Translations under genes and position numbers: made by a program
Shown here: positions 1 through 64,000 of the stretch, piece after piece
Layout: each line of letters begins with the position of its first letter
Numbering within the stretch: the stretch's first letter is position 1
Notes under the pieces: generated by a model
Told to the model about the DNA's origin: nothing
Database searches by the model: none
What the model saw: only the letters and a program-made list of their open reading frames with translations
Assembly (NCBI RefSeq): GCF_000317635.1
Contig: NC_019779.1
Location: forward strand, 310,001-374,000
Length of the DNA: 64,000 nt
Direction of reading: 5' to 3'
DNA from: Halothece sp. PCC 7418
GTDB lineage: Bacteria; Cyanobacteriota; Cyanobacteriia; Cyanobacteriales; Rubidibacteraceae

Positions 1-309
1 CAGGGAGATGATAAAATAAAAAATAGCCCAAGTTTGATTCCACCAAATTTCATCTTGAGCCAGTTGATCGGGAGTGACTTGTTGCCAAAAGAAACCTGAT
101 AAGTGATCGAACAATTTTCGTATAAATCCTCGTCCTTCTAATTTTCGGATTGCGTTTTCTAACAAACGATCATAGTGGAAAATGGGTAGTGTAATCGCAA
201 TCATTAAATTGATGGCTGAGAGAATCAGAGGAATTAAAGCAATCAAACGCCCCATCCCACTCCAAAGATCAGATTCTTCTCTCGCCACACGCAAAGACAG
301 TTTGCTCAT
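1..309 (-). CDS. Membrane protein, N-terminal part (runs off window)
   Basis: An open reading frame starts at an ATG whose first base is 309 and stays open for 103 codons to the window edge, so only the N-terminus is visible. The protein begins MSKLSLRVAREESDLW and has one strong hydrophobic segment at about residues 24-47 (LIALIPLILSAINLMIAITL), followed by a charged stretch and a second hydrophobic run (WAIFYFIISL) at the edge. It looks like an inner-membrane protein. I do not recognise the family and assign no function. Codon use and spacing to panD are normal for a real gene. Confidence 0.6.
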   Translation of the reverse strand, partial: MSKLSLRVAREESDLWSGMGRLIALIPLILSAINLMIAITLPIFHYDRLLENAIRKLEGRGFIRKLFDHLSGFFWQQVTPDQLAQDEIWWNQTWAIFYFIISL

Positions 310-394
310 GGAATATCACCATTGGGATTCAATCTTATTTTAATTTTACAGTGATGAAAACTTTCTTTCTTAGTTTGATGATTTTTAACGAATA

Positions 395-775
395 TTAAAC
401 CCAAGTCCCAGATTGTGCCAGAATTGGATCGAGGAGGAGGTTATTTTCATCGACAAAAACAATTTGCGGGTGATGGGTTTGCATTTCTTCTGGGGTCAGT
501 AAACCGTAAGTGAGGATGATCAAGCGGTCATTAATTGCGCCAGATCGGGCTGCTGCACCGTTGAGTTCAATTTTACCTGAGTTGGCTTCCAGCGCGATCG
601 CGTAAGTCATTAATCGCGCCCCGGTGGTAATATTCAAGACTTGGACTTGTTCATGAGGTGCAATTCCCGAAGCATCCAACAGCACTTGATCAATCCCAAT
701 ACTACCCATATAGTTTAAGTTACTGTCTGTCACCCGACAGTTATGAATTTTTCCCAAAAGAAACGTCCGTTGCAT
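395..775 (-). CDS. panD: Aspartate 1-decarboxylase
   Basis: PanD decarboxylates L-aspartate to beta-alanine for pantothenate and coenzyme A synthesis. The 127-residue protein starts [16 protein letters not shown], matching the family start (M-x-R-T-x-L-x-GK-H). The self-cleavage site that creates the pyruvoyl cofactor is visible as YMGSIGID, with cleavage expected between Gly and Ser. The GAAAR motif (NGAAARSG) and the late ILTYG motif are also present. An upstream in-frame ATG at 790 would add five residues that the family lacks, so I chose 775. Length matches the usual 120-130 residues. Another coenzyme A gene, coaE, lies far away in this window and is not linked. Confidence 0.95.
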
Positions 776-931
776 AGGGAAGGTGTTCACCTCGCTTACA
801 ATCAGCCTTTTATTTTATCTTGATCCTAACTTGTTTTGCTACTGTTACAGCAAGTCGTGCCAGAGAAATAACTCCTTGGCTCAATTTAATATTTAAGATG
901 ACTTAGAATGAAGATCGAATCAGGCATTAGA

Positions 932-1345
932 ATGGCAAGGGATATTTTCCATGATTGAGTACGAATCGGCTTAGAAAATGAGGGTTGGATCATTACAGAT
1001 GATCCCTATCTGATCAGTCTGGATAGCATTAACTTTCAGGTTGATTTAGCAGCAGAACGAATGATTGCAGCCGAAAAAGACCATCAAAAAATTGCTGTGG
1101 AAATTCAAAGTTTTGTGAATGCTTCTGCTGTTACTGATTTTTATGGGGCTTTAGGGCAATTTCTCAGTTATCGTTTGGTGTTGGAACGAACTGAACCTGA
1201 AAGAAGTTTGCATTTAGCAGTTCCTTTAGATACTTATGAGATTTTTTTTCAGTCCACTTTTGCTCAGTTAGCAATAAGAGAATATCAACTGAAATTAATT
1301 GTTTATGATTCCTTTAAGGGGGGATTGACGCAATGGATCAATTAA
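932..1345 (+). pseudogene. xisH: XisH-family protein, broken by an early stop codon
   Basis: Read from the ATG at 932, the frame gives MARDIFHD, then TGA at 956-958, then VRIGLENEGWIITDDPYLIS and on to a stop at 1343-1345. Apart from that stop it has the full XisH length (about 137 residues). XisH belongs to the PD-(D/E)XK nuclease-like fold and was named for controlling excision of the fdxN element in heterocystous cyanobacteria; it is widespread beyond them. Here the usual VEIKSF motif reads VEIQSF, so the expected catalytic Lys is Gln. The first usable start after the stop is ATG 1061, which would drop 43 residues including the VDLAAER segment. It overlaps xisI by 13 bases. A sequencing error at the TGA cannot be excluded. 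Confidence 0.75.
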
Positions 1346-1668
1346 CCAAATATCGAAAATTGATTAAAGAGTTACTCTCGAAATATGCTTCTTATCAAAA
1401 AGATCAAGAAGACCGGGAATTACAGTTAATTTTTGATGAAGAACGGGATCATTATTTATGGTTTGATGTTGGCTGGAATGGGGCTAAGCGCATTTATCAT
1501 TGTGTCATTCATTTTGATATTAAAGATGGAAAAGTCTGGTTACAGCAAAATTCAACAGACTTAAATCCTGCGGAGGATTTGATCACATTAGGGGTAGAGA
1601 GAGAGGATATTATTCTGGGCTTTCAGCCTCCGTTCAAACGTCCTTTTACAAATTATGGGGTAGCTTAG
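1333..1668 (+). CDS. xisI: XisI-family protein
   Basis: This 111-residue protein starts MDQLTKYRKLIKELL and contains the family landmarks: D-x-x-R-x-L-Q-L-I-F-D near residue 27, the YLWFDVGW segment, and a C-terminus with LGV-x-R-x-DIILGFQPPFKRPFT. XisI proteins are almost always encoded directly after XisH, and the 13-base overlap with the xisH frame fits this. The two were described together as excision controlling factors of the fdxN element, but most homologues sit far from any such element and their function is unclear. This copy is intact although its partner has an in-frame stop. Confidence 0.9.
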   Translation: MDQLTKYRKLIKELLSKYASYQKDQEDRELQLIFDEERDHYLWFDVGWNGAKRIYHCVIHFDIKDGKVWLQQNSTDLNPAEDLITLGVEREDIILGFQPPFKRPFTNYGVA

Positions 1669-1689
1669 GAAGAAAGAATTCCGATCATA

Positions 1690-2517
1690 ATGATGACTCA
1701 ACAATGGAATAATTTACTGACTCATCTTGGCGTTTGGGAAGGCTCTTTTACTCGTCTGTCTCCTCAAGGTGAAGTTATTGAAGATACACCGAGTCTGGTG
1801 TCGCTAGAAGGATTAAACCAACAGCAAACGGTACGCCAAACGATTGAGAAATTTTCTGCACTGGGAGGAGAAGCTACCTCTCAACAGAGTATGGAGTATC
1901 AAAGCCTAAATCGAAATACGCTAATTTTTGAAAATGGGGCGTTTTCGGTGGGATCGAGCCAGTTTTCCCCGTTTAGCCAGTTTGGGGCGGAATTAGGCTT
2001 TATTGAGCGCGATCGTCGTTTGCGGTTAGTTCCTCTTTATGACCAACAAAGTCAACTTAGCAGTATCACCCTGATCCGAGAACATCGCCAAGGGGTAACC
2101 GTTGAACCTTCTCCGCCTTTAAAAGTAGAACAACTGTTAGGAGAATGGCAAGGAGAAGCGATTACTTTATATCCTGATCTAAGACCGAGAGAAAGTTATA
2201 GGACGCGATTAAACATTACTCAACAGGGAAATCAGTTACAGCAAACGTTGAAAATGGATCAGTGGGAGTTGACTTCTTCTGCAACCATTACCGATCGCGC
2301 TTTACGATTTACCCAAGGGGCGCAGACGGTACAAGTTTTATTGTTACCAGGTGGCGCATCTTGTACCACGCCCCTGAAAATTGAAAACCGTCAACCGTTT
2401 TTCTTAGAAGCAGGATGGTTAGTGGATGCAACTCATCGTCAACGCCTCATGCGTCGCTATGATGAACGGGGAACTTGGATTAGTTTAACCTTAATTGTCG
2501 AAACGAAGGTCAGTTAG
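1690..2517 (+). CDS. DUF3598 family protein (lipocalin-like, cyanobacterial)
   Basis: This 275-residue soluble protein starts MMTQQWNNLLTHLGVWEGSFTR and repeats a similar beta-rich module in its second half (LLGEWQGEAITLYPD), suggesting two calycin-like barrels. The pattern LGVWEGSFTRLSPQGE is typical of the DUF3598 family, which is common in cyanobacteria. Some members are distantly related to the CpeS/CpcS-type bilin lyases, but I see no basis for assigning such an activity here. Two ATGs (1690, 1693) are possible starts. It lies 21 bases after xisI on the same strand and converges with ruvA, leaving only four bases between the two stop codons. Confidence 0.75.
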   Translation: MMTQQWNNLLTHLGVWEGSFTRLSPQGEVIEDTPSLVSLEGLNQQQTVRQTIEKFSALGGEATSQQSMEYQSLNRNTLIFENGAFSVGSSQFSPFSQFGAELGFIERDRRLRLVPLYDQQSQLSSITLIREHRQGVTVEPSPPLKVEQLLGEWQGEAITLYPDLRPRESYRTRLNITQQGNQLQQTLKMDQWELTSSATITDRALRFTQGAQTVQVLLLPGGASCTTPLKIENRQPFFLEAGWLVDATHRQRLMRRYDERGTWISLTLIVETKVS

Positions 2518-2521
2518 AAGT

Positions 2522-3157
2522 TCACCGACTTAACCACGCGATCGCGCTGCGAATCCACTCTTCAGGGTTGGGATTTTTGGCGAGTAAGGAATCTTGACTG
2601 ATGACAGAGAGGGCTTGTTCGATTTCTTCTTTCGAGTAACCTAAGGCGAGTAAGGTCATTTCAATATCTTCGCGGATGGCGGGTTTGGGTGCAACGCTTT
2701 CCTCTCCAGTGACGACTAAACCTGCTTCTGTGCGCCATTGTGCTAACTTACTTTTTAATTCTAGGGCAATGCGTTCGGCAGTTTTTTTACCCACACCGGG
2801 GGTTTTGGCTAAGAGTTGGGTATTTTCGGCGACAATGGCTTCTACTAAATCTCTTAAGCCGAGAGTATCAATGAGCGCGATCGCGACTTGCGTTCCAATC
2901 CCGCTAACAGCAGTAAGTTTCCGAAATAAATCTCGTTCGGCTGCACTATCAAATCCATATAACACAATCGCATCATCTCGAATTTGCTGATGGGTAAAAA
3001 TTTGCACTGATTCGGAATTTTTTTGATCTAACTCTCGCGCTAACCGTGATGGAATTTGAATTTCATATCCCACCTGATTCACTTCTAAAATTAAGTGGAC
3101 TCGGTTTCCTGTAATTTTGACAAGGTTGATAACATTTCCTCGTAAATAACTAATCAT
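2522..3157 (-). CDS. ruvA: Holliday junction branch migration protein RuvA
   Basis: RuvA forms the tetramer that holds Holliday junctions for the RuvB motor during recombinational repair. The 211-residue protein starts MISYLRGNVINLVKITGNRV, as expected for domain I (OB fold). Domain II carries helix-hairpin-helix motifs (LTAVSGIGTQVAIALID at about residues 81-97 and KTPGVGKKTAERIALELK at about 117-134). Domain III (EMTLLALGYSKEEIEQAL) ends near the C-terminus. Length is normal. As usual in cyanobacteria, ruvB is not adjacent. Confidence 0.97.
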   Translation of the reverse strand: MISYLRGNVINLVKITGNRVHLILEVNQVGYEIQIPSRLARELDQKNSESVQIFTHQQIRDDAIVLYGFDSAAERDLFRKLTAVSGIGTQVAIALIDTLGLRDLVEAIVAENTQLLAKTPGVGKKTAERIALELKSKLAQWRTEAGLVVTGEESVAPKPAIREDIEMTLLALGYSKEEIEQALSVISQDSLLAKNPNPEEWIRSAIAWLSR

Positions 3158-3230
3158 TGATGCTGTTTTTAAGAATAAAGCACAGGGGGAGCTTAAAAGT
3201 AATTATACTGCCCACCCCTCTAGATGAAAA

Positions 3231-4757
3231 TTATGCCCCTACCGCTTCTTTAGCTGCGTAGATGACCTCAGCATTAATATTTTCAATGCCATTTTCCCGA
3301 GCATATTTTTCGGTATTGCGCTTCACTTTCCCACGGACAAACCCAGGGATTTTATTGAGTTCTGCTAAGCCGTCTTTTGTCCAGTTAAGGTCAGATTCAG
3401 CAGAGACAGTTTTTGTAATCACTTCTTTGGTATCGTGTCCACCGAAGATTTCTAAGAGGTGATCTTCCATTCCTAAAGTAAAGGAATTATACACTAAATC
3501 AACAATTTGATTCGCGCCTTCATACCCTAAGAACGGACGATAGCCGACGGGGAAGTCTTGAATGTGAATCGGTGCTGCAATCACCCCACAGGGAATATTG
3601 ATGCGTTTCCCGACATGGCGTTCCATTTGTGTGCCGAAAATAGCTGCGGGTTCTAAACGCGCGATCGCGTCCCCAATCGCCCCATTGTCATCACTGATTA
3701 AGACTTCATCACAGTAATCTTGCACTTGTTCTTTGAACCAGTCAGCATCATAAGTGCAGTAAGTCCCTGCTAAAACAACGCGGATGCCCATTTCACGGGC
3801 TAAAATTTTAGTTAGCGCGATCGCGTGGGTATTATCGCCAAAGACAACCGCTTTTTTCCCCGTTAAGTTTTGGCAATCAATGGAACGAGAAAACCAGGCT
3901 GCTTGGGAAACAAACCGCGTCTGATTATCAATATAGCTCTCATAATCGACGTTTGCCCCTTGGTCGTTCAACACTTTCTGAATCGTGCGAATACAACGGG
4001 CGGTTTCCACGATTCCCATTGGTGTTACCTGTACAGAAGGCATCCCAAAGGTTTCTTCGAGATAGCTTGCAGCCATGGGGCCAACTTCCCGATAAGGAAC
4101 TAAGTTAAACCAGGCTTGGGGAAGGGTTTTTAACTCATGCACCGAAGCACCCTGGGGAATAATCTGATTGATTTCGATTCCGAGATCAGCCATTAACCGT
4201 TTCAACTCAGTGAGATCATGTTGATTGTGAAAGCCGAGGGTTGTGGGGCCAATAATATTAACGGAAGGGTTCTCAGTTTTCCCTTCTGGAAGGTCGCCAT
4301 TTTTCTGCGCCTTATTCAGATAGAACTTCACCACCTGCGCCAACGTTTTATCCGCAGCTTGCAACTCATTAACGCGATAGTGATTGACATCGGCTAACAT
4401 GACATCCCCTTGACTATCCAACTGCGCCCGTTGGACAAAGTTTTCTAGGTCTTCTTGCAGAATGCTTGAGGTGCAAGTGGGAGTAAGAATCGTTAAGTCG
4501 GGATGGATTTCTGAATCTTTGCGAGTAATGTTATCAACCACTTTTTCTTGCGACCCTCTGGCGAGAACTTTGCGATCAACAACGCTGGTGGTCACTGGAG
4601 TAAAATTGCGATCGCGCTCTAACATTGACCGCATAACATTGAAATAATCATCTCCTAAAGGGGCGTGCATAATGGCGTGAACATTTTTAAACGAGCTAGC
4701 CACGCGCAATGTCCCGATATGAGCCGGACCCGCGTACATCCAATAAGCCAGTTTCAT
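3231..4757 (-). CDS. chlB: Light-independent protochlorophyllide reductase subunit B
   Basis: ChlB and ChlN form the nitrogenase-like catalytic component that, with the ChlL iron protein, reduces protochlorophyllide to chlorophyllide in the dark. The 508-residue protein starts [40 protein letters not shown], which is diagnostic for ChlB, and has the [13 protein letters not shown] and [15 protein letters not shown] segments. The C-terminus holds the small ChlB-specific domain ([27 protein letters not shown]). It is a single-gene unit here; chlL and chlN are not in the window. Together with chlD at the other end it shows a chlorophyll-producing organism. Confidence 0.97.
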
Positions 4758-5198
4758 AGATTAACGTTTGTTTTCCGTGTGAGCATTTACGTTGCATTGT
4801 CTCAAATGTCTGTTGCAAACTTTTCAGGAGATCTTTCCTAGCCAAAACCGCCCAACCCTTTACTCTGAGCTTTTTTTCTCTTATTTTGACCGCGATTTAA
4901 ACAACACAAATTTTGTTTAATCTATAGGTTTCTTAAAGTCTTGGAAAACTTCTTAATCTTTGTTGTTTGGTCATTCGTCATTCGTCATTCGTCATTAGTT
5001 ATTAAACAACAAAGGACAAAGGACGAAGGACAAGGGACAAAAAATGGTCACTGGTCATTCGTCCCCCTCAACTGAATCGGAAACACTGATTCTATAAATT
5101 GATAGAAATCGGGGATCTCCCCTGGCACTTTGATCCCAAATCGATGTAGCATGATCCAAAAGCGAAATCATTCATTTTAATAAAACTTTATCCCCGTT
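4758..5198. other. Intergenic region between chlB and the thioredoxin gene
   Basis: This 441-base divergent intergenic region holds no gene I can support. It must contain the promoters for chlB (leftward) and the thioredoxin-like gene (rightward). Its middle carries two heptamer arrays (4971-4998 and 5011-5038), described separately. No RNA gene or clear riboswitch was recognised. Confidence 0.6.
4971..5038. repeat. Two short tandem heptamer arrays
   Basis: Three exact copies of TCATTCG and one variant (TCATTAG) run from 4971 to 4998. After a 12-base spacer, four copies of a second heptamer follow at 5011-5038 (AAAGGAC twice, GAAGGAC, AAGGGAC). Such short tandemly repeated heptamers (STRR-like) are known from intergenic regions of many cyanobacteria. 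Their role is unknown and copy number varies between strains. Confidence 0.85.
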
Positions 5199-5540
5199 AT
5201 GGTTGCTACCGTTAACGAAAATAATTTTTCCCAAGAAGTTCTCTCTTCACCACAACCCACCTTAGTTCACTTCTGGGCTCCTTGGTGCGGTTTATGCCGT
5301 TTAATTATGCCAACTTTGATTACGTTCCAAAATAGTTGGGATCAAAAAATTAAATTAGTAAGTATTAATGCTGATGAAAATTTTAAGTTAGCGAATACTT
5401 ATCGCTTAAAAAGTTTACCGACTTTAATTTTATTTGATCAAGGGAAAGTGGTTTGTCGTTTAGAAGAATTAAAAGGGCGCGATGAACTCTATCGCACCCT
5501 TGAAACCTTAGTGAGTAATCAATTGGCTAGTTCAGCTTAG
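5199..5540 (+). CDS. Thioredoxin-like protein with WCGLC active site
   Basis: This 113-residue protein has the thioredoxin fold pattern: VHFWAPWCGLC with cysteines at residues 30 and 33, then NADEN, the cis-Pro motif LPTLILFDQGK and a closing amphipathic helix. The redox pair is CGLC, whereas classical thioredoxins have CGPC; loss of the Pro is expected to shift the redox potential. No signal peptide is visible, so it probably acts in the cytoplasm as a disulfide reductase. It converges with ftsH and their coding ends overlap by 14 bases. I leave the gene symbol empty because the trx subtype cannot be settled by eye. Confidence 0.88.
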   Translation: MVATVNENNFSQEVLSSPQPTLVHFWAPWCGLCRLIMPTLITFQNSWDQKIKLVSINADENFKLANTYRLKSLPTLILFDQGKVVCRLEELKGRDELYRTLETLVSNQLASSA

Positions 5541-7536
5541 AATAGCTGAGTGCAGAGGCTTCCTGACCATTTTCCTGATGGTTGTCCGTGGAAGACTCTG
5601 GTTTTAAAGCCTCGGGTAAAGTCCCAGTTTTGAGCCAGTTTTGGAAATGTTCTGGGGCTTTGACCTGAGATAATTTTTCGGTTAAGTTATCCCCATCTAA
5701 CACTTCTACTTCGAGAAGACTTTGGGCGGTTTCTTCTAGCACGTCCCGATTTTCCTGTAGAATATGTTGCGCGATGGTATGGGCATCTTCTACGATCCGC
5801 TTCACTTCTTCATCAATGGCTGCGGTAACTTGGGGACCAACGGAACGACGGGGGCTGCTTAAGCCAGGAATATATTGCTGTTGAGGCTTTTCAAACGCGA
5901 TCGGACCTAAACGGTCACTCATGCCATAGAGAGTCACACAGCGTTCTGCAAGATCCGTTGCTTTTTGAATGTCATCGCTTGCACCTGTGGAGACTTTCCC
6001 AAAGACCACTTCTTCAGCAGAACGTCCCGCTAACATAATGGCAATACGGCCCCGAATCTCATCTTCCGCAACGAGAAAACGGTCTTCTTCGGGCAACTGA
6101 AGGGTATAGCCTAACGCACCAGCCCCACGAGGAACAATAGAAATTTTTTCCACACGACCCGCACCAGGCATCAAACTACCCACCATGGCGTGACCGACTT
6201 CGTGATAAGCAACGGTGGTTTTTTCTTCCTCTTGCAGCACTCGTGATTTTTTCTCTAAGCCAGCAATGACCCGCTCTAAGGCTTCATCAAAGTCGGCACT
6301 TGTCACGTATTCATGATTATTCCGTGCTGCGAGAAGGGCTGCTTCATTGACTAAGTTAGCCAGATCTGCCCCTGCAAAACCAGGGGTGCGACCTGCAATG
6401 ACGGATAAGTCCACATCTTCAGCCAGTTTAATGTTGGGAACATGAACTTCTAAGATTTCTTTCCGTCCTTTCTTATCAGGACGATCAACTCCTACTTGAC
6501 GGTCAAAGCGTCCAGGGCGTTGTAATGCAGGGTCTAAGACTTCGGGACGGTTCGTTGCTGCTAAGACAATAACCCCAGTATTGGCATCAAAGCCATCCAT
6601 TTCGTTAAGTAACTGGTTGAGGGTTTGTTCTTGTTCATCATTTCCGCCTCCCCCCGTCATTGCACCGTTACCACCACGGGATTTACCAAGGGCATCGAGT
6701 TCGTCAATAAAGATGATACAAGGGGCTTGTTGTTGTGCTTGTTGGAATAAGTCACGAACACGGGATGCACCGACCCCAACAAACATTTCAATGAACTCAG
6801 ACCCAGAGATACTAAAGAAGGGAACATTGGCTTCCCCTGCGACAGCTTTCGCAAGAAGGGTTTTCCCAGTTCCTGGGGGTCCGACCAGGAGAACGCCTTT
6901 CGGAATCTTCGCGCCGAGTCGGCTGTATTTTGTGGCATTTTTAAGATAATCCACGACTTCTTTTAATTCTTCTTTGGCTTCATCAACGCCAGCAATGTCA
7001 CTGAAGGTAAAGCCAGTGTCGCCTTCGGAGTAAATCCGTGCTTTGCTTCTACCGACAGACATAATGGGGTTACTTGCCCCACCTTGAGCGCGATTAAATA
7101 AGAAATAGGCAAGACCGAAAAAGAGTAATGGGGGTAAAATCCAACTCAGTGCGCCGACGAGCCAGCCTGCGCCACCGCCTGCGGGTTGTCCGCTATATTC
7201 AACGTTATTCGCTTCTAAAACGTCTGTTAAATCGCGATCGCTGGGAACGTTAAAGGTTTGTCGAACCAGAGGCGCGTTTTCTTCTTCCACTGCATCGGGT
7301 TTGAGTTTATATTCGATGCGTTCGGGTCCGATGCTGACTTCTTCAACTTGATTATTTTTAACTTGCTCTATAAATTGACTATAGGGGACTTCTTTTCCTT
7401 CTGGACTGGAGAAGAAGCTCGCTACTAATAGGGTTAAGGCAATAATGGGAAAGAGCCAACTGCCGTTAAACCTTGGTTTTTCCTTGCTATTATTTTTATT
7501 TTGAGAATTATTCTTATTTGGGTTTTCTGTAACCAT
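5527..7536 (-). CDS. ftsH: ATP-dependent zinc metalloprotease FtsH
   Basis: FtsH is a membrane-anchored AAA+ protease that degrades misfolded or damaged membrane proteins; in cyanobacteria the family is central to photosystem repair. The 669-residue protein has a first transmembrane segment at about residues 28-44, a periplasmic/lumenal domain, a second membrane segment near 125-147, Walker A GPPGTGKT, Walker [12 protein letters not shown], the second region of homology ([19 protein letters not shown]) and the zinc site HEVGH. Cyanobacteria have four FtsH paralogues; the unusually polar Asn/Lys-rich N-terminus does not let me tell which one this is. Confidence 0.97.
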
Positions 7537-7821
7537 GTCTTTCGACTTGTTTGAACCTCACTGTCGAGGATGAGAGGTTGATGTTAGCTCTCAACCTTCT
7601 TTTGTTCTATACCTCGATCTTCGCGCTGATCGGCTCTAAAAACGGCTACCTTGAGTTAGAAATCAGTGATTCGTCCTCTATCATGGGTTATTGGTCGTTG
7701 GTTAGAGATAGCGTTTCTGTGTCTGTTGAGAATAGTGACCAGTGAGCAGTTACCAGTTACCAGTTACCAGTTACCAGTTACCAAAGAACTAAGAACTAAG
7801 AACTAAGAACTAAGAACTAAA
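7537..7821. other. Intergenic region upstream of ftsH with heptamer arrays
   Basis: The 285 bases between ftsH and the FMN-binding gene hold no convincing gene. A 64-codon frame at 7551-7745 has no recognisable product and lies in the ftsH promoter region. The right end consists of two heptamer arrays that run up to the stop codon of the neighbouring gene. Confidence 0.55.
7747..7820. repeat. Paired 5 x 7-bp tandem arrays
   Basis: Five perfect copies of CAGTTAC occupy 7747-7781 and five perfect copies of GAACTAA occupy 7786-7820, separated by only four bases (CAAA). Each array is exactly 35 bp. The second array ends one base before the stop codon (complement of 7822-7824) of the oxidase-like gene. 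These are STRR-type cyanobacterial heptamers with two different units placed side by side. Confidence 0.95.
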
Positions 7822-8400
7822 CTAGGGATTGACTTCTTGTTGAAACCAGTTCCCCTGATCATCACAGGAATAAAGATAGCGATTTTGGGGGTTTCCTTTC
7901 AGGGTGAGGTAATCAAGGTGGTGGGGAGAAAAGAGTAAAAGGGTGAAGGTTTGAGGGGGATGATGTGGAGAGGGATTTGCTTCAGTGAAGGTGGTTTCGG
8001 GTGCGGTACGTTTGGCTTTGGGATGGGGCCAAGCAAAGAGTAAACGGGCGTTATCAGAGAGATTTTCCCACACCGTTTGTCGCAGAGAAGCCAAGGCGGT
8101 ATTTTCTGAGTCAATGACTTTGATGATTCCCCGAAAGCGAAACTGTTCGCGAGATTTAGTAAAGTACCAACAAATTTCGGCTTGCGGTTGTTGTTGGAGA
8201 TGATGATTTTTCTCGCTGCGAGCGTCACTAATGATTTGAAGATCGTTGCTGTTGTCTCGAAAGCCCCGAAAAACAACGGTACGGTTGGCGGGTTGACCGT
8301 TGGGGGTAACAGTGGCGAGTTGAAAAAAACGGGAGTCGGGATGAGAGCGATTTTGATGCAGCGATCGCGCGATCGCGCTACGCCAAGGGGCTAAAGACAT
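7822..8400 (-). CDS. Pyridoxamine 5'-phosphate oxidase-like FMN-binding protein
   Basis: The 192-residue protein begins MSLAPWRSAIARSLHQNRSHPDSRFFQLATVTPNGQPANRTVVFRG, the pattern of the FMN-binding split-barrel PPOX-like family found throughout cyanobacteria (Npun_F5749/Alr4036 type). RTVVFRGF and SDARSEKNHHL correspond to the FMN phosphate-binding strands, and QFRFRG to the substrate side. The C-terminal RLNP-type signature of true PdxH is not seen (it ends NWFQQEVNP), so pyridoxal phosphate synthesis should not be assumed. A tandem HIP1 octamer pair lies within its first codons (8361-8376). Confidence 0.8.
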   Translation of the reverse strand: MSLAPWRSAIARSLHQNRSHPDSRFFQLATVTPNGQPANRTVVFRGFRDNSNDLQIISDARSEKNHHLQQQPQAEICWYFTKSREQFRFRGIIKVIDSENTALASLRQTVWENLSDNARLLFAWPHPKAKRTAPETTFTEANPSPHHPPQTFTLLLFSPHHLDYLTLKGNPQNRYLYSCDDQGNWFQQEVNP

Positions 8401-8641
8401 GAGATCTTATACAATTTTTCGAGGTTGTCCTTCACAGGGTAGTTTGAAAAACATGGCAAAACATCTATCTCTTTTCGGATTATGGCGATGACACATTGGG
8501 TTGACATAGCGTAATTTTCACGGAATAGCAACACTTTTTCTAAGACCTTTACCCCTTTGCAAGAATTAATTTAAGATCAGAATCTCAGTCATTACTGGAA
8601 CATCAACTAATTCAATCAGCCCTTACGATAGAGACAAATCA

Positions 8642-11600
8642 ATGGTCAGAGAGCTTGAGCGTAAACAATCGACAAACTTCCCAGAAAACGCACCTGTGGC
8701 GAATCCTGTGTTTTTTCGGACGTATAGCCGACGAACCGAGGATGGAAGAGAAACATGGGAACAGGTGCGCGATCGCTGCATTTCTGGGTTAGTCAAACTC
8801 GGTCAACTCACCGCAGAGGAAGCCCAACTCTTAGAAAAAACCATGACTCACCTCAAAAGTCTTCCTGCTGGGCGTTGGCTGTGGGTGGGGGGAACCCAGT
8901 GGCTGGAAAACCCCAAAAACTATTCTGGCGCGTATAACTGCACTTCTACTAATGTTGTAGATTGGCGAGCCTTTGGCTTGATGATGGATTTAGCTATGAT
9001 GGGTTGTGGAACTGGGGCTGTCTTGGAAGAAAAATATATTAACCAGTTACCCGCCATTCGTAATTATCTCAATATTTCTATTGTCAATGAAATTGGCACG
9101 GTACTTCCAGAAGCCCGTCAAGAAGAAACAACCGTTAGAATTAGTGATCCAAAAAAGGTAAAAATTTGTATTGGTGACTCCCGCGAGGGCTGGGTGCAAT
9201 CGTATCAGGCGTTATTAGAACTCTCGAGCAATGAAGACTTGGACACAACGGTTAATATTGAAATCGATCCCAGTCATGTGCGTCCCGCAGGAGAAGTCTT
9301 AAAAGGCTTTGGTGGTGTCGCCAATCCGATCAAAATTCCAGAACTCTATCCTCGTCTTGCGAAAATTCTCAATCGGGCGCAAGGGCGGAAACTCAACGCA
9401 GAAGAATGCTGTTTGTTGATTGATGAGGCTGCTGCCACTGTGGTTGCCGGCAATATTCGGCGCTGTTTGCCAGAATATGCGTTAGTTCATACGGCAAGAG
9501 GATTAGTGGCGATTAAAGATATTAAAGTGGGTGATCGCGTGCAAACCCCTCTGGGTTTCCGTCGTGTGGTGGATAAATTCGATCAAGGAATCCAAGATGT
9601 TCGAGAAATCGAAACCAATGGAACATATCCTCAAGCAACGGAGAATCATCGCATGGCGGTTTTAAGTTCAGCCAATGGGGATTATGTCTGGAAACAAGTA
9701 GGAGAATTGGAATCGGGCGATCGACTGCTGCACAATACCAAAATTTTAGCGGGGATTCCTACGCAACTCCCAGCAGATGAAACCAGTCTTCGTCCCCTTC
9801 AAAGTCGAACAGCAAAAGCAATTTCCATTCCAGATTTAAATCCTGATGTCGCTTGGTTGATTGGTTTTACTCATGGTGATGGATATGTCAGTCTCGGACG
9901 GAATAAGCACAATAAGCCTTATGGGAGCATCAATTGGGCGACAGATGCTGAACTTGCGCCATTGATCGAAGAAAAGCTAAATCGCGCTTTAGCAAATTTT
10001 GGGGTATCTGCAACTAAACAAACCTCTGAAAATGAAAACACCGTTCGTTTTGTTTGTTCCTCAATTCGACTGACAGAATACTTCTTCAAAAATATCAAAC
10101 GCCCAAAAGAACCCATCGAGATTCCAGATTTTATCCTACAGGGAAGTGTCGAGACTCGCGCTGCTTATTTAGCAGGAATCATGGATAGTGATGGTTCTGT
10201 AAAAAATCGTCCTCCTCATTTAGTTTGCACAGTTTACCCTCAATTTGCCCGTCAAATTGCTTCCGTTTTATCAAGTTTGGGGATTGCGGGACGAATCAAG
10301 AAAACGATTCCGCAAAAGCTGAACTGGCGAACCAGATATCATGTTTGTCTTCCAGCCTTAAAAGGAGAATATAACAAATTAATTGCTTCTCATGCTGTCA
10401 AAGGAGAATTAAAAGTCGGTTTGAAGATGTACGGTTTTACCTTGACTGGGGAAATGATGCGTGAAGCCTATACCTATTCGGAAATGCAGAAAATGGGTTT
10501 CCAAGGTAGCCGAAAAGTTGATTCTAACTATGAACGTTATCGGGTGGAGTCGGAAGTAGAAATGGACATCCCTGTTACGTTTAAGCAACTGGGTCAAGTG
10601 TTCGCTGTTCAAACCTATGATATTGAAGTGGAAGATGCTCACTGTTTCTACTGTGATGGCTATCTGACGCACAACAGTGCAGGGATGAGACAGTTTGATA
10701 GTGACTCCCCCTTATTAAAACAAAATCTTTGGCAACCGGATGCAGAGGGAAACTGGCGCATTGATCCTGATCGCGATGCACTGCGAATGGCAAATCATAC
10801 CCGAGTGTATCACCATCAGCCCAGTTTAGAAGACTGTGTTGAAGCAGTTAGAAGTCAGTTCTATTCTGGAGAAGGGGCGATTCAGTATGCCCCAGAGGCG
10901 ATCGCGCGAGGCAATGCTGATTTATTAAATACGTTTGAACTTAAAGAACAATTTATACAGGCTTATCAATTGGGACACGGAGAAAAATTCTTAAGAAATT
11001 TATTGCCTGAAAGTCCCTCTCAGAGAGAACTTAATCATCGTTTAGAACGCTATGCTCTTAATCCGTGTGGCGAGATCACGGGTAGTAATTTTCACTGTAA
11101 TCTTAGCGAGATCCACTTAAATCTCATTGATCCAGAAAACGAACAAGAACAAACTGAAGCCTTCCAAGCTGGTGCCTTAGCCGTTGCCACTTTACTGAAT
11201 CATCAGTTCCAAGAACCGCGCTATCAGTATAGTCGAGAACTCGATCCGATTGTCGGGGTTTCCTTCACGGGATTATTTGATTTCTTTGTGCAGGCGTTTG
11301 GTGTGGAATGGCTACGCTGGTGGGAGAAAGGTCGCCCAGAGACGGAAGCAGGATTAGTCTTTAAGCAAAAAGAACAAGCGTATCTGGAAAAATGGCGCAA
11401 AATTGTCCATGAAACGGTTTGGGATTATTGTGACCGCCATAATATTAAACGGCCCAACCGTTGCACCACAGTCCAACCCAGTGGCACGAAATCTCTGCTG
11501 ACAGGGGCTTCTCCTGGTTGGCATCCCCCGAAAGCGGTGCGGTTTATCCGTCGGGTAACATTTGGGAAAAATGATCCTGTGGCGTTGGCTTGCATTGATT

Positions 11601-12133
11601 ATGGTTATAGTGTAGTTCCCTCGCAGTCGGATAAAGATGAAAACGGAAACCTGCTTAAAGATCCTTTTGATGAGCGGTGTACAGAATGGTTAGTGGAGAT
11701 TCCTGTTGCGGTTCCGTGGGCGGATTTACCAGGTGCGGATGAGGTTGATATCTCTAAGTTCTCTGTCTTAGCTCAGTTTGATTTTGCCATGCAAGTACAG
11801 AAACACTATGTCACGCACAATACATCGGCAACGTTGGAACTGCGAGAACATGAAATTGAGGATTTAGGACAAGCGATTTATAGCGCGATCAAAAATAATG
11901 AGGGCTATATTTCTGCTGCGTTACTCGCCCGTTTTGATGCGTATCAGACTTTCCCGCGTTTACCGTTTGAACCAGTGGATGAGGCGACCTATAATCAACT
12001 GATGCGAGAGGTGGAAGAACGGCGGAAAATGGACGATTTTCATTCCGCATTGCTGAAGTATGATCTGGGAGAACTTTCAGAAGCGGGTCCGACAGGATGT
12101 GACACTGATCAATGTATGTTCCCTTTACAGTGA
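8642..12133 (+). CDS. nrdJ: Adenosylcobalamin-dependent ribonucleotide reductase with intein
   Basis: Class II ribonucleotide reductase makes deoxyribonucleotides using adenosylcobalamin to form the thiyl radical. The 1163-residue precursor is 759 residues once the intein (residues 275-678) is removed, close to the monomeric triphosphate reductase size. Extein motifs include AYNCTSTNVVDWRAF (first redox Cys), ALNPCGEI with Asn807, Cys809 and Glu811 as catalytic residues, TVQPSGTKSLLTGASPG, and a C-terminal CDTDQC pair expected to re-reduce the active site. No NrdA/NrdB genes lie near. I saw no cobalamin riboswitch upstream. The downstream metalloprotease gene starts 13 bases after the stop. 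Confidence 0.96.
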   Translation: MVRELERKQSTNFPENAPVANPVFFRTYSRRTEDGRETWEQVRDRCISGLVKLGQLTAEEAQLLEKTMTHLKSLPAGRWLWVGGTQWLENPKNYSGAYNCTSTNVVDWRAFGLMMDLAMMGCGTGAVLEEKYINQLPAIRNYLNISIVNEIGTVLPEARQEETTVRISDPKKVKICIGDSREGWVQSYQALLELSSNEDLDTTVNIEIDPSHVRPAGEVLKGFGGVANPIKIPELYPRLAKILNRAQGRKLNAEECCLLIDEAAATVVAGNIRRCLPEYALVHTARGLVAIKDIKVGDRVQTPLGFRRVVDKFDQGIQDVREIETNGTYPQATENHRMAVLSSANGDYVWKQVGELESGDRLLHNTKILAGIPTQLPADETSLRPLQSRTAKAISIPDLNPDVAWLIGFTHGDGYVSLGRNKHNKPYGSINWATDAELAPLIEEKLNRALANFGVSATKQTSENENTVRFVCSSIRLTEYFFKNIKRPKEPIEIPDFILQGSVETRAAYLAGIMDSDGSVKNRPPHLVCTVYPQFARQIASVLSSLGIAGRIKKTIPQKLNWRTRYHVCLPALKGEYNKLIASHAVKGELKVGLKMYGFTLTGEMMREAYTYSEMQKMGFQGSRKVDSNYERYRVESEVEMDIPVTFKQLGQVFAVQTYDIEVEDAHCFYCDGYLTHNSAGMRQFDSDSPLLKQNLWQPDAEGNWRIDPDRDALRMANHTRVYHHQPSLEDCVEAVRSQFYSGEGAIQYAPEAIARGNADLLNTFELKEQFIQAYQLGHGEKFLRNLLPESPSQRELNHRLERYALNPCGEITGSNFHCNLSEIHLNLIDPENEQEQTEAFQAGALAVATLLNHQFQEPRYQYSRELDPIVGVSFTGLFDFFVQAFGVEWLRWWEKGRPETEAGLVFKQKEQAYLEKWRKIVHETVWDYCDRHNIKRPNRCTTVQPSGTKSLLTGASPGWHPPKAVRFIRRVTFGKNDPVALACIDYGYSVVPSQSDKDENGNLLKDPFDERCTEWLVEIPVAVPWADLPGADEVDISKFSVLAQFDFAMQVQKHYVTHNTSATLELREHEIEDLGQAIYSAIKNNEGYISAALLARFDAYQTFPRLPFEPVDEATYNQLMREVEERRKMDDFHSALLKYDLGELSEAGPTGCDTDQCMFPLQ
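9464..10675 (+). mobile_element. Intein with LAGLIDADG homing endonuclease in NrdJ
   Basis: The 404-residue insertion interrupts the conserved reductase segment GNIRR|SAGM. It begins with Cys275 (CLPEYALVHTARGLVAIKD), carries the TxxH splicing block (TENHRMAVL) and ends with VEDAHCFYCDGYLTHN followed by extein Ser679: the Cys1, terminal His-Asn and +1 Ser required for standard class 1 protein splicing. In the middle are two LAGLIDADG-type motifs, LIGFTHGDGY around residues 406-415 and LAGIMDSDGS around 510-519, both with their catalytic acidic residue. It therefore looks capable of both splicing and homing. Confidence 0.96.
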
Positions 12134-12146
12134 TCAGTGATCCATT

Positions 12147-12869
12147 ATGAAACTCAAGGTAGCTTATATTTTTCTTTTGACAATAGTGGTTATTGTTGCT
12201 ATCTCAAAGGTTACTGTTTCACAGCCTTCTTCCAGTCTCCCGCCTTTAAAGGCTCATCCTTTACCCCCAACCTTGGCGCAGTGGGAAACGGTGGCTGAGG
12301 TGGGGGATTATTTTTCAGAAGTGGAAGCAACTCCGTTGGGTTATTTGGTGTGGTCAGAGTTTCCGGTGAAGGTGTATCTCGACTTATCTGAATCTGCTAG
12401 GGATCAAGGGGTGCAAGGCTGGGTGGAAGCGGTCACTACTGCAATAGAGGAATGGGCTGTTTACTTACCGTTGGAACCAGTGAACGATCGCGCACAAGCA
12501 GATATTATCATTGCGCGATCGCGCCCGCCTCTGAATACCACTCGCAACCCAGAAACAGGATTAATGGAGTTTTCTCGCGATCGAACTGCACGCACCCGTT
12601 ACCAGTTCAAGGTAGCAAATGATCAATTAATTCATGGCATCATTATTGAAATTAGTCCTCATCAACGCCAAGCTGCAACTCTAGCAACCGCACGCCATGA
12701 AATGGGTCATGCTTTAGGAATCTGGGGACATAGCCCCCACTCAGAAGATGCACTTTATTTTTCACAAGTGCGAGACTTTCCTTCGATTTCGGCTCGGGAT
12801 ATCAACACTCTAAAAAAGATTTATCAACAACCGACTCGTCTGGGCTGGAAAATCAATTTTGCTAACTAA
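12147..12869 (+). CDS. Secreted matrixin-like zinc metalloprotease
   Basis: The 240-residue protein has an N-terminal signal/anchor (residues about 5-22) and a C-terminal metalloprotease core. The zinc motif reads ARHEMGHALGIWGHSPHSEDALYF: HExxH, then Gly, then His one residue later than in the standard metzincin HExxHxxGxxH. The preceding region (WVEAVTTAIEEWAVYLPLE) and the Asp-rich strands resemble peptidase M10 folds. A Met-turn is not obvious. It probably acts outside the cytoplasmic membrane on unknown substrates. It follows nrdJ by 13 bases and may be co-transcribed, without an evident functional link. Confidence 0.8.
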   Translation: MKLKVAYIFLLTIVVIVAISKVTVSQPSSSLPPLKAHPLPPTLAQWETVAEVGDYFSEVEATPLGYLVWSEFPVKVYLDLSESARDQGVQGWVEAVTTAIEEWAVYLPLEPVNDRAQADIIIARSRPPLNTTRNPETGLMEFSRDRTARTRYQFKVANDQLIHGIIIEISPHQRQAATLATARHEMGHALGIWGHSPHSEDALYFSQVRDFPSISARDINTLKKIYQQPTRLGWKINFAN

Positions 12870-12961
12870 TCAGTTACAAAACTTAAAGTATTACAATTTG
12901 TCTTTTGATTGTTGATGTTATTTATCCTATCTTCTAAAAGGCTGTTTAAATCTGAAGACTA

Positions 12962-13282
12962 ATGATCAAAAACATCATCGTTTCTCTAATTTTAGGATTC
13001 TCTCTTCTCATTGCTGCTCCCGCTCATGCTGCTGCTAATGGCGCACAAGTTTTTCAAGCTAATTGTGCCGTTTGTCATGCCAATGGGGGTAACAGAATCA
13101 TGGCAAATAAAACCTTGAAACAAGAGGCTCTAGAGCGATATAACATGGATTCTAAAGAGGCAATTATCACTCAAGTCAAAAATGGAAAAAGTGCGATGCC
13201 TGCTTTTCTCGGACGCTTAAATGATGCCCAAATTGAAGCTGTGGCTGACTATGTTTTAAACCAAGCTGAAAAGGGATGGTAG
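12962..13282 (+). CDS. petJ: Cytochrome c6
   Basis: Cytochrome c6 carries electrons from cytochrome b6f to photosystem I in the thylakoid lumen, replacing plastocyanin. The 106-residue precursor has a signal peptide ending AHA (residue 23), leaving an 83-residue mature protein. The haem attachment site is CAVCH (Cys35, Cys38, His39) and the axial Met lies in [10 protein letters not shown]. The C-terminal [13 protein letters not shown] is typical. No copper-related gene is adjacent. It is a single-gene unit with about 230 bases after it. Confidence 0.95.
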
Positions 13283-13514
13283 TCATCATTACCAAGGTGC
13301 ATTATTCAGTTAATGCACCTGATTGAAACTTATCAAATCTAGTAATTTTTCTAGCAGTATTATGTTGATAGTTATTTCTTCAAAAGTTTACTTAATTTTT
13401 ATTACAAAATAAGATACGTAAGTAGATTCAAAGAACTCCTCAATATACTAAGTAATAAGTGATATTTTTTCCACTGCTTTGCTTGAGAAAACTCTGATTG
13501 GTTGAGGAGACTAT

Positions 13515-15113
13515 ATGAAAGCCTTACTACTCTATCCTCTCTTTCCAAAAACATTCTGGTCTTATGATCGGTTTATGGACATTGTTAACATGAAGGCAAC
13601 CATTCCCCCTTTAGGAATTATCACGGTTGCATCGCTTCTACCTCAAGATTGGGACATTCGCTTTTATGATCGTAATGTCACCTTGGAAACAGAAGCGGAT
13701 TGGGACTGGTGTGACCTCATTATGGTTTCGGCAATGATTGCCCAAAGAGAAGACTTTCATGATTTAATTCGGAAAGCAGTTCAAAAAGGAAAAAAAGTAG
13801 CTGTTGGGGGTCCTTACCCGACCTCTGTTCCTGAAGATGCGATGGAGTCGGGAGCAGATTATCTAATTCTTGATGAAGGAGAAATAACGATCCCTCCGTT
13901 TGTCGATGCCATTACTCGCGGAGAAGAACAGGGTATTTTTCGGGCAAATGAAAAGCCAGACGTAACACAGAGTCCCCTGCCTCGCTTTGATTTACTCCAG
14001 CGAGAGGACTACGTGATGATGGCGGTGCAATTTTCTCGGGGTTGCCCTTTCCATTGCGAATTTTGTGACATTATCAGCCTTTACGGCCGTAAGCCTCGCA
14101 CCAAAGAGATTGATCAAACCTTAGCCGAATTACAAACGCTATACGATTTAGGTTGGCGGCGATCTGTTTTTATTGTGGATGATAATTTTATTGGCAATCA
14201 GCGCAACGTGAAACGTTTATTGCGAGCCTTAATCCCATGGATACAAGAGCGCAATTACCCCTTTACCTTTTTAACAGAAGCATCAGTTAATCTTGCTGAA
14301 GATCCAGAATTATTAGAGTTGATGAAGCAAGCAGGATTTTATGGGGTCTTTTTAGGTATTGAAACCCCAGATCAAGATAGCCTGACAGTAACGCGGAAAC
14401 ACCAGAACACTCGCAGCCCTCTCGCTGAAGCTTGTCATCAAATTAATCAAGCGGGATTGATGATTTATGCTGGTTTTATCATTGGTTTTGACGGTGAACG
14501 CTCAGGGGCGGGAGAACGCATTCAAGCCTTTGTGGAAGAAACCTCGATTCCACAACCGATGTTAGGGCTTTTACAAGCCCCTCAGAATACTGCCCTTTGG
14601 GAGCGACTGAAGACAGAGCAACGGCTTTTAGAAGATATAGGCTGGACAAAGTTCGGTGAACAAAATACATTAATGAATTTTATCCCCACCCGTCCCCTAT
14701 CAGAAATTGCACAGGAGTATATGCAAGCCCTCTGGACAATGTATGAACCTGCTGCTTATCTCCAGCGTTGCTTTCAACACTGTTTGAAGATTACCCCAAA
14801 TCCGCATTTCCGACAACGGATTTCTTTCCCGATGACAACCGCAGTCAGACTGATCACACAAGTAATCTGGAAACAAGGAGTTCAAATGAAAGCAATTCGT
14901 AAGCAGTTTTGGCATCAATTTTGGATGCTCTTGAAAACGAAACCCCAATTGTTGAGCTTATATCTGGGATTATGTGCAGCTGGAGAGCACTTTTGGGAAT
15001 ACCGTGTTTTAACCCGAGAGCGAATTACTCAGCAACTGGGTTATGATCCCTTGGTGACCTCTCCAGCATTACTCTCTAAGTCGAAATCAGTGGAGAATTG
15101 TATCACCTCATGA
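13515..15113 (+). CDS. B12-binding domain radical SAM protein
   Basis: The 532-residue protein has a cobalamin-binding-like domain (residues 1-about 145, MKALLLYPLFPKTFWSYD to ADYLILDEGE), a radical SAM core with the cluster motif CPFHCEFCD (CxxxCxxC), and a C-terminal domain of the DUF4070 type (YMQALWTMYEPAAYLQRC). Cyanobacteria have several members of this family; the reactions are usually unknown methylations or rearrangements, in some cases of hopanoids or tetrapyrroles. The B12 domain lacks an obvious DxHxxG motif, so any cobalamin would bind base-on/His-off. Substrate cannot be stated from sequence. The histidine phosphatase gene converges on it. Confidence 0.85.
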   Translation: MKALLLYPLFPKTFWSYDRFMDIVNMKATIPPLGIITVASLLPQDWDIRFYDRNVTLETEADWDWCDLIMVSAMIAQREDFHDLIRKAVQKGKKVAVGGPYPTSVPEDAMESGADYLILDEGEITIPPFVDAITRGEEQGIFRANEKPDVTQSPLPRFDLLQREDYVMMAVQFSRGCPFHCEFCDIISLYGRKPRTKEIDQTLAELQTLYDLGWRRSVFIVDDNFIGNQRNVKRLLRALIPWIQERNYPFTFLTEASVNLAEDPELLELMKQAGFYGVFLGIETPDQDSLTVTRKHQNTRSPLAEACHQINQAGLMIYAGFIIGFDGERSGAGERIQAFVEETSIPQPMLGLLQAPQNTALWERLKTEQRLLEDIGWTKFGEQNTLMNFIPTRPLSEIAQEYMQALWTMYEPAAYLQRCFQHCLKITPNPHFRQRISFPMTTAVRLITQVIWKQGVQMKAIRKQFWHQFWMLLKTKPQLLSLYLGLCAAGEHFWEYRVLTRERITQQLGYDPLVTSPALLSKSKSVENCITS

Positions 15114-15125
15114 TGAGAGTTAAGG

Positions 15126-16460
15126 TTACAAAGCACCAGCTGCGGTCTGGTCAAAAATGCCTTCTGCAAGGTGACTGGTAATATTAATGGCTTGCAAAAC
15201 AGGCGCACCCTCTTTCCCGTCAGGATAATCAATGACACTGACGGCACCATTCCCTTGTTTCACATTCCAGAAATTACTAGGAGAAAGCCCTAATAAAGCA
15301 CAGAGAATGACTTTATTAATGGCATCATGAGCAACAACGATTCCAGTTTTTATTTCTTCAGGAGAGTGTCCTTTTTCGGCAACAATGTCTTCCCAACAAG
15401 CAACAGCCCGATCCCAAACTTGCTGTAAGTTCTCTCCATCGGGCATTTGTACCATTTCTGGCGTTTCTTGCCATTGTTTGAGGAGTTCTGGATATTCGGC
15501 TTGAATTTCTGGTTTTAATTTCCCTTCCCATTTACCATGACTAATTTCGAGTAATGGTTCTTGAATTTCTAATTCAATTTCTGAATGATGAGCGAGGATT
15601 AATTCTGCGGTTTCTTTTGGGCGTAACATGGGGCTCGAAATGGCAAAATCTAACGGGGTTTCTTTGAGAAAATCAGCAGCTTTCCTCCCTTGTTCTCTAC
15701 CATTGTCATTCAGGGGAATATCAATTTTCCCTTGAAACCGAGACTCTTTATTCCAATCTGTTTCCCCGTGACGCACTAAAAGTAACCGTATCCCTTGATT
15801 TTTCCGAGGAGACGGTAAAGCTGTTCCCAAGTGAGAGGTTTGATTGAGAGATTCGAGTTCAACTGGTTCTCCCCATGCGCCTTTAAAGTTAAGAACATTA
15901 ATTCCGCAATTAGATTGTTGAATGGAATGATAAAGGCTGGGTTCAACACCGATCGCGCTGCTAATTAAACAGCGATTAATCCCATTATGAGCAACAATGG
16001 CGATTGTTTCTCCTTTGTGCTTAGCAAGGATTTGTTTCCAGAAATTTTGAGCTTGTTCATAAAGGGATAACACGGGATAATGTTTATTCCCATCAACGGT
16101 CATATAGAATTTATGGGGACGGGTTTTCCAACAGTGATAATCTTCTGGAAACTGGCTTGCGATCTGATCTTTTTTCATCTCTTCCCACAAGGGAAGATCC
16201 ACTTCTTGGAGTAATTCCGACACTTCTAGGGGAGGAGCAACCTGAAAACAGCGATGAACAATCTCAGCCGTTTCTTTTGCTCTTTGGAGAGGACTTGTAT
16301 AGAGTGTTGCAATATCGAGTTGACGCAACACAGCGCCCACTTTTTCTGCATCGGTGCGACCTTGTTCTGTTAAAACCGATTTGTCACAACGTCCTTGGAT
16401 GATGTGTTCGATATTATAGGTACTTTGTCCATGACGGATAATTACAACCTTTGTCGTCAC
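15126..16460 (-). CDS. Double-domain histidine phosphatase (phosphoglycerate mutase-like)
   Basis: The 444-residue protein contains two tandem histidine phosphatase domains. The first has IIRHGQSTYN at residue 7 onward and IVAHNGINRCL; the second has LLVRHGETDWNKESRFQGKIDIPLN near residue 229 and VVAHDAINKVIL. Both have the RHG catalytic His and the second His within the AH motif. Such two-domain proteins are conserved in cyanobacteria and usually annotated as phosphoglycerate mutase. Other members of the superfamily dephosphorylate phosphoserine or alpha-ribazole phosphate, so the substrate is open. Confidence 0.85.
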   Translation of the reverse strand: MTTKVVIIRHGQSTYNIEHIIQGRCDKSVLTEQGRTDAEKVGAVLRQLDIATLYTSPLQRAKETAEIVHRCFQVAPPLEVSELLQEVDLPLWEEMKKDQIASQFPEDYHCWKTRPHKFYMTVDGNKHYPVLSLYEQAQNFWKQILAKHKGETIAIVAHNGINRCLISSAIGVEPSLYHSIQQSNCGINVLNFKGAWGEPVELESLNQTSHLGTALPSPRKNQGIRLLLVRHGETDWNKESRFQGKIDIPLNDNGREQGRKAADFLKETPLDFAISSPMLRPKETAELILAHHSEIELEIQEPLLEISHGKWEGKLKPEIQAEYPELLKQWQETPEMVQMPDGENLQQVWDRAVACWEDIVAEKGHSPEEIKTGIVVAHDAINKVILCALLGLSPSNFWNVKQGNGAVSVIDYPDGKEGAPVLQAINITSHLAEGIFDQTAAGAL

Positions 16461-16551
16461 TGATCCTCCTCCAATTAGGTAAACGAGGTTATTGTACTAC
16501 CATCTGGGTTACCAATTCCAGTTAGTCGCTCTACCCAAAAAAGATTATTGG

Positions 16552-17541
16552 TTAATGCTTAACGGCTTGGCTAGTCGCAGTGCTTACCACTTGATTAGAG
16601 GTTTCCGCACGAACTGCTCGAAACATTCCAAAGCGACACAAGCCAGTTCCAAAGGCGAGTCGCATCAGTAAAAGCGTGGGCACTTCGCGTACCGATTTAA
16701 TAAAGCCATAAAGCCCAAATTTAAGAAAACCTTGGGGTCGAATCACTCCTTGCCAGATCGAATCAATCCAAGATGGAAGGGTGGGTTTTGTCCAATCATC
16801 GGTAATCAGATGACCTTCCACCATCCCTGTTGCTTCCAAGCGTTCTGCGAAACCTTCAATACTAGAAAAAGCCGGATGTGACCATTGATCTAACAATTGT
16901 TTCATTACGGGTTTTTCCCAAAAATTCAAGGGTTTTTCCCGATCATCTCGTTGATTCCAATCAGCAACCACCAGACGACCCCCTGGCTTTAACACCCGCA
17001 GTAATTCTCTGGCAAAACTATCTTTATCAGGAATATGGGGTCCAGTTTCAATTGACCAAACTACATCAAAACTCGCATCGGGAAAGGGCAAAGACATCGC
17101 ATCCCCAACCATAAATTTAGCAGTTACACCGTCAGGGGTCAGTTCTTGCGCCCGTCTCACTTGTTGTGGGCTGATCGTTACCGCCGTAACATCAAAGCCA
17201 TAATCTTTGGCAAGAATACGACTACTTCCCCCAATTCCACAACCGACATCTAAAAGGGTTGTTCCTTTCGGATACTGATCAATCCCTCCCCAATGTGCCA
17301 TTTCATGAACAAAATCAGATTTTGCTTGCAGAAAGTCCTTACGCTGTGGCGGAGACCCATAATGACCGAGGTGGATGTGTTCCCCCCAGTAAAATTCTAA
17401 AATGCCATCTTCTGTCCAAGTGTCGTAAGAACTTGCCACGGAGTCAGCAGATTGATAGCGACGGGCTGTCACTAGATAAACAATTAATCCAATCATAAAA
17501 AGGAATAATAGAATTCCTAGGGTTAAAAGCAATACATTCAT
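16552..17541 (-). CDS. Membrane-anchored MPBQ/MSBQ-type methyltransferase
   Basis: The 330-residue protein has an N-terminal transmembrane helix (MNVLLLTLGILLFLFMIGLIVYL), then a class I SAM methyltransferase domain with LDVGCGIGGSSRILA and the post-I and motif III segments (VGDAMSLPFPDASFDVVWSIE, LRVLKPGGRLVVADW). The ILEFYWGEHIHLGHYG signature is shared with the cyanobacterial 2-methyl-6-phytyl-1,4-benzoquinol methyltransferase (Synechocystis Sll0418 type), which acts in tocopherol synthesis and was proposed in plastoquinone synthesis. A longer frame begins at 17589, but its extra 16 residues (Asn/Ser-rich) would precede the anchor, so I chose 17541. Confidence 0.82.
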   Translation of the reverse strand: MNVLLLTLGILLFLFMIGLIVYLVTARRYQSADSVASSYDTWTEDGILEFYWGEHIHLGHYGSPPQRKDFLQAKSDFVHEMAHWGGIDQYPKGTTLLDVGCGIGGSSRILAKDYGFDVTAVTISPQQVRRAQELTPDGVTAKFMVGDAMSLPFPDASFDVVWSIETGPHIPDKDSFARELLRVLKPGGRLVVADWNQRDDREKPLNFWEKPVMKQLLDQWSHPAFSSIEGFAERLEATGMVEGHLITDDWTKPTLPSWIDSIWQGVIRPQGFLKFGLYGFIKSVREVPTLLLMRLAFGTGLCRFGMFRAVRAETSNQVVSTATSQAVKH

Positions 17542-17615
17542 TTCACTTGATCTTGAGTTGTTAACGGTATTGTTAACGATCTTAATCATTCAGATTGGTT
17601 GTTACTACCTCTCCA

Positions 17616-18206
17616 CTACTGATAAATTTGTGAGGGTTGACCTTTTGCCGTGGCAATCACGCGATCGCGCCCCGAATACGGTAAAGCCCACTGATAATGA
17701 CATTCTTTGGGATTCCCCCAGCACAAGTTTAAAATCAATTCTTCCCGCGTCGTTTCCACCTCTAGCCATTCTGTTGCTTCTACTCGTTCGGCAACGGTTG
17801 CTGTATCAATCGGTGTTGGGGGATCTGCGTCTGTCCAGAGATTTAAGTTCTGTGTTGCATTTTGCCAAAACTCAAAAATTCTCGGTTTCACTTGCTTTAA
17901 AGTCTCTTTATCTTGGGGAATGGCAATCAGTTGATTATGAAGTTCTGGACACTCCACTTCATAGCCATTAAATCGACACACCCGCCACACTAATCCTGAA
18001 ACTTCGTGTTCCCGTTGATATTGATGAATTTGCGCTCGGAAATCGCGATAGGCAAATACTTTACTTAACTTCTCTGTACCAATTGCTTTCGCTAAAACGG
18101 GGTTATTGAGACGATCTGAAGAAGAAAATAAAACCCGTTTCCCTTGCCAGGTTGCCCGTAACTCTTGATCTAAAATCTCAATCAATTCTTCGGTGGTATA
18201 GCTCAT
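17616..18206 (-). CDS. Conserved hypothetical protein
   Basis: This 196-residue soluble protein starts MSYTTEELIEILDQELRATWQGKR; an in-frame TTG two codons earlier is a less likely start. It is acidic, has no signal peptide or membrane segment, and ends SGRDRVIATAKGQPSQIYQ. I believe similar proteins occur in other cyanobacteria but I do not recognise a domain or function. It lies about 75 bases upstream of the methyltransferase gene on the same strand, so co-transcription is possible. HIP1 octamers lie inside the gene near its end (around 17661) and just upstream of its start (around 18223). Confidence 0.65.
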   Translation of the reverse strand: MSYTTEELIEILDQELRATWQGKRVLFSSSDRLNNPVLAKAIGTEKLSKVFAYRDFRAQIHQYQREHEVSGLVWRVCRFNGYEVECPELHNQLIAIPQDKETLKQVKPRIFEFWQNATQNLNLWTDADPPTPIDTATVAERVEATEWLEVETTREELILNLCWGNPKECHYQWALPYSGRDRVIATAKGQPSQIYQ

Positions 18207-18271
18207 AAGCAAGGTTTCCAGCGCGATCGCATTTATCCCAATTTAGCAAACGGGAAGGGAACTCTAATGAA

Positions 18272-18300
18272 AAATCCCCCACCACTGGGGTAGGGGATTT
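18272..18300 (-). terminator. Intrinsic terminator of psaB
   Basis: Read on the minus strand, an 8-bp stem AAATCCCC/GGGGATTT closes a 13-base loop and is followed by a T-run (TTTTTCATT). It lies 46 bases after the psaB stop codon, as expected for a strong Rho-independent terminator of the psaAB transcript. Confidence 0.8.
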
Positions 18301-18346
18301 AAGGTTAACGCTTGTTACTCAAGCACAAGATGATTGTTACCACTCA

Positions 18347-20563
18347 TTAACCAAACAATGAGGAAGTTGAGGCAATGAGGAAGGCAGCGTAAGTCAGGAT
18401 GTAACCGACTGCGAAGTGAGCTAATCCAACTAAACGCGCTTGCACGATGGAGAGAGCAACGGGCTTGTCTTTCCAACGAACGAGGTTCGCCAGAGGAGTG
18501 CGCTCGTGTGCCCAAACGATGGTTTCAATCAATTCTTGCCAGTAACCGCGCCAAGAGATGAGGAACATGAAACCAGTTGCCCAAACGAGGTGTCCGAAGA
18601 GGAACATCCAAGCCCAGACGGAAAGGTTGTTCATGCCGTAGGTGTTGTAACCGTTGATTAACTGAGCAGAGTTGAGCCACAGGTAATCACGAAGCCAACC
18701 CATGAGATACGTGGAGGATTCGTTGAACTGAGCAACGTTTCCTTGCCAGATGCCGAGATGTTTCCAGTGCCAGTAGAAGGTAATCCAACCAATGGTGTTT
18801 AACATCCAGAAGACGGCGAGGTAGAAGGCATCCCAAGCGGAGATGTCGCAAGTACCGCCCCGACCCGGACCGTCACAGGGGAAGCTGTAACCGAAGTCTT
18901 TTTTGTCGGGCATGAGTTTAGAGCCACGGGCATCCAAAGCACCTTTGACCAGAATTAAGGTGGTGGTGTGGAGTCCGAGCGCGATCGCGTGGTGAACTAA
19001 GAAGTCTCCAGGTCCAATAGTGAGGAATAAGGAGTTATCGCCACTGTTGATCGCATCGAGCCAACCTGGTAACCAAGCAGCACCAGCATTAGAAGCAACA
19101 CTGTCTGCATTAGAGAGCAGTGCATCCATGCCATAGAGGGCTTTACCGTGTGCGCTTTGCACAAACTGGGCAAACACAGGCTCAATGAGAATTTGTTTCT
19201 CAGGGGTACCAAAGGCAACTACAACGTCGTTGTGAACGTAGAGTCCTAAGGTGTGGAATCCTAAGAAGAGGGAAACCCAGCTTAAGTGGGAGATAATCGC
19301 CTCTTTATGTTGGAGAACGCGATCAAGCACGTTTCCTTTATTTTGTTCGGGATCGTAGTCACGGATTAAGAAGATTGCCCCGTGAGCAAACGCACCGACC
19401 ATAATGAAACCTGCAATGTACTGGTGGTGGGTATAAAGGGCAGCTTGAGTGGTGTAATCCCGCGCAATAAAGGCATAAGGCGGTAGGGAATACATATGCT
19501 GCGCCACCAGGGAAGTAACGGTTCCTAACGCAGCCAGGGCAAGGGCAAGCTGGAAGTGTAAGGAGTTATTAAGAGTGTCATAGAGTCCTTGGTGAGGCAG
19601 GTTAAACTGACCTTCGCTTTGACCACCGATTAAACCTTTTTTGGAATCGAGCATTTCGCGGATGCTGTGACCGATACCAAAGTTGGTGCGATACATATGA
19701 CCGGCAATGATGAAAATTACCGCGATCGCGAGGTGGTGGTGCGCCATATCGGTTAACCACAGAGATTCCGTTTGAGGATGGAAACCACCGAGGAAGGTTA
19801 AGATTGCAGATCCTGCACCTTCAGACGTGCCAAAGATGTGGTTAGCAGTATCAGGATTTTGGGCATAAACACCCCAGTTACCGCTAAAGAAAGGTCCTAA
19901 ACCAGCTGGGTGAGGCTTCACCGAGAGGAAGTTATCCCAACCGACGTGCTGACCACGAGACTCAGGAATTGCCACGTGAACCAAGTGACCCGCCCAAGCC
20001 AGAGAACTTACGCCAAATAAACCCGCTAAGTGGTGGTTGAGGCGATGTTCAGCACTCTTGAACCAAGAGAGACTGGGACGGAATTTCGGTTGGAGATGAA
20101 GCCAGCCAGCGAATAAGAACACAGCCGAGAGTAATAATAAGAAGACTGCGCCTTGGTATAGATCGCCGTTGGTGGTCATCCCAATGGTGTAGAACCAGTG
20201 ATAAACACCAGAGTAAGCAATATTCACTGGGTTAGAAGCGCCGGCTTGCGTGAAAGCATCAACTGCAGCTTCACCGAAGTGAGGGTCCCAAATTGCGTGA
20301 GCAATCGGACTTACGTTTAAGGGGTCTTTAATCCACTGTTCAAAATTACCTTGCCAAGCAACGTGGAATAAGGTGCCGGAAGTCCAGAGAAAGATAATGG
20401 CGATGTGACCAAAGTGAGAAGCAAAAATCTTTTGATAAAGATTCTCCTCAGTCATGCCATCATGGCTTTCAAAGTCATGAGCCGTAGCAATCCCGTACCA
20501 AATCCGACGTGTTGTTGGATCTTGAGCAAGGTCTTGGCTAAATTTTGGAAATTTGGTTGCCAT
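18347..20563 (-). CDS. psaB: Photosystem I P700 chlorophyll a apoprotein A2
   Basis: PsaB is one half of the photosystem I reaction-centre heterodimer; it binds P700, antenna chlorophylls and half of the F-X iron-sulfur cluster. The 738-residue protein starts [32 protein letters not shown] and contains the F-X loop [18 protein letters not shown] with its two Cys ligands. Eleven membrane helices are expected and many His-rich segments ([24 protein letters not shown]) fit chlorophyll ligation. The C-terminus ([13 protein letters not shown]) is normal. psaA lies 163 bases upstream on the same strand; a terminator follows. Confidence 0.99.
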
Positions 20564-20726
20564 AGCCTTTTTTGGAAATCCTCTTTGCAGATGAATGAGT
20601 AAATAAGTTTAGTTGAAACTCATTTTGGGTTTGGGAGAGCTAACCCCGAGAACGATCGTTTTAAGGGTCAGCCCTCAGTTGGTTTACTGATTTTTAAACC
20701 AGTGTTACCGCTTTTAAGGGAAACCG

Positions 20727-22979
20727 TCAACTGACGGCAATAATTCTCGCTAAGAAGAACGCCCAAGTGGTAACAATTCCTCCTAGCAAGTAGTGAGCAA
20801 CGCCCACCGCACGTCCTTGCACAATGCTAAGCGCACGGGGTTGAATCGCAGGAGCAACTTTCAGTTTGTTGTGAGCCCAGACAATTGACTCAATTAATTC
20901 TTGCCAATAGCCACGACCACTGAACAAGAACATCAAGCTAAATGCCCAGATAAAGTGCGCTCCGAGGAACAGTAGTCCATAAGCAGACAGTGCCGAACCA
21001 TAGGAGTTAATGACGTTAGCTGCTTGTCCCCACAGGAAGTCGCGGAGCCAGCCATTAATGGTAATCGCACTAGTCGCAAAGTTACCAGAGGTAATGTGAG
21101 ATACCGTGCCATCTGGAGAAACCGTTCCCCAAACATCCGACTGCATCTTCCAGCTAAAGTGGAAAATCACAATCGAGAGGGAGTTATACATCCAGAATAA
21201 GCCGAGGAATACATGGTCCCAACCAGAAACTTGGCAAGTCCCACCGCGACCTGGACCATCGCAAGGGAAGCGGAATCCGAGTTCAGATTTATCGGGGATC
21301 AAGCGGGAGTTACGCGCATATAATACCCCTTTCAGGAGAATCAGAACGGTAACGTGAATGGTAAAGGCATGGATGTGATGGACCATGAAATCGGCTGTGC
21401 CAAGCTCAATGGGCATCATGGCAACTTTACCGCCAACTGCTACAACATCGCCACCAAAGGCATAACTTGCAGGCTCGATCGCGTTGGGAGCAGTGCCACC
21501 CGGTGCGATGGTATGAAGATTTTGAACCCACTGTGCGAAAATCGGTTGCAGTTGAATCGCATTATCGGAGAACATATCCTGCGGACGACCCAACGCACGC
21601 ATGGTGTCGTTGTGGACATAAAGTCCAAAGCTATGGAAGCCGAGGAAAATGCAAACCCAGTTTAAGTGAGAAATGAGTGCGTCCCGTTGACGTAATACCC
21701 GATCCAGTAAGTTATTAACATTCTTCGCTGGATCGTAGTCTCTGACCATGAAGATTGCACCGTGTGCACCAGCACCCACAATTAAGAAGGCCCCAATCCA
21801 CATATGGTGAGTAAATAGAGACAATTGGGTCGGATAATCCGTCGCCAAATAGGGATAGGGAGGCATCGCATACATATGCTGCGCCACAATAATCGTGACC
21901 GAACCGAGCATTGCTAAGTTGATTGCTAACTGAGCGTGCCAGGAAGTGGTCAGGATTTCATAAAGACCTTTGTGTCCTTCACCGGTTAAGGGGCCTTTAT
22001 GCGCTTCTAAGATTTCTTTAATGCTGTGACCAATGCGCCAGTTGGTGCGGTACATATGACCCGCAATAATAAACAGAACCGCGAGGGCTAAGTGATGGTG
22101 TGCGGTGTCAGATAACCAGAGACCACCAGTGGTCGGGTTCAACCCACCTTTGAAGGTCAAGAAGTCAGCATATTCTCCCCAGTTGAGGGTAAAGAAGGGT
22201 TTTAAACCTTGCTCAAAACTGGGATAGAGTTCTGCCATCAAACTCCGATCCAAAATAAATTGGTGGGGTAACGGGATATCCTCAGCAGCCACTCCCGAGT
22301 TCAGGAGTTTATTCACGGGTAAAGAAACGTGAATTTGGTGACCAGCCCAGGATAAACAGCCTAACCCAAGTAAACCAGCGAGGTGGTGGTTCAGCATGGA
22401 CTCCACATTCTGGAACCATTCCAGTTTCGGAGCACGTTTGTGATAGTGGAACCACCCAGCAAAGATCATCAGCCCTGCCATGACTAATGCACCAATCGCG
22501 GTGCAATAGAGTTGGAAGCTGTTGGTGAAACCCGACGCTCGCCAGAGGTAGAAGAACCCAGACGTAATCTGAATTCCTTGGAAGCCACCGCCGACATCTG
22601 CGTTCAAGATTTCTTGACCAACAATGGGCCAAACGACTTGGGCGCTCGGTTTGATATTGGTGGGATCGCCTAACCAAGCCTCATAGTTGGAGAAGCGAGC
22701 ACCGTGAAAATACATTCCACTGAGCCAAACGAAGATGATGGCTAAGTGACCGAAGTGCGCACTAAAAATTTTGCGCGAAATATCTTCTAAATTGCCTTGA
22801 CTATCAAAGTCGTGTGCGTCTGCGTGTAAATTCCAAATCCAAGTTGTGGTTTTGGGTCCTTTGGACAGGGAGCGGTCAAAGTGTCCAGGCTTACCCCACT
22901 TCTCGAAAGAAGTTGGAACTGGATCTTTATCCACTGCTACCCTGACCTTTTCCTCATTTTCCGGAGGACTAATTGTCAT
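20727..22979 (-). CDS. psaA: Photosystem I P700 chlorophyll a apoprotein A1
   Basis: PsaA is the other half of the photosystem I core. The 750-residue protein starts [38 protein letters not shown] and carries the F-X cluster loop [18 protein letters not shown]. It pairs with PsaB, which is encoded directly downstream in the classic psaA-psaB order. Transcription in cyanobacteria is light-controlled from sites upstream of psaA; the about 400-base region upstream (22980-23382) is long enough for this, but I cannot identify the promoter elements with confidence. Confidence 0.99.
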
Positions 22980-23382
22980 AGGGGGTCTCCTCTCTAGACA
23001 GTTTTAACTGTTATTCCCGTGATTGGGAATGAACCGTTAAAGAACAATCATTTCGTAAATTTATGATCACTATTGTTGTCTTTCGATACAACAAATTGAT
23101 CCCTTTTTACGGTTCACTGCTGTACCTTACTTGTAAATAATAGAGGGTGGTTTCGACAACTGTTGACACTCCTTAACAATACTTAAAGACTTGAGAAAAC
23201 TTGCTGAAATAACCACTGTGCCTTTTTTATGTCTTTCCAAAAGTCAAGGCAAGATTCTTTATTTGTTACAAACTGCAATAATAAATTAATATTTATGTTA
23301 GTTATATGTCTTTTGTTATTTGTTATTTGTCCTTCGTTCTTTGGTAACTGGTCAATGAGAACACAGGTGGTTAGCATTTGAC
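22980..23382. other. psaA upstream region with degenerate heptamer array
   Basis: These 403 bases between psaA and sbcD hold no supported gene. The segment next to psaA should contain its promoters. At 23312-23346 a degenerate heptamer array is visible (TTTGTTA twice, TTTGTCC, TTCGTTC, TTTGGTA). A 64-codon minus-strand frame at 23183-23377 runs over this repeat and is not credible as a gene. Confidence 0.55.
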
Positions 23383-24654
23383 TCAGAGTAACTTTAACTG
23401 CTCCTTGGTACTGTTTTGAGCAGTATCTTCCTCAGCTTGTCCCGCGAGGAGTTGTTCTGCTGCTTCTAGCATCTCCTCTGACATCTCTTGCAGATCTTCC
23501 CGATTCCCTAAATAGGTTTTGAGGGCGCTCATGGGATCTAAACTGACTTGTTCCCCAAATTCAGGGACGCGAGGACGGGCTAGCTGACTGACTAATTCGG
23601 GTGAAATCGTATAGCTGTGGGCAAAATTGAGAGCTTTTTGTAGGCTGCGGGTTTCAATTTTGTCCAGTTGTTCTGAACGGAGCTTATATTTGAGGCGGAC
23701 AACAGCATCAGGGATTTTTTTCCGCGCGATCGCGCCCATAATTGCTTCCTGCGGGTCTTCTTTTTCCGTCACATCCACCTCAATCGTTAAAAACGGACGC
23801 ACGGGTAACGGACAAAACTCCCACTGGGGATTCCCTTTTTCTAAATGAAGTAAGACATAGCCCTTCTCTTCCTTCTCCTCACTAAAATCAACCCGTTCAA
23901 TGCTTCCAGGATAAATCACTGGCGGTTGTCCCTTCGGATTTAGATTTTGATGGCGATGAACATGACCCAAAGCAACATAATCAAATTCGGGGCGAATCAA
24001 AAACGACATCGGAATCGTAAACCCTTTTCCCACCGCTAAAAATCGTTCCGCACCCAGTTCCGCCCGTTCCGCCATTAAATGCGCTAATAATATCGTTGGT
24101 TGGTTAGGATCAAGCCGTCTAATTTCTGCTTCTAGGATCGGCTGTAATTTTTTCAAGAGTAATTGATTCACATCTGCTAAGGATAGCCCTTCTGTTTCAG
24201 GGCGGGTCAATAAAGCAGAATGAGTTAACCAAGGAAGCGTCATCACTTGAACATCTCCCTTGGCGGTAGGAATGCGATGGGTTTCAATTTTATCGCCAAC
24301 AATAAAGCCTGGAACGCCCAAAGTGCGATAAATGGATAAACTTGCGCCTCCTTTCCCTTGTGAGTGTTGATCATGATTCCCCACTAAAAGAATGGTTGGA
24401 ATCTCCGCAGCCACTAACCGTCGGAATTCTGAAGCAAATGTCTCTTGAATATAAGGTGGAGGAGTCGCATCGGGGAAAGCATCCCCTCCAAATAAAACTA
24501 AATCTACAGGTTCGGCTAAAGCGCGATCAATACAAGTGCGAAGGGAGTTTCTAAAATCTTCAAGCCTAGTGTTCAATCCCGTTTTTGGATTTGTGCGTCC
24601 ATGAGATAAGCCACTCCCAATATGAAGATCCGAAACGTGAAGAATTTTTATCAT
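23383..24654 (-). CDS. sbcD: SbcD-like DNA repair exonuclease (metallophosphoesterase)
   Basis: The 423-residue protein has the calcineurin-like phosphoesterase motifs in order: HVSDLHIG (residues 6-13), [23 protein letters not shown] and LGHVHRHQ. This order and length match SbcD/Mre11-like nucleases, which with the SbcC ATPase process DNA ends and hairpins. No sbcC gene is nearby. The start codon overlaps the stop codon of cysH (ATGA), so the two are translationally coupled and transcribed together, though a functional link is not apparent. Confidence 0.88.
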
Positions 24655-25409
24655 AACGAACTCGAATCAAAACTTTGGGCTTCCCCATCTGTCTTTGGGA
24701 GATGTAGTCCGCACTCCTGCTTCACCCCTTGAAATCTGGTGTCTCTTTCGTGTTCATCGTTCAGAGAAATCGGGCGACTCGAATGCCAATCGCCAACGGT
24801 CATATACCCTTGATCAAATAGAGGATGATAGGGGAGATCATATTCTGTGAGATAACGATGCACGTCTCGGGAGTGCCAATCTAAAATTGGTAAAATCTTA
24901 TAGATTCCAGATTGTTCGCCAATGCGGGGAAGTTGTTGACGATGTTGGGTTTGATCGCGCCTTAATCCAGCCAGCCAGGCGGTTGCGCCTAATTCGTCTA
25001 ACGCCCGTTGCATGGGTTCAACTTTACGAATTTGATCATAAAGATTTAAGGATTCAAGATCTTTCTTTTCCCACAGTTTCCCATAGAGGGCTTCCATCCG
25101 AGCAGGGGAGATGGGAGATTGGTAAACTTTTAAGTTCAGATTCAGTCTTTGGGTTAGCTTGTCCGCAAAACGATAGGTTTCAGCGTGAAGATAGCCTGTA
25201 TCCACCCAAATGATGGGAATATCAGGAATAATGCGGGTGACAAGGTGTAACATCAAAGCGGATTGAATCCCAAAACTGGTACTCATCACTAAACCATCAC
25301 CAAAGGTTTGCGCTGACCATTGGATCACTTCTTTTGCATCCGCATTCTGGAATTGATTGTTGAGTTCTTGTAAATTAAGTTGAGGTTGCTCTAAAGTTGC
25401 AACAGTCAT
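24651..25409 (-). CDS. cysH: Phosphoadenylyl-sulfate reductase
   Basis: CysH reduces PAPS to sulfite with electrons from thioredoxin in assimilatory sulfate reduction. The 252-residue protein shows [14 protein letters not shown] (nucleotide-binding PP-loop region), [23 protein letters not shown] and the C-terminal catalytic ECGLHLP. The paired cysteines that hold a 4Fe-4S cluster in APS-type reductases are absent, so PAPS is the likely substrate. I chose ATG 25409 because GAGG precedes it at good spacing; the frame extends to an ATG at 25511, which would add 34 low-complexity residues without a ribosome site. The end overlaps the sbcD start. Confidence 0.93.
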
Positions 25410-25653
25410 GGAATTTAACGCCTCATGCTTGTGTTGAGTCTCATCATGATTTTCTGGGAGGTGCGAGGACTGAGAAGAAGACTTGGGGGTCGTTTGATTC
25501 ATTGAAGGCAAAAGTCAAAGATTGCAGTAGCCACTCTGTGAATTGAGAGTGATTTCCCCACTTAGCTTACCACCTCCCACTTTGATCTTAAAACAGAATC
25601 TCCCATAATCCGCTCGGGAAAGTGGAATTTATGACAACAGTTAGAGAAATCCC

Positions 25654-26025
25654 TCAATTTTGAACATCTGAGAAGTGTTGCTTTGCATATAGCAACGGAA
25701 TTTGATGAACCTCACTGAGAGCAACCGCAAAACAATCCGCATAATTGAGTTGAGCGGGGTGATTTCCAGCCTGACCATACCGTTGATAAATCTCGACCGC
25801 TTTCAAAGCCAAATCATGATCCACCGCTACATAGTCTAAATCTAAATAATTGAGAAGACTTCTTACCTCCGCTAGTATTCCTTTGTGACAAGCAACAATC
25901 AGTAACTCTTGTAACGTTCCTGAAGAGATGAGGAGTTTTGGGGCTTGTATCGCTTGTTGGTAAATCGTTTCCCAGCCTTTTTCTCGCAGCGCGATCGCGA
26001 TGACGGCTGATGTATCAAGAATCAT
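25654..26025 (-). CDS. vapC: VapC-type PIN domain toxin
   Basis: The 123-residue protein starts MILDTSAVIAIALREKGWE and has the PIN-domain acidic residues: Asp4 (LDTSA), Glu in LQELLIVA, and Asp in NYADCFAVALS, with a final Asp-poor tail. VapC toxins are Mg-dependent ribonucleases cutting tRNA or rRNA. Its start overlaps the antitoxin stop by four bases (ATGA), the standard vapBC arrangement with antitoxin first. Confidence 0.9.
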   Translation of the reverse strand: MILDTSAVIAIALREKGWETIYQQAIQAPKLLISSGTLQELLIVACHKGILAEVRSLLNYLDLDYVAVDHDLALKAVEIYQRYGQAGNHPAQLNYADCFAVALSEVHQIPLLYAKQHFSDVQN

Positions 26026-26264
26026 AAAGGAAGTCCATTTTCGTCATAGAGCGTATTGGGATCAAAGTATTGTACTTTCGTCTGAGCGATTTCTTGCAGT
26101 TTAGATAAATTTTCCGCTAATTGAGTTTGTCGTCTTTCTCGTCGTAATTCTTGATATTCTCGCTCTAACGCTCGCTTAACAATTTCTGTAGGCCCTTCTC
26201 CCGTCATTGCTCGTAATTCTTGGATTAAGCGGTCAACATCTGGGTTTTTAATATTGATAGCCAT
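26022..26264 (-). CDS. vapB: VapB-type antitoxin
   Basis: The product (80 residues from ATG 26264) starts MAINIKNPDVDRLIQELRAMTGEGPTEIVKRALEREYQEL, a short DNA-binding antitoxin pattern of the Rv0623/VapB type, followed by an acidic C-terminal tail (QYFDPNTLYDENGLPL) that would block the toxin. A TTG at 26279 preceded by AGGG could instead be the start, adding five residues. It is the upstream partner of the PIN toxin and presumably autoregulates the pair. Confidence 0.85.
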   Translation of the reverse strand: MAINIKNPDVDRLIQELRAMTGEGPTEIVKRALEREYQELRRERRQTQLAENLSKLQEIAQTKVQYFDPNTLYDENGLPL

Positions 26265-26394
26265 TCGTTCTAGATTCAATTTCTACCCTTTCATTCTACA
26301 ATTGTCGTCTCAACTCCATGAAAGACTGGTAAGATAATATAAATGTTTACAAACTCAAACAGTCCCAAAAAAATAACGCGATTCACAATAACCT

Positions 26395-27642
26395 ATGATC
26401 GATTTGCCTAGCCTATCAATTGACCCAATGGGCATTCGTTACGGATCTAGTAAATTATTCCAAATTTTAGTCCCACTAACGAGCTATGTTGTGTTACGAG
26501 ATATCTTTTTAAAGAAGCTGGTTCTAAGGGATGCAGTAGTTGAGAAAATCAACCAAATTCTTCCTAAAAATGAATTCTTTGAGCAGTTTCGTGCTGATTT
26601 ACCGAAAATTTTTGACCAAACGGTGGGCTTTCTGTCTTGGAAAGTAGGATGCGATTTAGGGTTTTTCTTGATTGTGACCGGTTTGGGACCTTGGGAACGC
26701 GCCTTCACTTGGTCAGGGTTACTGCCCTATACAATTATTCAATACTTTGTTTATTTTTTGATTGGACGACGGATGTTGGTGGATGGACAACTCAATCCGT
26801 TTAGTGAAACAGTTGGTGAAACAGTGACACCAGAACCTCGTCCTTGGTGGAAACGGTTACTGTCTAAATATCTTCATGAGGACTTAAATACAACCAATGA
26901 ATATGTTCCTCTGCGACAAGTGTTTCTCAAACCCTTTGTTGATTATGGGGGATTGGTTCTCAGTTGGTCGCTTTACAATGTTGGGATTTTCTTTTTCCAG
27001 TCGGGAGAAATGAATCTCGCACCAGTGATTCAGTTTACGTTCTTCCAAATGCTGACGTTTTATTTGGTGAATACCTATGGCTATGTCATTGGTTATAACA
27101 TTGGTGAGTGGATTGATGTAGGAATCTCAGCATTAGAAGAACGGTTTTCGGGTTGGAAACGTCAACAAGCCTATCGGTTGGAAAAAGAAAGGAATGAAGA
27201 GAAACAATCTTTGCAAAAACAGTTTTACAATTTGTCAGAGTCGATACATCAAATTTGGCAAAACCTTAAGTATGGTTACTTATGGCAATTACAAATGTTT
27301 TTCGGTCAATATGGCATTGGTCGCAAGTGGTTTTTAACGACAGTCAGTGGGGTATTTGCCGTTGTTTTGATTGCCCCTGGTTTTGCAGGGGTAATGTTTT
27401 CAGTTGGGAATAATGTCAGCGATCTTTGGTTTGATCGCTTAGGAGAAGTGGATCAAGTACAAGTGGCTCAAGTTGAGCCTTCAATGTCTGATCAAATCAA
27501 CCTTCCCAACTCAGAAGTCATCATTGCTCAATTCCCTGAGTTTTGGCAAGCCCTCTATACACCCGAAACACAATTTGAGAATATTGCCTTGGATGATGTT
27601 CCTTCTATGGTGAAGGACGCAGAAGCAGATACCAATAGTTAG
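26395..27642 (+). CDS. Unknown polytopic membrane protein, linked to GH13 gene
   Basis: The 415-residue protein has about four to six hydrophobic segments (around residues 85-105, 112-125, 185-205, 212-235 and 320-342), separated by charged loops, one of which (residues 245-285) is a predicted helical, Lys/Glu-rich segment. The C-terminal 70 residues are acidic and soluble. I do not recognise the family. The gene ends 13 bases before the GH13 gene on the same strand, so the two are almost surely co-transcribed, hinting at a joint role in handling a glucan or other sugar at the membrane. Confidence 0.7.
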   Translation: MIDLPSLSIDPMGIRYGSSKLFQILVPLTSYVVLRDIFLKKLVLRDAVVEKINQILPKNEFFEQFRADLPKIFDQTVGFLSWKVGCDLGFFLIVTGLGPWERAFTWSGLLPYTIIQYFVYFLIGRRMLVDGQLNPFSETVGETVTPEPRPWWKRLLSKYLHEDLNTTNEYVPLRQVFLKPFVDYGGLVLSWSLYNVGIFFFQSGEMNLAPVIQFTFFQMLTFYLVNTYGYVIGYNIGEWIDVGISALEERFSGWKRQQAYRLEKERNEEKQSLQKQFYNLSESIHQIWQNLKYGYLWQLQMFFGQYGIGRKWFLTTVSGVFAVVLIAPGFAGVMFSVGNNVSDLWFDRLGEVDQVQVAQVEPSMSDQINLPNSEVIIAQFPEFWQALYTPETQFENIALDDVPSMVKDAEADTNS

Positions 27643-27655
27643 GAAGATTATTGTT

Positions 27656-29680
27656 ATGGAAAGTTGCCGAAGAGGAGTTTTTATCTCTATTCTCGGAGTT
27701 TCAGTCTCGTTACTGGTTTTATTAGTGGTTGCGGTTATATTTTGGCTATTCTTTTTACTGCTTCCCTCAAGTGCGTTAGCAGCGGAGTTCCCTAGTATTC
27801 AAGAACAACCCGCCATTAGCCGTGAAAATGATCACAATAGCATCGGCAATCTAGAAAATGATGTTTTGTATTACATTGTGGTTGATCGGTTTTTAGATGC
27901 AGATGCCAGAAATAATATTCCTGAGTATGCCTTTGAAGATAATACCTCAGACCCAGAAAAACGAGTTTATAACAAGATGAATAAACTCTTACTTCGGCAT
28001 ACTTATGATCCCACTCATCGTCACATGGGAATGTATTGGGGGGGTGATTTAGAGGGAGTGATTCGCCGATTAGATTATTTAGAAGATTTAGGAGTGACAA
28101 AGCTCGTCTTATCTCCGATTCAGGATAATTCTAATGGCTTGTTTTATCATCCTGATATTCATTCTTATTTATATCGCGACAAGACGGAAACGGTTGAGGA
28201 TGATTTTTATAATCATGTTTCGACTCCTTATCATGGCTATTGGACAAAAGATTGGTTTGAAATTGATGAGCATTTTCGGTCTCCTGATGATGAGGGCGAG
28301 AACCGTTATGAAATTTTCCGTAGGTTGTTGAATGAAGCGGGAAAACGGGGGATTGGTGTCATTCTTGATTTGACGATGAACCAAACTGCACCTGGGCATA
28401 TTTCCACAGAACCCCCCAATTTAGGGGCGGGTGGCTTTCTGTTTGGAGAATCATGGTTTGCCGATAATGGGGATGTTTATCGTCATGGAAAACGAGTGGC
28501 GACGCACTGGGATCCAAAAACAGGGGAACGAGATCCACAAGGGTGGTTTCATGAACCGAAGATTATTTGGGATTTTGATACGGCTTCTAAGGAGTTGATT
28601 GAAGAAGGGCAAATTAGTGGGGGTATGCCTGATTTAAATCAAGATGCCCCGCAGGTGAAACAATATTTATTAGATGCAGCGAAGTTTTGGTTAACCTTTA
28701 ATGAAGATCAATATCCGATCGCGGGGTTTCGTTTAGATGCAGTCAAACATATTAATGAAGGATTCTGGCAAGATTTTGAAGATTTTGTCCTCTCGATTAA
28801 CCCAAAAGCGGTTTTACTCGGAGAATACTTTGGTGGCGGTTATCGCGCCGAAGCCAGTATTGATTTTCTGCGAGAAACCGATGAGATTACCCAATATGAT
28901 TTTAATTTAAGTGAAGCAGCCAGACGCTTTTTCTCGCGCGATCGCAGCTGGGATGGACGGACTTATATTTTGCGGGAAACCACATTAGGACGCAAAGGTA
29001 AATTCTATAATTATGATGCCCTCACCAGATTTCTGCATTGGATCATGAATCCAGCGCAAACCCTAGAAATTCCCACAGCTTCTCTCGATGATATTTCAGA
29101 TGAGGAGGCGAAAGGCTGGGTGACATTTGTGGAAAACCACGATAAACCCCGCTTAAAAACTTATTATCCTGATGTTTCTGATGAAGCCTATAAAAGTCTG
29201 CTTAAGTTTCAGTTCACAGCGCGAGGTGTTCCTTTAGTGATGTATGGAACAGAAACTGAGCTTGCCATTCCCTATCATCCTGATCATGATGGTTTGTTTG
29301 GGGCTGGAGGCGATCCCTTTAATCGTCCGATGATGATTTGGCCTGGACATAAAGGATGGAAAGCTGATATCCACGATACGACCAAACGGATGGCGCATTT
29401 ACGTCAGGATTATCCTGTATTGCGATATGGGGAAACTCGTTATTTGTCTCCAAAAGGAGCAAATCAAAAAGAAGATATTTTTATGTTGCGAGAAGGAGAG
29501 AACAATCCTCGCATCCTTTATACTTACTCCACAGGAGGAGGAGAGTTTCTCGTTTCCTTGGCAGACGAAGGAATCACCCATGGTCGAGTTGTGGAGACGG
29601 ATCAAGAATTAGAACTACCCGATGGGATGCTCCCGATTCAACTTGAACCTGAAGAAGCGAAGGTGTTTGTTTTAGAGTAA
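27656..29680 (+). CDS. Membrane-anchored or secreted GH13 alpha-amylase family enzyme
   Basis: The 674-residue protein has an N-terminal signal/anchor (residues about 10-38, ending near SSALAAE), then a GH13 catalytic domain. Region II is GFRLDAVKH with nucleophile Asp361, region III LGEYFGG with acid/base Glu390, region IV FVENHDKPRL with Asp496. Region I reads DLTMNQTAPG, where family members normally have a His after the Asn. Layout (YYIVVDRFLDAD, DLNQDAPQVKQYLLDAAKFW) resembles cyclodextrin glucanotransferase-like and maltogenic enzymes. It should act outside the cytoplasmic membrane on alpha-glucans; whether it hydrolyses or transfers is unknown. Confidence 0.85.
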   Translation: MESCRRGVFISILGVSVSLLVLLVVAVIFWLFFLLLPSSALAAEFPSIQEQPAISRENDHNSIGNLENDVLYYIVVDRFLDADARNNIPEYAFEDNTSDPEKRVYNKMNKLLLRHTYDPTHRHMGMYWGGDLEGVIRRLDYLEDLGVTKLVLSPIQDNSNGLFYHPDIHSYLYRDKTETVEDDFYNHVSTPYHGYWTKDWFEIDEHFRSPDDEGENRYEIFRRLLNEAGKRGIGVILDLTMNQTAPGHISTEPPNLGAGGFLFGESWFADNGDVYRHGKRVATHWDPKTGERDPQGWFHEPKIIWDFDTASKELIEEGQISGGMPDLNQDAPQVKQYLLDAAKFWLTFNEDQYPIAGFRLDAVKHINEGFWQDFEDFVLSINPKAVLLGEYFGGGYRAEASIDFLRETDEITQYDFNLSEAARRFFSRDRSWDGRTYILRETTLGRKGKFYNYDALTRFLHWIMNPAQTLEIPTASLDDISDEEAKGWVTFVENHDKPRLKTYYPDVSDEAYKSLLKFQFTARGVPLVMYGTETELAIPYHPDHDGLFGAGGDPFNRPMMIWPGHKGWKADIHDTTKRMAHLRQDYPVLRYGETRYLSPKGANQKEDIFMLREGENNPRILYTYSTGGGEFLVSLADEGITHGRVVETDQELELPDGMLPIQLEPEEAKVFVLE

Positions 29681-29747
29681 TCTATTCATTCTATTTTTTT
29701 GTCTGTTCAGTGATGTGATACCACTTTTAACAAAGAAGGACTACCTT

Positions 29748-29771
29748 GTCGGGTGGCAATGCCCACCCGAC
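29748..29771. repeat. Palindrome GTCGGGTGG / CCACCCGAC
   Basis: A perfect 9-bp inverted repeat with a 6-base loop, followed by CTTTT, lies 67 bases after the GH13 stop. Similar GTCGGGTGGGCAATGCCCACCC palindromes are scattered in many cyanobacterial genomes. It could serve as terminator for the GH13 transcript or be a copy of a dispersed palindromic repeat; both are possible. Confidence 0.7.
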
Positions 29772-29867
29772 GACTCTTTTAAAGGTGACCCTCTAATTGG
29801 CTGGTAAGTAAGTTTTGTAATTCTGCGATACACTGAAAGACCAGCTTCAGATCATTCTCATAGACTT

Positions 29868-30638
29868 ATGACCGCCGTTAAGACAGCTACTGCTAATTTA
29901 GTTGAAGTTTTTTCCGCGATTCAAGGAGAAGGGTTAAACGTCGGGACAAGACAAATTTTTGTTCGCTTTGGCGGTTGCGACTTACGATGTCATTTTTGCG
30001 ATAGTGAGCAAACTTGGGAAAAAATTTCTCAATGTCGGATTGAGAAAACTTCAGGTCAGCGAGATTTTGAAGTCTATGCTAACCCAGTTACCCAAGAGCA
30101 ACTGTTGAGTTGGATTCGCCAACAGAATCAAAATCATCTTCATGATAGTATTAGCTTAACTGGGGGTGAACCGCTTTTACACGCCAAGTTTTTACAGCAA
30201 TTTTTACCGCAACTGAAAGCGGAAGTTGCTTTACCCATTTATTTGGAAACGGGAGGACATCGCCCACAACAGGTCTCTCTGCTTCTTGATTATATTGACT
30301 GTATTGGCATGGATATGAAATTACCCAGTGTTAGTGGGGAAAAGCATTGGCAAGCTCATGCTGACTTTTTAAGGGTTTGCATACCACAAACAAACCTTTT
30401 TGTCAAGTTAATTGTTTCGGATCAAACCAGTGAAGAAGATTTAGTCCAAGCCAGAAGCATTATTGCTAAGATCAATGCAGAGATTCCTGTGATTTTGCAG
30501 CCAGCTACCCCGATTTCGCGAGAAGCAATTTTCCCTCCGAATCCAGAACAAGTGCTCGCTTGGCAAGGTTTATTGAAAGAATCTTTATTCAGAGTGCGGG
30601 TGATCCCCCAAACCCATAAAATGATCGGTCAACTTTAA
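29868..30638 (+). CDS. queE: 7-carboxy-7-deazaguanine synthase
   Basis: QueE is a radical SAM enzyme converting 6-carboxytetrahydropterin to 7-carboxy-7-deazaguanine for queuosine synthesis. The 256-residue protein shows FSAIQGEGLNVGTRQIFVRF and the cluster motif GCDLRCHFCDSE (Cys37, Cys41, Cys44), then SLTGGEPLLHA and LETGGH. The C-terminus (VRVIPQTHKMIGQL) is typical. The next gene starts 20 bases later. The insert between the first Cys motif and LTGGEP is longer than in E. coli QueE, as in other cyanobacteria. Confidence 0.93.
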   Translation: MTAVKTATANLVEVFSAIQGEGLNVGTRQIFVRFGGCDLRCHFCDSEQTWEKISQCRIEKTSGQRDFEVYANPVTQEQLLSWIRQQNQNHLHDSISLTGGEPLLHAKFLQQFLPQLKAEVALPIYLETGGHRPQQVSLLLDYIDCIGMDMKLPSVSGEKHWQAHADFLRVCIPQTNLFVKLIVSDQTSEEDLVQARSIIAKINAEIPVILQPATPISREAIFPPNPEQVLAWQGLLKESLFRVRVIPQTHKMIGQL

Positions 30639-30658
30639 ATTATCCAATTGAGCAACGG

Positions 30659-31369
30659 TTGAAATCCTTGTCTTATTTCTTATTATCAGTGACCTCGGGA
30701 GTTCCGATTTTCCCCTTAGTGATTGTTATTGCTTTTTTAGGCGGTGTGATTCTCCTTGCAGAAGTGTTGAATCGAATCATGACCTCAGAAGTGGAATTAA
30801 CCCGCAAAGTGGTGCATATTGGTGCAGGGAACGTGATCTTAATTGCTTGGTGGTTTCACATTCCTGCTTGGATCGGGATGAGTGCAGCAGCGATCGCGGC
30901 GATTATTGCCTTATTGTCTTATTTTGTCCCCATTTTACCCAGTATCAACAGTGTGGGACGGAAAAGTCTGGGAACGTTTTTTTATGCGGTGAGTATGGGA
31001 ATTTTAATTGCTGGCTTCTTCCCACAAACACCAGAGTATGCTGCCATTGGAATCTTGACCATGGCCTGGGGAGATGGTATGGCTGCATTGATTGGTCAAG
31101 ATTTGGGTCGTCATCCCTACAAAGTTTTTGGCAACACTAAAAGTTGGGAAGGGTCGTTAACTATGGCAATCGTCAGCTATCTGATCTGCTGGCAAATTTT
31201 ACTGGTGACGCAAGGTAATCTTTGGCAAATTTGGCTGATTTCATTGATGGTCAGCGCGATCGCGACCAGTTTGGAGGCAATTTCTAAATTAGGAATTGAT
31301 AATTTAACGGTTCCCCTGGTTAGTGGTGGCTTATCTTTTCTATTCGTGCAAGCATTAATTCATTCTTAG
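30659..31369 (+). CDS. Phytol kinase-like (VTE5/DGK-type) membrane protein
   Basis: The 236-residue protein has six to seven hydrophobic helices and the conserved family motifs ELTRKVVHIGAGNV and FGNTKSWEGSLTM, plus the acidic AWGDGMAALIG segment. These occur in phytol kinases and dolichol kinase-like CTP-dependent enzymes of cyanobacteria and plants (VTE5). Phytol released from chlorophyll would be phosphorylated for tocopherol synthesis, matching the MPBQ-type methyltransferase elsewhere in the window. The start is TTG at 30659 following AACGG. It is 20 bases downstream of queE, possibly one operon. Confidence 0.83.
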   Translation: MKSLSYFLLSVTSGVPIFPLVIVIAFLGGVILLAEVLNRIMTSEVELTRKVVHIGAGNVILIAWWFHIPAWIGMSAAAIAAIIALLSYFVPILPSINSVGRKSLGTFFYAVSMGILIAGFFPQTPEYAAIGILTMAWGDGMAALIGQDLGRHPYKVFGNTKSWEGSLTMAIVSYLICWQILLVTQGNLWQIWLISLMVSAIATSLEAISKLGIDNLTVPLVSGGLSFLFVQALIHS

Positions 31370-31442
31370 TTTTCGTTACATTGAATACAGTTTGTTTTCT
31401 CTAAGCAATTCAGGCTAGATCAGAGTACCTTAGGGGGGATGA

Positions 31443-33692
31443 ATGACTGATCAGGTTAGCTCTCGTCAACAAGTTCGTTTCAATTTTTTACAATCTTGGC
31501 TGCAAAGTCTGCAACCCAAAGACCTGTTTTTAAGTTTAATGGCGGGTGGCATTACTGGTATTATCGGTGTGATCCGAGCGATTTCTTATGCAGCTTTAAT
31601 TTTTTCTGGTAGTTTAGGATCAGAATTAGGTGTGGGTGTGGGATTAACGGTTTTTAGCACAGGAATTGTTAGTTTTGTCGCTGCGATTTTTAGTGCGCTT
31701 CCCGGAATGATTGCCACCCCTTTAGCTGCACCAACAGCAATTACCGCCATTTTGGCAAGTGAAATTGTTGCTGATTTAAAAGTCAATCTTTCTTCGTCTG
31801 AAATGTTAGTGACTGTTTTAGCAGCGATCGCGCTGTCTTCTTTAGCAACTGGCTTATTTCTAATTATCTTAGGACGCTTAAAATTAGGCAGTAAAATTCG
31901 CTTTATTCCCTATCCTGTTGTCGGTGGATTTATGGCGGGAACAGGATGGTTATTAGTATCTGGTTCTATTCAAATTACTACTGATATCTCTTTAACTTTT
32001 ACCAATCTATCTACTTTTTTAACTGCCGATCCGCTTCTCCATTGGGGAGCAGCATTGATCATTGGTTTAATTCTATTAATTGTTTCCAGTCGCTATCATC
32101 ATTTCTTAGTCATGCCTGGAATGTTGTTTGGGCTCATGATTGCTTTCTATGCTGTTTTGTGGGGAACTGGAACTTCTCTAACCGCAGCGAGAGAACAAGG
32201 GTGGTTGTTAGAAACCTTTGCCTCTGGTGGACTTTGGAAACCACTCACCTTATCTGATTTGGGTGCAATTCAATGGTCAGCGATTGCCTCTCATTGGGGA
32301 TTAATTCTATCATTAATGCTGGTTAGTTTGCTGTCTCTAGTTTTAAGTAATAGTGGCATTGAATTAGTGGTTGGTCGCGATATTAGCTTGAACCGAGAAT
32401 TAGAGTCCGTTGGTATTGCTAACTTAGCCTCAGGTTTCGGCACTGGGATGACGGGTAATCAAGCATTACCCAGCACACTACTGGTGAATAAAATTGGAGC
32501 AAATAGCCGTTTATCTGGTATTTTTTCTGGAATTTTCTGTTTCTTTGTTCTGGTTCTAGGATCATCATTGATTTCCTTATTTCCCAAACCCATTTTAGGG
32601 GGATTGATTTTATATCTTGGGCTTGCTCTTCTATTAGAATGGGTTTATAAGGCCTGGTTTACACTTAGCTTCTCCGATTATTTAATTGTTATTGTCACCT
32701 TAATTGTTATCAATGCTGTTGGCTTCTTAGAAGGAATTGCAGTTGGTTTTATTATGAGCGTTATTTCCTTCATGTTTAACTATAGCCAATTAAATGTTGT
32801 TAAACACAGTTCTTCCATTGCTACCACTAGAAGTAATATTCATCGCACCGAACTAGAACGGGAAAGTTTAAGCAAAAAAGGCGACAAAGTTTATATTTTA
32901 GAATTGCAAGGCTATGTCTTTTTCGGGACAGCAGATTATCTCTTACAACAAGTGCGCGATCGCGTGGAAAAAATTAAAGAACAGCCCTTAAATTACATTA
33001 TCGTTGATTTTCGAGAAGTAGAAGGACTCGATGCATCTGGCGTTCTCACCTTTATTAAACTGTTAAAAATTGCCCGTCAACAAAATTTGACTTTAGTCTA
33101 TACCAATCTTCTGCCAAAACTAGAAACGCAGCTTCGCCAGGGGGGAGGGATTGATGATGAAGAACAACGATGCCATATCTTACCCGATTTAGATCGCGGT
33201 CTAGAGTGGTGTGAAAAGCAACTCTTACAAGAGAATAGTCCAGAAACAGGTCAAAAAAGTTCCTTAAAAGAACAACTAACCGATTTATTTCTCACGCCAG
33301 AACAAGCAGAAGATTTTGCGGAATATCTAGTTCCTCAAAGTGTTGTTGCGGGGGAAGTCATTTTTGAAGCAGGAGCGGATCAACAATGTTTATATTTTAT
33401 TGAGTCGGGACAAGTCAGTGTGCTTTTAGATTTACCCAATGGTCAAACCAAACGCTTGCAAACCCACTGTCAAGGGTCAGTTTTAGGAGAAATGCGATTT
33501 TATGGCAAACCGCCCCTTTCTTCCCTTGTGGTTGCGGATCATCCCAGTCAACTCTATCGCCTGGATCGCGATACCTTTGAAAAGATGAAACAAGCGCACC
33601 CTGACCTCGCCTATGCCCTCCAAGAATACATTGTGCGCTTCTTGTGTGATAGTTTAACCCGACGAGAAGAGCAAGTTCGCATTATTGCTTAA
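31443..33692 (+). CDS. SulP-family anion transporter with STAS and cyclic nucleotide-like domains
   Basis: The 749-residue protein has a SulP transporter core (residues about 25-440) with many membrane helices and the signatures ATPLAAPTAITA, PYPVVGGFMAGTGWLL and GMTGNQALPSTLLVNKIGANS. A STAS domain follows (about 478-590; DFREVEGLDASGVLTF) and then a cyclic nucleotide-binding-like domain (about 620-740; AGEVIFEAG, LGEMRFYGKPPLSS). In that last domain the phosphate-binding Arg expected after the Pro is a Leu, so canonical cAMP binding is doubtful. Sulfate or bicarbonate could be the substrate. It ends with a bidirectional terminator. Confidence 0.88.
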   Translation: MTDQVSSRQQVRFNFLQSWLQSLQPKDLFLSLMAGGITGIIGVIRAISYAALIFSGSLGSELGVGVGLTVFSTGIVSFVAAIFSALPGMIATPLAAPTAITAILASEIVADLKVNLSSSEMLVTVLAAIALSSLATGLFLIILGRLKLGSKIRFIPYPVVGGFMAGTGWLLVSGSIQITTDISLTFTNLSTFLTADPLLHWGAALIIGLILLIVSSRYHHFLVMPGMLFGLMIAFYAVLWGTGTSLTAAREQGWLLETFASGGLWKPLTLSDLGAIQWSAIASHWGLILSLMLVSLLSLVLSNSGIELVVGRDISLNRELESVGIANLASGFGTGMTGNQALPSTLLVNKIGANSRLSGIFSGIFCFFVLVLGSSLISLFPKPILGGLILYLGLALLLEWVYKAWFTLSFSDYLIVIVTLIVINAVGFLEGIAVGFIMSVISFMFNYSQLNVVKHSSSIATTRSNIHRTELERESLSKKGDKVYILELQGYVFFGTADYLLQQVRDRVEKIKEQPLNYIIVDFREVEGLDASGVLTFIKLLKIARQQNLTLVYTNLLPKLETQLRQGGGIDDEEQRCHILPDLDRGLEWCEKQLLQENSPETGQKSSLKEQLTDLFLTPEQAEDFAEYLVPQSVVAGEVIFEAGADQQCLYFIESGQVSVLLDLPNGQTKRLQTHCQGSVLGEMRFYGKPPLSSLVVADHPSQLYRLDRDTFEKMKQAHPDLAYALQEYIVRFLCDSLTRREEQVRIIA

Positions 33693-33731
33693 ATCAAAAT
33701 TTCTTCAGGATTGCTGTAGAAATCCAGAAAG

Positions 33732-33765
33732 AAAAAACCCTCCCTCATGGGGGGGTAGTTTTTTT
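33732..33765. terminator. Bidirectional terminator
   Basis: An A-run, the inverted repeat ACCCTCCC/GGGGGGGT around a TCAT loop, then a T-run of seven lies between the convergent SulP and porin genes. The A-tract and T-tract on opposite sides mean it can terminate transcription from both directions. Confidence 0.85.
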
Positions 33766-33795
33766 CTGTATTGTATGTATAACTCGCTTTAGCTT

Positions 33796-35439
33796 TTAGA
33801 AAGAGAAGCTAGTGCGGATAACACCAATATAGATTTCATTATTATCGGAATCGCGGTTGGGATTAAAGACAGCGATTAAACCAGGAGTGATAGAGACGTT
33901 ATCGTTAACAGGAAAATCGTAGGAAACTTCACCAATGTAAGTCCGATCTTCTTGTAAAGTGATATCGGGAGCACCTGAAATTTCACCATCTTCAAACTGA
34001 GCACGACTGGCAAAAGCAAGCCCTAACTTAGATCCTTCTTTACCAAGATCGAAGAAGGCAATGTTAGCCCCAAAAGACCAGCCATCAGTATCGAGCTCGG
34101 TATCAGTGCTTGTATCTTCAAATGCTAAGTCGATGTATTCAACGAAGCCACCGATTTCTGTACGAGACCCAAGACGAAGTGCACCGCGAGCACCAACCGC
34201 ATGTTGAGTGACTTCATTGAAGGCAGCAGCAGTGCCAGCACCACCGACATCATCGAGGGTATCCGCTAAGATTGTACTGTCACCGACGGTTTCAGTGTAG
34301 TTATAGGCAAGCCCAATATCAAAGTTGTCACCGCCATAATTCAGACCCGCCGCAGCGCTGTAATCTTGGAAAAGACCAACACTCGGATCAGTGGCATTGG
34401 AGTCGTTTGTGGTGTAGCCAACCCCAAAGGAGAGACGGTCGCTTAAGGCAATATTCGTGCTGATACCGACATCATCTTCCGCGCCAGTGCCATCAGAAAT
34501 GGCTTCTTCCCCGTCAATGGTGAAGTCACTGAGTTCAGCGCCACTACCGTAGGTATAGTCAAAAGCAGAGTCAGGGTCAAAGTCAAGGGCCCCAATTTCA
34601 ACTTGGATGTTTTGTCCGAGTGGGAAGCTATAAATTAAGTCTTCCATCTCGAAGCTGTTACCAGTATCTTCGGCGTTATCAAGACCTGCATCACCAACAC
34701 CGGTACCACCATCTTCAAAAGCACCAAAGTTAGCAGATTGGAGACTAACTTTTAATTCATCTCTTCCCGTAAAACTGGCTTCAAAGTCTAAAACGGCATC
34801 ATAAACAAAACCAGGGTTACTGTCGGTCTCTTGTCCAGCAAGATTGCCATCATGATCGCTATCACCAAAGGCAGCAGTCCCGAAGAAGACAACCGAACCG
34901 CTTAATTTAGTGGTGGTAGAGAATTGATTATCTTCTAAGAAACCAACGCGACCTTCTAAATTATCAACCCGAGTGCCGAGAGTAGCAAGTTCAGCTTCAA
35001 ATTCTTGGGTTAAGCGTTGCAGAGTTGCTAAATCTTCGCGAGTGACTTCACCGCCCGCGTTAGCAGCAATGAGACGTTCAATTTGCTGTAAACAAGCATT
35101 TAACCCAGCAGCAAATTCATAACGGGTTAAAGCACGGTTTCCGCGATAAGTGCCATCAGGATAACCTGCAATACAGCCGTAACGCTCAACTAAGTTGCGG
35201 AGCGCTTCAAATGCCCAGTCTCCAGGGGAAACATCACGAAGTTGGAAAACACTATTAACTTGGTTTAAGGAGTCAGTGTTTCCTTGATTGTTATAGTTGT
35301 CAATTTGCTCTAAAAGTTCTTGTTCAGAACTGCCAGCATTTTGAGCTAAAACGGGTTGTGCTTGAGCAGCAATGAAAGATGCACCGAGGAGGATGGGAGC
35401 AGCTTTAAATAAATGAGTAAACTTAAGATTAGACATCAT
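33796..35439 (-). CDS. SLH-domain outer membrane porin (iron uptake porin type)
   Basis: The 547-residue protein has a signal peptide (ending near QPVLAQN), an SLH domain (residues about 68-120; PGDWAFEALRNLVERYGCIAGYPDGTYRG), a coiled coil (about 130-175; AELATLGTRVDNLEGRVGFLED) and a C-terminal beta-barrel ending in Phe (VIRTSFSF). This is the cyanobacterial porin layout in which the SLH domain binds the pyruvylated cell-wall polysaccharide. RefSeq calls many of these 'iron uptake porin', but the solute is not given by sequence. The mature protein is very acidic, which fits a halophilic species. The promoter must lie in 35440-35764. Confidence 0.92.
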   Translation of the reverse strand: MMSNLKFTHLFKAAPILLGASFIAAQAQPVLAQNAGSSEQELLEQIDNYNNQGNTDSLNQVNSVFQLRDVSPGDWAFEALRNLVERYGCIAGYPDGTYRGNRALTRYEFAAGLNACLQQIERLIAANAGGEVTREDLATLQRLTQEFEAELATLGTRVDNLEGRVGFLEDNQFSTTTKLSGSVVFFGTAAFGDSDHDGNLAGQETDSNPGFVYDAVLDFEASFTGRDELKVSLQSANFGAFEDGGTGVGDAGLDNAEDTGNSFEMEDLIYSFPLGQNIQVEIGALDFDPDSAFDYTYGSGAELSDFTIDGEEAISDGTGAEDDVGISTNIALSDRLSFGVGYTTNDSNATDPSVGLFQDYSAAAGLNYGGDNFDIGLAYNYTETVGDSTILADTLDDVGGAGTAAAFNEVTQHAVGARGALRLGSRTEIGGFVEYIDLAFEDTSTDTELDTDGWSFGANIAFFDLGKEGSKLGLAFASRAQFEDGEISGAPDITLQEDRTYIGEVSYDFPVNDNVSITPGLIAVFNPNRDSDNNEIYIGVIRTSFSF

Positions 35440-35764
35440 ACCTCACACCAAAATTTAAGACCTAGTAATCAACACGAAATTGAATCTTCTAACGTTTCTG
35501 ATTTTAGTGCAAACTTCAGGGAAGATCAATATCAAATACGGTGGGAACGCGATGAATTGAATCAGTGCTATCTTTTATCTATAGCGTACTTCAGCCCTCT
35601 CCTTTGTTCAGCTAATAGTCCACTTATCTGATTGTCACAAGTCTCTTTTTTCTTCGTTGTTTAATGTTCTTAATTTGTTCTTTACTTGATGATCAAAGTC
35701 TCTAGCAATCATCTCGCAATCAAAAAAAAGAGCCCTAGATAAATTCTAGAGCTCTCTTGCTGAG
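35440..35764. other. Intergenic region between porin and tRNA-Glu
   Basis: I see no gene in these 325 bases. A 72-codon plus-strand frame at 35413-35631 overlaps the start of the porin gene and is not credible. The region contains the terminator of tRNA-Glu and should contain the porin promoter. A moderately A/T-rich stretch lies in the middle. Confidence 0.5.
35726..35756 (-). terminator. Terminator after tRNA-Glu
   Basis: On the minus strand an imperfect stem AGAGCTCTAGA/TCTAGGGCTCT around ATTTA is followed by eight T residues. It begins nine bases after the tRNA 3' end, a classical Rho-independent terminator for this single tRNA transcript. Confidence 0.88.
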
Positions 35765-35837
35765 TACCCCCAAGGGAATTCGAATCCCTGTCGCCTCCGT
35801 GAAAGGGAGGTGTCCTAGGCCTCTAGACGATGGGGGC
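35765..35837 (-). tRNA. trnE: tRNA-Glu (UUC)
   Basis: The reverse complement folds as a 73-base tRNA: acceptor GCCCCCA pairing with TGGGGGT (with the G1-U72 wobble usual for tRNA-Glu of cyanobacteria and plastids), anticodon arm CCTCC-CTTTCAC-GGAGG giving anticodon UUC, and T-arm AGGGATTCGAATTCCCT. CCA is not encoded. Besides translation, glutamyl-tRNA feeds tetrapyrrole synthesis through glutamyl-tRNA reductase, so this gene supports the chlorophyll pathway genes in the window. Confidence 0.97.
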
Positions 35838-35932
35838 TCGTCGTTCAGTCCTTTAATAATCTAACGTAGCTTTTAGGGACTGTCAACACTTTTTCCAAAA
35901 AAATCTGAATTTTTTTTCCATCTTCCCAATTC

Positions 35933-36469
35933 CTACAAGCTCTGACGCAGTTTTGACAGTTGTTTCTGCGCTTTAGGATCAAGAGCATCCATTAAAAAAC
36001 GCCCTTGGGATTTTCGGCGCGATCGCTGCTTGCTTTTAGTTTTTCGCTTTGCACCAATGACATCATTAGCCAGTTGTTGGGCAGAAAGCCATTCTGCACC
36101 ATAACCAGAAACCGTTAGCTGTTGAGCGCGATCTGAAGTGGCAACAATCAACCTTTGCTGAACCACTTTTCCTTGACGAGAATTAGTTGCACAAAATTTC
36201 TCAATATAAGTGTCTGCTGTTTCGCCATAAGCGGTATAGTAAACAGACAAATAAGGGGTTTGCGTTTCACGAAACTTAGGAGTCGTCTGGAAGTGAGCGT
36301 CAAATACAACTTGTGTGTGATAGCCCTTACTTGCCGTATAATTGATTAGCGTATCAACAAGACGGTCACGGGCAGCTTCTAAATCGCGATCGCGCAAGGA
36401 CTTGAGTTCGGACCAAGCACCGATGATGTTATAGCCATCAACTAAAAGAACTGGGGGAGCAATAGACAT
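35933..36469 (-). CDS. NYN/YacP-domain ribonuclease-like protein
   Basis: The 178-residue protein starts MSIAPPVLLVDGYNIIGAWSELKSLRDRDLEAARDRLVD and has the NYN/PIN-like signatures LLVDGYNII, VVFDAHF, TADTYIEKF and VATSDRAQQ. It resembles YacP (Rae1), a ribosome-associated endoribonuclease in Bacillus, and its uncharacterised cyanobacterial homologues. The C-terminal basic tail (KRKTKSKQRSRRKSQGR) suits RNA binding. It lies 95 bases downstream (in coordinates) of tRNA-Glu. Confidence 0.88.
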   Translation of the reverse strand: MSIAPPVLLVDGYNIIGAWSELKSLRDRDLEAARDRLVDTLINYTASKGYHTQVVFDAHFQTTPKFRETQTPYLSVYYTAYGETADTYIEKFCATNSRQGKVVQQRLIVATSDRAQQLTVSGYGAEWLSAQQLANDVIGAKRKTKSKQRSRRKSQGRFLMDALDPKAQKQLSKLRQSL

Positions 36470-36617
36470 GATTCTGCATTAAATTTATCTAAAAGGACAG
36501 GGGCTTTGAAAAAATTGTCATCGTATGTCCACAATGATAATCTGAATCAGATCGGGCTGTCTCTATCTTTCTGCTTGGTATGATGGAGAACGGATTCTTT
36601 TTTTGGAGAAATGATTT

Positions 36618-36854
36618 ATGAGTCGTCGTTGTCAACTAACTGGAAAGAAAGCAAATAACGCCTTTGCCATTTCCCACTCTCACCGCCGAACAAAAAAGCT
36701 ACAGAATGTTAACTTACAAACGAAGCGTGTTTGGTGGCCCGAAGGAAATCGTTGGGTCAAACTGACCCTTTCCACCAAAGCCATTAAAACCTTGCAAAAG
36801 AAGGGCTTGCAAAAAATGGCAGATGAAATGGGAATCAACCTTAATCAGGCATAA
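36618..36854 (+). CDS. rpmB: 50S ribosomal protein L28
   Basis: The 78-residue protein starts [46 protein letters not shown], the L28 signature. It lacks the zinc-binding Cys pairs of some L28 forms (only Cys5). TGGAGAAATG supplies a good ribosome-binding site (GGAG). It is transcribed alone, with its own terminator directly after. Confidence 0.98.
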
Positions 36855-36869
36855 ACGGTTCACAGGACT

Positions 36870-36915
36870 AATGACCTGCTTTCATCGACACGGTTGTCTG
36901 GCAAAGCAGGTCATT
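36870..36915 (+). terminator. Terminator after rpmB
   Basis: A 13-bp perfect inverted repeat AATGACCTGCTTT/AAAGCAGGTCATT with a 20-base loop starts 16 bases after the rpmB stop codon and is followed by a short AT-rich tail (ATTATTTGG). The long stem and position fit an intrinsic terminator, though the T-run is weak. Confidence 0.7.
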
Positions 36916-36936
36916 ATTATTTGGAAAGTCTGCACA

Positions 36937-37131
36937 CAAAGAACAAAAATTTAGATGTCCCCCAAGAAGCGTGAAAACTGCTATGGCGTTTCCTAGTTGG
37001 TTGAGGTACGTAATGCGAGTCGGTGGATGTTCATGGTTCATAGTTCGTGGTTCATTGATTAACAACCAACAAAGAACAAAGAACAAAGAACAAAAATTTA
37101 GATGTACCCCAAGAAGCGTGAAAACTGCTAT
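36937..37131. repeat. 48-bp direct repeat pair
   Basis: The sequence starting CAAAGAACAAAAATTTAGAT and ending AAAACTGCTAT occurs at 36937-36984 and at 37084-37131 with one mismatch (GTCCCCC versus GTACCCC). The second copy is preceded by three AAAGAAC heptamers (37071-37091). Between them lies about 100 bp with no gene. The pair lies in the 339-base rpmB to rhomboid interval, which holds nothing else that I recognise. Confidence 0.9.
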
Positions 37132-37193
37132 ATAAGTTATACTTGGGAAAGTTGCCTCCCTTGACTGGTTTATTTTGAGACTCCAAATACTTA

Positions 37194-38780
37194 ATGGACT
37201 TAAACACGATTTTGCGTTTCTTAGTGATCATTTCTTGTTGTTCGTTAATTATACGAGTTTTACGTTCTCGTAGTAATTGGGGATGGTTAGGAGTCGCAAT
37301 CGGGATTCTGAGTATTATGGGAGTTTCCTTATGGTTTGCTCCCGAAAAAGTGGGTCTCATTGGTTTATTTTTATGGTTGGTGTTTGTTTTAATACCAACC
37401 CTTGGTTTAAGGCAAGTTAACCATTGGGTTTACCAAGAAAAGTTTCAGCAAGCCAAACAACTCGCTTCTTGTTTATCTTGGCTTCATCTGGGAGATGGCT
37501 GGCAAGAACAACCCAAATTTTTAAGAGCATTAGCATTAACCCAAAAAGGCGATATCGAAACAGCAGAAGCACTTTTGAATCGGTATTCTAAACCACCCCA
37601 CTATGGATTTCAATATACGGCTCAAGCGATTCGCTTTCGTATAGAAGCCCGTTGGCAAGATTGTTTAAATTGGCTACAAACAGAAATTTCTCATCAACAA
37701 TTATGGCAAAATTCAAGCCTTGCCACAGTTTATCTAAGAACTTTAGGAGAAGTTGGCGACTTAAATGGTTTGATTTGGGCGGTTCAATCTCATCAGCATC
37801 AACTGAAACATTTAGGGAATGAAATGACTGTTAATTTGGCTCGCTTATATGTTTTTGCTTTTGCTGGAGAGATTCAAGAAGTGCAAAAACTTTTTGCTTC
37901 TGCTTTAAAAGTTTATCCCAAAAATGTCCAGAACTTTTGGCTTGCTACAGCAGAAATAGCAGCAGGAAATCAAGAAATTGGACAGAAGATTTTATTCAAT
38001 ATCAACAACAAAGACTTGGCTTTAGAAGCAGCGATCGCTGCTCGCTTGAGTGAACCTTGTCCTGAGGCACAATTGATTTTAACGGCTGAATCACTCCGCA
38101 TCATTGCAGCTTTGAAACAGGACTTACAAGAAGAAATTAATTATGGTGGCGCGATCAAGATAGCACCGACTCAAGCCAATATTACTTATAGTTTAATGCT
38201 GATTAATATTCTGGTTTTTATCTTGGAAATTCAACAAGGAGGCAGTCAAAATTTAGAAACCCTTGATCAATTAGGAGCAGCAGTTCCTGAGGCAATTATT
38301 TCTGGAGAACCTTGGCGACTTTTTACTGCTAATTTTCTCCATTATGGTTCAATTCATTTAGGAAGTAATCTTTTGGGATTATGGATTCTTGGCCCTTATG
38401 TAGAATGTTATTTGGGATGGGTTCGTTACTTAATCATCTATGTCATTAGTGGCATAGCAGCGATTACAATCTTCACGCTAGTGACTCTAAAAACGGGACA
38501 AGGAGATGAAATCTTAGTCGGTGCGTCTGCTGCAATTATGGGGTTAATGGGAGCAACTTTTATGATTTTGTGGCGGGGATGGCGACAGGATAAATCAAAA
38601 CTGGCTCAAGAACGATTACGGTTAGTTGCTGTCATTATTGGTTTACAAATCATCTTTGATTTAAGTGTGGCAAATGTGAGTTTTTTAGGACATTTTTTCG
38701 GTTTAGTTTTTGGTATCATCATCACTCGAATTTTCCTTCTGATTCGGGATTCTAAACCAAGTCAAACACAATTAAACTAA
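37194..38780 (+). CDS. Rhomboid-family intramembrane serine protease with N-terminal repeat region
   Basis: The 528-residue protein has two N-terminal membrane segments (about residues 1-20 and 30-65), a soluble helical, TPR-like region (about 75-320) and a C-terminal rhomboid domain. The latter shows NFLHYGSIHLGSNLLGLW (HxxxHxxxN), the catalytic Ser445 in GASAAIMGLMGA and His500 in GHFFGLVFG. Rhomboids cut membrane proteins within the bilayer. The added tetratricopeptide-like region suggests partner binding. Its end overlaps a gene remnant on the other strand by nine bases. Confidence 0.88.
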   Translation: MDLNTILRFLVIISCCSLIIRVLRSRSNWGWLGVAIGILSIMGVSLWFAPEKVGLIGLFLWLVFVLIPTLGLRQVNHWVYQEKFQQAKQLASCLSWLHLGDGWQEQPKFLRALALTQKGDIETAEALLNRYSKPPHYGFQYTAQAIRFRIEARWQDCLNWLQTEISHQQLWQNSSLATVYLRTLGEVGDLNGLIWAVQSHQHQLKHLGNEMTVNLARLYVFAFAGEIQEVQKLFASALKVYPKNVQNFWLATAEIAAGNQEIGQKILFNINNKDLALEAAIAARLSEPCPEAQLILTAESLRIIAALKQDLQEEINYGGAIKIAPTQANITYSLMLINILVFILEIQQGGSQNLETLDQLGAAVPEAIISGEPWRLFTANFLHYGSIHLGSNLLGLWILGPYVECYLGWVRYLIIYVISGIAAITIFTLVTLKTGQGDEILVGASAAIMGLMGATFMILWRGWRQDKSKLAQERLRLVAVIIGLQIIFDLSVANVSFLGHFFGLVFGIIITRIFLLIRDSKPSQTQLN

Positions 38781-39017
38781 GTGGAAATTGATATGGAATC
38801 CATTTATGGTTGCTACATAAGGATCGAGGAGAGGGCTTGAAACACCTGGCAGTAGCGTTAAACCTTTGCCATTAATTTCTTCAGAAGCATGACGATCAAT
38901 CTCAGATGCAATTTCTTGTCTGTTTCCTTGCGCGATCGCGACATCTCCTTTTTCCAGATGACCATCAGGATACAGAATCTCGGCGTGATGAATAATTAGA
39001 TCAGTAGGCTCAGACAT
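38772..39017 (-). pseudogene. Truncated dihydroorotase-like amidohydrolase remnant
   Basis: The 81-residue frame starts MSEPTDLIIHHAEILYPDGHLEKGDVAIAQG and reaches INGKGLTLLPGV, matching the N-terminus of dihydroorotase/dihydropyrimidinase proteins (x-I-x-N-A-x-I-L-x-P-D-G to GLxLLPGVIDPQVH). After LPGV it diverges into unrelated sequence and stops; the metal-binding HxH and the whole catalytic barrel are missing. It is therefore a 5' fragment of a gene cut away by a deletion that ends next to the rhomboid gene. The start side faces the TnpB element. Confidence 0.7.
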
Positions 39018-39184
39018 TTTTTAGTTCTACAGGAACACAGTCAGAGAGCCATCCGTTTCAAACGGATGGACGGGGCTTTCTAGGTGCGGAGGAAACCTCC
39101 GCACACAGCCCCTCATGAATGACACTTAAAGGCTTTAGCCTTTTGTATCCTACAAACTTATGCAGGATATGTTATTGTGAAAGT

Positions 39185-40328
39185 ATGGCTAAGCAAACAC
39201 TAACTCTAAAACTTCCCTTCTATCGACTAAATCAGGTCAAAGCCAGCGAATTTGAGAGGCTAACCGCCCTCAACACGCAAGTGGCTAATGACCTGCTCAG
39301 GTTTAGCAAGAAGGAGCGCAGAGAGTTGACCAGTGCTAGCTTTAGCCATCTAGAACTTGGCTCAATGTGGATTAACCAGACCATCCGCAACACCAACGCT
39401 AAAACCAAAGCAAAGCGTTTTAAGCGGATGTGGCTAGAAGTTAACAACCAAGGTTACAAAATAACCAAGTCTGGAGAGTTATACACGGTTTCTTTTAACC
39501 TTTATCGAGGCAGAAAGAAACGCATCCCTCTAGAAGTCCATTCCTCCTCTCAGGCAAAAGTTCTAGACAAAGCCATATTGGGTCAGGTGAAACTAGGGAG
39601 CCTGAAGATATGCAAGTCTAAGAAGGGAATTTGGTATGTCTTGATTAGTGTCTCAATGGACGTTCCTGAGCCGAATCAAGTTAAAGGTTGGATTGGAGTC
39701 GATAGAGGACAGAATAATCTCGCTGTAGCTGCGTTACCCAAAAGTTTTGGTAAATTCTGGAAAGCAGGGCGCGTGAAGAAGCTCAGACGAAAGTTTCAAA
39801 AAACTCGCAAGCAATTACAAGAAGCCAAAAAGCTCAAAAAGGTCAAGCAGTTAGAGCAACGAGAACGCTCCAATTATGACCCACATTAACCACATTGTCT
39901 CTAAGCAACTGGTGCAGTTGGCTCAGGACTATGGAATGGGGTTACGATTTGAAGATTTATCAGGAATTAGACAAACTTCCAAGCAACGGAAGAAAACTAA
40001 GTCTGATGCCTCTAAGAACCGTGACCACTGGGCGTTCTATCAGCTAGAACAGTTTACCCGATATAAAGCAAGTCTGGCTGGAGTACCAGTCGAGTCGGTT
40101 CCTGCGCCTTATACAAGCAAGTCAGACCATCGCAATGGAGTGATTGGTAAACGGAACCGTCATTGGTTTACGGGTTTTGATGGTTATAAATGTAACGCTG
40201 ATTGGAATGCAGCCCAGAATATCGGCAAATGGGTTGGATTCTCATGTCCTTTGAATCTTAAGAAAACCGTCTCTGTAATGGATGCGGTCGATTCTAAGGA
40301 CGGGGTCGATGACAGTCCCCCAAACTAG
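39185..40328 (+). pseudogene. tnpB: TnpB-family RNA-guided nuclease, frameshifted
   Basis: The first frame (MAKQTLTLKLPFYRLNQ...) runs to a stop at 39887-39889, ending QRERSNYDPH. The rest, from MTHINHIVSKQL at 39876 to 40328, lies one frame later. Removing one A around 39872 would give RERSIMTHINH, the expected junction, so a single-base insertion is likely. RuvC residues remain: GVDRGQNNLAVAA (Asp), RFEDLSGIR (Glu), CNADWNAAQNIG (Asp). The zinc ribbon segment reads YTSKSDHRNG...WFTGFDGYKC, with the usual CxxC pairs missing. TnpB nucleases cut DNA guided by an RNA made from the element end. Start chosen at 39185. Confidence 0.88.
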
Positions 40329-40336
40329 CTGGAAGT

Positions 40337-40410
40337 CTAACACGACGGCTTTAGCAAGGGACTGTGTTCGGAATTCATTTCCGAACTTTATACGTCCCGC
40401 CTCGTGTTAG
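40337..40410 (+). ncRNA. Right-end structured RNA, candidate omega RNA
   Basis: Three nested stems occur downstream of tnpB: CTAACACGA (40337-40345) with TCGTGTTAG (40402-40410); GGGAC (40358-40362) with GTCCC (40394-40398); and TTCGGAA (40367-40373) with TTCCGAA (40379-40385) around TTCAT. In TnpB systems the guide RNA (omega RNA) overlaps the gene's 3' end and the right end and folds into such stems. Expression is inferred, not shown. Confidence 0.55.
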
Positions 40411-40512
40411 GCAACCTCTAGAATCCGCGTCGATTTATCGCGCGGAGTGTCAAAATGTAAAAGTGTCAACTATGAATCGCTTATACTTAGCCTAGAACTG
40501 ATTTGTGACTCA

Positions 40513-41094
40513 ATGTCTGAAAATAATGTTGAAAATCCTTGGGTAGAAGGGGTAAAAACCTTGGCGTTAAGTGCTGTTTTGGCGTTTGGCGTTCGTACTT
40601 TTGTTGCGGAAGCTCGTTATATTCCCTCGACTTCCATGTTGCCCACCTTAAAAATTGATGATCGCCTCTTGATTGAAAAAATCGGGTATCGCTTTACCTC
40701 TCCAGAAAGAGGGGATATTGTTGTTTTCTCTCCCACAGAAACTTTGAAAAGTCAGGGCTACCATGATGCCTTTATTAAGCGGATTATTGGTCTTCCTGGA
40801 GAAACCATAATGGTGAGTGGAGGAGTGGTAACTGTTAATGGAAAACCCCTCTCTGAAAATTACCTCGCTGATGAACCCGATTATAGTTTTGGTCCAGTCA
40901 CTGTTCCAGAGAATCACTATCTGGTTTTAGGGGATAATCGTAATAATAGCTATGATTCCCATTCTTGGGGATTTTTGCCCCGCAAAAATATTATTGGTCG
41001 CGCTGCTGTCCGTTTTTGGCCCCTTGGTCGTATTAATCTGATTGATGACCCCTCTTACTCTGAATCCTCACCAGCACAGCCTCAAAGTCCCTAG
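40513..41094 (+). CDS. lepB: Signal peptidase I
   Basis: LepB cleaves signal peptides from exported proteins, including those reaching the thylakoid lumen. From ATG 40513 the protein has 193 residues with one membrane anchor (VKTLALSAVLAFGVRTFV), the catalytic Ser in IPSTSMLPTL, the general-base Lys in FIKRIIGLPGE, and the boxes GDIVVFSP and VLGDNRNNSYDSHSWG. The frame upstream (40447-40512) would add 22 residues containing no ribosome site and lies next to the mobile element, so I reject it. Confidence 0.95.
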   Translation: MSENNVENPWVEGVKTLALSAVLAFGVRTFVAEARYIPSTSMLPTLKIDDRLLIEKIGYRFTSPERGDIVVFSPTETLKSQGYHDAFIKRIIGLPGETIMVSGGVVTVNGKPLSENYLADEPDYSFGPVTVPENHYLVLGDNRNNSYDSHSWGFLPRKNIIGRAAVRFWPLGRINLIDDPSYSESSPAQPQSP

Positions 41095-41148
41095 GGAACT
41101 TAGACACTGACATCTTTTGGAAACGGTCAGTCATCTCTCAACTATGAC

Positions 41149-41340
41149 TTATACCGTTTCTAGCCAATCATAAATCCGTTCTAGCTGTTCTAAGGTGATT
41201 AAACCATATTGCCACAGCAGCATCGGTAAAGGATCTGTATTGCGTTGAGAGTGACGTTGCGCGATCGCGATCGAATCATTAGAGATCGCTAATTCTTCTT
41301 TCAAAAATCGTAAGAATTTGGCATAGGTTGTTGGCATCAT
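41149..41340 (-). CDS. DUF2949 family small protein
   Basis: This 63-residue protein starts MMPTTYAKFLRFLKEELAISNDSIAIAQRHSQRNTDPLPMLLWQYGLITLEQLERIYDWLE, which matches the small cyanobacterial DUF2949 family in length and in the core LPMxLWQYGLIxLxQLxxxxDWLE. No function is known. A ribosome site (AAGGAGG) lies just before the start at 41348-41354. HIP1 (GCGATCGC) occurs in the middle. Confidence 0.8.
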   Translation of the reverse strand: MMPTTYAKFLRFLKEELAISNDSIAIAQRHSQRNTDPLPMLLWQYGLITLEQLERIYDWLETV

Positions 41341-41916
41341 GGGATTGACCTCCTTAAAATCTTAGGAGTAGGTTAACGGTTAAATGTGAAAATTAAGTGA
41401 ACGATGGATGAGTTGAGAAATTGCAGTTTGGGCAATCTAAGCCCAAGAACAAAATCACTCCGAGCAATCGCCAGCATTTTAGTAATCGCTTAACCTTTTC
41501 TTAACTTTCAAAGAATAGTCTTGGGGTTAGAGTTACCTCTTCCTCAGCCATTACCGCGTCAGAAGTTAAACCTGCTTTACCGATTATGTTGGTTGCAAAG
41601 ACTAATTAAAAAGTTTAGTTTAAATTAAGGTTTTGCTAACTCTATCTCTTGAGTGATCCTGCATCGAGGATGGGATCAGCAGCAGGGGGGAGAAGCCAAG
41701 GATGAATTTCCCGAGAAGAGAAAATTGATCTAAAAAGAAATTACTATAGTAAACCTATATTATACTGAATCGTGAAATGATGTGCAACAGACAGGACTCC
41801 TCGTTAGAAAAATTAATGGTTTCTTGCTTAGCTGACGCTAATCATTGATAATAAGCAATTAATCTTTCCTTAAAATTAGTGAAAATACTATAGATTTAAT
41901 CCCCTTCAATTGATTT
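41341..41916. other. Long intergenic region, no gene assigned
   Basis: The 576 bases between the divergent DUF2949 and PSI accumulation-type genes show no credible coding frame. I see possible structure: GTAATCG (41480-41486) could pair with CGATTAT (41580-41586), and GATCC...GGATC (41657-41680 region) with an inner ATCCT/AGGAT. The segment before the downstream gene is AT-rich. A small RNA is possible but I cannot identify one. Confidence 0.4.
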
Positions 41917-42489
41917 ATGTCTAAAATAACTGCTCTTGGCAAATGCGTTTCTACTGTGATCTTAGTTTGTACTGTCGCGATCGCGCTCTGGTTAGGGATG
42001 ACATCCAGTGCCATGGCGAGTTTAGAGGATGATCGCTATGATGGCAATATCTTTGCGTTGTATGCAGGAAATGGAGCTTTAGTGCCTCCTAAAGTGTCTC
42101 TTGCGGAATCGATGCGTGGAGGAAAGCCGAGTTTACTCGTTTTTTATCTGGAAGACAGCAAAGATTGCAAAGCCTTTTCCGTAACCGTTTCCGAGTTACA
42201 GCGCTATTATGGACGAGCAGCAAGTTTTATCCCCATTAACGTCGATATGCTGGCGGATGAAAATGAGTTCACGCCAACAGAGGCGGGTTATTACTATCGC
42301 GGACTCGTCCCCCAAACTGTGATTATCGATCAAGAGAGAGAAGTTGCGTTTGATGAAGTCGGACAAGTGAGTTTTGAGCGCATTGACGATGCGTTTCGTG
42401 AGGTTTTTGACTTACTGCCTCGCTCGAAATCGAAAGAGTTAAAACGTCGCCCCTTGAACAATATTAACGTCGGACTAGAGGAGGAGTAA
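41917..42489 (+). CDS. Thioredoxin-fold thylakoid protein, PSI accumulation factor-like
   Basis: The 190-residue protein has a signal/anchor (residues about 12-34), then a thioredoxin-like domain (KPSLLVFYLEDSKDCKAFS ... FIPINVDMLAD ... LVPQTVIIDQEREVAFDEVGQ). The usual CxxC position is degenerate; only a single Cys of the DCKAF segment remains, so it is not a disulfide reductase. The segment YDGNIFALYAGNGALVPPKVSLAESMRGGKPSLLVFYLEDS is strongly conserved in cyanobacteria; I recall the family being named for photosystem I accumulation in thylakoids, but this is from memory and tentative. Confidence 0.6.
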   Translation: MSKITALGKCVSTVILVCTVAIALWLGMTSSAMASLEDDRYDGNIFALYAGNGALVPPKVSLAESMRGGKPSLLVFYLEDSKDCKAFSVTVSELQRYYGRAASFIPINVDMLADENEFTPTEAGYYYRGLVPQTVIIDQEREVAFDEVGQVSFERIDDAFREVFDLLPRSKSKELKRRPLNNINVGLEEE

Positions 42490-42506
42490 TCCCCTCACAG
42501 GATTTT

Positions 42507-42914
42507 CTAAGAGCAGCTTTCTAAAGTGGCGGTGATTTTTTCCTCAGGGATGGCAAAGGCTTGACCAAAATGATTGAGTAATTGTTTTTCTTCTGAGGAA
42601 ACTTTTCCATCCGCCATAATAATCTTTGCTAGTGCTTCCAGTGCTTCTGAACATAAATTCTTAGGCAGATTCCCGATCGCGCTTTCTAGAATTGTATTAA
42701 TCCCCTTGTCCTGAATACATTGAAATGAGTGATTAATCATAGCAATTAATTGATCAGCAGGATAAGTGGCAAATAATTCAGCACTTAAAATCGCTTGGGT
42801 CACTGCCATTTCTTCTGCTTCTGCGTGTTCGCCGTCAATGGCAACGGTAACAATGGCAAGGGCAACAAAGGCTTCTTCTGGAGTAAATTCGAGTTGAGGA
42901 GTGATACCATTCAT
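42507..42914 (-). CDS. TerB-like protein
   Basis: From ATG 42914 the protein has 135 residues, starting MNGITPQLEFTPEEAFVALAIVTVAIDGEHAEAEEMAVTQAIL. The all-helical layout and the second-half repeat (EALAKIIMADGKVSSEEKQLLNHFGQAF) with acidic Asp-Gly-x-x-x-x-x-E sites match the tellurite resistance TerB fold, which has a metal-binding acidic patch. These proteins are common in cyanobacteria and a true link to tellurite is doubtful. The frame continues to ATG 42941, but GGAAA precedes 42914. It converges with the preceding gene. Confidence 0.85.
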   Translation of the reverse strand: MNGITPQLEFTPEEAFVALAIVTVAIDGEHAEAEEMAVTQAILSAELFATYPADQLIAMINHSFQCIQDKGINTILESAIGNLPKNLCSEALEALAKIIMADGKVSSEEKQLLNHFGQAFAIPEEKITATLESCS

Positions 42915-43022
42915 GTTAAGTTTCCTAAGAGAATTATTCAAAGTCGTTGCTGACTCAAAAATTAAATATTTCTTAATAAAAAGAGTCGAAATTTTTATTT
43001 GAAGTTAATATTTTAGCGAACT

Positions 43023-44231
43023 TCAGGGGGAAAACGCGCTAAATAAGTCCGCTAAAATTGTATTGGAGAACAAAAGCCCTTCAGGATCAGTCAACTTTAA
43101 CTGTCCCCATTGATCGTGATCTATATTACCCAAAATGACGCAATTTTGATCAAAATAAGGTTGAAGGGTTTGCGTGATCTGTCCCACTTTCTCTGCTCCA
43201 AACTGCTGCGCGATCGCGCTCAAATCAATGCCTTCTGGCAATCTTAAACCCAGCATCAGGATTTCTAATAGTTGCTCATCAGAATCCTTATTGATGGTTT
43301 GATTCAGTTCATGATTCGGGTTAGTTAGGTTTTGCACCCAACTCGAATAGTCACGACGGGTACGAGGTCGAGTCAAGCGTTGTCCTCCTAAAAAGCTCGC
43401 TGCTCCCATGCCAAACCCGTAGTAGGATTGATTTTCCCAATAGACGCGATTATGGCGACATTGGTGATTAGGGTAAGCATAGTTACTGATCTCGTAGTGA
43501 GTGTAACCAGCAGCAGTTAACTGTTGTTGAGTAAGACGATACATTTGTGCAGAAGTTTCATCGGCGGGTAAGGGTAATGTTCCCGCTTCTGCTTGACGGT
43601 CAAAGACAGTTTTCGGTTCAACAATGAGGTCATAGCAAGATAAATGAGGGGGAGACAAAGCAATCGCCTTTTCGAGGGTGGCTTTCCACTGAGAGAGGCT
43701 TTGTTGGGGTAAGCCTGAGATTAAATCCAAGCTAAAATTGTCAATCCCTAATTGTTCAAATTGCGCGATCGCGCTGTAAATATCATCTACGCGATGCGTC
43801 CGTCCCATTTGGGCGAGTAACTCATCTTGAAACGCCTGTACCCCGAGACTGTAGCGATTAATTCCCAGACGCTGATAAGCCCTCAGTTGATCCAAGTCGA
43901 AAGTTTTCGGATCAATTTCGATGGAAATTTCTGCATCTTTAGCAATGGTATAAACTTGATCTAAAGCAACCAAGATTTTTTCTAGTTCTGAAACGGGTAA
44001 TAAAGAGGGGGTTCCCCCGCCAAAAAAAACGGTGTTTAAACCCGAACTCGGAAACCACTGTGCAGTCCGACGAATTTCTTGACATAAGACGGCGACATAT
44101 CGTTCCATCGCCTGAACCCGATTCACGCTTCCCCCACCATCACCAAGGACACTGATTGGGAAATCACAATAATAGCAGCGACGACGACAGAACGGAATGT
44201 GAATATAAGCAGAACTGGCTTGAGAAATCAT
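43023..44231 (-). CDS. hemW: Radical SAM family haem chaperone HemW
   Basis: The 402-residue protein starts MISQASSAYIHIPFCRRRCYYCDFPI with the cluster cysteines 15, 19 and 22 (CxxxCxxC), GGGTPSLLP and the HemW-specific CRHNRVYWENQSYYGFGMGAASF (HNxxYW). It lacks the C-terminal region typical of HemN-type coproporphyrinogen dehydrogenase, so it is a haem-binding chaperone homologue. It is often misannotated as HemN. The gene is single and is flanked by intergenic bases on both sides. Confidence 0.93.
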   Translation of the reverse strand: MISQASSAYIHIPFCRRRCYYCDFPISVLGDGGGSVNRVQAMERYVAVLCQEIRRTAQWFPSSGLNTVFFGGGTPSLLPVSELEKILVALDQVYTIAKDAEISIEIDPKTFDLDQLRAYQRLGINRYSLGVQAFQDELLAQMGRTHRVDDIYSAIAQFEQLGIDNFSLDLISGLPQQSLSQWKATLEKAIALSPPHLSCYDLIVEPKTVFDRQAEAGTLPLPADETSAQMYRLTQQQLTAAGYTHYEISNYAYPNHQCRHNRVYWENQSYYGFGMGAASFLGGQRLTRPRTRRDYSSWVQNLTNPNHELNQTINKDSDEQLLEILMLGLRLPEGIDLSAIAQQFGAEKVGQITQTLQPYFDQNCVILGNIDHDQWGQLKLTDPEGLLFSNTILADLFSAFSP

Positions 44232-44456
44232 TAATTAATTATTAACAAATCGACTGAATAGAGATAATTCCCTTCTCAAGGAAGACATGATTCTCAGAGA
44301 AGGGTTCACAATAGGAAATGAAGAAGTCGAAACGTGACGAAGAGGACGCAATCTTAAATTAACAGTGCAGATTCTGACCGTTAGTCGAGCAAAGATATAA
44401 TGATAGTTTAAGTTCTATCCTAATCGCGATCATAGTTTCTCCATCGGACAATACCC

Positions 44457-45536
44457 ATGATTGATGTCATCATCGTAATTTTATTCGTTCTCACTGCTGC
44501 CAGTCTGGGATTTGGTAGTATCGATTTACTCCCAGAAACCGCATTAGAATCCGTTACCAATATCGAAGCCCTGCGTTGGATTATGGGCAGTTTTGCAGCC
44601 ATTATTGGCTTAGCTGTCGGGTTAACCGCGCAAACCTTTTATCGGCGTTTAGAAACCCAAATTCGCAAAACCCCCATCGAAGTTATTTTAACCCGTTCTG
44701 TGGGACTTGCCATTGGGTTGTTAATCGCAAACTTGATGTTAGCACCGGTTTTCCTCTTTCCCATTCCCAACCAATTAACCTTTACCAAACCCTTAATCGC
44801 CATTCTAGGTAGCGTTATTCTGGGCTTCCTTGGAGTTACCCTCGCCGATACTCATGGACGGACGTTTTTACGACTGATTAATCCCAATAGCATGGAATAT
44901 CTGTTAGTTGCGGAAGGAACACTCAAATCAGCAACCACTAAGGTCTTGGATACCAGTTGCATCATTGATGGACGGATTGAAGAACTCCTGAGTACCGGTT
45001 TTATTGAAGGACAATTGATTATTCCCCAATTTGTCTTACAGGAGTTACAGCATCTTGCAGATACCGCCAATGATCAAAAACGAGTGCGGGGTCGTCGCGG
45101 GTTAGATATCCTCAAGCGTATGCAAGAAGAATATCCTGAACGGATTGTAATTAATAGTTCCGATTATGAGGATGTTTATACGGTTGATGCGAAGTTAGTC
45201 CGCTTCACTCAAGAAATCAATGGCGTTTTATTGACGAATGATTACAATCTGAATAAAGTCGCTGATTTGCAGAAAGTTTCCGTTCTCAATGTGAATGACT
45301 TAGCCCAAGCTGTACGTCCGATTTATCTGCCTGGGGATACCTTAGAATTAAAAATCCTCAAACAAGGAAAAGAACCAGAGCAAGGTGTAGGCTACCTCGA
45401 AGATGGCACAATGGTGGTTGTGGAAGACGGACAAGAGTACGTGGGAGGGGAATTACCTGTGGTCGTTACGTCTGCTTTGCAAACCTCTGCAGGTCGGATG
45501 ATTTTTGCAAAACCCCAAACTTCTGTGTTGGCTTAA
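44457..45536 (+). CDS. PIN/TRAM domain membrane protein
   Basis: The 359-residue protein has four membrane helices (residues about 3-25, 42-60, 78-98, 105-125), a PIN nuclease-like domain (about 160-280; KVLDTSCIIDGRIEELLSTGF, QVLQELQHLAD, LLTNDYNLNKVA) and a TRAM-type RNA-binding domain (about 295-350; LKILKQGKEPEQGVGYLEDGTMVVVEDG). The layout is that of Bacillus YacL and its cyanobacterial homologues, whose RNA target is not known. Acidic PIN residues are present. It starts 226 bases after hemW on the opposite strand. Confidence 0.92.
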   Translation: MIDVIIVILFVLTAASLGFGSIDLLPETALESVTNIEALRWIMGSFAAIIGLAVGLTAQTFYRRLETQIRKTPIEVILTRSVGLAIGLLIANLMLAPVFLFPIPNQLTFTKPLIAILGSVILGFLGVTLADTHGRTFLRLINPNSMEYLLVAEGTLKSATTKVLDTSCIIDGRIEELLSTGFIEGQLIIPQFVLQELQHLADTANDQKRVRGRRGLDILKRMQEEYPERIVINSSDYEDVYTVDAKLVRFTQEINGVLLTNDYNLNKVADLQKVSVLNVNDLAQAVRPIYLPGDTLELKILKQGKEPEQGVGYLEDGTMVVVEDGQEYVGGELPVVVTSALQTSAGRMIFAKPQTSVLA

Positions 45537-45764
45537 ATGATTTTTCTCACTCATCGGTCAGCTTAGCGCTACATTCCCCAAAATCAGGGTCTCTTTAACT
45601 TTGTCCCCTTCCTTACCAATTAATAAAAAGGCAACTCCCTCAAAGTATTAAGCCTTGCCAAAACGAGCTTGGGAATTTTTTCAGCAAGCCCTAACTAATC
45701 TGCTAACTCGTTGTCTAGATTTATCATCAAACCTTCCTCTATGAAGCTAAAGAATTTTTATGGT

Positions 45765-46994
45765 TTACGTGAAATAAAAATAACCCGCTTGAAAACTCCC
45801 CACAATAAAACCTAAAATTCCTCCCAGATTAACAATCGCTTGCAGTTCATTTTTAACAATTGAATTAACCGTTGTTTCTAATTGCTTGGGAGTGGTTGCA
45901 TTAACCCGATTAATAATCACTTCGTCAATGGAAAGAATCGGGATGATTTTAGTAATAATGGTTTCCAACTCTTGTTCTAAATACCGTTCGATAATTAATG
46001 ATAACTCTTCACTAATAACATCTAAAGATTGATCAACTGATTCCGAAGATTGTAAACGTTTAATAATTAAAACAGCGACATCTTCCCAATCAATGGAATT
46101 TCCTAACGATTGCAGCAAATTCGCACCCTTATCTTGTAAATAGGTTTGTACTGCTTCTCGGACGCTGCTTCGGAGTTGGCGTACTGTAGAAACGGGTAAA
46201 TTTTGTAGGGATAAACTTTGTAGCCAGTCTCGTAAACGGGAACGAATTTCTAGAGTTAAAACTAACTCTTCAATTCTCATATTTGCTGTCTCTTTTTCAT
46301 CGAGACAGAAAGCACGAAGGCGACTTAACGTATTACGAAGTCCAAATAAATTCGCAACCACCCAATACGTCCCACTTGATTTTTCTCGAAAGGTTTCATC
46401 GATGACTTGAATATTACGATCCGTCAGGAGATCAATCAAAATTTGGCGAATCCGATTGGGAGGAAGAACGACATCCACTAACCAATCAGACAGTTGTTTG
46501 GCTTGGCTATCTGTAAACTGAAAATCAATGAGAACTTGATCGAAAATCTGATTAATTTGGGCTTCTAAAAAATCTTCCCGTCGCGCTAAAACTTTCACCA
46601 AACGCGGTAACGATTCACTAAACAAATCCCGAAGCACATTCCCTAAAACTTGCGCGCTTTTTTCTTGTTTATCTTGTCCAACTTGCTGCAAAGAAGACTT
46701 TAAAAGCCAAGAAATTGCTGCTTTCACTCGTTCGGGTTGTAAGAGACGGCGGGCAATTTTTTGGAGTTCGTCAGGGGTTAAAAGTGACCCCATAATGGTA
46801 TTTGCGACTCGCTTGGCGAGGTTCGCTTGGTTACGGGGAATTAAACCAGGGGTGAAGGGAAGACGACGGTTTCCGATATATATCGGTCGGTAAGGGCGAA
46901 ACAGCATTTTAATGGCGATGTCATTGGTAAAGTAGCCAATCACCGCCCCCGCAACAGGTGGAACAACGAGTAACCCAACTTCAGAGAAATTCAA
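45765..46994 (-). CDS. DUF445 family membrane protein
   Basis: The 409-residue protein starts with a hydrophobic segment ([32 protein letters not shown]) and the nearby [18 protein letters not shown] motif, a DUF445 hallmark; it ends with a second hydrophobic helix ([19 protein letters not shown]). The middle is long amphipathic and helical. DUF445 proteins are membrane-associated and of unknown function (YheB-like). The adjacent menG-like methyltransferase starts upstream on the same strand. The 228-base gap 45537-45764 holds nothing I recognise. Confidence 0.88.
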
Positions 46995-47032
46995 AATTAA
47001 TCCGCGTTTGCTAGCAGTACACTCTTTCTATT

Positions 47033-47743
47033 TTAGGCAGGCTTAGTAATCACTAAAACCCCCATAAGTTCTAGCGCGATCGCGTAATGTTTAACTTTTG
47101 TAAAGCCAACTGATCGCGCCAACTGTTCTTGTTCTTGTCCTTGGGGAAAACGATCTAAACTCGGACTAATATAAGCATAATCCTCCTTTAACCCCAGTCT
47201 TTCCGCAGCAGGTACAACCCACCCTTGCAAATACCATTCCTGAAACTGTCGCATCAAGTCCGTATAAGGACGATGAAAATCGAGAATGCTAGCCGTTGCA
47301 CCTGGTTTTAAGACGCGATACAGTTCTCCTAAGCAATCGGCAATATTCGTTACATTCCGTAACCCATAACCAATCGTCGCACAATCAAACTGATCATCTG
47401 GAAACGGAAGACTCAGCGCATCTGCTTCCACCCACGCGATCGAAACGGATCGCCCTTGCTGCTGTTGACGTTGACGGGCAATTTCTAGTTGTTCCGAGGA
47501 AAAATCAGCACCGATGACTGTCCCCGTTTTACCCACCATTTTCGCCAGCAAGAAGGCTAAATCCCCACTTCCACAACATAAGTCCAAAGCCCTGTCTCCC
47601 GCTTGTGGATTTGCCCATTTTACCGCCATCCGCTTCCAAATTCGATGTTGTCCAAAGCTCAAATTATCATTAAGTTGGTCATAGACAGGGGCAATGCGGT
47701 CAAAAATACCTTGAATCTCGGTAGAAGTTGGGGAAGGGGTCAT
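47033..47743 (-). CDS. menG: UbiE/MenG-family quinone C-methyltransferase
   Basis: The 236-residue protein starts MTPSPTSTEIQGIFDRIAPVYDQLNDNLSFGQHRIWKRMAVKW and contains ALDLCCGSGDLAFLLA, VIGADFSSEQLEIARQ, LSLPFPDDQFDCATIGYGLRNVTN and FHRPYTDLMRQFQEWY, the COQ5/UbiE/MenG signature set. In cyanobacteria this enzyme performs the final C-methylation of demethylphylloquinone for photosystem I. It follows, on the same strand and 38 bases away, the DUF445 gene (transcribed after it). A HIP1 lies near the stop. Confidence 0.9.
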   Translation of the reverse strand: MTPSPTSTEIQGIFDRIAPVYDQLNDNLSFGQHRIWKRMAVKWANPQAGDRALDLCCGSGDLAFLLAKMVGKTGTVIGADFSSEQLEIARQRQQQQGRSVSIAWVEADALSLPFPDDQFDCATIGYGLRNVTNIADCLGELYRVLKPGATASILDFHRPYTDLMRQFQEWYLQGWVVPAAERLGLKEDYAYISPSLDRFPQGQEQEQLARSVGFTKVKHYAIALELMGVLVITKPA

Positions 47744-47889
47744 ATTGTTCTTGGCTATTTAGTAGCTGGTATATGGAAGAAAGCCCCTACGGATGGGGAA
47801 ATTTCTATTTTAGGGGTGATGATTGCTCAAACCAACTATGATTAGTTAGAAAGTAAGAAGTAACAAAACATTAAAATCACTTGACAATC

Positions 47890-48666
47890 ATGCAATTAAC
47901 ATATCTTGGCTCAAACAGTTGGCTTTGGCAATGGGAAAACCTCAACATTTTAGTTGATCCGTGGCTGGTGGATGATTTGGTCTTTGGCAACTTAACTTGG
48001 CTCTTTCGTGGGATTCGTCAGGAAAAACCGCCCCAATTACCAGAACGCATCGATTTAATTTTACTGTCTCAAGGCTTAGAAGACCATGCCCATAAACCAA
48101 CCCTGAAAATGCTGGATAAAAGGATTCCCGTGGTGGGGTCTCCTAATGCAGCAGCAGTGGCGGAAGACTTGGGATATGAAACCGTGACCTCGCTTCCTCA
48201 TGGCGAAACCTATATTTTACAGGAAAAAATTGAAATTCGCGCCCTTCCGGGTGCGCCCATCGGGTTAGATCAAGAAAATGCTTATCTTCTCACAGCGTTA
48301 ACCCCGCATCAGCGTCTCTACTACGAACCTCATGGTTTCCCACCAGAAGAGGTGAAGGACTATTCTCCAGTGGATATCGTGATTAATCCGATTGTGAATT
48401 TAGAATTTCCTCTGTCGCTTCCATTGATTAAAGGACGAGAAAGTGCCATCCAACTCGCCCAATGGTTAAAACCACAAGCGATTATTGGTACAGCAGCAGG
48501 GGGTAAAATTGACTTTGAAGGAGTGTTACTTTCCTTGTTAAAAGCAAAAGGGAGTGCAGAGGACGTTCGTTCTCACCTCCAACAGCAGAATTTAGACACG
48601 AAAATTATTGAACCGCAACAAGGAGAACCGATTACCCTTCTCGAAGAACAAACAGAAGTTAGTTAA
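47890..48666 (+). CDS. MBL-fold metallo-hydrolase-like protein
   Basis: The 258-residue protein from ATG 47890 starts MQLTYLGSNSWLWQWENLNILVDPWLVDD, with the metallo-beta-lactamase fold pattern. The metal-binding HxHxDH site is degenerate: LLSQGLEDHAHK keeps Asp-His but lacks the first two His residues. Cyanobacterial relatives are annotated only as MBL fold hydrolases. The loss of ligands questions catalytic activity. A TTG at 47881 would add three residues. tpiA follows 69 bases after on the same strand. Confidence 0.78.
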   Translation: MQLTYLGSNSWLWQWENLNILVDPWLVDDLVFGNLTWLFRGIRQEKPPQLPERIDLILLSQGLEDHAHKPTLKMLDKRIPVVGSPNAAAVAEDLGYETVTSLPHGETYILQEKIEIRALPGAPIGLDQENAYLLTALTPHQRLYYEPHGFPPEEVKDYSPVDIVINPIVNLEFPLSLPLIKGRESAIQLAQWLKPQAIIGTAAGGKIDFEGVLLSLLKAKGSAEDVRSHLQQQNLDTKIIEPQQGEPITLLEEQTEVS

Positions 48667-48735
48667 GAATTTGGAAGCATTTGCCCTTGGGAGATAAACT
48701 AAGTTGTGCAAGATTATTAATAACGGGTAAAGACA

Positions 48736-49467
48736 TTGCGAAGAATTGTTATTGCTGGCAACTGGAAAATGCACAAAACGCAAGCAGAATCCTTAGAGTT
48801 TCTGCAAAGTTTTCTCCCTCAACTGGAAAACACTGCTGAAGATAGAGAAGTCATTTTATGTGCCCCCTATACGGCTTTAGGGGTCATGTCCAAAAATTTA
48901 CACGGCACTCGGGTTCGCATTGGATCACAAAACGTTCACTGGGAAGAATCAGGAGCATTTACAGGGGAAATTGCACCGAGTATGTTGACCGAAATTGGTG
49001 TCACCTATGCTGTGGTTGGACATAGTGAACGTCGTCAATATTTCGGCGAAACTGATGAAACCGTTAATTTCCGTGCTCGTGCTGCCCAAAAAGCGGAATT
49101 AACGCCAATTTTATGTGTGGGGGAGAGTAAAGAACAGCGAGATGCTGGACAAACTGAAACCGTGATTAAGGAACAACTGAAAGCGGATTTAGTGGGTGTA
49201 GATCTCTCACAACTGGTCATTGCTTATGAACCGATTTGGGCAATTGGAACAGGAGATACTTGTGAAGCAGAAGAAGCCAATCGTGTTATTGGAATGATTC
49301 GCTCTGAGTTGAGTAGTAGTGATGTTCCGATTCAATATGGCGGTTCTGTGAAACCAGCGAATATTGATGAAATTATGGCGCAACCCGAAATTGATGGCGC
49401 TTTAGTCGGTGGCGCAAGTTTAGATCCAGTGGGATTTGCTCGCATTGTGAATTATGAAGCTACATAA
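48736..49467 (+). CDS. tpiA: Triosephosphate isomerase
   Basis: TpiA interconverts dihydroxyacetone phosphate and glyceraldehyde 3-phosphate in glycolysis and the Calvin cycle. The 243-residue protein uses a TTG start (GGGTAAAGACATTG) and shows AGNWKMHKT (Lys), [13 protein letters not shown] (His), [12 protein letters not shown] (Glu) and the phosphate loop [11 protein letters not shown] and GALVGGASL. Length and motifs are normal. Confidence 0.98.
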
Positions 49468-49782
49468 GTCAGTCATCCGAAGTTCAGGCAATCATTAATT
49501 CGTTGTGATTGAATAATTCCAAATTCAACCTATCAAGTTTATCGTCAGGGGAGCAAAATGCTCCCTCCTAGCGACCATCTTGGTCGCACTACTTTTCTTT
49601 TAACCAATAACACAGTTAAGGTTTGTTTGTTTTCGGACTGTCGAACTCCTCAACTTTCCTCGCCTTATATCCCTACACCAAAACAGTCAGGGTTTTACGG
49701 CGAACAGGATAAGCTAAAGGACACATTTTTCCCGTGAGAGTTATAAAATTGGGAATAAGTCTCTATAAGGAAACTTTAATTT
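49468..49782. other. Intergenic region between tpiA and the branching enzyme
   Basis: The 315 bases hold no gene. Two hairpins lie near the tpiA end: GGGAGCA/TGCTCCC (49549-49565) and GCGACC/GGTCGC (49571-49587), the second followed by ACTACTTTTCTTTT, a likely tpiA terminator. The remainder must contain the promoter of the branching enzyme. Confidence 0.6.
49571..49602 (+). terminator. Likely tpiA terminator
   Basis: Six-base-pair stem GCGACC-ATCTT-GGTCGC followed by a T-rich tail (ACTACTTTTCTTTT) about 105 bases after the tpiA stop; a second hairpin of seven base pairs immediately precedes it. Confidence 0.6.
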
Positions 49783-51402
49783 ATGGCTCTTGGTTACCTT
49801 GCACTTGTTTTACACGCTCACCTCCCTTTTGTTCGTCATCCTGAAAGTGACTATGTTTTAGAGGAAGAATGGTTATTTGAAGCGATTACAGAAACCTATA
49901 TCCCTCTTTTGCAGACATTTGAGGAGTTGAAACAAGATGGGATTGAATTTAAGTTAACCATGAGTATGACACCGCCTTTGGTGTCGATGTTGCGAGATTC
50001 CTTTTTACAAGAGCGGTATGATGGTCACTTGGCGAAGTTGCAAGAGTTAGCAGCAAAAGAACTTCAGCACAATGCTAATAATGGACATTTACAATATTTA
50101 GCTCAACACTATATTAACCAGTTTGCACGAGTTCGTAAGACTTGGGAGAAGCATCAGCGTGATTTGGTCACGGCGTTTAAATCCTTTCAAGATAGCAATA
50201 ACCTTGAGATTATTACCTCAGCAGCCACTCATGGCTATCTCCCCTTAATGAAAATGTACCCAGAAGCGGTACGGGCGCAAATTGAAATTGCTTGTCAACA
50301 CTACGAAGAAAACTTTGGTTGTCCACCGAGAGGAATTTGGTTACCCGAATGCGCCTATTATGATGGCTTAGAGCGTTTCATGGCGGATGCAGGATTGCGC
50401 TATTTTCTCATGGATGGACATGGGATTTTATATGCGAGTCCTCGTCCACGTTACGGGACTTATGCGCCGATTTATACCGAAACCGGGGTTGCAGCGTTTG
50501 GGCGCGATCATGAATCCTCGCAGCAGGTGTGGTCGTCACAGGTGGGTTATCCTGGCGATCCCGTTTATCGGGAATTTTATAAGGATTTAGGTTGGGAAGC
50601 AGAATATGAGTATATTAAGCCTTATATCCTCCCCAATGGACAACGCAAGAACACTGGGATTAAATATCATAAGATTACCAGTCGCACTGCAGGGTTAGGA
50701 GAAAAGAAACTGTATGATCCTTACTGGGCGCGAGAAAAAGCAGCAGAACACGCAGGGAACTTTGTTTTTAATCGAGAACGACAAATTGAGCATTTATCGG
50801 GAATTATGCAGCGCCAGCCGTTGGTGGTGTCTCCCTATGATGCAGAATTATTCGGTCACTGGTGGTATGAGGGGCCCTGGTTTATTGATTATTTAATTCG
50901 CAAGTCTTGGTATGATCAAACCACTTATCGCATGGTGCATTTAGCGGAGTATCTGCGTTTGGAATCTGTACAGCAAGTGTGTAAGCCTTCCCAGTCGAGT
51001 TGGGGTTATAAGGGGTTTCATGAATATTGGGTTAATGAAGCTAATGCTTGGATTTATCCCCATTTACATGAAGCAACGGAACGGATGATTGAGTTGAGTC
51101 AGCGTCAAACTGAAGATGAATGGGAAAAACGGGCGTTGAATCAAGCAGCGAGAGAGTTATTATTGGCGCAGTCTTCCGATTGGGCGTTTATTATGCGAAC
51201 GGGAACCATGGTTCCTTATGCAGTACGGCGAACACAGTCGCATTTAAGGCGATTTAATAAACTGTATGATGAAATTATGGGGGGAACTATCGATCGCGCT
51301 TGGTTAGAAAAAGTAGAAAAAATCGATAATATTTTCCCCAACATTGACTATCAAGTTTATTCCCCCATTGAAGAACCTATTAAGTTAGGTCGCCAACCGT
51401 AA
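49783..51402 (+). CDS. GH57 1,4-alpha-glucan branching enzyme-like
   Basis: The 539-residue protein starts [45 protein letters not shown]57 motif 1 (HAHLPFV). The nucleophile Glu is in [10 protein letters not shown], the acid/base Asp in [17 protein letters not shown], and the C-terminal helical domain follows ([22 protein letters not shown]). This is the GH57 type with DUF1957, seen in cyanobacteria and Thermus-type branching enzymes. It would form alpha-1,6 branches of glycogen. Its end overlaps the NUDIX gene by 46 bases, both in convergent orientation. Confidence 0.9.
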
Positions 51403-51806
51403 TCTCGATAATGGCGGTAGTCTGTGAGAATTTGATGGTGGTCAAAACATAAGTTTTCGGGGAGTTCCCAAAGATAGAAAAGATCTAAGTTTTTGGCATC
51501 ATCATCGGCTTGGGGAGTGCCGATCGCGCTGGCTAAAAAAACAATACTAATCGTATGTTTGCGGGTGTCTCGTTGCGGATCAGAATACACTTGAAACTGT
51601 TCAATTAGTTCAACATCTAATCCCGTTTCTTCTTTGGCTTCCCGTCTGGCTGCGGTTTCTACCGATTCGCCATAGTCAACAAATCCGCCTGGAATCGCCC
51701 AACCGAAAGGAGGATTTTTCCGTTCAATTAAGACGATCGGTCGATGAGCGCGATCGCGCAATTCAATAATAATATCAACAGTGGGGGCGGGATTACGGTA
51801 AGACAT
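51357..51806 (-). CDS. NUDIX hydrolase
   Basis: The 149-residue protein has the Nudix box [24 protein letters not shown] (Gx5Ex7REUxEExGU) near residues 42-65 and starts [41 protein letters not shown]. It hydrolyses some nucleoside diphosphate-linked substrate; which one is not indicated. The last 15 codons overlap the coding end of the branching enzyme on the other strand by 46 bases. The C-terminal segment [12 protein letters not shown] is a shared end in these cyanobacterial NUDIX proteins, so the stop seems genuine. Confidence 0.9.
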
Positions 51807-52140
51807 TGTTTGTTATTGGTTATTGATTCTTTGTTATTGGTTCTTTGTTATCTCTACAAATGTTAGCCGATATAATCAGAGTAATCCTTAACCAGTTTGA
51901 GTCATTTGACAGATGATAAAACGTTAACTATCTTGTTGACTATCTAAAAAGACACCAACGAACAACGAACGAAGAACAAAACTTAAGAAAGTATCCCGAT
52001 ATAGCAATCCCATAAGAATTGTAAATTAATCCCCCCTAACCCCCCTTCGCAAGGGGGGGAACGGTTTATCAACTTTTTACATAAGATTTAGCACTGCTAT
52101 AGTCAAAAAAATATTAAATCAATCATTAATTTTTAAAGCA
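51807..52140. other. Intergenic region with heptamers and a C-rich palindrome
   Basis: The 334 bases before gpsA hold no gene. Near the left end are degenerate heptamers (TGTTATTGGTTATTGATTC and TGTTATTGGTTC, 51809-51851) and at 51957-51984 another set (AACGAACAACGAACGAAG). At 52040-52058 lies CCCCCCTT-CGC-AAGGGGGG, a palindrome preceded by CCCCCCTAAC, a repeat seen in many cyanobacterial intergenic regions. Confidence 0.75.
52040..52058. repeat. C-rich palindrome CCCCCCTT/AAGGGGGG
   Basis: An 8-bp perfect inverted repeat around CGC, in the context CCCCCCTAACCCCCCTTCGC. The same sequence context is a dispersed repeat in cyanobacteria. It is 82 bases before the gpsA start and could act as a hairpin in the leader. 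Confidence 0.75.
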
Positions 52141-53130
52141 ATGGTTAATACAACATCTCAATCGAATCACTTAACAGAAGCAGAAGCAACGTCTCAGAAA
52201 ATTACAACCGTTCTCGGTGCGGGGGCTTGGGGATCGACTTTAGCAGCAGTTGCTGAACGTAGCGATCACCATGTCCGTTTATGGTCGCGACGCAGTGGAG
52301 AAAGCCTGAAATCGGTGATTGAAGATGCAGAAATTATTCTCTCTGCGGTTTCCATGAAGGGAGTAACTTCGATTATTGATCAGGTCAAAGAAATTGGAAT
52401 TCCTGAACATACCATTATTGTCACCGCCACCAAAGGTTTAGACTCGGAAACCACTCATACTCCTTCGCAACTTTGGAAAGAAGCCTTTCCCGATCATCCT
52501 GTAGTTGTCTTATCGGGTCCCAACTTAGCGAAAGAAATTCAACAAAACCTTCCCGCAGCAACCGTCATGGCGAGTGAAGATGAAGCAGCAGCCGAATCCG
52601 CGCAAGCAATGTTTGCTTGTGAGACATTTCGAGTTTATATCAATAATGACCCGATTGGGACCGAATTAGGAGGAACGTTAAAAAATGTTATCGCGATCGC
52701 GGCTGGGGTTTGTGATGGCTTAGATTTAGGAACCAATGCCAAAGCGGGACTACTCACTCGCGCCCTTCCCGAAATGATCCGCGTTGGGACAAGCCTTGGG
52801 GCTTCTAGTGAAACCTTCTTTGGTTTATCGGGTTTAGGAGACCTCCTCGCCACTTGCGATAGTCCTCTCTCACGGAATTATCAAGTGGGATATGGTTTAG
52901 CCCAAGGGAAAAGCCTAGAAGACATTTTAGAGCATTTAGAAGGAACAGCCGAAGGAGTCAACACCACCCAAGTTTTAGTCCGTTTAGCCCGCAAAGAAGG
53001 AATTCCCGTCCCCATTTCAGCGCAAGTGTATCGCCTCTTGAGAGGAAAATCAACGGCACAGCAGGCGGTACAAGCCCTGATGGCGCGAGAACTAAAAGCA
53101 GAGTTTGATGATGATCTATTTGATGATTAG
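52141..53130 (+). CDS. gpsA: Glycerol-3-phosphate dehydrogenase [NAD(P)+]
   Basis: GpsA reduces dihydroxyacetone phosphate to sn-glycerol 3-phosphate for lipid synthesis. The 329-residue protein has a 20-residue polar N-terminal lead, the Rossmann motif TVLGAGAWGSTLAA, LSGPNLAKEI, ELGGTLKNVIAIAAGVCDGLDLGTNAKAGLLTRALPEM (catalytic Lys in LKN) and GLSGLGDLLATC. In halophiles this enzyme can also feed glycerol-type solutes, but nothing here shows that. It converges with the RHH gene: 10 bases separate the two stop codons. Confidence 0.96.
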   Translation: MVNTTSQSNHLTEAEATSQKITTVLGAGAWGSTLAAVAERSDHHVRLWSRRSGESLKSVIEDAEIILSAVSMKGVTSIIDQVKEIGIPEHTIIVTATKGLDSETTHTPSQLWKEAFPDHPVVVLSGPNLAKEIQQNLPAATVMASEDEAAAESAQAMFACETFRVYINNDPIGTELGGTLKNVIAIAAGVCDGLDLGTNAKAGLLTRALPEMIRVGTSLGASSETFFGLSGLGDLLATCDSPLSRNYQVGYGLAQGKSLEDILEHLEGTAEGVNTTQVLVRLARKEGIPVPISAQVYRLLRGKSTAQQAVQALMARELKAEFDDDLFDD

Positions 53131-53140
53131 TCAATGCGGA

Positions 53141-53362
53141 TCATGATTCCTCGAAGGCATCCAGTTTATCGAGTAGCGTTAGCCCTTCTGATGCGTTTCC
53201 TCTTGCTGCCATTGCTTGAAAACGAGTATAGGCATCAAATTCAGCAAGGACAACAGTGGAAAGTTCTTCCATTAGTTTATTTACACTGATGCCCCTGCTT
53301 TTGGCTAAGGCTTTGAGACGTTCGTGTTTATCGTCTGGAATGCGAATGGTGAGCGTTGCCAT
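53141..53362 (-). CDS. Ribbon-helix-helix antitoxin-like protein
   Basis: The 73-residue protein starts MATLTIRIPDDKHERLKALAKSRGISVNKLMEELSTVVLAEFD, a ribbon-helix-helix DNA-binding pattern (strand, two helices). The rest is a short acidic tail (LDKLDAFEES) that could neutralise a PIN toxin. It lies 5 bases after the PIN-domain gene in transcription order, so the toxin is translated first. This order is the reverse of the usual one. Confidence 0.8.
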   Translation of the reverse strand: MATLTIRIPDDKHERLKALAKSRGISVNKLMEELSTVVLAEFDAYTRFQAMAARGNASEGLTLLDKLDAFEES

Positions 53363-53367
53363 GTTGA

Positions 53368-53790
53368 TTACCTCTGAATAATGTCTTCTGGTTTTAAGAT
53401 TAATAAATCTGGAAATAGTAACTCGGTGTTTTGAAAATCTCTAACATTATTTGTTACCAGCGCGATCGCGTTCCCTGCTACTGCTAACTCAATTAAATGA
53501 TTGTCCGCTTCATCGATCAGATTGGGTCGCCATAAATAGTAGATATTAACCCACTGACAAACACTAAGAAAGGCTTCTAGTAGTTCCTGAATTTCAGAGC
53601 CAGAAAGAGGACAATCTTCTTGAATTGAATCGCGTTCAATGACTGATTCATATTCTAAGAAAAGCGCATTTCCCATCAGAGGTTGATAAACCCCTTGCAA
53701 ACAGCGTCGAATCACTTCTCGACTCGGACCTTTAGTTCCAATTAAAGCACTGATAAAAATACTGGTGTCAACCACAATGACTGCATCCAT
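53368..53790 (-). CDS. PIN-domain putative toxin
   Basis: The 140-residue protein starts MDAVIVVDTSIFISALIGTKGPSREVIRRCLQG with the first PIN Asp (VVDTSIF), a Glu in LFLEYESVIERDS, Asp in DEADNHLIELAVAGNA and Asp in VTNNVRDFQNTELLFP. It belongs to the COG1569-type group of predicted PIN toxins. Paired with the RHH gene, it is a predicted type II toxin-antitoxin module of the PIN class, likely a ribonuclease. The toxin is upstream of the antitoxin. Confidence 0.83.
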   Translation of the reverse strand: MDAVIVVDTSIFISALIGTKGPSREVIRRCLQGVYQPLMGNALFLEYESVIERDSIQEDCPLSGSEIQELLEAFLSVCQWVNIYYLWRPNLIDEADNHLIELAVAGNAIALVTNNVRDFQNTELLFPDLLILKPEDIIQR

Positions 53791-53902
53791 AAAAAAATGA
53801 TAGCAAATATGCTATCAAAAGGGAAGAGGTTAGTTTTTAATCTCCTAACACATAGGATGAGATAAGCTATCCTGATAGTCATTGCCTAACTCAGCAACGC
53901 TT

Positions 53903-56764
53903 ATGTCTGATCCGTCTTCTTCTCGCATTCGTATTCGTGGCGCAAGACAACACAATCTGAAAAATATTGATTTAGAATTACCGCGCGATCATCTGATTGT
54001 ATTTACGGGTGTTTCGGGATCAGGGAAGTCATCGCTGGCGTTCGATACGATTTTTGCAGAAGGACAACGGCGCTATGTGGAATCGTTAAGTGCTTATGCG
54101 CGACAATTCCTCGGACAAGTGGATAAGCCCGATGTGGATGCGATTGAAGGCTTGAGTCCTGCTATTTCTATTGACCAAAAATCAACGTCTCACAATCCAC
54201 GGTCAACGGTGGGAACGGTAACCGAAATTTATGACTATTTGCGGTTACTATTTGGACGGGCGGGAGAACCTCATTGTCCTCACTGCGATCGCGCGATTTC
54301 TCCCCAAACGGTTGATCAAATGTGCGATCAAATCATGGAATTGCCAGATCGCACCCGTTTCCAAATTTTAGCCCCTGTGGTACGCGGTCAAAAGGGAACT
54401 CATCAGCAACTGCTATCGAGTCTCGCCAGTGAAGGGTTTGTGCGCGTCAGGATTGATGGGACAATTCAAGAGTTATCGGAAAAGATTAAACTCAGCAAAA
54501 ATAAACAGCATACTATTGAAGTGGTGGTGGATCGACTGGTAAAAAAAGAGGGAATTGAAGAACGCTTAGCCGATTCTCTCGCCACTTGTTTACATCGGTC
54601 GAGTGGTATCGCCATTATTGAGATTATCAAACGAGACCCGCCAGAGGAAGCAGAAAGCGATTTACCCGCAGAAATCATCTTTTCGGAAAACTTTGCTTGT
54701 CCCGAACATGGTGCGGTGATTGAAGAACTCTCTCCCCGTTTATTTTCTTTTAATTCTCCTTATGGCGCGTGTTCTCATTGTCATGGGATTGGACGACTGC
54801 GGATGTTTTCTTCAGAACTCATTGTTCCCGACCCGAAACAGCCCGTTTACAGCGCGATCGCGCCCTGGTCAGACAAAGACAACAGTTACTATCTCTCTCT
54901 CCTCTACAGTCTGGGCGAGGCTTATGGATTTGAACTACAAACCCCGTGGGAAAAACTGACTCCCGAACAGCAAGAGATTATCTTACATGGAACCGATGAA
55001 CCCATTTTTATCTACGAAGATGCCAGAGGCGATCAACCCAGAGGCTATCATAAGCGATATTATGGGGTAATTTCGGGGTTAGAACGGGCGTTAGAAAGTG
55101 CTTCCGAAACCTATCGACAAAAACTCGAACAATATCGCGTCGATCAAACCTGTGAAGTCTGTGGGGGAAAACGACTCAAACCCGCCTCTCTCTCTGTGAG
55201 ATTGGGACAATACAATATTATTCAACTCACTAGCGTTGCGATTACCGAATGTTTAAACCGCATTCATACCCTGAAACTTTCCTCCAAACAAGCGAAAATT
55301 GGCGAACTTGCCTTAAAAGAAATCCAAGCACGGTTACAATTCTTGCTTGATGTTGGTTTAGATTATCTCACGCTCGATCGCCCCGCCATGACTTTATCGG
55401 GTGGGGAAGCGCAACGGATTCGCCTCGCCACCCAAATCGGATCGGGATTAACCGGTGTTCTCTATGTTTTGGATGAACCGAGTATTGGCTTACATCAACG
55501 GGATAACGGACGACTCTTAGAAACCCTGAAAAAACTAAGAGATTTAGGAAATACGTTAATTGTTGTCGAACATGACGAAGAAACCATCTGCAGCGCCGAT
55601 CAACTGGTGGATATTGGACCTGGTGCGGGGATTCATGGAGGAGAGATTGTCGCCCAAGGAGACTTAAAGGCGATTACGAAGTCTAAAACCTCGATTACAG
55701 GGGATTATCTCGCCCAGAGGCGGATTATCGCCACCCCAGAAGAACGGCGCAAAGGCAATGGCAAATCTCTAACTCTCATTGATGCCCATGCTAATAACTT
55801 AAAACATATTGATGTTGAGATTCCCCTTGGAAAATTTGTCTGTGTGACCGGGGTTTCTGGTTCGGGGAAGTCAACCTTAATTAACGAACTGTTACATCCC
55901 GCTTTGCAACATCGCTTAGGCTATAAAATCCCCTTTCCGAAAGGACTCGGAAAACTGAAAGGACTCGATGCAGTGGATAAAGTGATTGTGATTGATCAAT
56001 CCCCCATTGGTCGCACGCCACGGTCGAACCCAGCCACTTATACTGGCGCATTTGACCCCATTCGGTCTGTCTTTACCGAAACCGTAGAAGCGAAAGCAAG
56101 AGGGTATAAGGCGGGACGGTTTTCGTTTAATGTTAAAGGAGGACGCTGCGAAGCCTGTAACGGACAGGGGGTAAATGTCATTGAAATGAACTTTCTCCCC
56201 AACGTTTATGTGGAATGCGAAGTCTGCAAAGGGGCAAGATATAACCGTGAAACCTTACAAGTGAAATATAAAGGGTATTCCATTGCGGATGTCCTCAACA
56301 TGACCGTAGAAGAAGCCTTAAGTGTCTTTGAAAATATTCCTCGCGCAGCCACTCGCTTGCAAACTCTGGTTGATGTGGGCTTAGGCTATATTCCCCTCGG
56401 ACAACCTGCACCCACTTTATCGGGTGGGGAAGCACAACGGATCAAACTCGCAACAGAGTTATCCCGACGCGCAACAGGAAAAACCCTCTATTTAATTGAT
56501 GAACCAACAACGGGTTTATCGTTTTATGATGTGCACCAACTTTTAAATGTTTTGCAGCGTTTAGTAGATAAAGGGAATTCCATTTTAGTGATTGAACATA
56601 ATTTAGATATGATTCGTTGTGCAGATTGGTTGATTGATTTAGGTCCCGAAGGGGGAGACAAAGGGGGAGAAGTGATTGTTACAGGAACCCCAGAAACCGT
56701 TGCGGTTGAAAGTCAATCTTACACGGGACAATACTTAAAATCAATCTTGAATTCGGAAGCGTGA
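53903..56764 (+). CDS. uvrA: Excinuclease ABC subunit A
   Basis: UvrA finds DNA damage for nucleotide excision repair. The protein from ATG 53903 has 953 residues: MSDPSSSRIRIRGARQHNLKNIDLELPRDHLIVFTG. Both ATPase halves are complete: Walker A GVSGSGKSSLAF and GVSGSGKSTLINELL, the ABC signatures LSGGEAQRIRLA and LSGGEAQRIKLA, and zinc fingers CPHCDRAI with later CEACNGQG and CEVCKGARYN. An upstream TTG (53882) adds seven residues and is less likely. No uvrB or uvrC is near. Confidence 0.98.
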   Translation: MSDPSSSRIRIRGARQHNLKNIDLELPRDHLIVFTGVSGSGKSSLAFDTIFAEGQRRYVESLSAYARQFLGQVDKPDVDAIEGLSPAISIDQKSTSHNPRSTVGTVTEIYDYLRLLFGRAGEPHCPHCDRAISPQTVDQMCDQIMELPDRTRFQILAPVVRGQKGTHQQLLSSLASEGFVRVRIDGTIQELSEKIKLSKNKQHTIEVVVDRLVKKEGIEERLADSLATCLHRSSGIAIIEIIKRDPPEEAESDLPAEIIFSENFACPEHGAVIEELSPRLFSFNSPYGACSHCHGIGRLRMFSSELIVPDPKQPVYSAIAPWSDKDNSYYLSLLYSLGEAYGFELQTPWEKLTPEQQEIILHGTDEPIFIYEDARGDQPRGYHKRYYGVISGLERALESASETYRQKLEQYRVDQTCEVCGGKRLKPASLSVRLGQYNIIQLTSVAITECLNRIHTLKLSSKQAKIGELALKEIQARLQFLLDVGLDYLTLDRPAMTLSGGEAQRIRLATQIGSGLTGVLYVLDEPSIGLHQRDNGRLLETLKKLRDLGNTLIVVEHDEETICSADQLVDIGPGAGIHGGEIVAQGDLKAITKSKTSITGDYLAQRRIIATPEERRKGNGKSLTLIDAHANNLKHIDVEIPLGKFVCVTGVSGSGKSTLINELLHPALQHRLGYKIPFPKGLGKLKGLDAVDKVIVIDQSPIGRTPRSNPATYTGAFDPIRSVFTETVEAKARGYKAGRFSFNVKGGRCEACNGQGVNVIEMNFLPNVYVECEVCKGARYNRETLQVKYKGYSIADVLNMTVEEALSVFENIPRAATRLQTLVDVGLGYIPLGQPAPTLSGGEAQRIKLATELSRRATGKTLYLIDEPTTGLSFYDVHQLLNVLQRLVDKGNSILVIEHNLDMIRCADWLIDLGPEGGDKGGEVIVTGTPETVAVESQSYTGQYLKSILNSEA

Positions 56765-56821
56765 AAGTCACACTGTTATCCTAAAAATAGTCAACTGCTG
56801 AATGGGTTGAGGCTTAAAAAA

Positions 56822-57583
56822 ATGCTAGACTATTCCCAACTTCAAAACCTCCCTACCGCCGAAGACCTTCCTGATAGCGACGATACCCCAGTGGATAATG
56901 AACTGCAAGAATTAATTCCCCATCTGCTGAGAAGTATCCTTGCTCTGATTTGGTCAGACCGTTGGGATTGGTATTTTGGAATTGATATGGGAATTTATTA
57001 TGATCCCAATCAAAGCGCGATCGTCCCTGATGGATTTTTAAGTCTGGGTGTTCCCCGTGTTAAAGATGAAAACTTGCGTCTCAGTTATGTGTTGTGGGAA
57101 GAAGAAAATGTTCCCATTTTAGCTCTAGAAGTGATCTCTCAAACCTCAAATCAGGAATACACCAAAAAGAAAGAAATTTATCAAACAATCGGGATTCAAT
57201 ATTATGTCATTTACAATCCCCAACGGAAAAGAAAGCCCCGTTTAGAAGTGTATTCTTTGGAGAATCAGGAGTATGTGTTATTAGGAAATCAATCCCCAGT
57301 TTGGCTAGAAGCTATTGGTTTGGGAATCGGATTAGATCGAGGAACAGATCAAGGCGTTACTAGAGAATGGCTGTATTGGTACGATAAAAACGGAGAGCGA
57401 TTCCTCACCCCAGAAGAACGATCGCGCCAAGCAGAATTTCAAAAACAACAAGCAGAATTTCAAAAACAACAAGTAGAATTTCAAAAGCAACAAGCAGAAT
57501 TTCAAAAACAACAAGCGGAAACCAAAGCAGAACGTTACGCCAGAAGATTGCGAGAATTAGGAATTGATCCTGAGTCGCTGTGA
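56822..57583 (+). CDS. Uma2 family endonuclease, copy 1
   Basis: The 253-residue protein starts MLDYSQLQNLPTAEDLPDSDDTPVDNELQELIPHLLRSILALIW. Uma2 proteins are PD-(D/E)XK nuclease-fold proteins, greatly expanded in cyanobacteria, without a known substrate. Acidic residues are at VPDGFLSLG and LALEVISQTSNQEYTKKKEIYQTIGIQYYVIYNP. The C-terminus has four heptads (QAEFQKQ, QAEFQKQ, QVEFQKQ, QAEFQKQ) then QAETKAERYARRLRELGIDPESL, a helical coil. It is the left half of a tandem duplication with the next gene. Confidence 0.85.
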   Translation: MLDYSQLQNLPTAEDLPDSDDTPVDNELQELIPHLLRSILALIWSDRWDWYFGIDMGIYYDPNQSAIVPDGFLSLGVPRVKDENLRLSYVLWEEENVPILALEVISQTSNQEYTKKKEIYQTIGIQYYVIYNPQRKRKPRLEVYSLENQEYVLLGNQSPVWLEAIGLGIGLDRGTDQGVTREWLYWYDKNGERFLTPEERSRQAEFQKQQAEFQKQQVEFQKQQAEFQKQQAETKAERYARRLRELGIDPESL

Positions 57584-57673
57584 TGGCTTATCAGTTAGAT
57601 TACATCAAATCGTGAAAGTTACACTGTTATCCTAAAAATAGCCAACGCCCAAAGGGGTTTTAGGATGGAAAAA

Positions 57674-58414
57674 ATGCTAGACTATTCGCGACTTCAAAAC
57701 CTCCCTACCGCCGAAGACCTTCCTGATAGCGACGATACCCCAGTGGATAATGAACTGCAAGAATTAATTCCCCATCTGCTGAGAAGTATCCTTGCTCTGA
57801 TTTGGTCAGACCGTTGGGATTGGTATTTCGGAATTGATATGGGAATTTATTATGATCCAAATAAAAGCGCGATCGTCCCTGATGGATTTTTAAGTCTGGG
57901 TGTTCCCCGTGTTAAAGATGAAAACTTGCGTCTCAGTTATGTGTTGTGGGAAGAAGAAAATGTTCCCATTTTAGCTCTAGAAGTGATCTCTCAAACCTCG
58001 AATCAGGAATACACCAAAAAGAAAGAAATTTATCAAACAATCGGGATTCAATATTATGTCATTTACAATCCTCAACGGAAAAGAAAGCCCCGTTTAGAAG
58101 TGTATTCTTTGGAAAATAATGATTATGTGTTATTAGGAAATCAGTCCCCAGTTTGGCTAGAAGACATTGGTTTGGGAATCGGATTAGATCGAGGAACAGA
58201 TCAAGGAGTTACCAGAGAATGGCTGTATTGGTACGATAAAAATGGAGAGCGATTCCTCACTCCAGAAGAACGATCGCGCCAAGCAGAATTTGAAAAACAA
58301 CAAGCAGAATTGGAAAAGCAACAAGCGGAAACTAAAGCTCAACAAGCAGAAACTAAAGCGGAACGTTACGCCAGAAGATTGCGAGAATTAGGAATTGATC
58401 CAGACTCTCTTTGA
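57674..58414 (+). CDS. Uma2 family endonuclease, copy 2
   Basis: The 246-residue protein is almost identical to the previous gene through residue 200 (only a few changes, for example NQSAI to NKSAI and NQEYVL to NNDYVL) and diverges in the coiled tail (QAEFEKQ, QAELEKQ, QAETKAQ, QAETKAER). An ATG three codons earlier (57665) is also possible and is preceded by TTTTAGG. The upstream 50 bases also match those of copy 1, so the duplicated unit includes the promoter region. Confidence 0.85.
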   Translation: MLDYSRLQNLPTAEDLPDSDDTPVDNELQELIPHLLRSILALIWSDRWDWYFGIDMGIYYDPNKSAIVPDGFLSLGVPRVKDENLRLSYVLWEEENVPILALEVISQTSNQEYTKKKEIYQTIGIQYYVIYNPQRKRKPRLEVYSLENNDYVLLGNQSPVWLEDIGLGIGLDRGTDQGVTREWLYWYDKNGERFLTPEERSRQAEFEKQQAELEKQQAETKAQQAETKAERYARRLRELGIDPDSL

Positions 58415-58479
58415 AGAACAAATTTAAAATTTTCCTCACCAGTGCGAAAATAGCGATATTGCCTGTTTTCCAATAACCA

Positions 58480-59277
58480 ATGACTCTGAACAACAAAACA
58501 ATTTTAGTCACACGGGCTGCTCGCCAAGCCCCAACTTTTCGCACACTTCTAGAACAACAGGGGGCGACGGTGATTGAAATGGCAGCTTTAGAAATTTGTC
58601 CTCCTTCCAGTTGGGAAGCGCTTGACCAAGCAATTCATAATCTATCAAGGTTTGATTGGTTGATTTTAACTTCCGCCAATGGGGTTAATTTTTTTTGGGA
58701 ACGTCTAAAAGAGTTAAATATGAATCCTGATCTCCTGAAATCTCTCAAGATTGCAGTAGTGGGTCAAAAAACTGCGCGTGTTTTGGAGAAAAAAGGACTG
58801 GAACCGACATTTATTCCCCCGCACTTTGTAGCTGATTCTTTAGTGGAAACCTTTCCAGAGGCTTTATCAGGACAGAAACTCCTATTCCCGCGCGTAGAAA
58901 CTGGAGGGCGAGAGGTGTTGATTGAGGAATTTCAACAACAGAATGCGGAAGTGATTGCAGTTCCCGCTTATCAATCCCGTTGTCCCGAAAAAGCCGATCG
59001 CGTTGCGGTGCAAGCCTTACGAACTGGACAAGTGGATGTGATTACTTTTGCTAGTTCTAAAACGGTTCAACATTTTTATGAGCTCTTGATTCCGACTTTT
59101 GGCTCTGGGGTAAACTTGAAAAGTATCTTAGAAGAAGTGATTATTGCTTCAATTGGTCCTCAAACTTCCCAAGCCTGTTACAAGTTCTTAGGAAGATGCG
59201 ATATTGAGGCGAAACACTATACTCTAGAAGGGTTAACACAAGCGATTGTGGAATTTTGCTCTGATAATAGGATATAA
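58480..59277 (+). CDS. hemD: Uroporphyrinogen-III synthase
   Basis: HemD closes hydroxymethylbilane to uroporphyrinogen III, the common precursor of chlorophyll, haem, phycobilins and B12. The 265-residue protein starts MTLNNKTILVTRAARQAPTFRTLLEQQGATVIEMAALEI and shows LILTSANGVNFFWERL, VAVVGQKTARVLEKKGL-like strands, VITFASSKTVQHF and IGPQTSQACYKFLG. The fold-defining Tyr/Ser positions are present. HemD is poorly conserved, but these two halves are consistent. It follows the Uma2 pair by 65 bases. Confidence 0.92.
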   Translation: MTLNNKTILVTRAARQAPTFRTLLEQQGATVIEMAALEICPPSSWEALDQAIHNLSRFDWLILTSANGVNFFWERLKELNMNPDLLKSLKIAVVGQKTARVLEKKGLEPTFIPPHFVADSLVETFPEALSGQKLLFPRVETGGREVLIEEFQQQNAEVIAVPAYQSRCPEKADRVAVQALRTGQVDVITFASSKTVQHFYELLIPTFGSGVNLKSILEEVIIASIGPQTSQACYKFLGRCDIEAKHYTLEGLTQAIVEFCSDNRI

Positions 59278-59319
59278 AAAGAGAGCAGTAATTGTGCGGA
59301 GAATGCCAACATAAGGGTT

Positions 59320-61728
59320 ATGTCATTAAAAAAGTCCCCACCGTTAAGTTTAGCACCAATCATCTTGGTGATTAATCGTAAAGGCAACTGTCGGATCATT
59401 CAAAGCCCTAATCAGGTCAAAGACTTTTTTGTTGGGGAATCTTGTTCTCTCTCTGTCATGGATTGGTTGACACAGGACAATCTAGAGACGATTCAGATTC
59501 AAATGACAACTGTTCTCACTGAACAAACCCCAAAACCTGTCTCCGCTTCCTTTTTAGTACAAGGTGAATCTCAACCCTACTTTGGTTATTTATTTCCCCT
59601 TTCTCTGGCTTCGGTTCTTTTCATTGCCCAACCTGTGGAGCAGTTTGCTGGTGAGTTCACACAAGAGGCGATTGAATTATTTCCTCTTTCCGTTTTACTA
59701 TACGACGCAGAAACCTTACAGATTAAAGCGGTTAATCAAAGCGCGATCGCGCAATATGGTTATTCGGAAGCGGAATTTCTACAGATGCAGCTTTCACAAT
59801 TATACCCTTCTTCTCAGACTCCTACTCGTCTTCAAAATGTATCAGATTTAGTAACGGGGGAGTGGCAAAATTGTCGCAAAGATAAAAAATTAATTTATGT
59901 TAAACTGACCGCTTATCCGATACGAACTGCTAACACCAATACCGTTTTACTATTAGCTCAAGATATCACAGAATATTGTTACACTAAAATTGCCTTACAT
60001 CACTACACCAAAATAGCTTTAAAAGAAAAACAACACTCAGAAATTGAATTCACCCCCCATTTTCCCCCTTGTGGCATTTTAGGATTTAATCGGGAGTGGA
60101 ATTATACCCTTGCGGTTGGTAATGCGCTGAGTCAAATTACCCAGATTACCATGTCAGAAGGAGAACAAAGCATTGAAGGAAAAAAGATTTCTCAAGTTTT
60201 TTCGCCTTACATTAGAGAACTTTTCGCTCCTCTTCAAGAACACATTTTATTAGGTTATCCACAAAGCTATTCTTTTCAATATCATCAATATACCTATTAT
60301 TTACAAGGCTATCCTCTGCGTAATCAAAAAGAGCAGATCATCGGCGGTTTTCTCATGATTAAAAATCAGACGTTGAGTAAGCAATTTGAAGCCTTATTAG
60401 ATCGACACGCTTTTTATGACTTGACGACCCATTTACCCAATCAAATCTGGTTTTTAGAACAGCTTTCAAGGCATATTAAAACCTTTTCTAAAGAAGGGGT
60501 TGCGGTGTTTTTATTACGCTTAGAACGCTATAGAATCATTAAATATGGTCTGGGTCATAAGTTTGCGAATCAATTAATGGTTGCAGTCGCGAAACGATTA
60601 AAGCAAACTTTACAACTCAAGTCTGATTTTGCTCGGGTTGGAGATGCAGCCCTTGCTATGTTTTTCCCTCAGTTAACACAACAAGAGAAGCTAGAACAAA
60701 TCGCTCAGTTAATTCATACCCAACTGAGTTCAGCGATTGAAATTGAAGGAGAAGAATTATTTTGTCCAGTCAGTATTGGTGTTGCTATTTATGAGGATAG
60801 TTTAAAGAATAACGAATTTTTCCAAGACCCTTCAGCACTCCTGCACGCAGCAGATACAGCGATGAATGCAGCACGAGGAGAAGCGATGTCACCTTGCGTT
60901 ATTTTTCATCCTCAATTACGTTATTCTGCTGCAACCCGTGTCCAATTAGAAACTGAACTGAGACGGGCTTTAAGGTTAAAACAACTCGATGTTTTTTATC
61001 AGCCAACCGTGACCCTTGCTGAGGGAAAATTAACAGGCTTTGAGGCGTTAGTCCGTTGGCAACATCCCCAACAAGGATTAGTTTCTCCGAGTCATTTTAT
61101 TCCCCTTGCTCAGGAATTAGGATTAATTGGTTTTATTGATTGGTGGGTGTTAGCAGAAGCCTGTGAAAAGTTAGCAATTTGGCAAGAGATGATTCCCCAA
61201 GGAGAAACCTTATCAATGAATGTCAATTTATCGGAAAATATGATTAATCAAGTTGGCATTTTAGAACGGCTCGAACAGATTATTCAACGCACAGGAATTA
61301 GACCAGAATGCTTAAAGCTAGAAGTCACAGAAGGAATTATTCTAGAAGGAAAAACAGCAACAACAGGAATCTTAAAACAATTACAAGCGATGGGAGTTTT
61401 ACTTTCAATTGATGATTTTGGAACGGGATATTCTTCACTACAACGCTTACATCAACTTCCGATTAATACCTTAAAGATTGATCGGTCATTTACCAAAAGA
61501 ATGCTCAATTATCCCGAAATTAAGCAAATCATAAAGACAATTATTAATCTGGCTCATGATTTAAATATGGAAGTGATTGCAGAAGGGATTGAGAAAGAAG
61601 AAGAGTGGGAAGCCCTGAAATTTTTAAATTGTGAATATGGTCAAGGCTTTTTATTTGGAAAACCCCGACCTGAAGCAGACATTCGAGATTTAATTTTAGC
61701 CCATCAATCGGATCTCATTTTACGATGA
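59320..61728 (+). CDS. PAS-GGDEF-EAL protein, probable c-di-GMP phosphodiesterase
   Basis: The 802-residue protein has an N-terminal variable region, PAS-like sensing domains (about residues 110-225 and 250-350), a GGDEF domain (about 365-520) and an EAL domain (about 540-795). The GGDEF site reads ARVGDAALAMFF and so lacks the catalytic glutamate. The EAL side is complete: FEALVRWQHP, NVNLSENM, EVTEGIIL, SIDDFGTGYSSL, KIDRSFT and EVIAEGIE. It should hydrolyse cyclic di-GMP, with the GGDEF half perhaps acting as a GTP sensor. It overlaps coaE by four bases (ATGA). Confidence 0.92.
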   Translation: MSLKKSPPLSLAPIILVINRKGNCRIIQSPNQVKDFFVGESCSLSVMDWLTQDNLETIQIQMTTVLTEQTPKPVSASFLVQGESQPYFGYLFPLSLASVLFIAQPVEQFAGEFTQEAIELFPLSVLLYDAETLQIKAVNQSAIAQYGYSEAEFLQMQLSQLYPSSQTPTRLQNVSDLVTGEWQNCRKDKKLIYVKLTAYPIRTANTNTVLLLAQDITEYCYTKIALHHYTKIALKEKQHSEIEFTPHFPPCGILGFNREWNYTLAVGNALSQITQITMSEGEQSIEGKKISQVFSPYIRELFAPLQEHILLGYPQSYSFQYHQYTYYLQGYPLRNQKEQIIGGFLMIKNQTLSKQFEALLDRHAFYDLTTHLPNQIWFLEQLSRHIKTFSKEGVAVFLLRLERYRIIKYGLGHKFANQLMVAVAKRLKQTLQLKSDFARVGDAALAMFFPQLTQQEKLEQIAQLIHTQLSSAIEIEGEELFCPVSIGVAIYEDSLKNNEFFQDPSALLHAADTAMNAARGEAMSPCVIFHPQLRYSAATRVQLETELRRALRLKQLDVFYQPTVTLAEGKLTGFEALVRWQHPQQGLVSPSHFIPLAQELGLIGFIDWWVLAEACEKLAIWQEMIPQGETLSMNVNLSENMINQVGILERLEQIIQRTGIRPECLKLEVTEGIILEGKTATTGILKQLQAMGVLLSIDDFGTGYSSLQRLHQLPINTLKIDRSFTKRMLNYPEIKQIIKTIINLAHDLNMEVIAEGIEKEEEWEALKFLNCEYGQGFLFGKPRPEADIRDLILAHQSDLILR

Positions 61729-62333
61729 AACAGCGGATTATTGGTTTAACGGGTGGCATTGGAACGGGAAAAAGTACGGTTTCTGATTATTTAAATCAAG
61801 TTTATCAAGTGCCTGTTTTAGATGCGGATCAATATGCGCGAGATGCGGTGCGTCAAGGGTCGCCAATTTTAAGGTTAATTCAACAACGGTATGGCGATGA
61901 GATCTTACAGGATGGTTGTTTAAATCGATCGCGCTTGGGAGAGATTATTTTTAATAACCCTTCGGAAAAACAATGGTTAGAACAACAAATTCATCCTTAT
62001 GTCCGTCAGCGCATTGAAACTGAGTTATCGCAACTGAAAGCAAAGATAGTGTTAGTGGTCATCCCGCTTTTGTTTGAAGCCAAGATGACCGCTTTAGTGA
62101 CGGAAATTTGGGTCGTCGCTTGTTCCCCGCAACAGCAGTTGAGGCGGGTGATGCAGCGAGATGGTTTATCAGAAAAAGAAGCGCGATCGCGCATTCAATC
62201 CCAAATGTCTCTCCCCGAAAAAATGGCTCGTGCTGATGTTGTGCTGGATAACGAAACAACCGTCACCCACTTACAACAACAGATTGATCAAAAGATGAGA
62301 CAATCATCCATTCCAGATGTTGCCGACCCTTGA
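61725..62333 (+). CDS. coaE: Dephospho-CoA kinase
   Basis: CoaE phosphorylates dephospho-CoA, the last step of coenzyme A synthesis. The 202-residue protein starts MKQRIIGLTGGIGTGKSTVSDYL with the P-loop GGIGTGKST, DADQYARDAV, the LIPxL-like VVIPLLFEAKM and RVMQRDGLSEKEARSRI. The start overlaps the stop of the EAL gene, so both are on one transcript. It converges with chlD, three bases apart at the stops. Confidence 0.97.
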   Translation: MKQRIIGLTGGIGTGKSTVSDYLNQVYQVPVLDADQYARDAVRQGSPILRLIQQRYGDEILQDGCLNRSRLGEIIFNNPSEKQWLEQQIHPYVRQRIETELSQLKAKIVLVVIPLLFEAKMTALVTEIWVVACSPQQQLRRVMQRDGLSEKEARSRIQSQMSLPEKMARADVVLDNETTVTHLQQQIDQKMRQSSIPDVADP

Positions 62334-62335
62334 TG

Positions 62336-64000
62336 TTATTTCATATCTGCAATGGCTTGTTTTGCCATTCCCGCGATCGCGCTGTCGGTTGCTTTCGGAA
62401 GATGATAATAGTTCCCGCCTGCTGCTTTAGCCAATTCTTTTGCAAAACCTGTGGAAACAAACTTGTTTTCTGTGTCAATCACCAGTAACTTCACACCGAT
62501 CGCGCGGATTTTACCCGCAATATCCAGCAATTCTTCTTTAATATTGGGTTTTTCGTCTTCAGATAACGGTTCACCCAGCGATCGCGCTAAGGGAATATTT
62601 CCTCGTCCATCGGTAATCGCGACTAAAATCACTTGTCCCACATCGCCCGACATTTGAGCATTCGTTCCCACATGAACCGCTTGCGTTAAACCATGCGCCA
62701 ACGGTGAACCGCCCCCACAAGGGAGTTTTTCTAAGCGATTCCGCGCCATGGAAATGGATCGCGTTGGCGGTAATAAAACTTCTGCTTGTTCCCCACGAAA
62801 CGGAATCAACGCCACCTGATCGCGATTTTCGTAGGCTTCCGTCAACAGTTGTAAAACCGCCCCTTTTGCCGATTGCATCCGATTTAACGCCATTGAACCC
62901 GACGCATCCACTAAAAACACCACTAACGCCCCCGCTTGTCTAGCTAGGCGTTTTGAGCGCATATCAGTTTGTTCCACGATGACTTTCCGATGGGGTTGAC
63001 GCAGCCGTCGTGCCTTCTGATAAGGTGCAGCAGCGCGAAGAGTCGCATCCACTGCAATCCGCTTCACTTTCCCTTTCGGAAGCATTGGCTTCACATAACG
63101 TCCCCGTTCATCGGAGAAGATTAACCCCCGACTCCCAGAAGTTCCCTGCTGTTGTGCCATTTGACTGAAATAAAGCACGGTGGGATCCATAATTACCCCT
63201 TCCGCATCAAAGACAAACTCTTCCGGGATTTGCGGGGCTTCTTGTTCCTCGTCATCCTCCCCATCTTCATCTTGTGGGGATTCCTCCTGTTCATTTTCAG
63301 GGGGTTGTTCTGGTTCTTGTTGATCTTCTGGTGGCGTTTCTCCTTCCCCTTGATCTTGATCCTCTTCTTGATTTTGTGGAGGGGGCGGTGGCGGTTCTTG
63401 TTCTTGTTGTTCCGGGGGACTTTGCGCCACAGTGGAACGGGGGACAATCACTAATTCTACCGCACGGCGTAAGTCATCTCCTGTGACTTGGTTGCGCCCA
63501 TCCAGGGCTGCTGCTGCTTTTGCCACGCGCACGGCAAATAATTCCGCCCGATGTCCTTGCACAACCCCACGCACGGCTTCTTCTACTAAATAATTAATCT
63601 GTTCTGGCGCGATCGTCACTTCTTTCAACCATTCTCGCGCTAAGATGATATCCGTCCGCAGTCCTTCTAAATCTTCCTCATATTGGTCGAGAAAGGATTG
63701 TTGGGAGTTGGCAAACCCAATCGCTTGTTCCACCGCTTGCACACGCTGATCGAGGGCTAAAACGCCATCGGCGGAGAGGGTAATGGCAATGCGATCTAAT
63801 AAATGTTCTCGTAACGGCTTTTCTTCTGGGTTATAAGTGGCAATTAATAACGGTTTGCAGGGATGTTGAAAACTAATTCCTTCCCGTTCAATCACATTGC
63901 GCCCTTCACTGATTACCGAAAGTAACTGGTTGGCAATTTGGTCATCCAGGAGGTTAATTTCATCAATGTAGAGAACTCCCCGATGGGCTTGCGCCAGTAG
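62336..64000 (-). CDS. chlD: Magnesium chelatase subunit D (C-terminal 554 residues)
   Basis: ChlD, with ChlI and ChlH, inserts magnesium into protoporphyrin IX. The frame is open to the window edge at 64000, so the N-terminus is missing. The edge part reads [25 protein letters not shown] (AAA+ Walker B-like), then the Pro/Glu-rich linker ([20 protein letters not shown]...), then an integrin I-like VWA domain with MIDAS motif [24 protein letters not shown] and LLVIDTENK. The highly acidic linker of about 100 residues is typical of ChlD. A start at 63895 is a GTG inside the gene and is not real. Confidence 0.96.

Follow-up and report, generated by a model that had tools for sequence, protein, structure and literature searches.

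An intein in the ribonucleotide reductase gene of Halothece sp. PCC 7418 and the probable recent sharing of its core

An intein with homing-endonuclease motifs inside a B12-dependent ribonucleotide reductase gene raises the question of whether its insertion site and sequence type are shared with neighbouring genomes or were recently acquired. This question was addressed for one such element in a window of 64,000 nucleotides (the whole stretch of DNA analysed) of Halothece sp. PCC 7418, genome G000. Sequence comparison established the anatomy of the element, its patchy occupation of the insertion site, the conflict between intein and host-gene trees, and a recently shared tract with its limits. 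The preferred reading, with a probability of about 0.8, is that this is a bifunctional intein whose core (codons about 29-396) was recently shared with the line of genome G002, without the exteins or the outermost ends of the intein.

The interrupted reductase gene

The host gene is an ORF of 1163 aa on the forward strand (8642-12133), as are all features described here. Its product scored 739.8 bits against TIGR02505, the equivalog model of adenosylcobalamin-dependent ribonucleoside-triphosphate reductase (RTPR; cut-off 340.05), which places it in RTPR. The second NCBIfam row, NrdJ_Z, was far under its cut-off, and Pfam RNR domains were also matched. An N-extein of 274 codons (8642-9463) and a C-extein of 485 codons plus stop (10676-12133) enclose an intein of 404 aa (9464-10675; codons 275-678 of the RTPR gene). 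The junctions read ...GNIRR|C...HN|SAGMRQ, with Cys1 starting at 9464 and the terminal Asn ending at 10675; this insertion point, GNIRR|SAGM, is called site a. The sequence-only reading had proposed an intein in a B12-dependent ribonucleotide reductase at exactly these positions, and both TIGR02505 and Pfam agree with it.

The splice residues are Cys1, a TxxH block (TENH, residues 59-62; 9638-9649), the terminal His-Asn (H403-N404; 10670-10675) and the extein Ser at +1. Between the splicing blocks lies a homing-endonuclease domain (residues 122-330; 9827-10453, limits approximate and set by eye) with two LAGLIDADG motifs that retain their acids, LIGFTHGDG (residues 132-140; 9857-9883; D139) and LAGIMDSDG (residues 236-244; 10169-10195; D243). 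Pfam matches to LAGLIDADG_3 (4.2e-13) and Hom_end (2.4e-7) were both over the gathering scores. With these residues the splicing domain would excise itself from the RTPR precursor and join the exteins. The endonuclease would cut RTPR alleles that lack the intein, in the vicinity of the GNIRR|SAGM codons, and repair of the cut allele would copy the intein in.

The intein protein was the sole match in the Halothece genome at E 0.001 (five candidates scored). This genome is a single contig of 4,179,170 bases and G002 a single contig of 3,781,008 bases; GC content was 43.2% in the window and 42.3% in 400 kb of G002. In an excerpt of PMC5694629, Halothece sp. PCC 7418 (4.18 Mb, 42.92% GC) and Dactylococcopsis salina PCC 8305 (3.78 Mb, 42.44% GC) are both recorded as coming from Solar Lake.

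Two further intein sites in the C-extein are empty in the window, namely site b (NP|CGE, 11068-11069), which is occupied in G002-G008, and site c (FH|CNLSE, 11098-11099), which is occupied in G002, G005 and G006. The cysteines at both sites are presumably active-site residues. Only site a is filled in G000 and G001 and only site b in G003, G004, G007 and G008, whereas G002, G005 and G006 have inteins at all three. Shortly before the empty site b, at about 10916-11035, the C-extein was strongly diverged from the six relatives compared, with 37-58% nucleotide identity in two 60-nt windows against 67-95% in the preceding four (global alignment with indels). Beyond this stretch the RTPR gene was 78-84% alike in genus members. 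The best protein match of the stretch (62%) was in a genome of another family, and it may mark the loss of a site-b intein via recombination with a foreign empty allele.

Some other features in and around the RTPR genes were recorded. A group I intron was detected near site b in locus L097 (2561-2811; Rfam RF00028, 89.4 bits), the sole match in the 14 loci scanned, and a candidate near site b in L009 (5594-5885; 28.7 bits) was below the gathering score. A group I intron has been described in a Nostoc RNR gene (Meng et al. 2007, cited in an excerpt of PMC12702839). Candidate frameshifts in the RTPR exteins of G001 (L045, about 3300-3340) and G005 (L049, about 3085-3115) may be real or sequencing errors. 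Short stretches of the window at 4967-5043, 7734-7820, 23298-23358 and 39025-39150 had several matches elsewhere in genus members and look like dispersed repeat families.

Occupation of site a and conservation of the intein

RTPR was present in 9/9 genomes of the family sample and the intein in five of them. Four of the six genus members have the intein at the same codon, with the G005 copy split over two contigs. When the nrdJ/RTPR genes of relatives were checked for lack of the insertion at this codon, as had been suggested from the sequence, site a was uninterrupted, exactly and in frame, in G003, G004, G007 and G008. Of the 195 genomes in the order sample, 106 had an RTPR match, and 38 of these 106 carried a site-a intein. 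Any match to an intein was found in 40 genomes, including two (G122 and G138) with weak matches that were left unplaced. At least 57 order genomes had an unbroken RTPR stretch through site a (counted by eye); G144 is among them, yet it also has an occupied copy.

The 38 site-a inteins comprised 16 of the type seen in the window (type I), 15 of type II (378-396 aa, with a Ser-Asn end) and seven of type III (393-395 aa, with a CIAYG start), and one codon is therefore common to three divergent sequence types. Loci L066-L079 carry type II at the site-a codon and were missed by the first search pattern. L215 and L216 were without a site call and were kept out of the counts. The site-a intein of L216 (1102-1530), from G237 outside the order, is of type II; by its look it is a mini-intein with the endonuclease lost, and it has a frameshift at the N-terminal junction. 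L215 (G207) has inteins in another kind of reductase. No short type I copy lacking the endonuclease was found in searches that rank long matches first. In the class-wide sample, 78 of 388 genomes had some match to the intein. The match was strong across all 407 model positions and free of stops in 51 of the 78 (counted by hand), and weaker, in the type II score range, in 13.

An alignment of type I inteins was assembled from 51 rows, the window included, of which 47 were distinct (four sequences are present in two collections). The intein starts and ends at identical codons in all 51 rows, which is not expected by chance, and T59 and H62 were kept in every row. C1, H403 and N404 were also invariant (51/51), although the extraction pattern accounts in part for the conserved termini and full length, as it demanded a C/S start, an H/S/G-N/Q end and at least 250 residues with no stop; TxxH was not demanded. 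Extraction with this pattern succeeded at 65/65 loci tried. The first catalytic acid (D139) was Asp in 48/51 rows and the second (D243) in 47/51, and the window has both. The earlier observation that the splice residues are all present and that the two LAGLIDADG motifs have intact acids is thus borne out by both the sequence and the alignment.

In the endonuclease region, dN was 0.018 and dS 0.134 between G000 and G002 (dN/dS about 0.13), and dN was lower than dS in 8/8 other pairs computed. By this codon-level measure the endonuclease is under purifying selection, and together with the intact residues this gives indirect support to the view that the intein may be active.

A core probably shared with the line of G002

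The histories of the intein and of the exteins were compared by trees. The extein DNA tree paired G000 with the empty-site genome G004 (100/100) and rejected G000+G002 (p-AU 0.00016), as did the N-extein plus the proximal C-extein alone (p-AU 0.0143). The extein protein tree had the same topology (96/96), with G000+G002 not rejected (p-AU 0.13). In the intein tree, G000 was paired with G002 (100/100), G000+G001 was rejected (p-AU 0.0003) and three genus inteins formed one clade (100/99). The extein nearest to that of G000 is therefore that of G004, which has no site-a intein, and the nearest intein is that of G002; on these sequences, the intein tree conflicts with the host-gene tree. As to whether the element is shared or recently acquired, the site is widely shared but the intein sequence of the window departs from the history of its host gene. 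An ancient or lost homing had been associated with carriage by all close relatives under a matching phylogeny, and such a pattern was not found, as only 5/9 family genomes carry the intein and the trees conflict.

Between G000 and G002 the inteins had 95.9% DNA identity (50 nt different), and fourfold-site identity was 157/178 (88%). The latter was 46-47% in three extein pieces and 33-56% in 13 other ORFs, these being the ones with a match in the G002 DNA compared among the 23 that have at least 150 aa and lie within the window's first 40 kb. Codon constraint was considered as a cause of this likeness and was ruled out, because the G000 and G001 inteins agreed at only 50/124 fourfold sites (40%). 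In the first 40 kb and five genus members, no other match longer than 500 bases was above 88% among the matches listed. Most of the intein DNA looks recently shared with the line of G002, and the surrounding gene does not.

An old, immobile intein inherited vertically within the genus would agree with its presence at the same codon in most members and with the single clade of the three genus inteins. This history is nevertheless very improbable given the conflicting trees, the intact endonuclease acids with their low dN/dS, and a fourfold-site identity to G002 far over the background; for the core it is already contradicted. Contamination or mixing during assembly is a still weaker account of the likeness to G002, and one that is hardly credible: no evidence in its favour was found, each genome is one contig, with contamination listed as 0.07 and 1, the exteins on both sides and both intein ends differ, and the inteins as a whole are 50 nt apart.

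A phage, virus or plasmid was also considered as carrier, and the searches returned no confirmed relative. In viral contigs, 18 stretches fitted the pattern and none passed tblastn; phage records gave 24 matches, none of which reached 60% identity or 80% query coverage; and the one match in plasmid records was annotated as a DNA ligase in Natrinema.

The likeness to G002 is unevenly spread along the intein. Third positions differed at 9 of the first 28 codons, at 24 of the 368 core codons and at 5 of the 8 end codons, which delimits a low-divergence tract at codons 29-396 (9548-10651). The best limits were codon 29 (26-32) and codon 396 (393-398), and moving them to the intein edges cost 12.86 log units. 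This value was reached in 0/500 shuffles within the intein (largest gain 10.95), a fairer test than the Fisher tests, which were run after the limits had been chosen. Both limits lie in protein-conserved stretches, VQTPxG and HCFYCDGYLTHN. With the G001 intein as a stand-in for the resident copy, the sole exact run of at least 17 nt shared with the G002 intein (nt 1153-1184, 32 nt) adjoins the right limit, and there was none near the left limit.

A recipient with an empty site would have had no intein ends of its own to retain, and site a was therefore probably already filled in one or both lines when the core moved; and as the recently shared stretch is the interior of the intein, the latest event was probably not a simple homing into an empty codon. 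A resident copy in the line of G000 is not seen, since its nearest relative, G004, lacks a site-a intein. The first 28 intein codons had a dS of 0.56 between G000 and G002, compared with 1.18 in the N-extein, and Tyr5 occurred only in these two among the 51 type I rows. The ends therefore share some later history, and the exchange probably had more than one step, as far as these alignments indicate.

Homing is the standard route for endonuclease-bearing inteins, and the conventional explanation would be that the complete intein recently homed into a vacant site, once, or twice from a single donor, and that its ends diverged afterwards, either by chance or through another local recombination. 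The empty sister allele in G004, the shared Tyr5 and a left limit without a long shared DNA run to anchor recombination all speak for it. It is nonetheless rather unlikely, as the excess of third-position differences at both ends was not matched in any shuffle, and co-conversion of the extein flanks is not visible: over two 90-nt flanks G002 agreed with G000 at 75/90 and 74/90 positions, much as the empty alleles of G003 (73 and 76) and G004 (73 and 72) did. Flank co-conversion had also been suspected from the last 64 N-extein residues of G005, which are 98% identical, and was set aside; the last 90 nt of G005 agreed at 76/90, near G002 (75) and G003 (73), and the match is therefore mostly protein conservation.

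The preferred reading remains that the intein core, including the endonuclease, was recently shared with the line of G002. Both alleles in the last exchange may already have had an intein at site a when they recombined. More specifically, but only tentatively and at somewhat less than even odds, the core would have been swapped between species at occupied sites by recombination with its end points in the conserved stretches close to the two splice junctions. If so, a swap of the interior renews the endonuclease and leaves the flanks free of the co-conversion expected from homing. The locus offers a natural case in which near-saturated silent sites in the host DNA and a near-unchanged intein core occur within one gene and the limits of exchange can be read to a few codons, and it bears on how an endonuclease persists once its target site is full. 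This core exchange was not found among the open papers listed, as judged by title or the start of the abstract, and it is not described in the excerpt of PMC4071816.

Structure and known relatives

An AlphaFold model of the intein, built from a 13-row alignment, was weak overall (mean pLDDT 61.8, with residues 318-404 under 50), and ten-residue blocks from 121 to 310 had values of 63-90 with one exception at 49. The best Foldseek match was PI-PfuI of Pyrococcus furiosus (PDB 1dq3; E 5.7e-11), and the endonuclease part matched entries of I-DmoI (E from 1.6e-9). The model, of modest confidence, is consistent with a LAGLIDADG endonuclease fold. PI-PfuI is likewise an intein-encoded homing endonuclease, and its host protein is also a ribonucleotide reductase. 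It had only 20% identity to the window's intein, however, and superposition on the whole chain was poor (TM 0.35-0.39, rmsd 24.8); the two are likened by fold and not by insertion site. The LAGLIDADG homing endonuclease I-DmoI resembles the endonuclease domain more closely (target TM 0.68-0.75), but it is intron-encoded according to the entry title and is not known to have a splicing domain, whereas the endonuclease of the window sits in an intein.

The element is an ordinary one, of a kind already known. The rir1-g list in Table 3 of PMC4071816 (2014) has an entry for Halothece sp. PCC 7418 (YP_007166732.1), and Table 1 of that paper gives rir1-g as an allele in ribonucleoside-diphosphate reductase. 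The window's intein is probably this catalogued RIR1-g, the match being by strain listing rather than by sequence or codon. Dactylococcopsis salina appears there under gyrB and is not named in the rir1-g list shown. The variable filling of sites a, b and c in one RTPR gene is comparable to the haloarchaeal MCM inteins, for which an excerpt of PMC10643990 describes several variably filled sites per gene and interference between neighbouring inteins. The MCM inteins belong to another gene and another domain of life and were experimentally tested, whereas the RTPR case is drawn from sequence.
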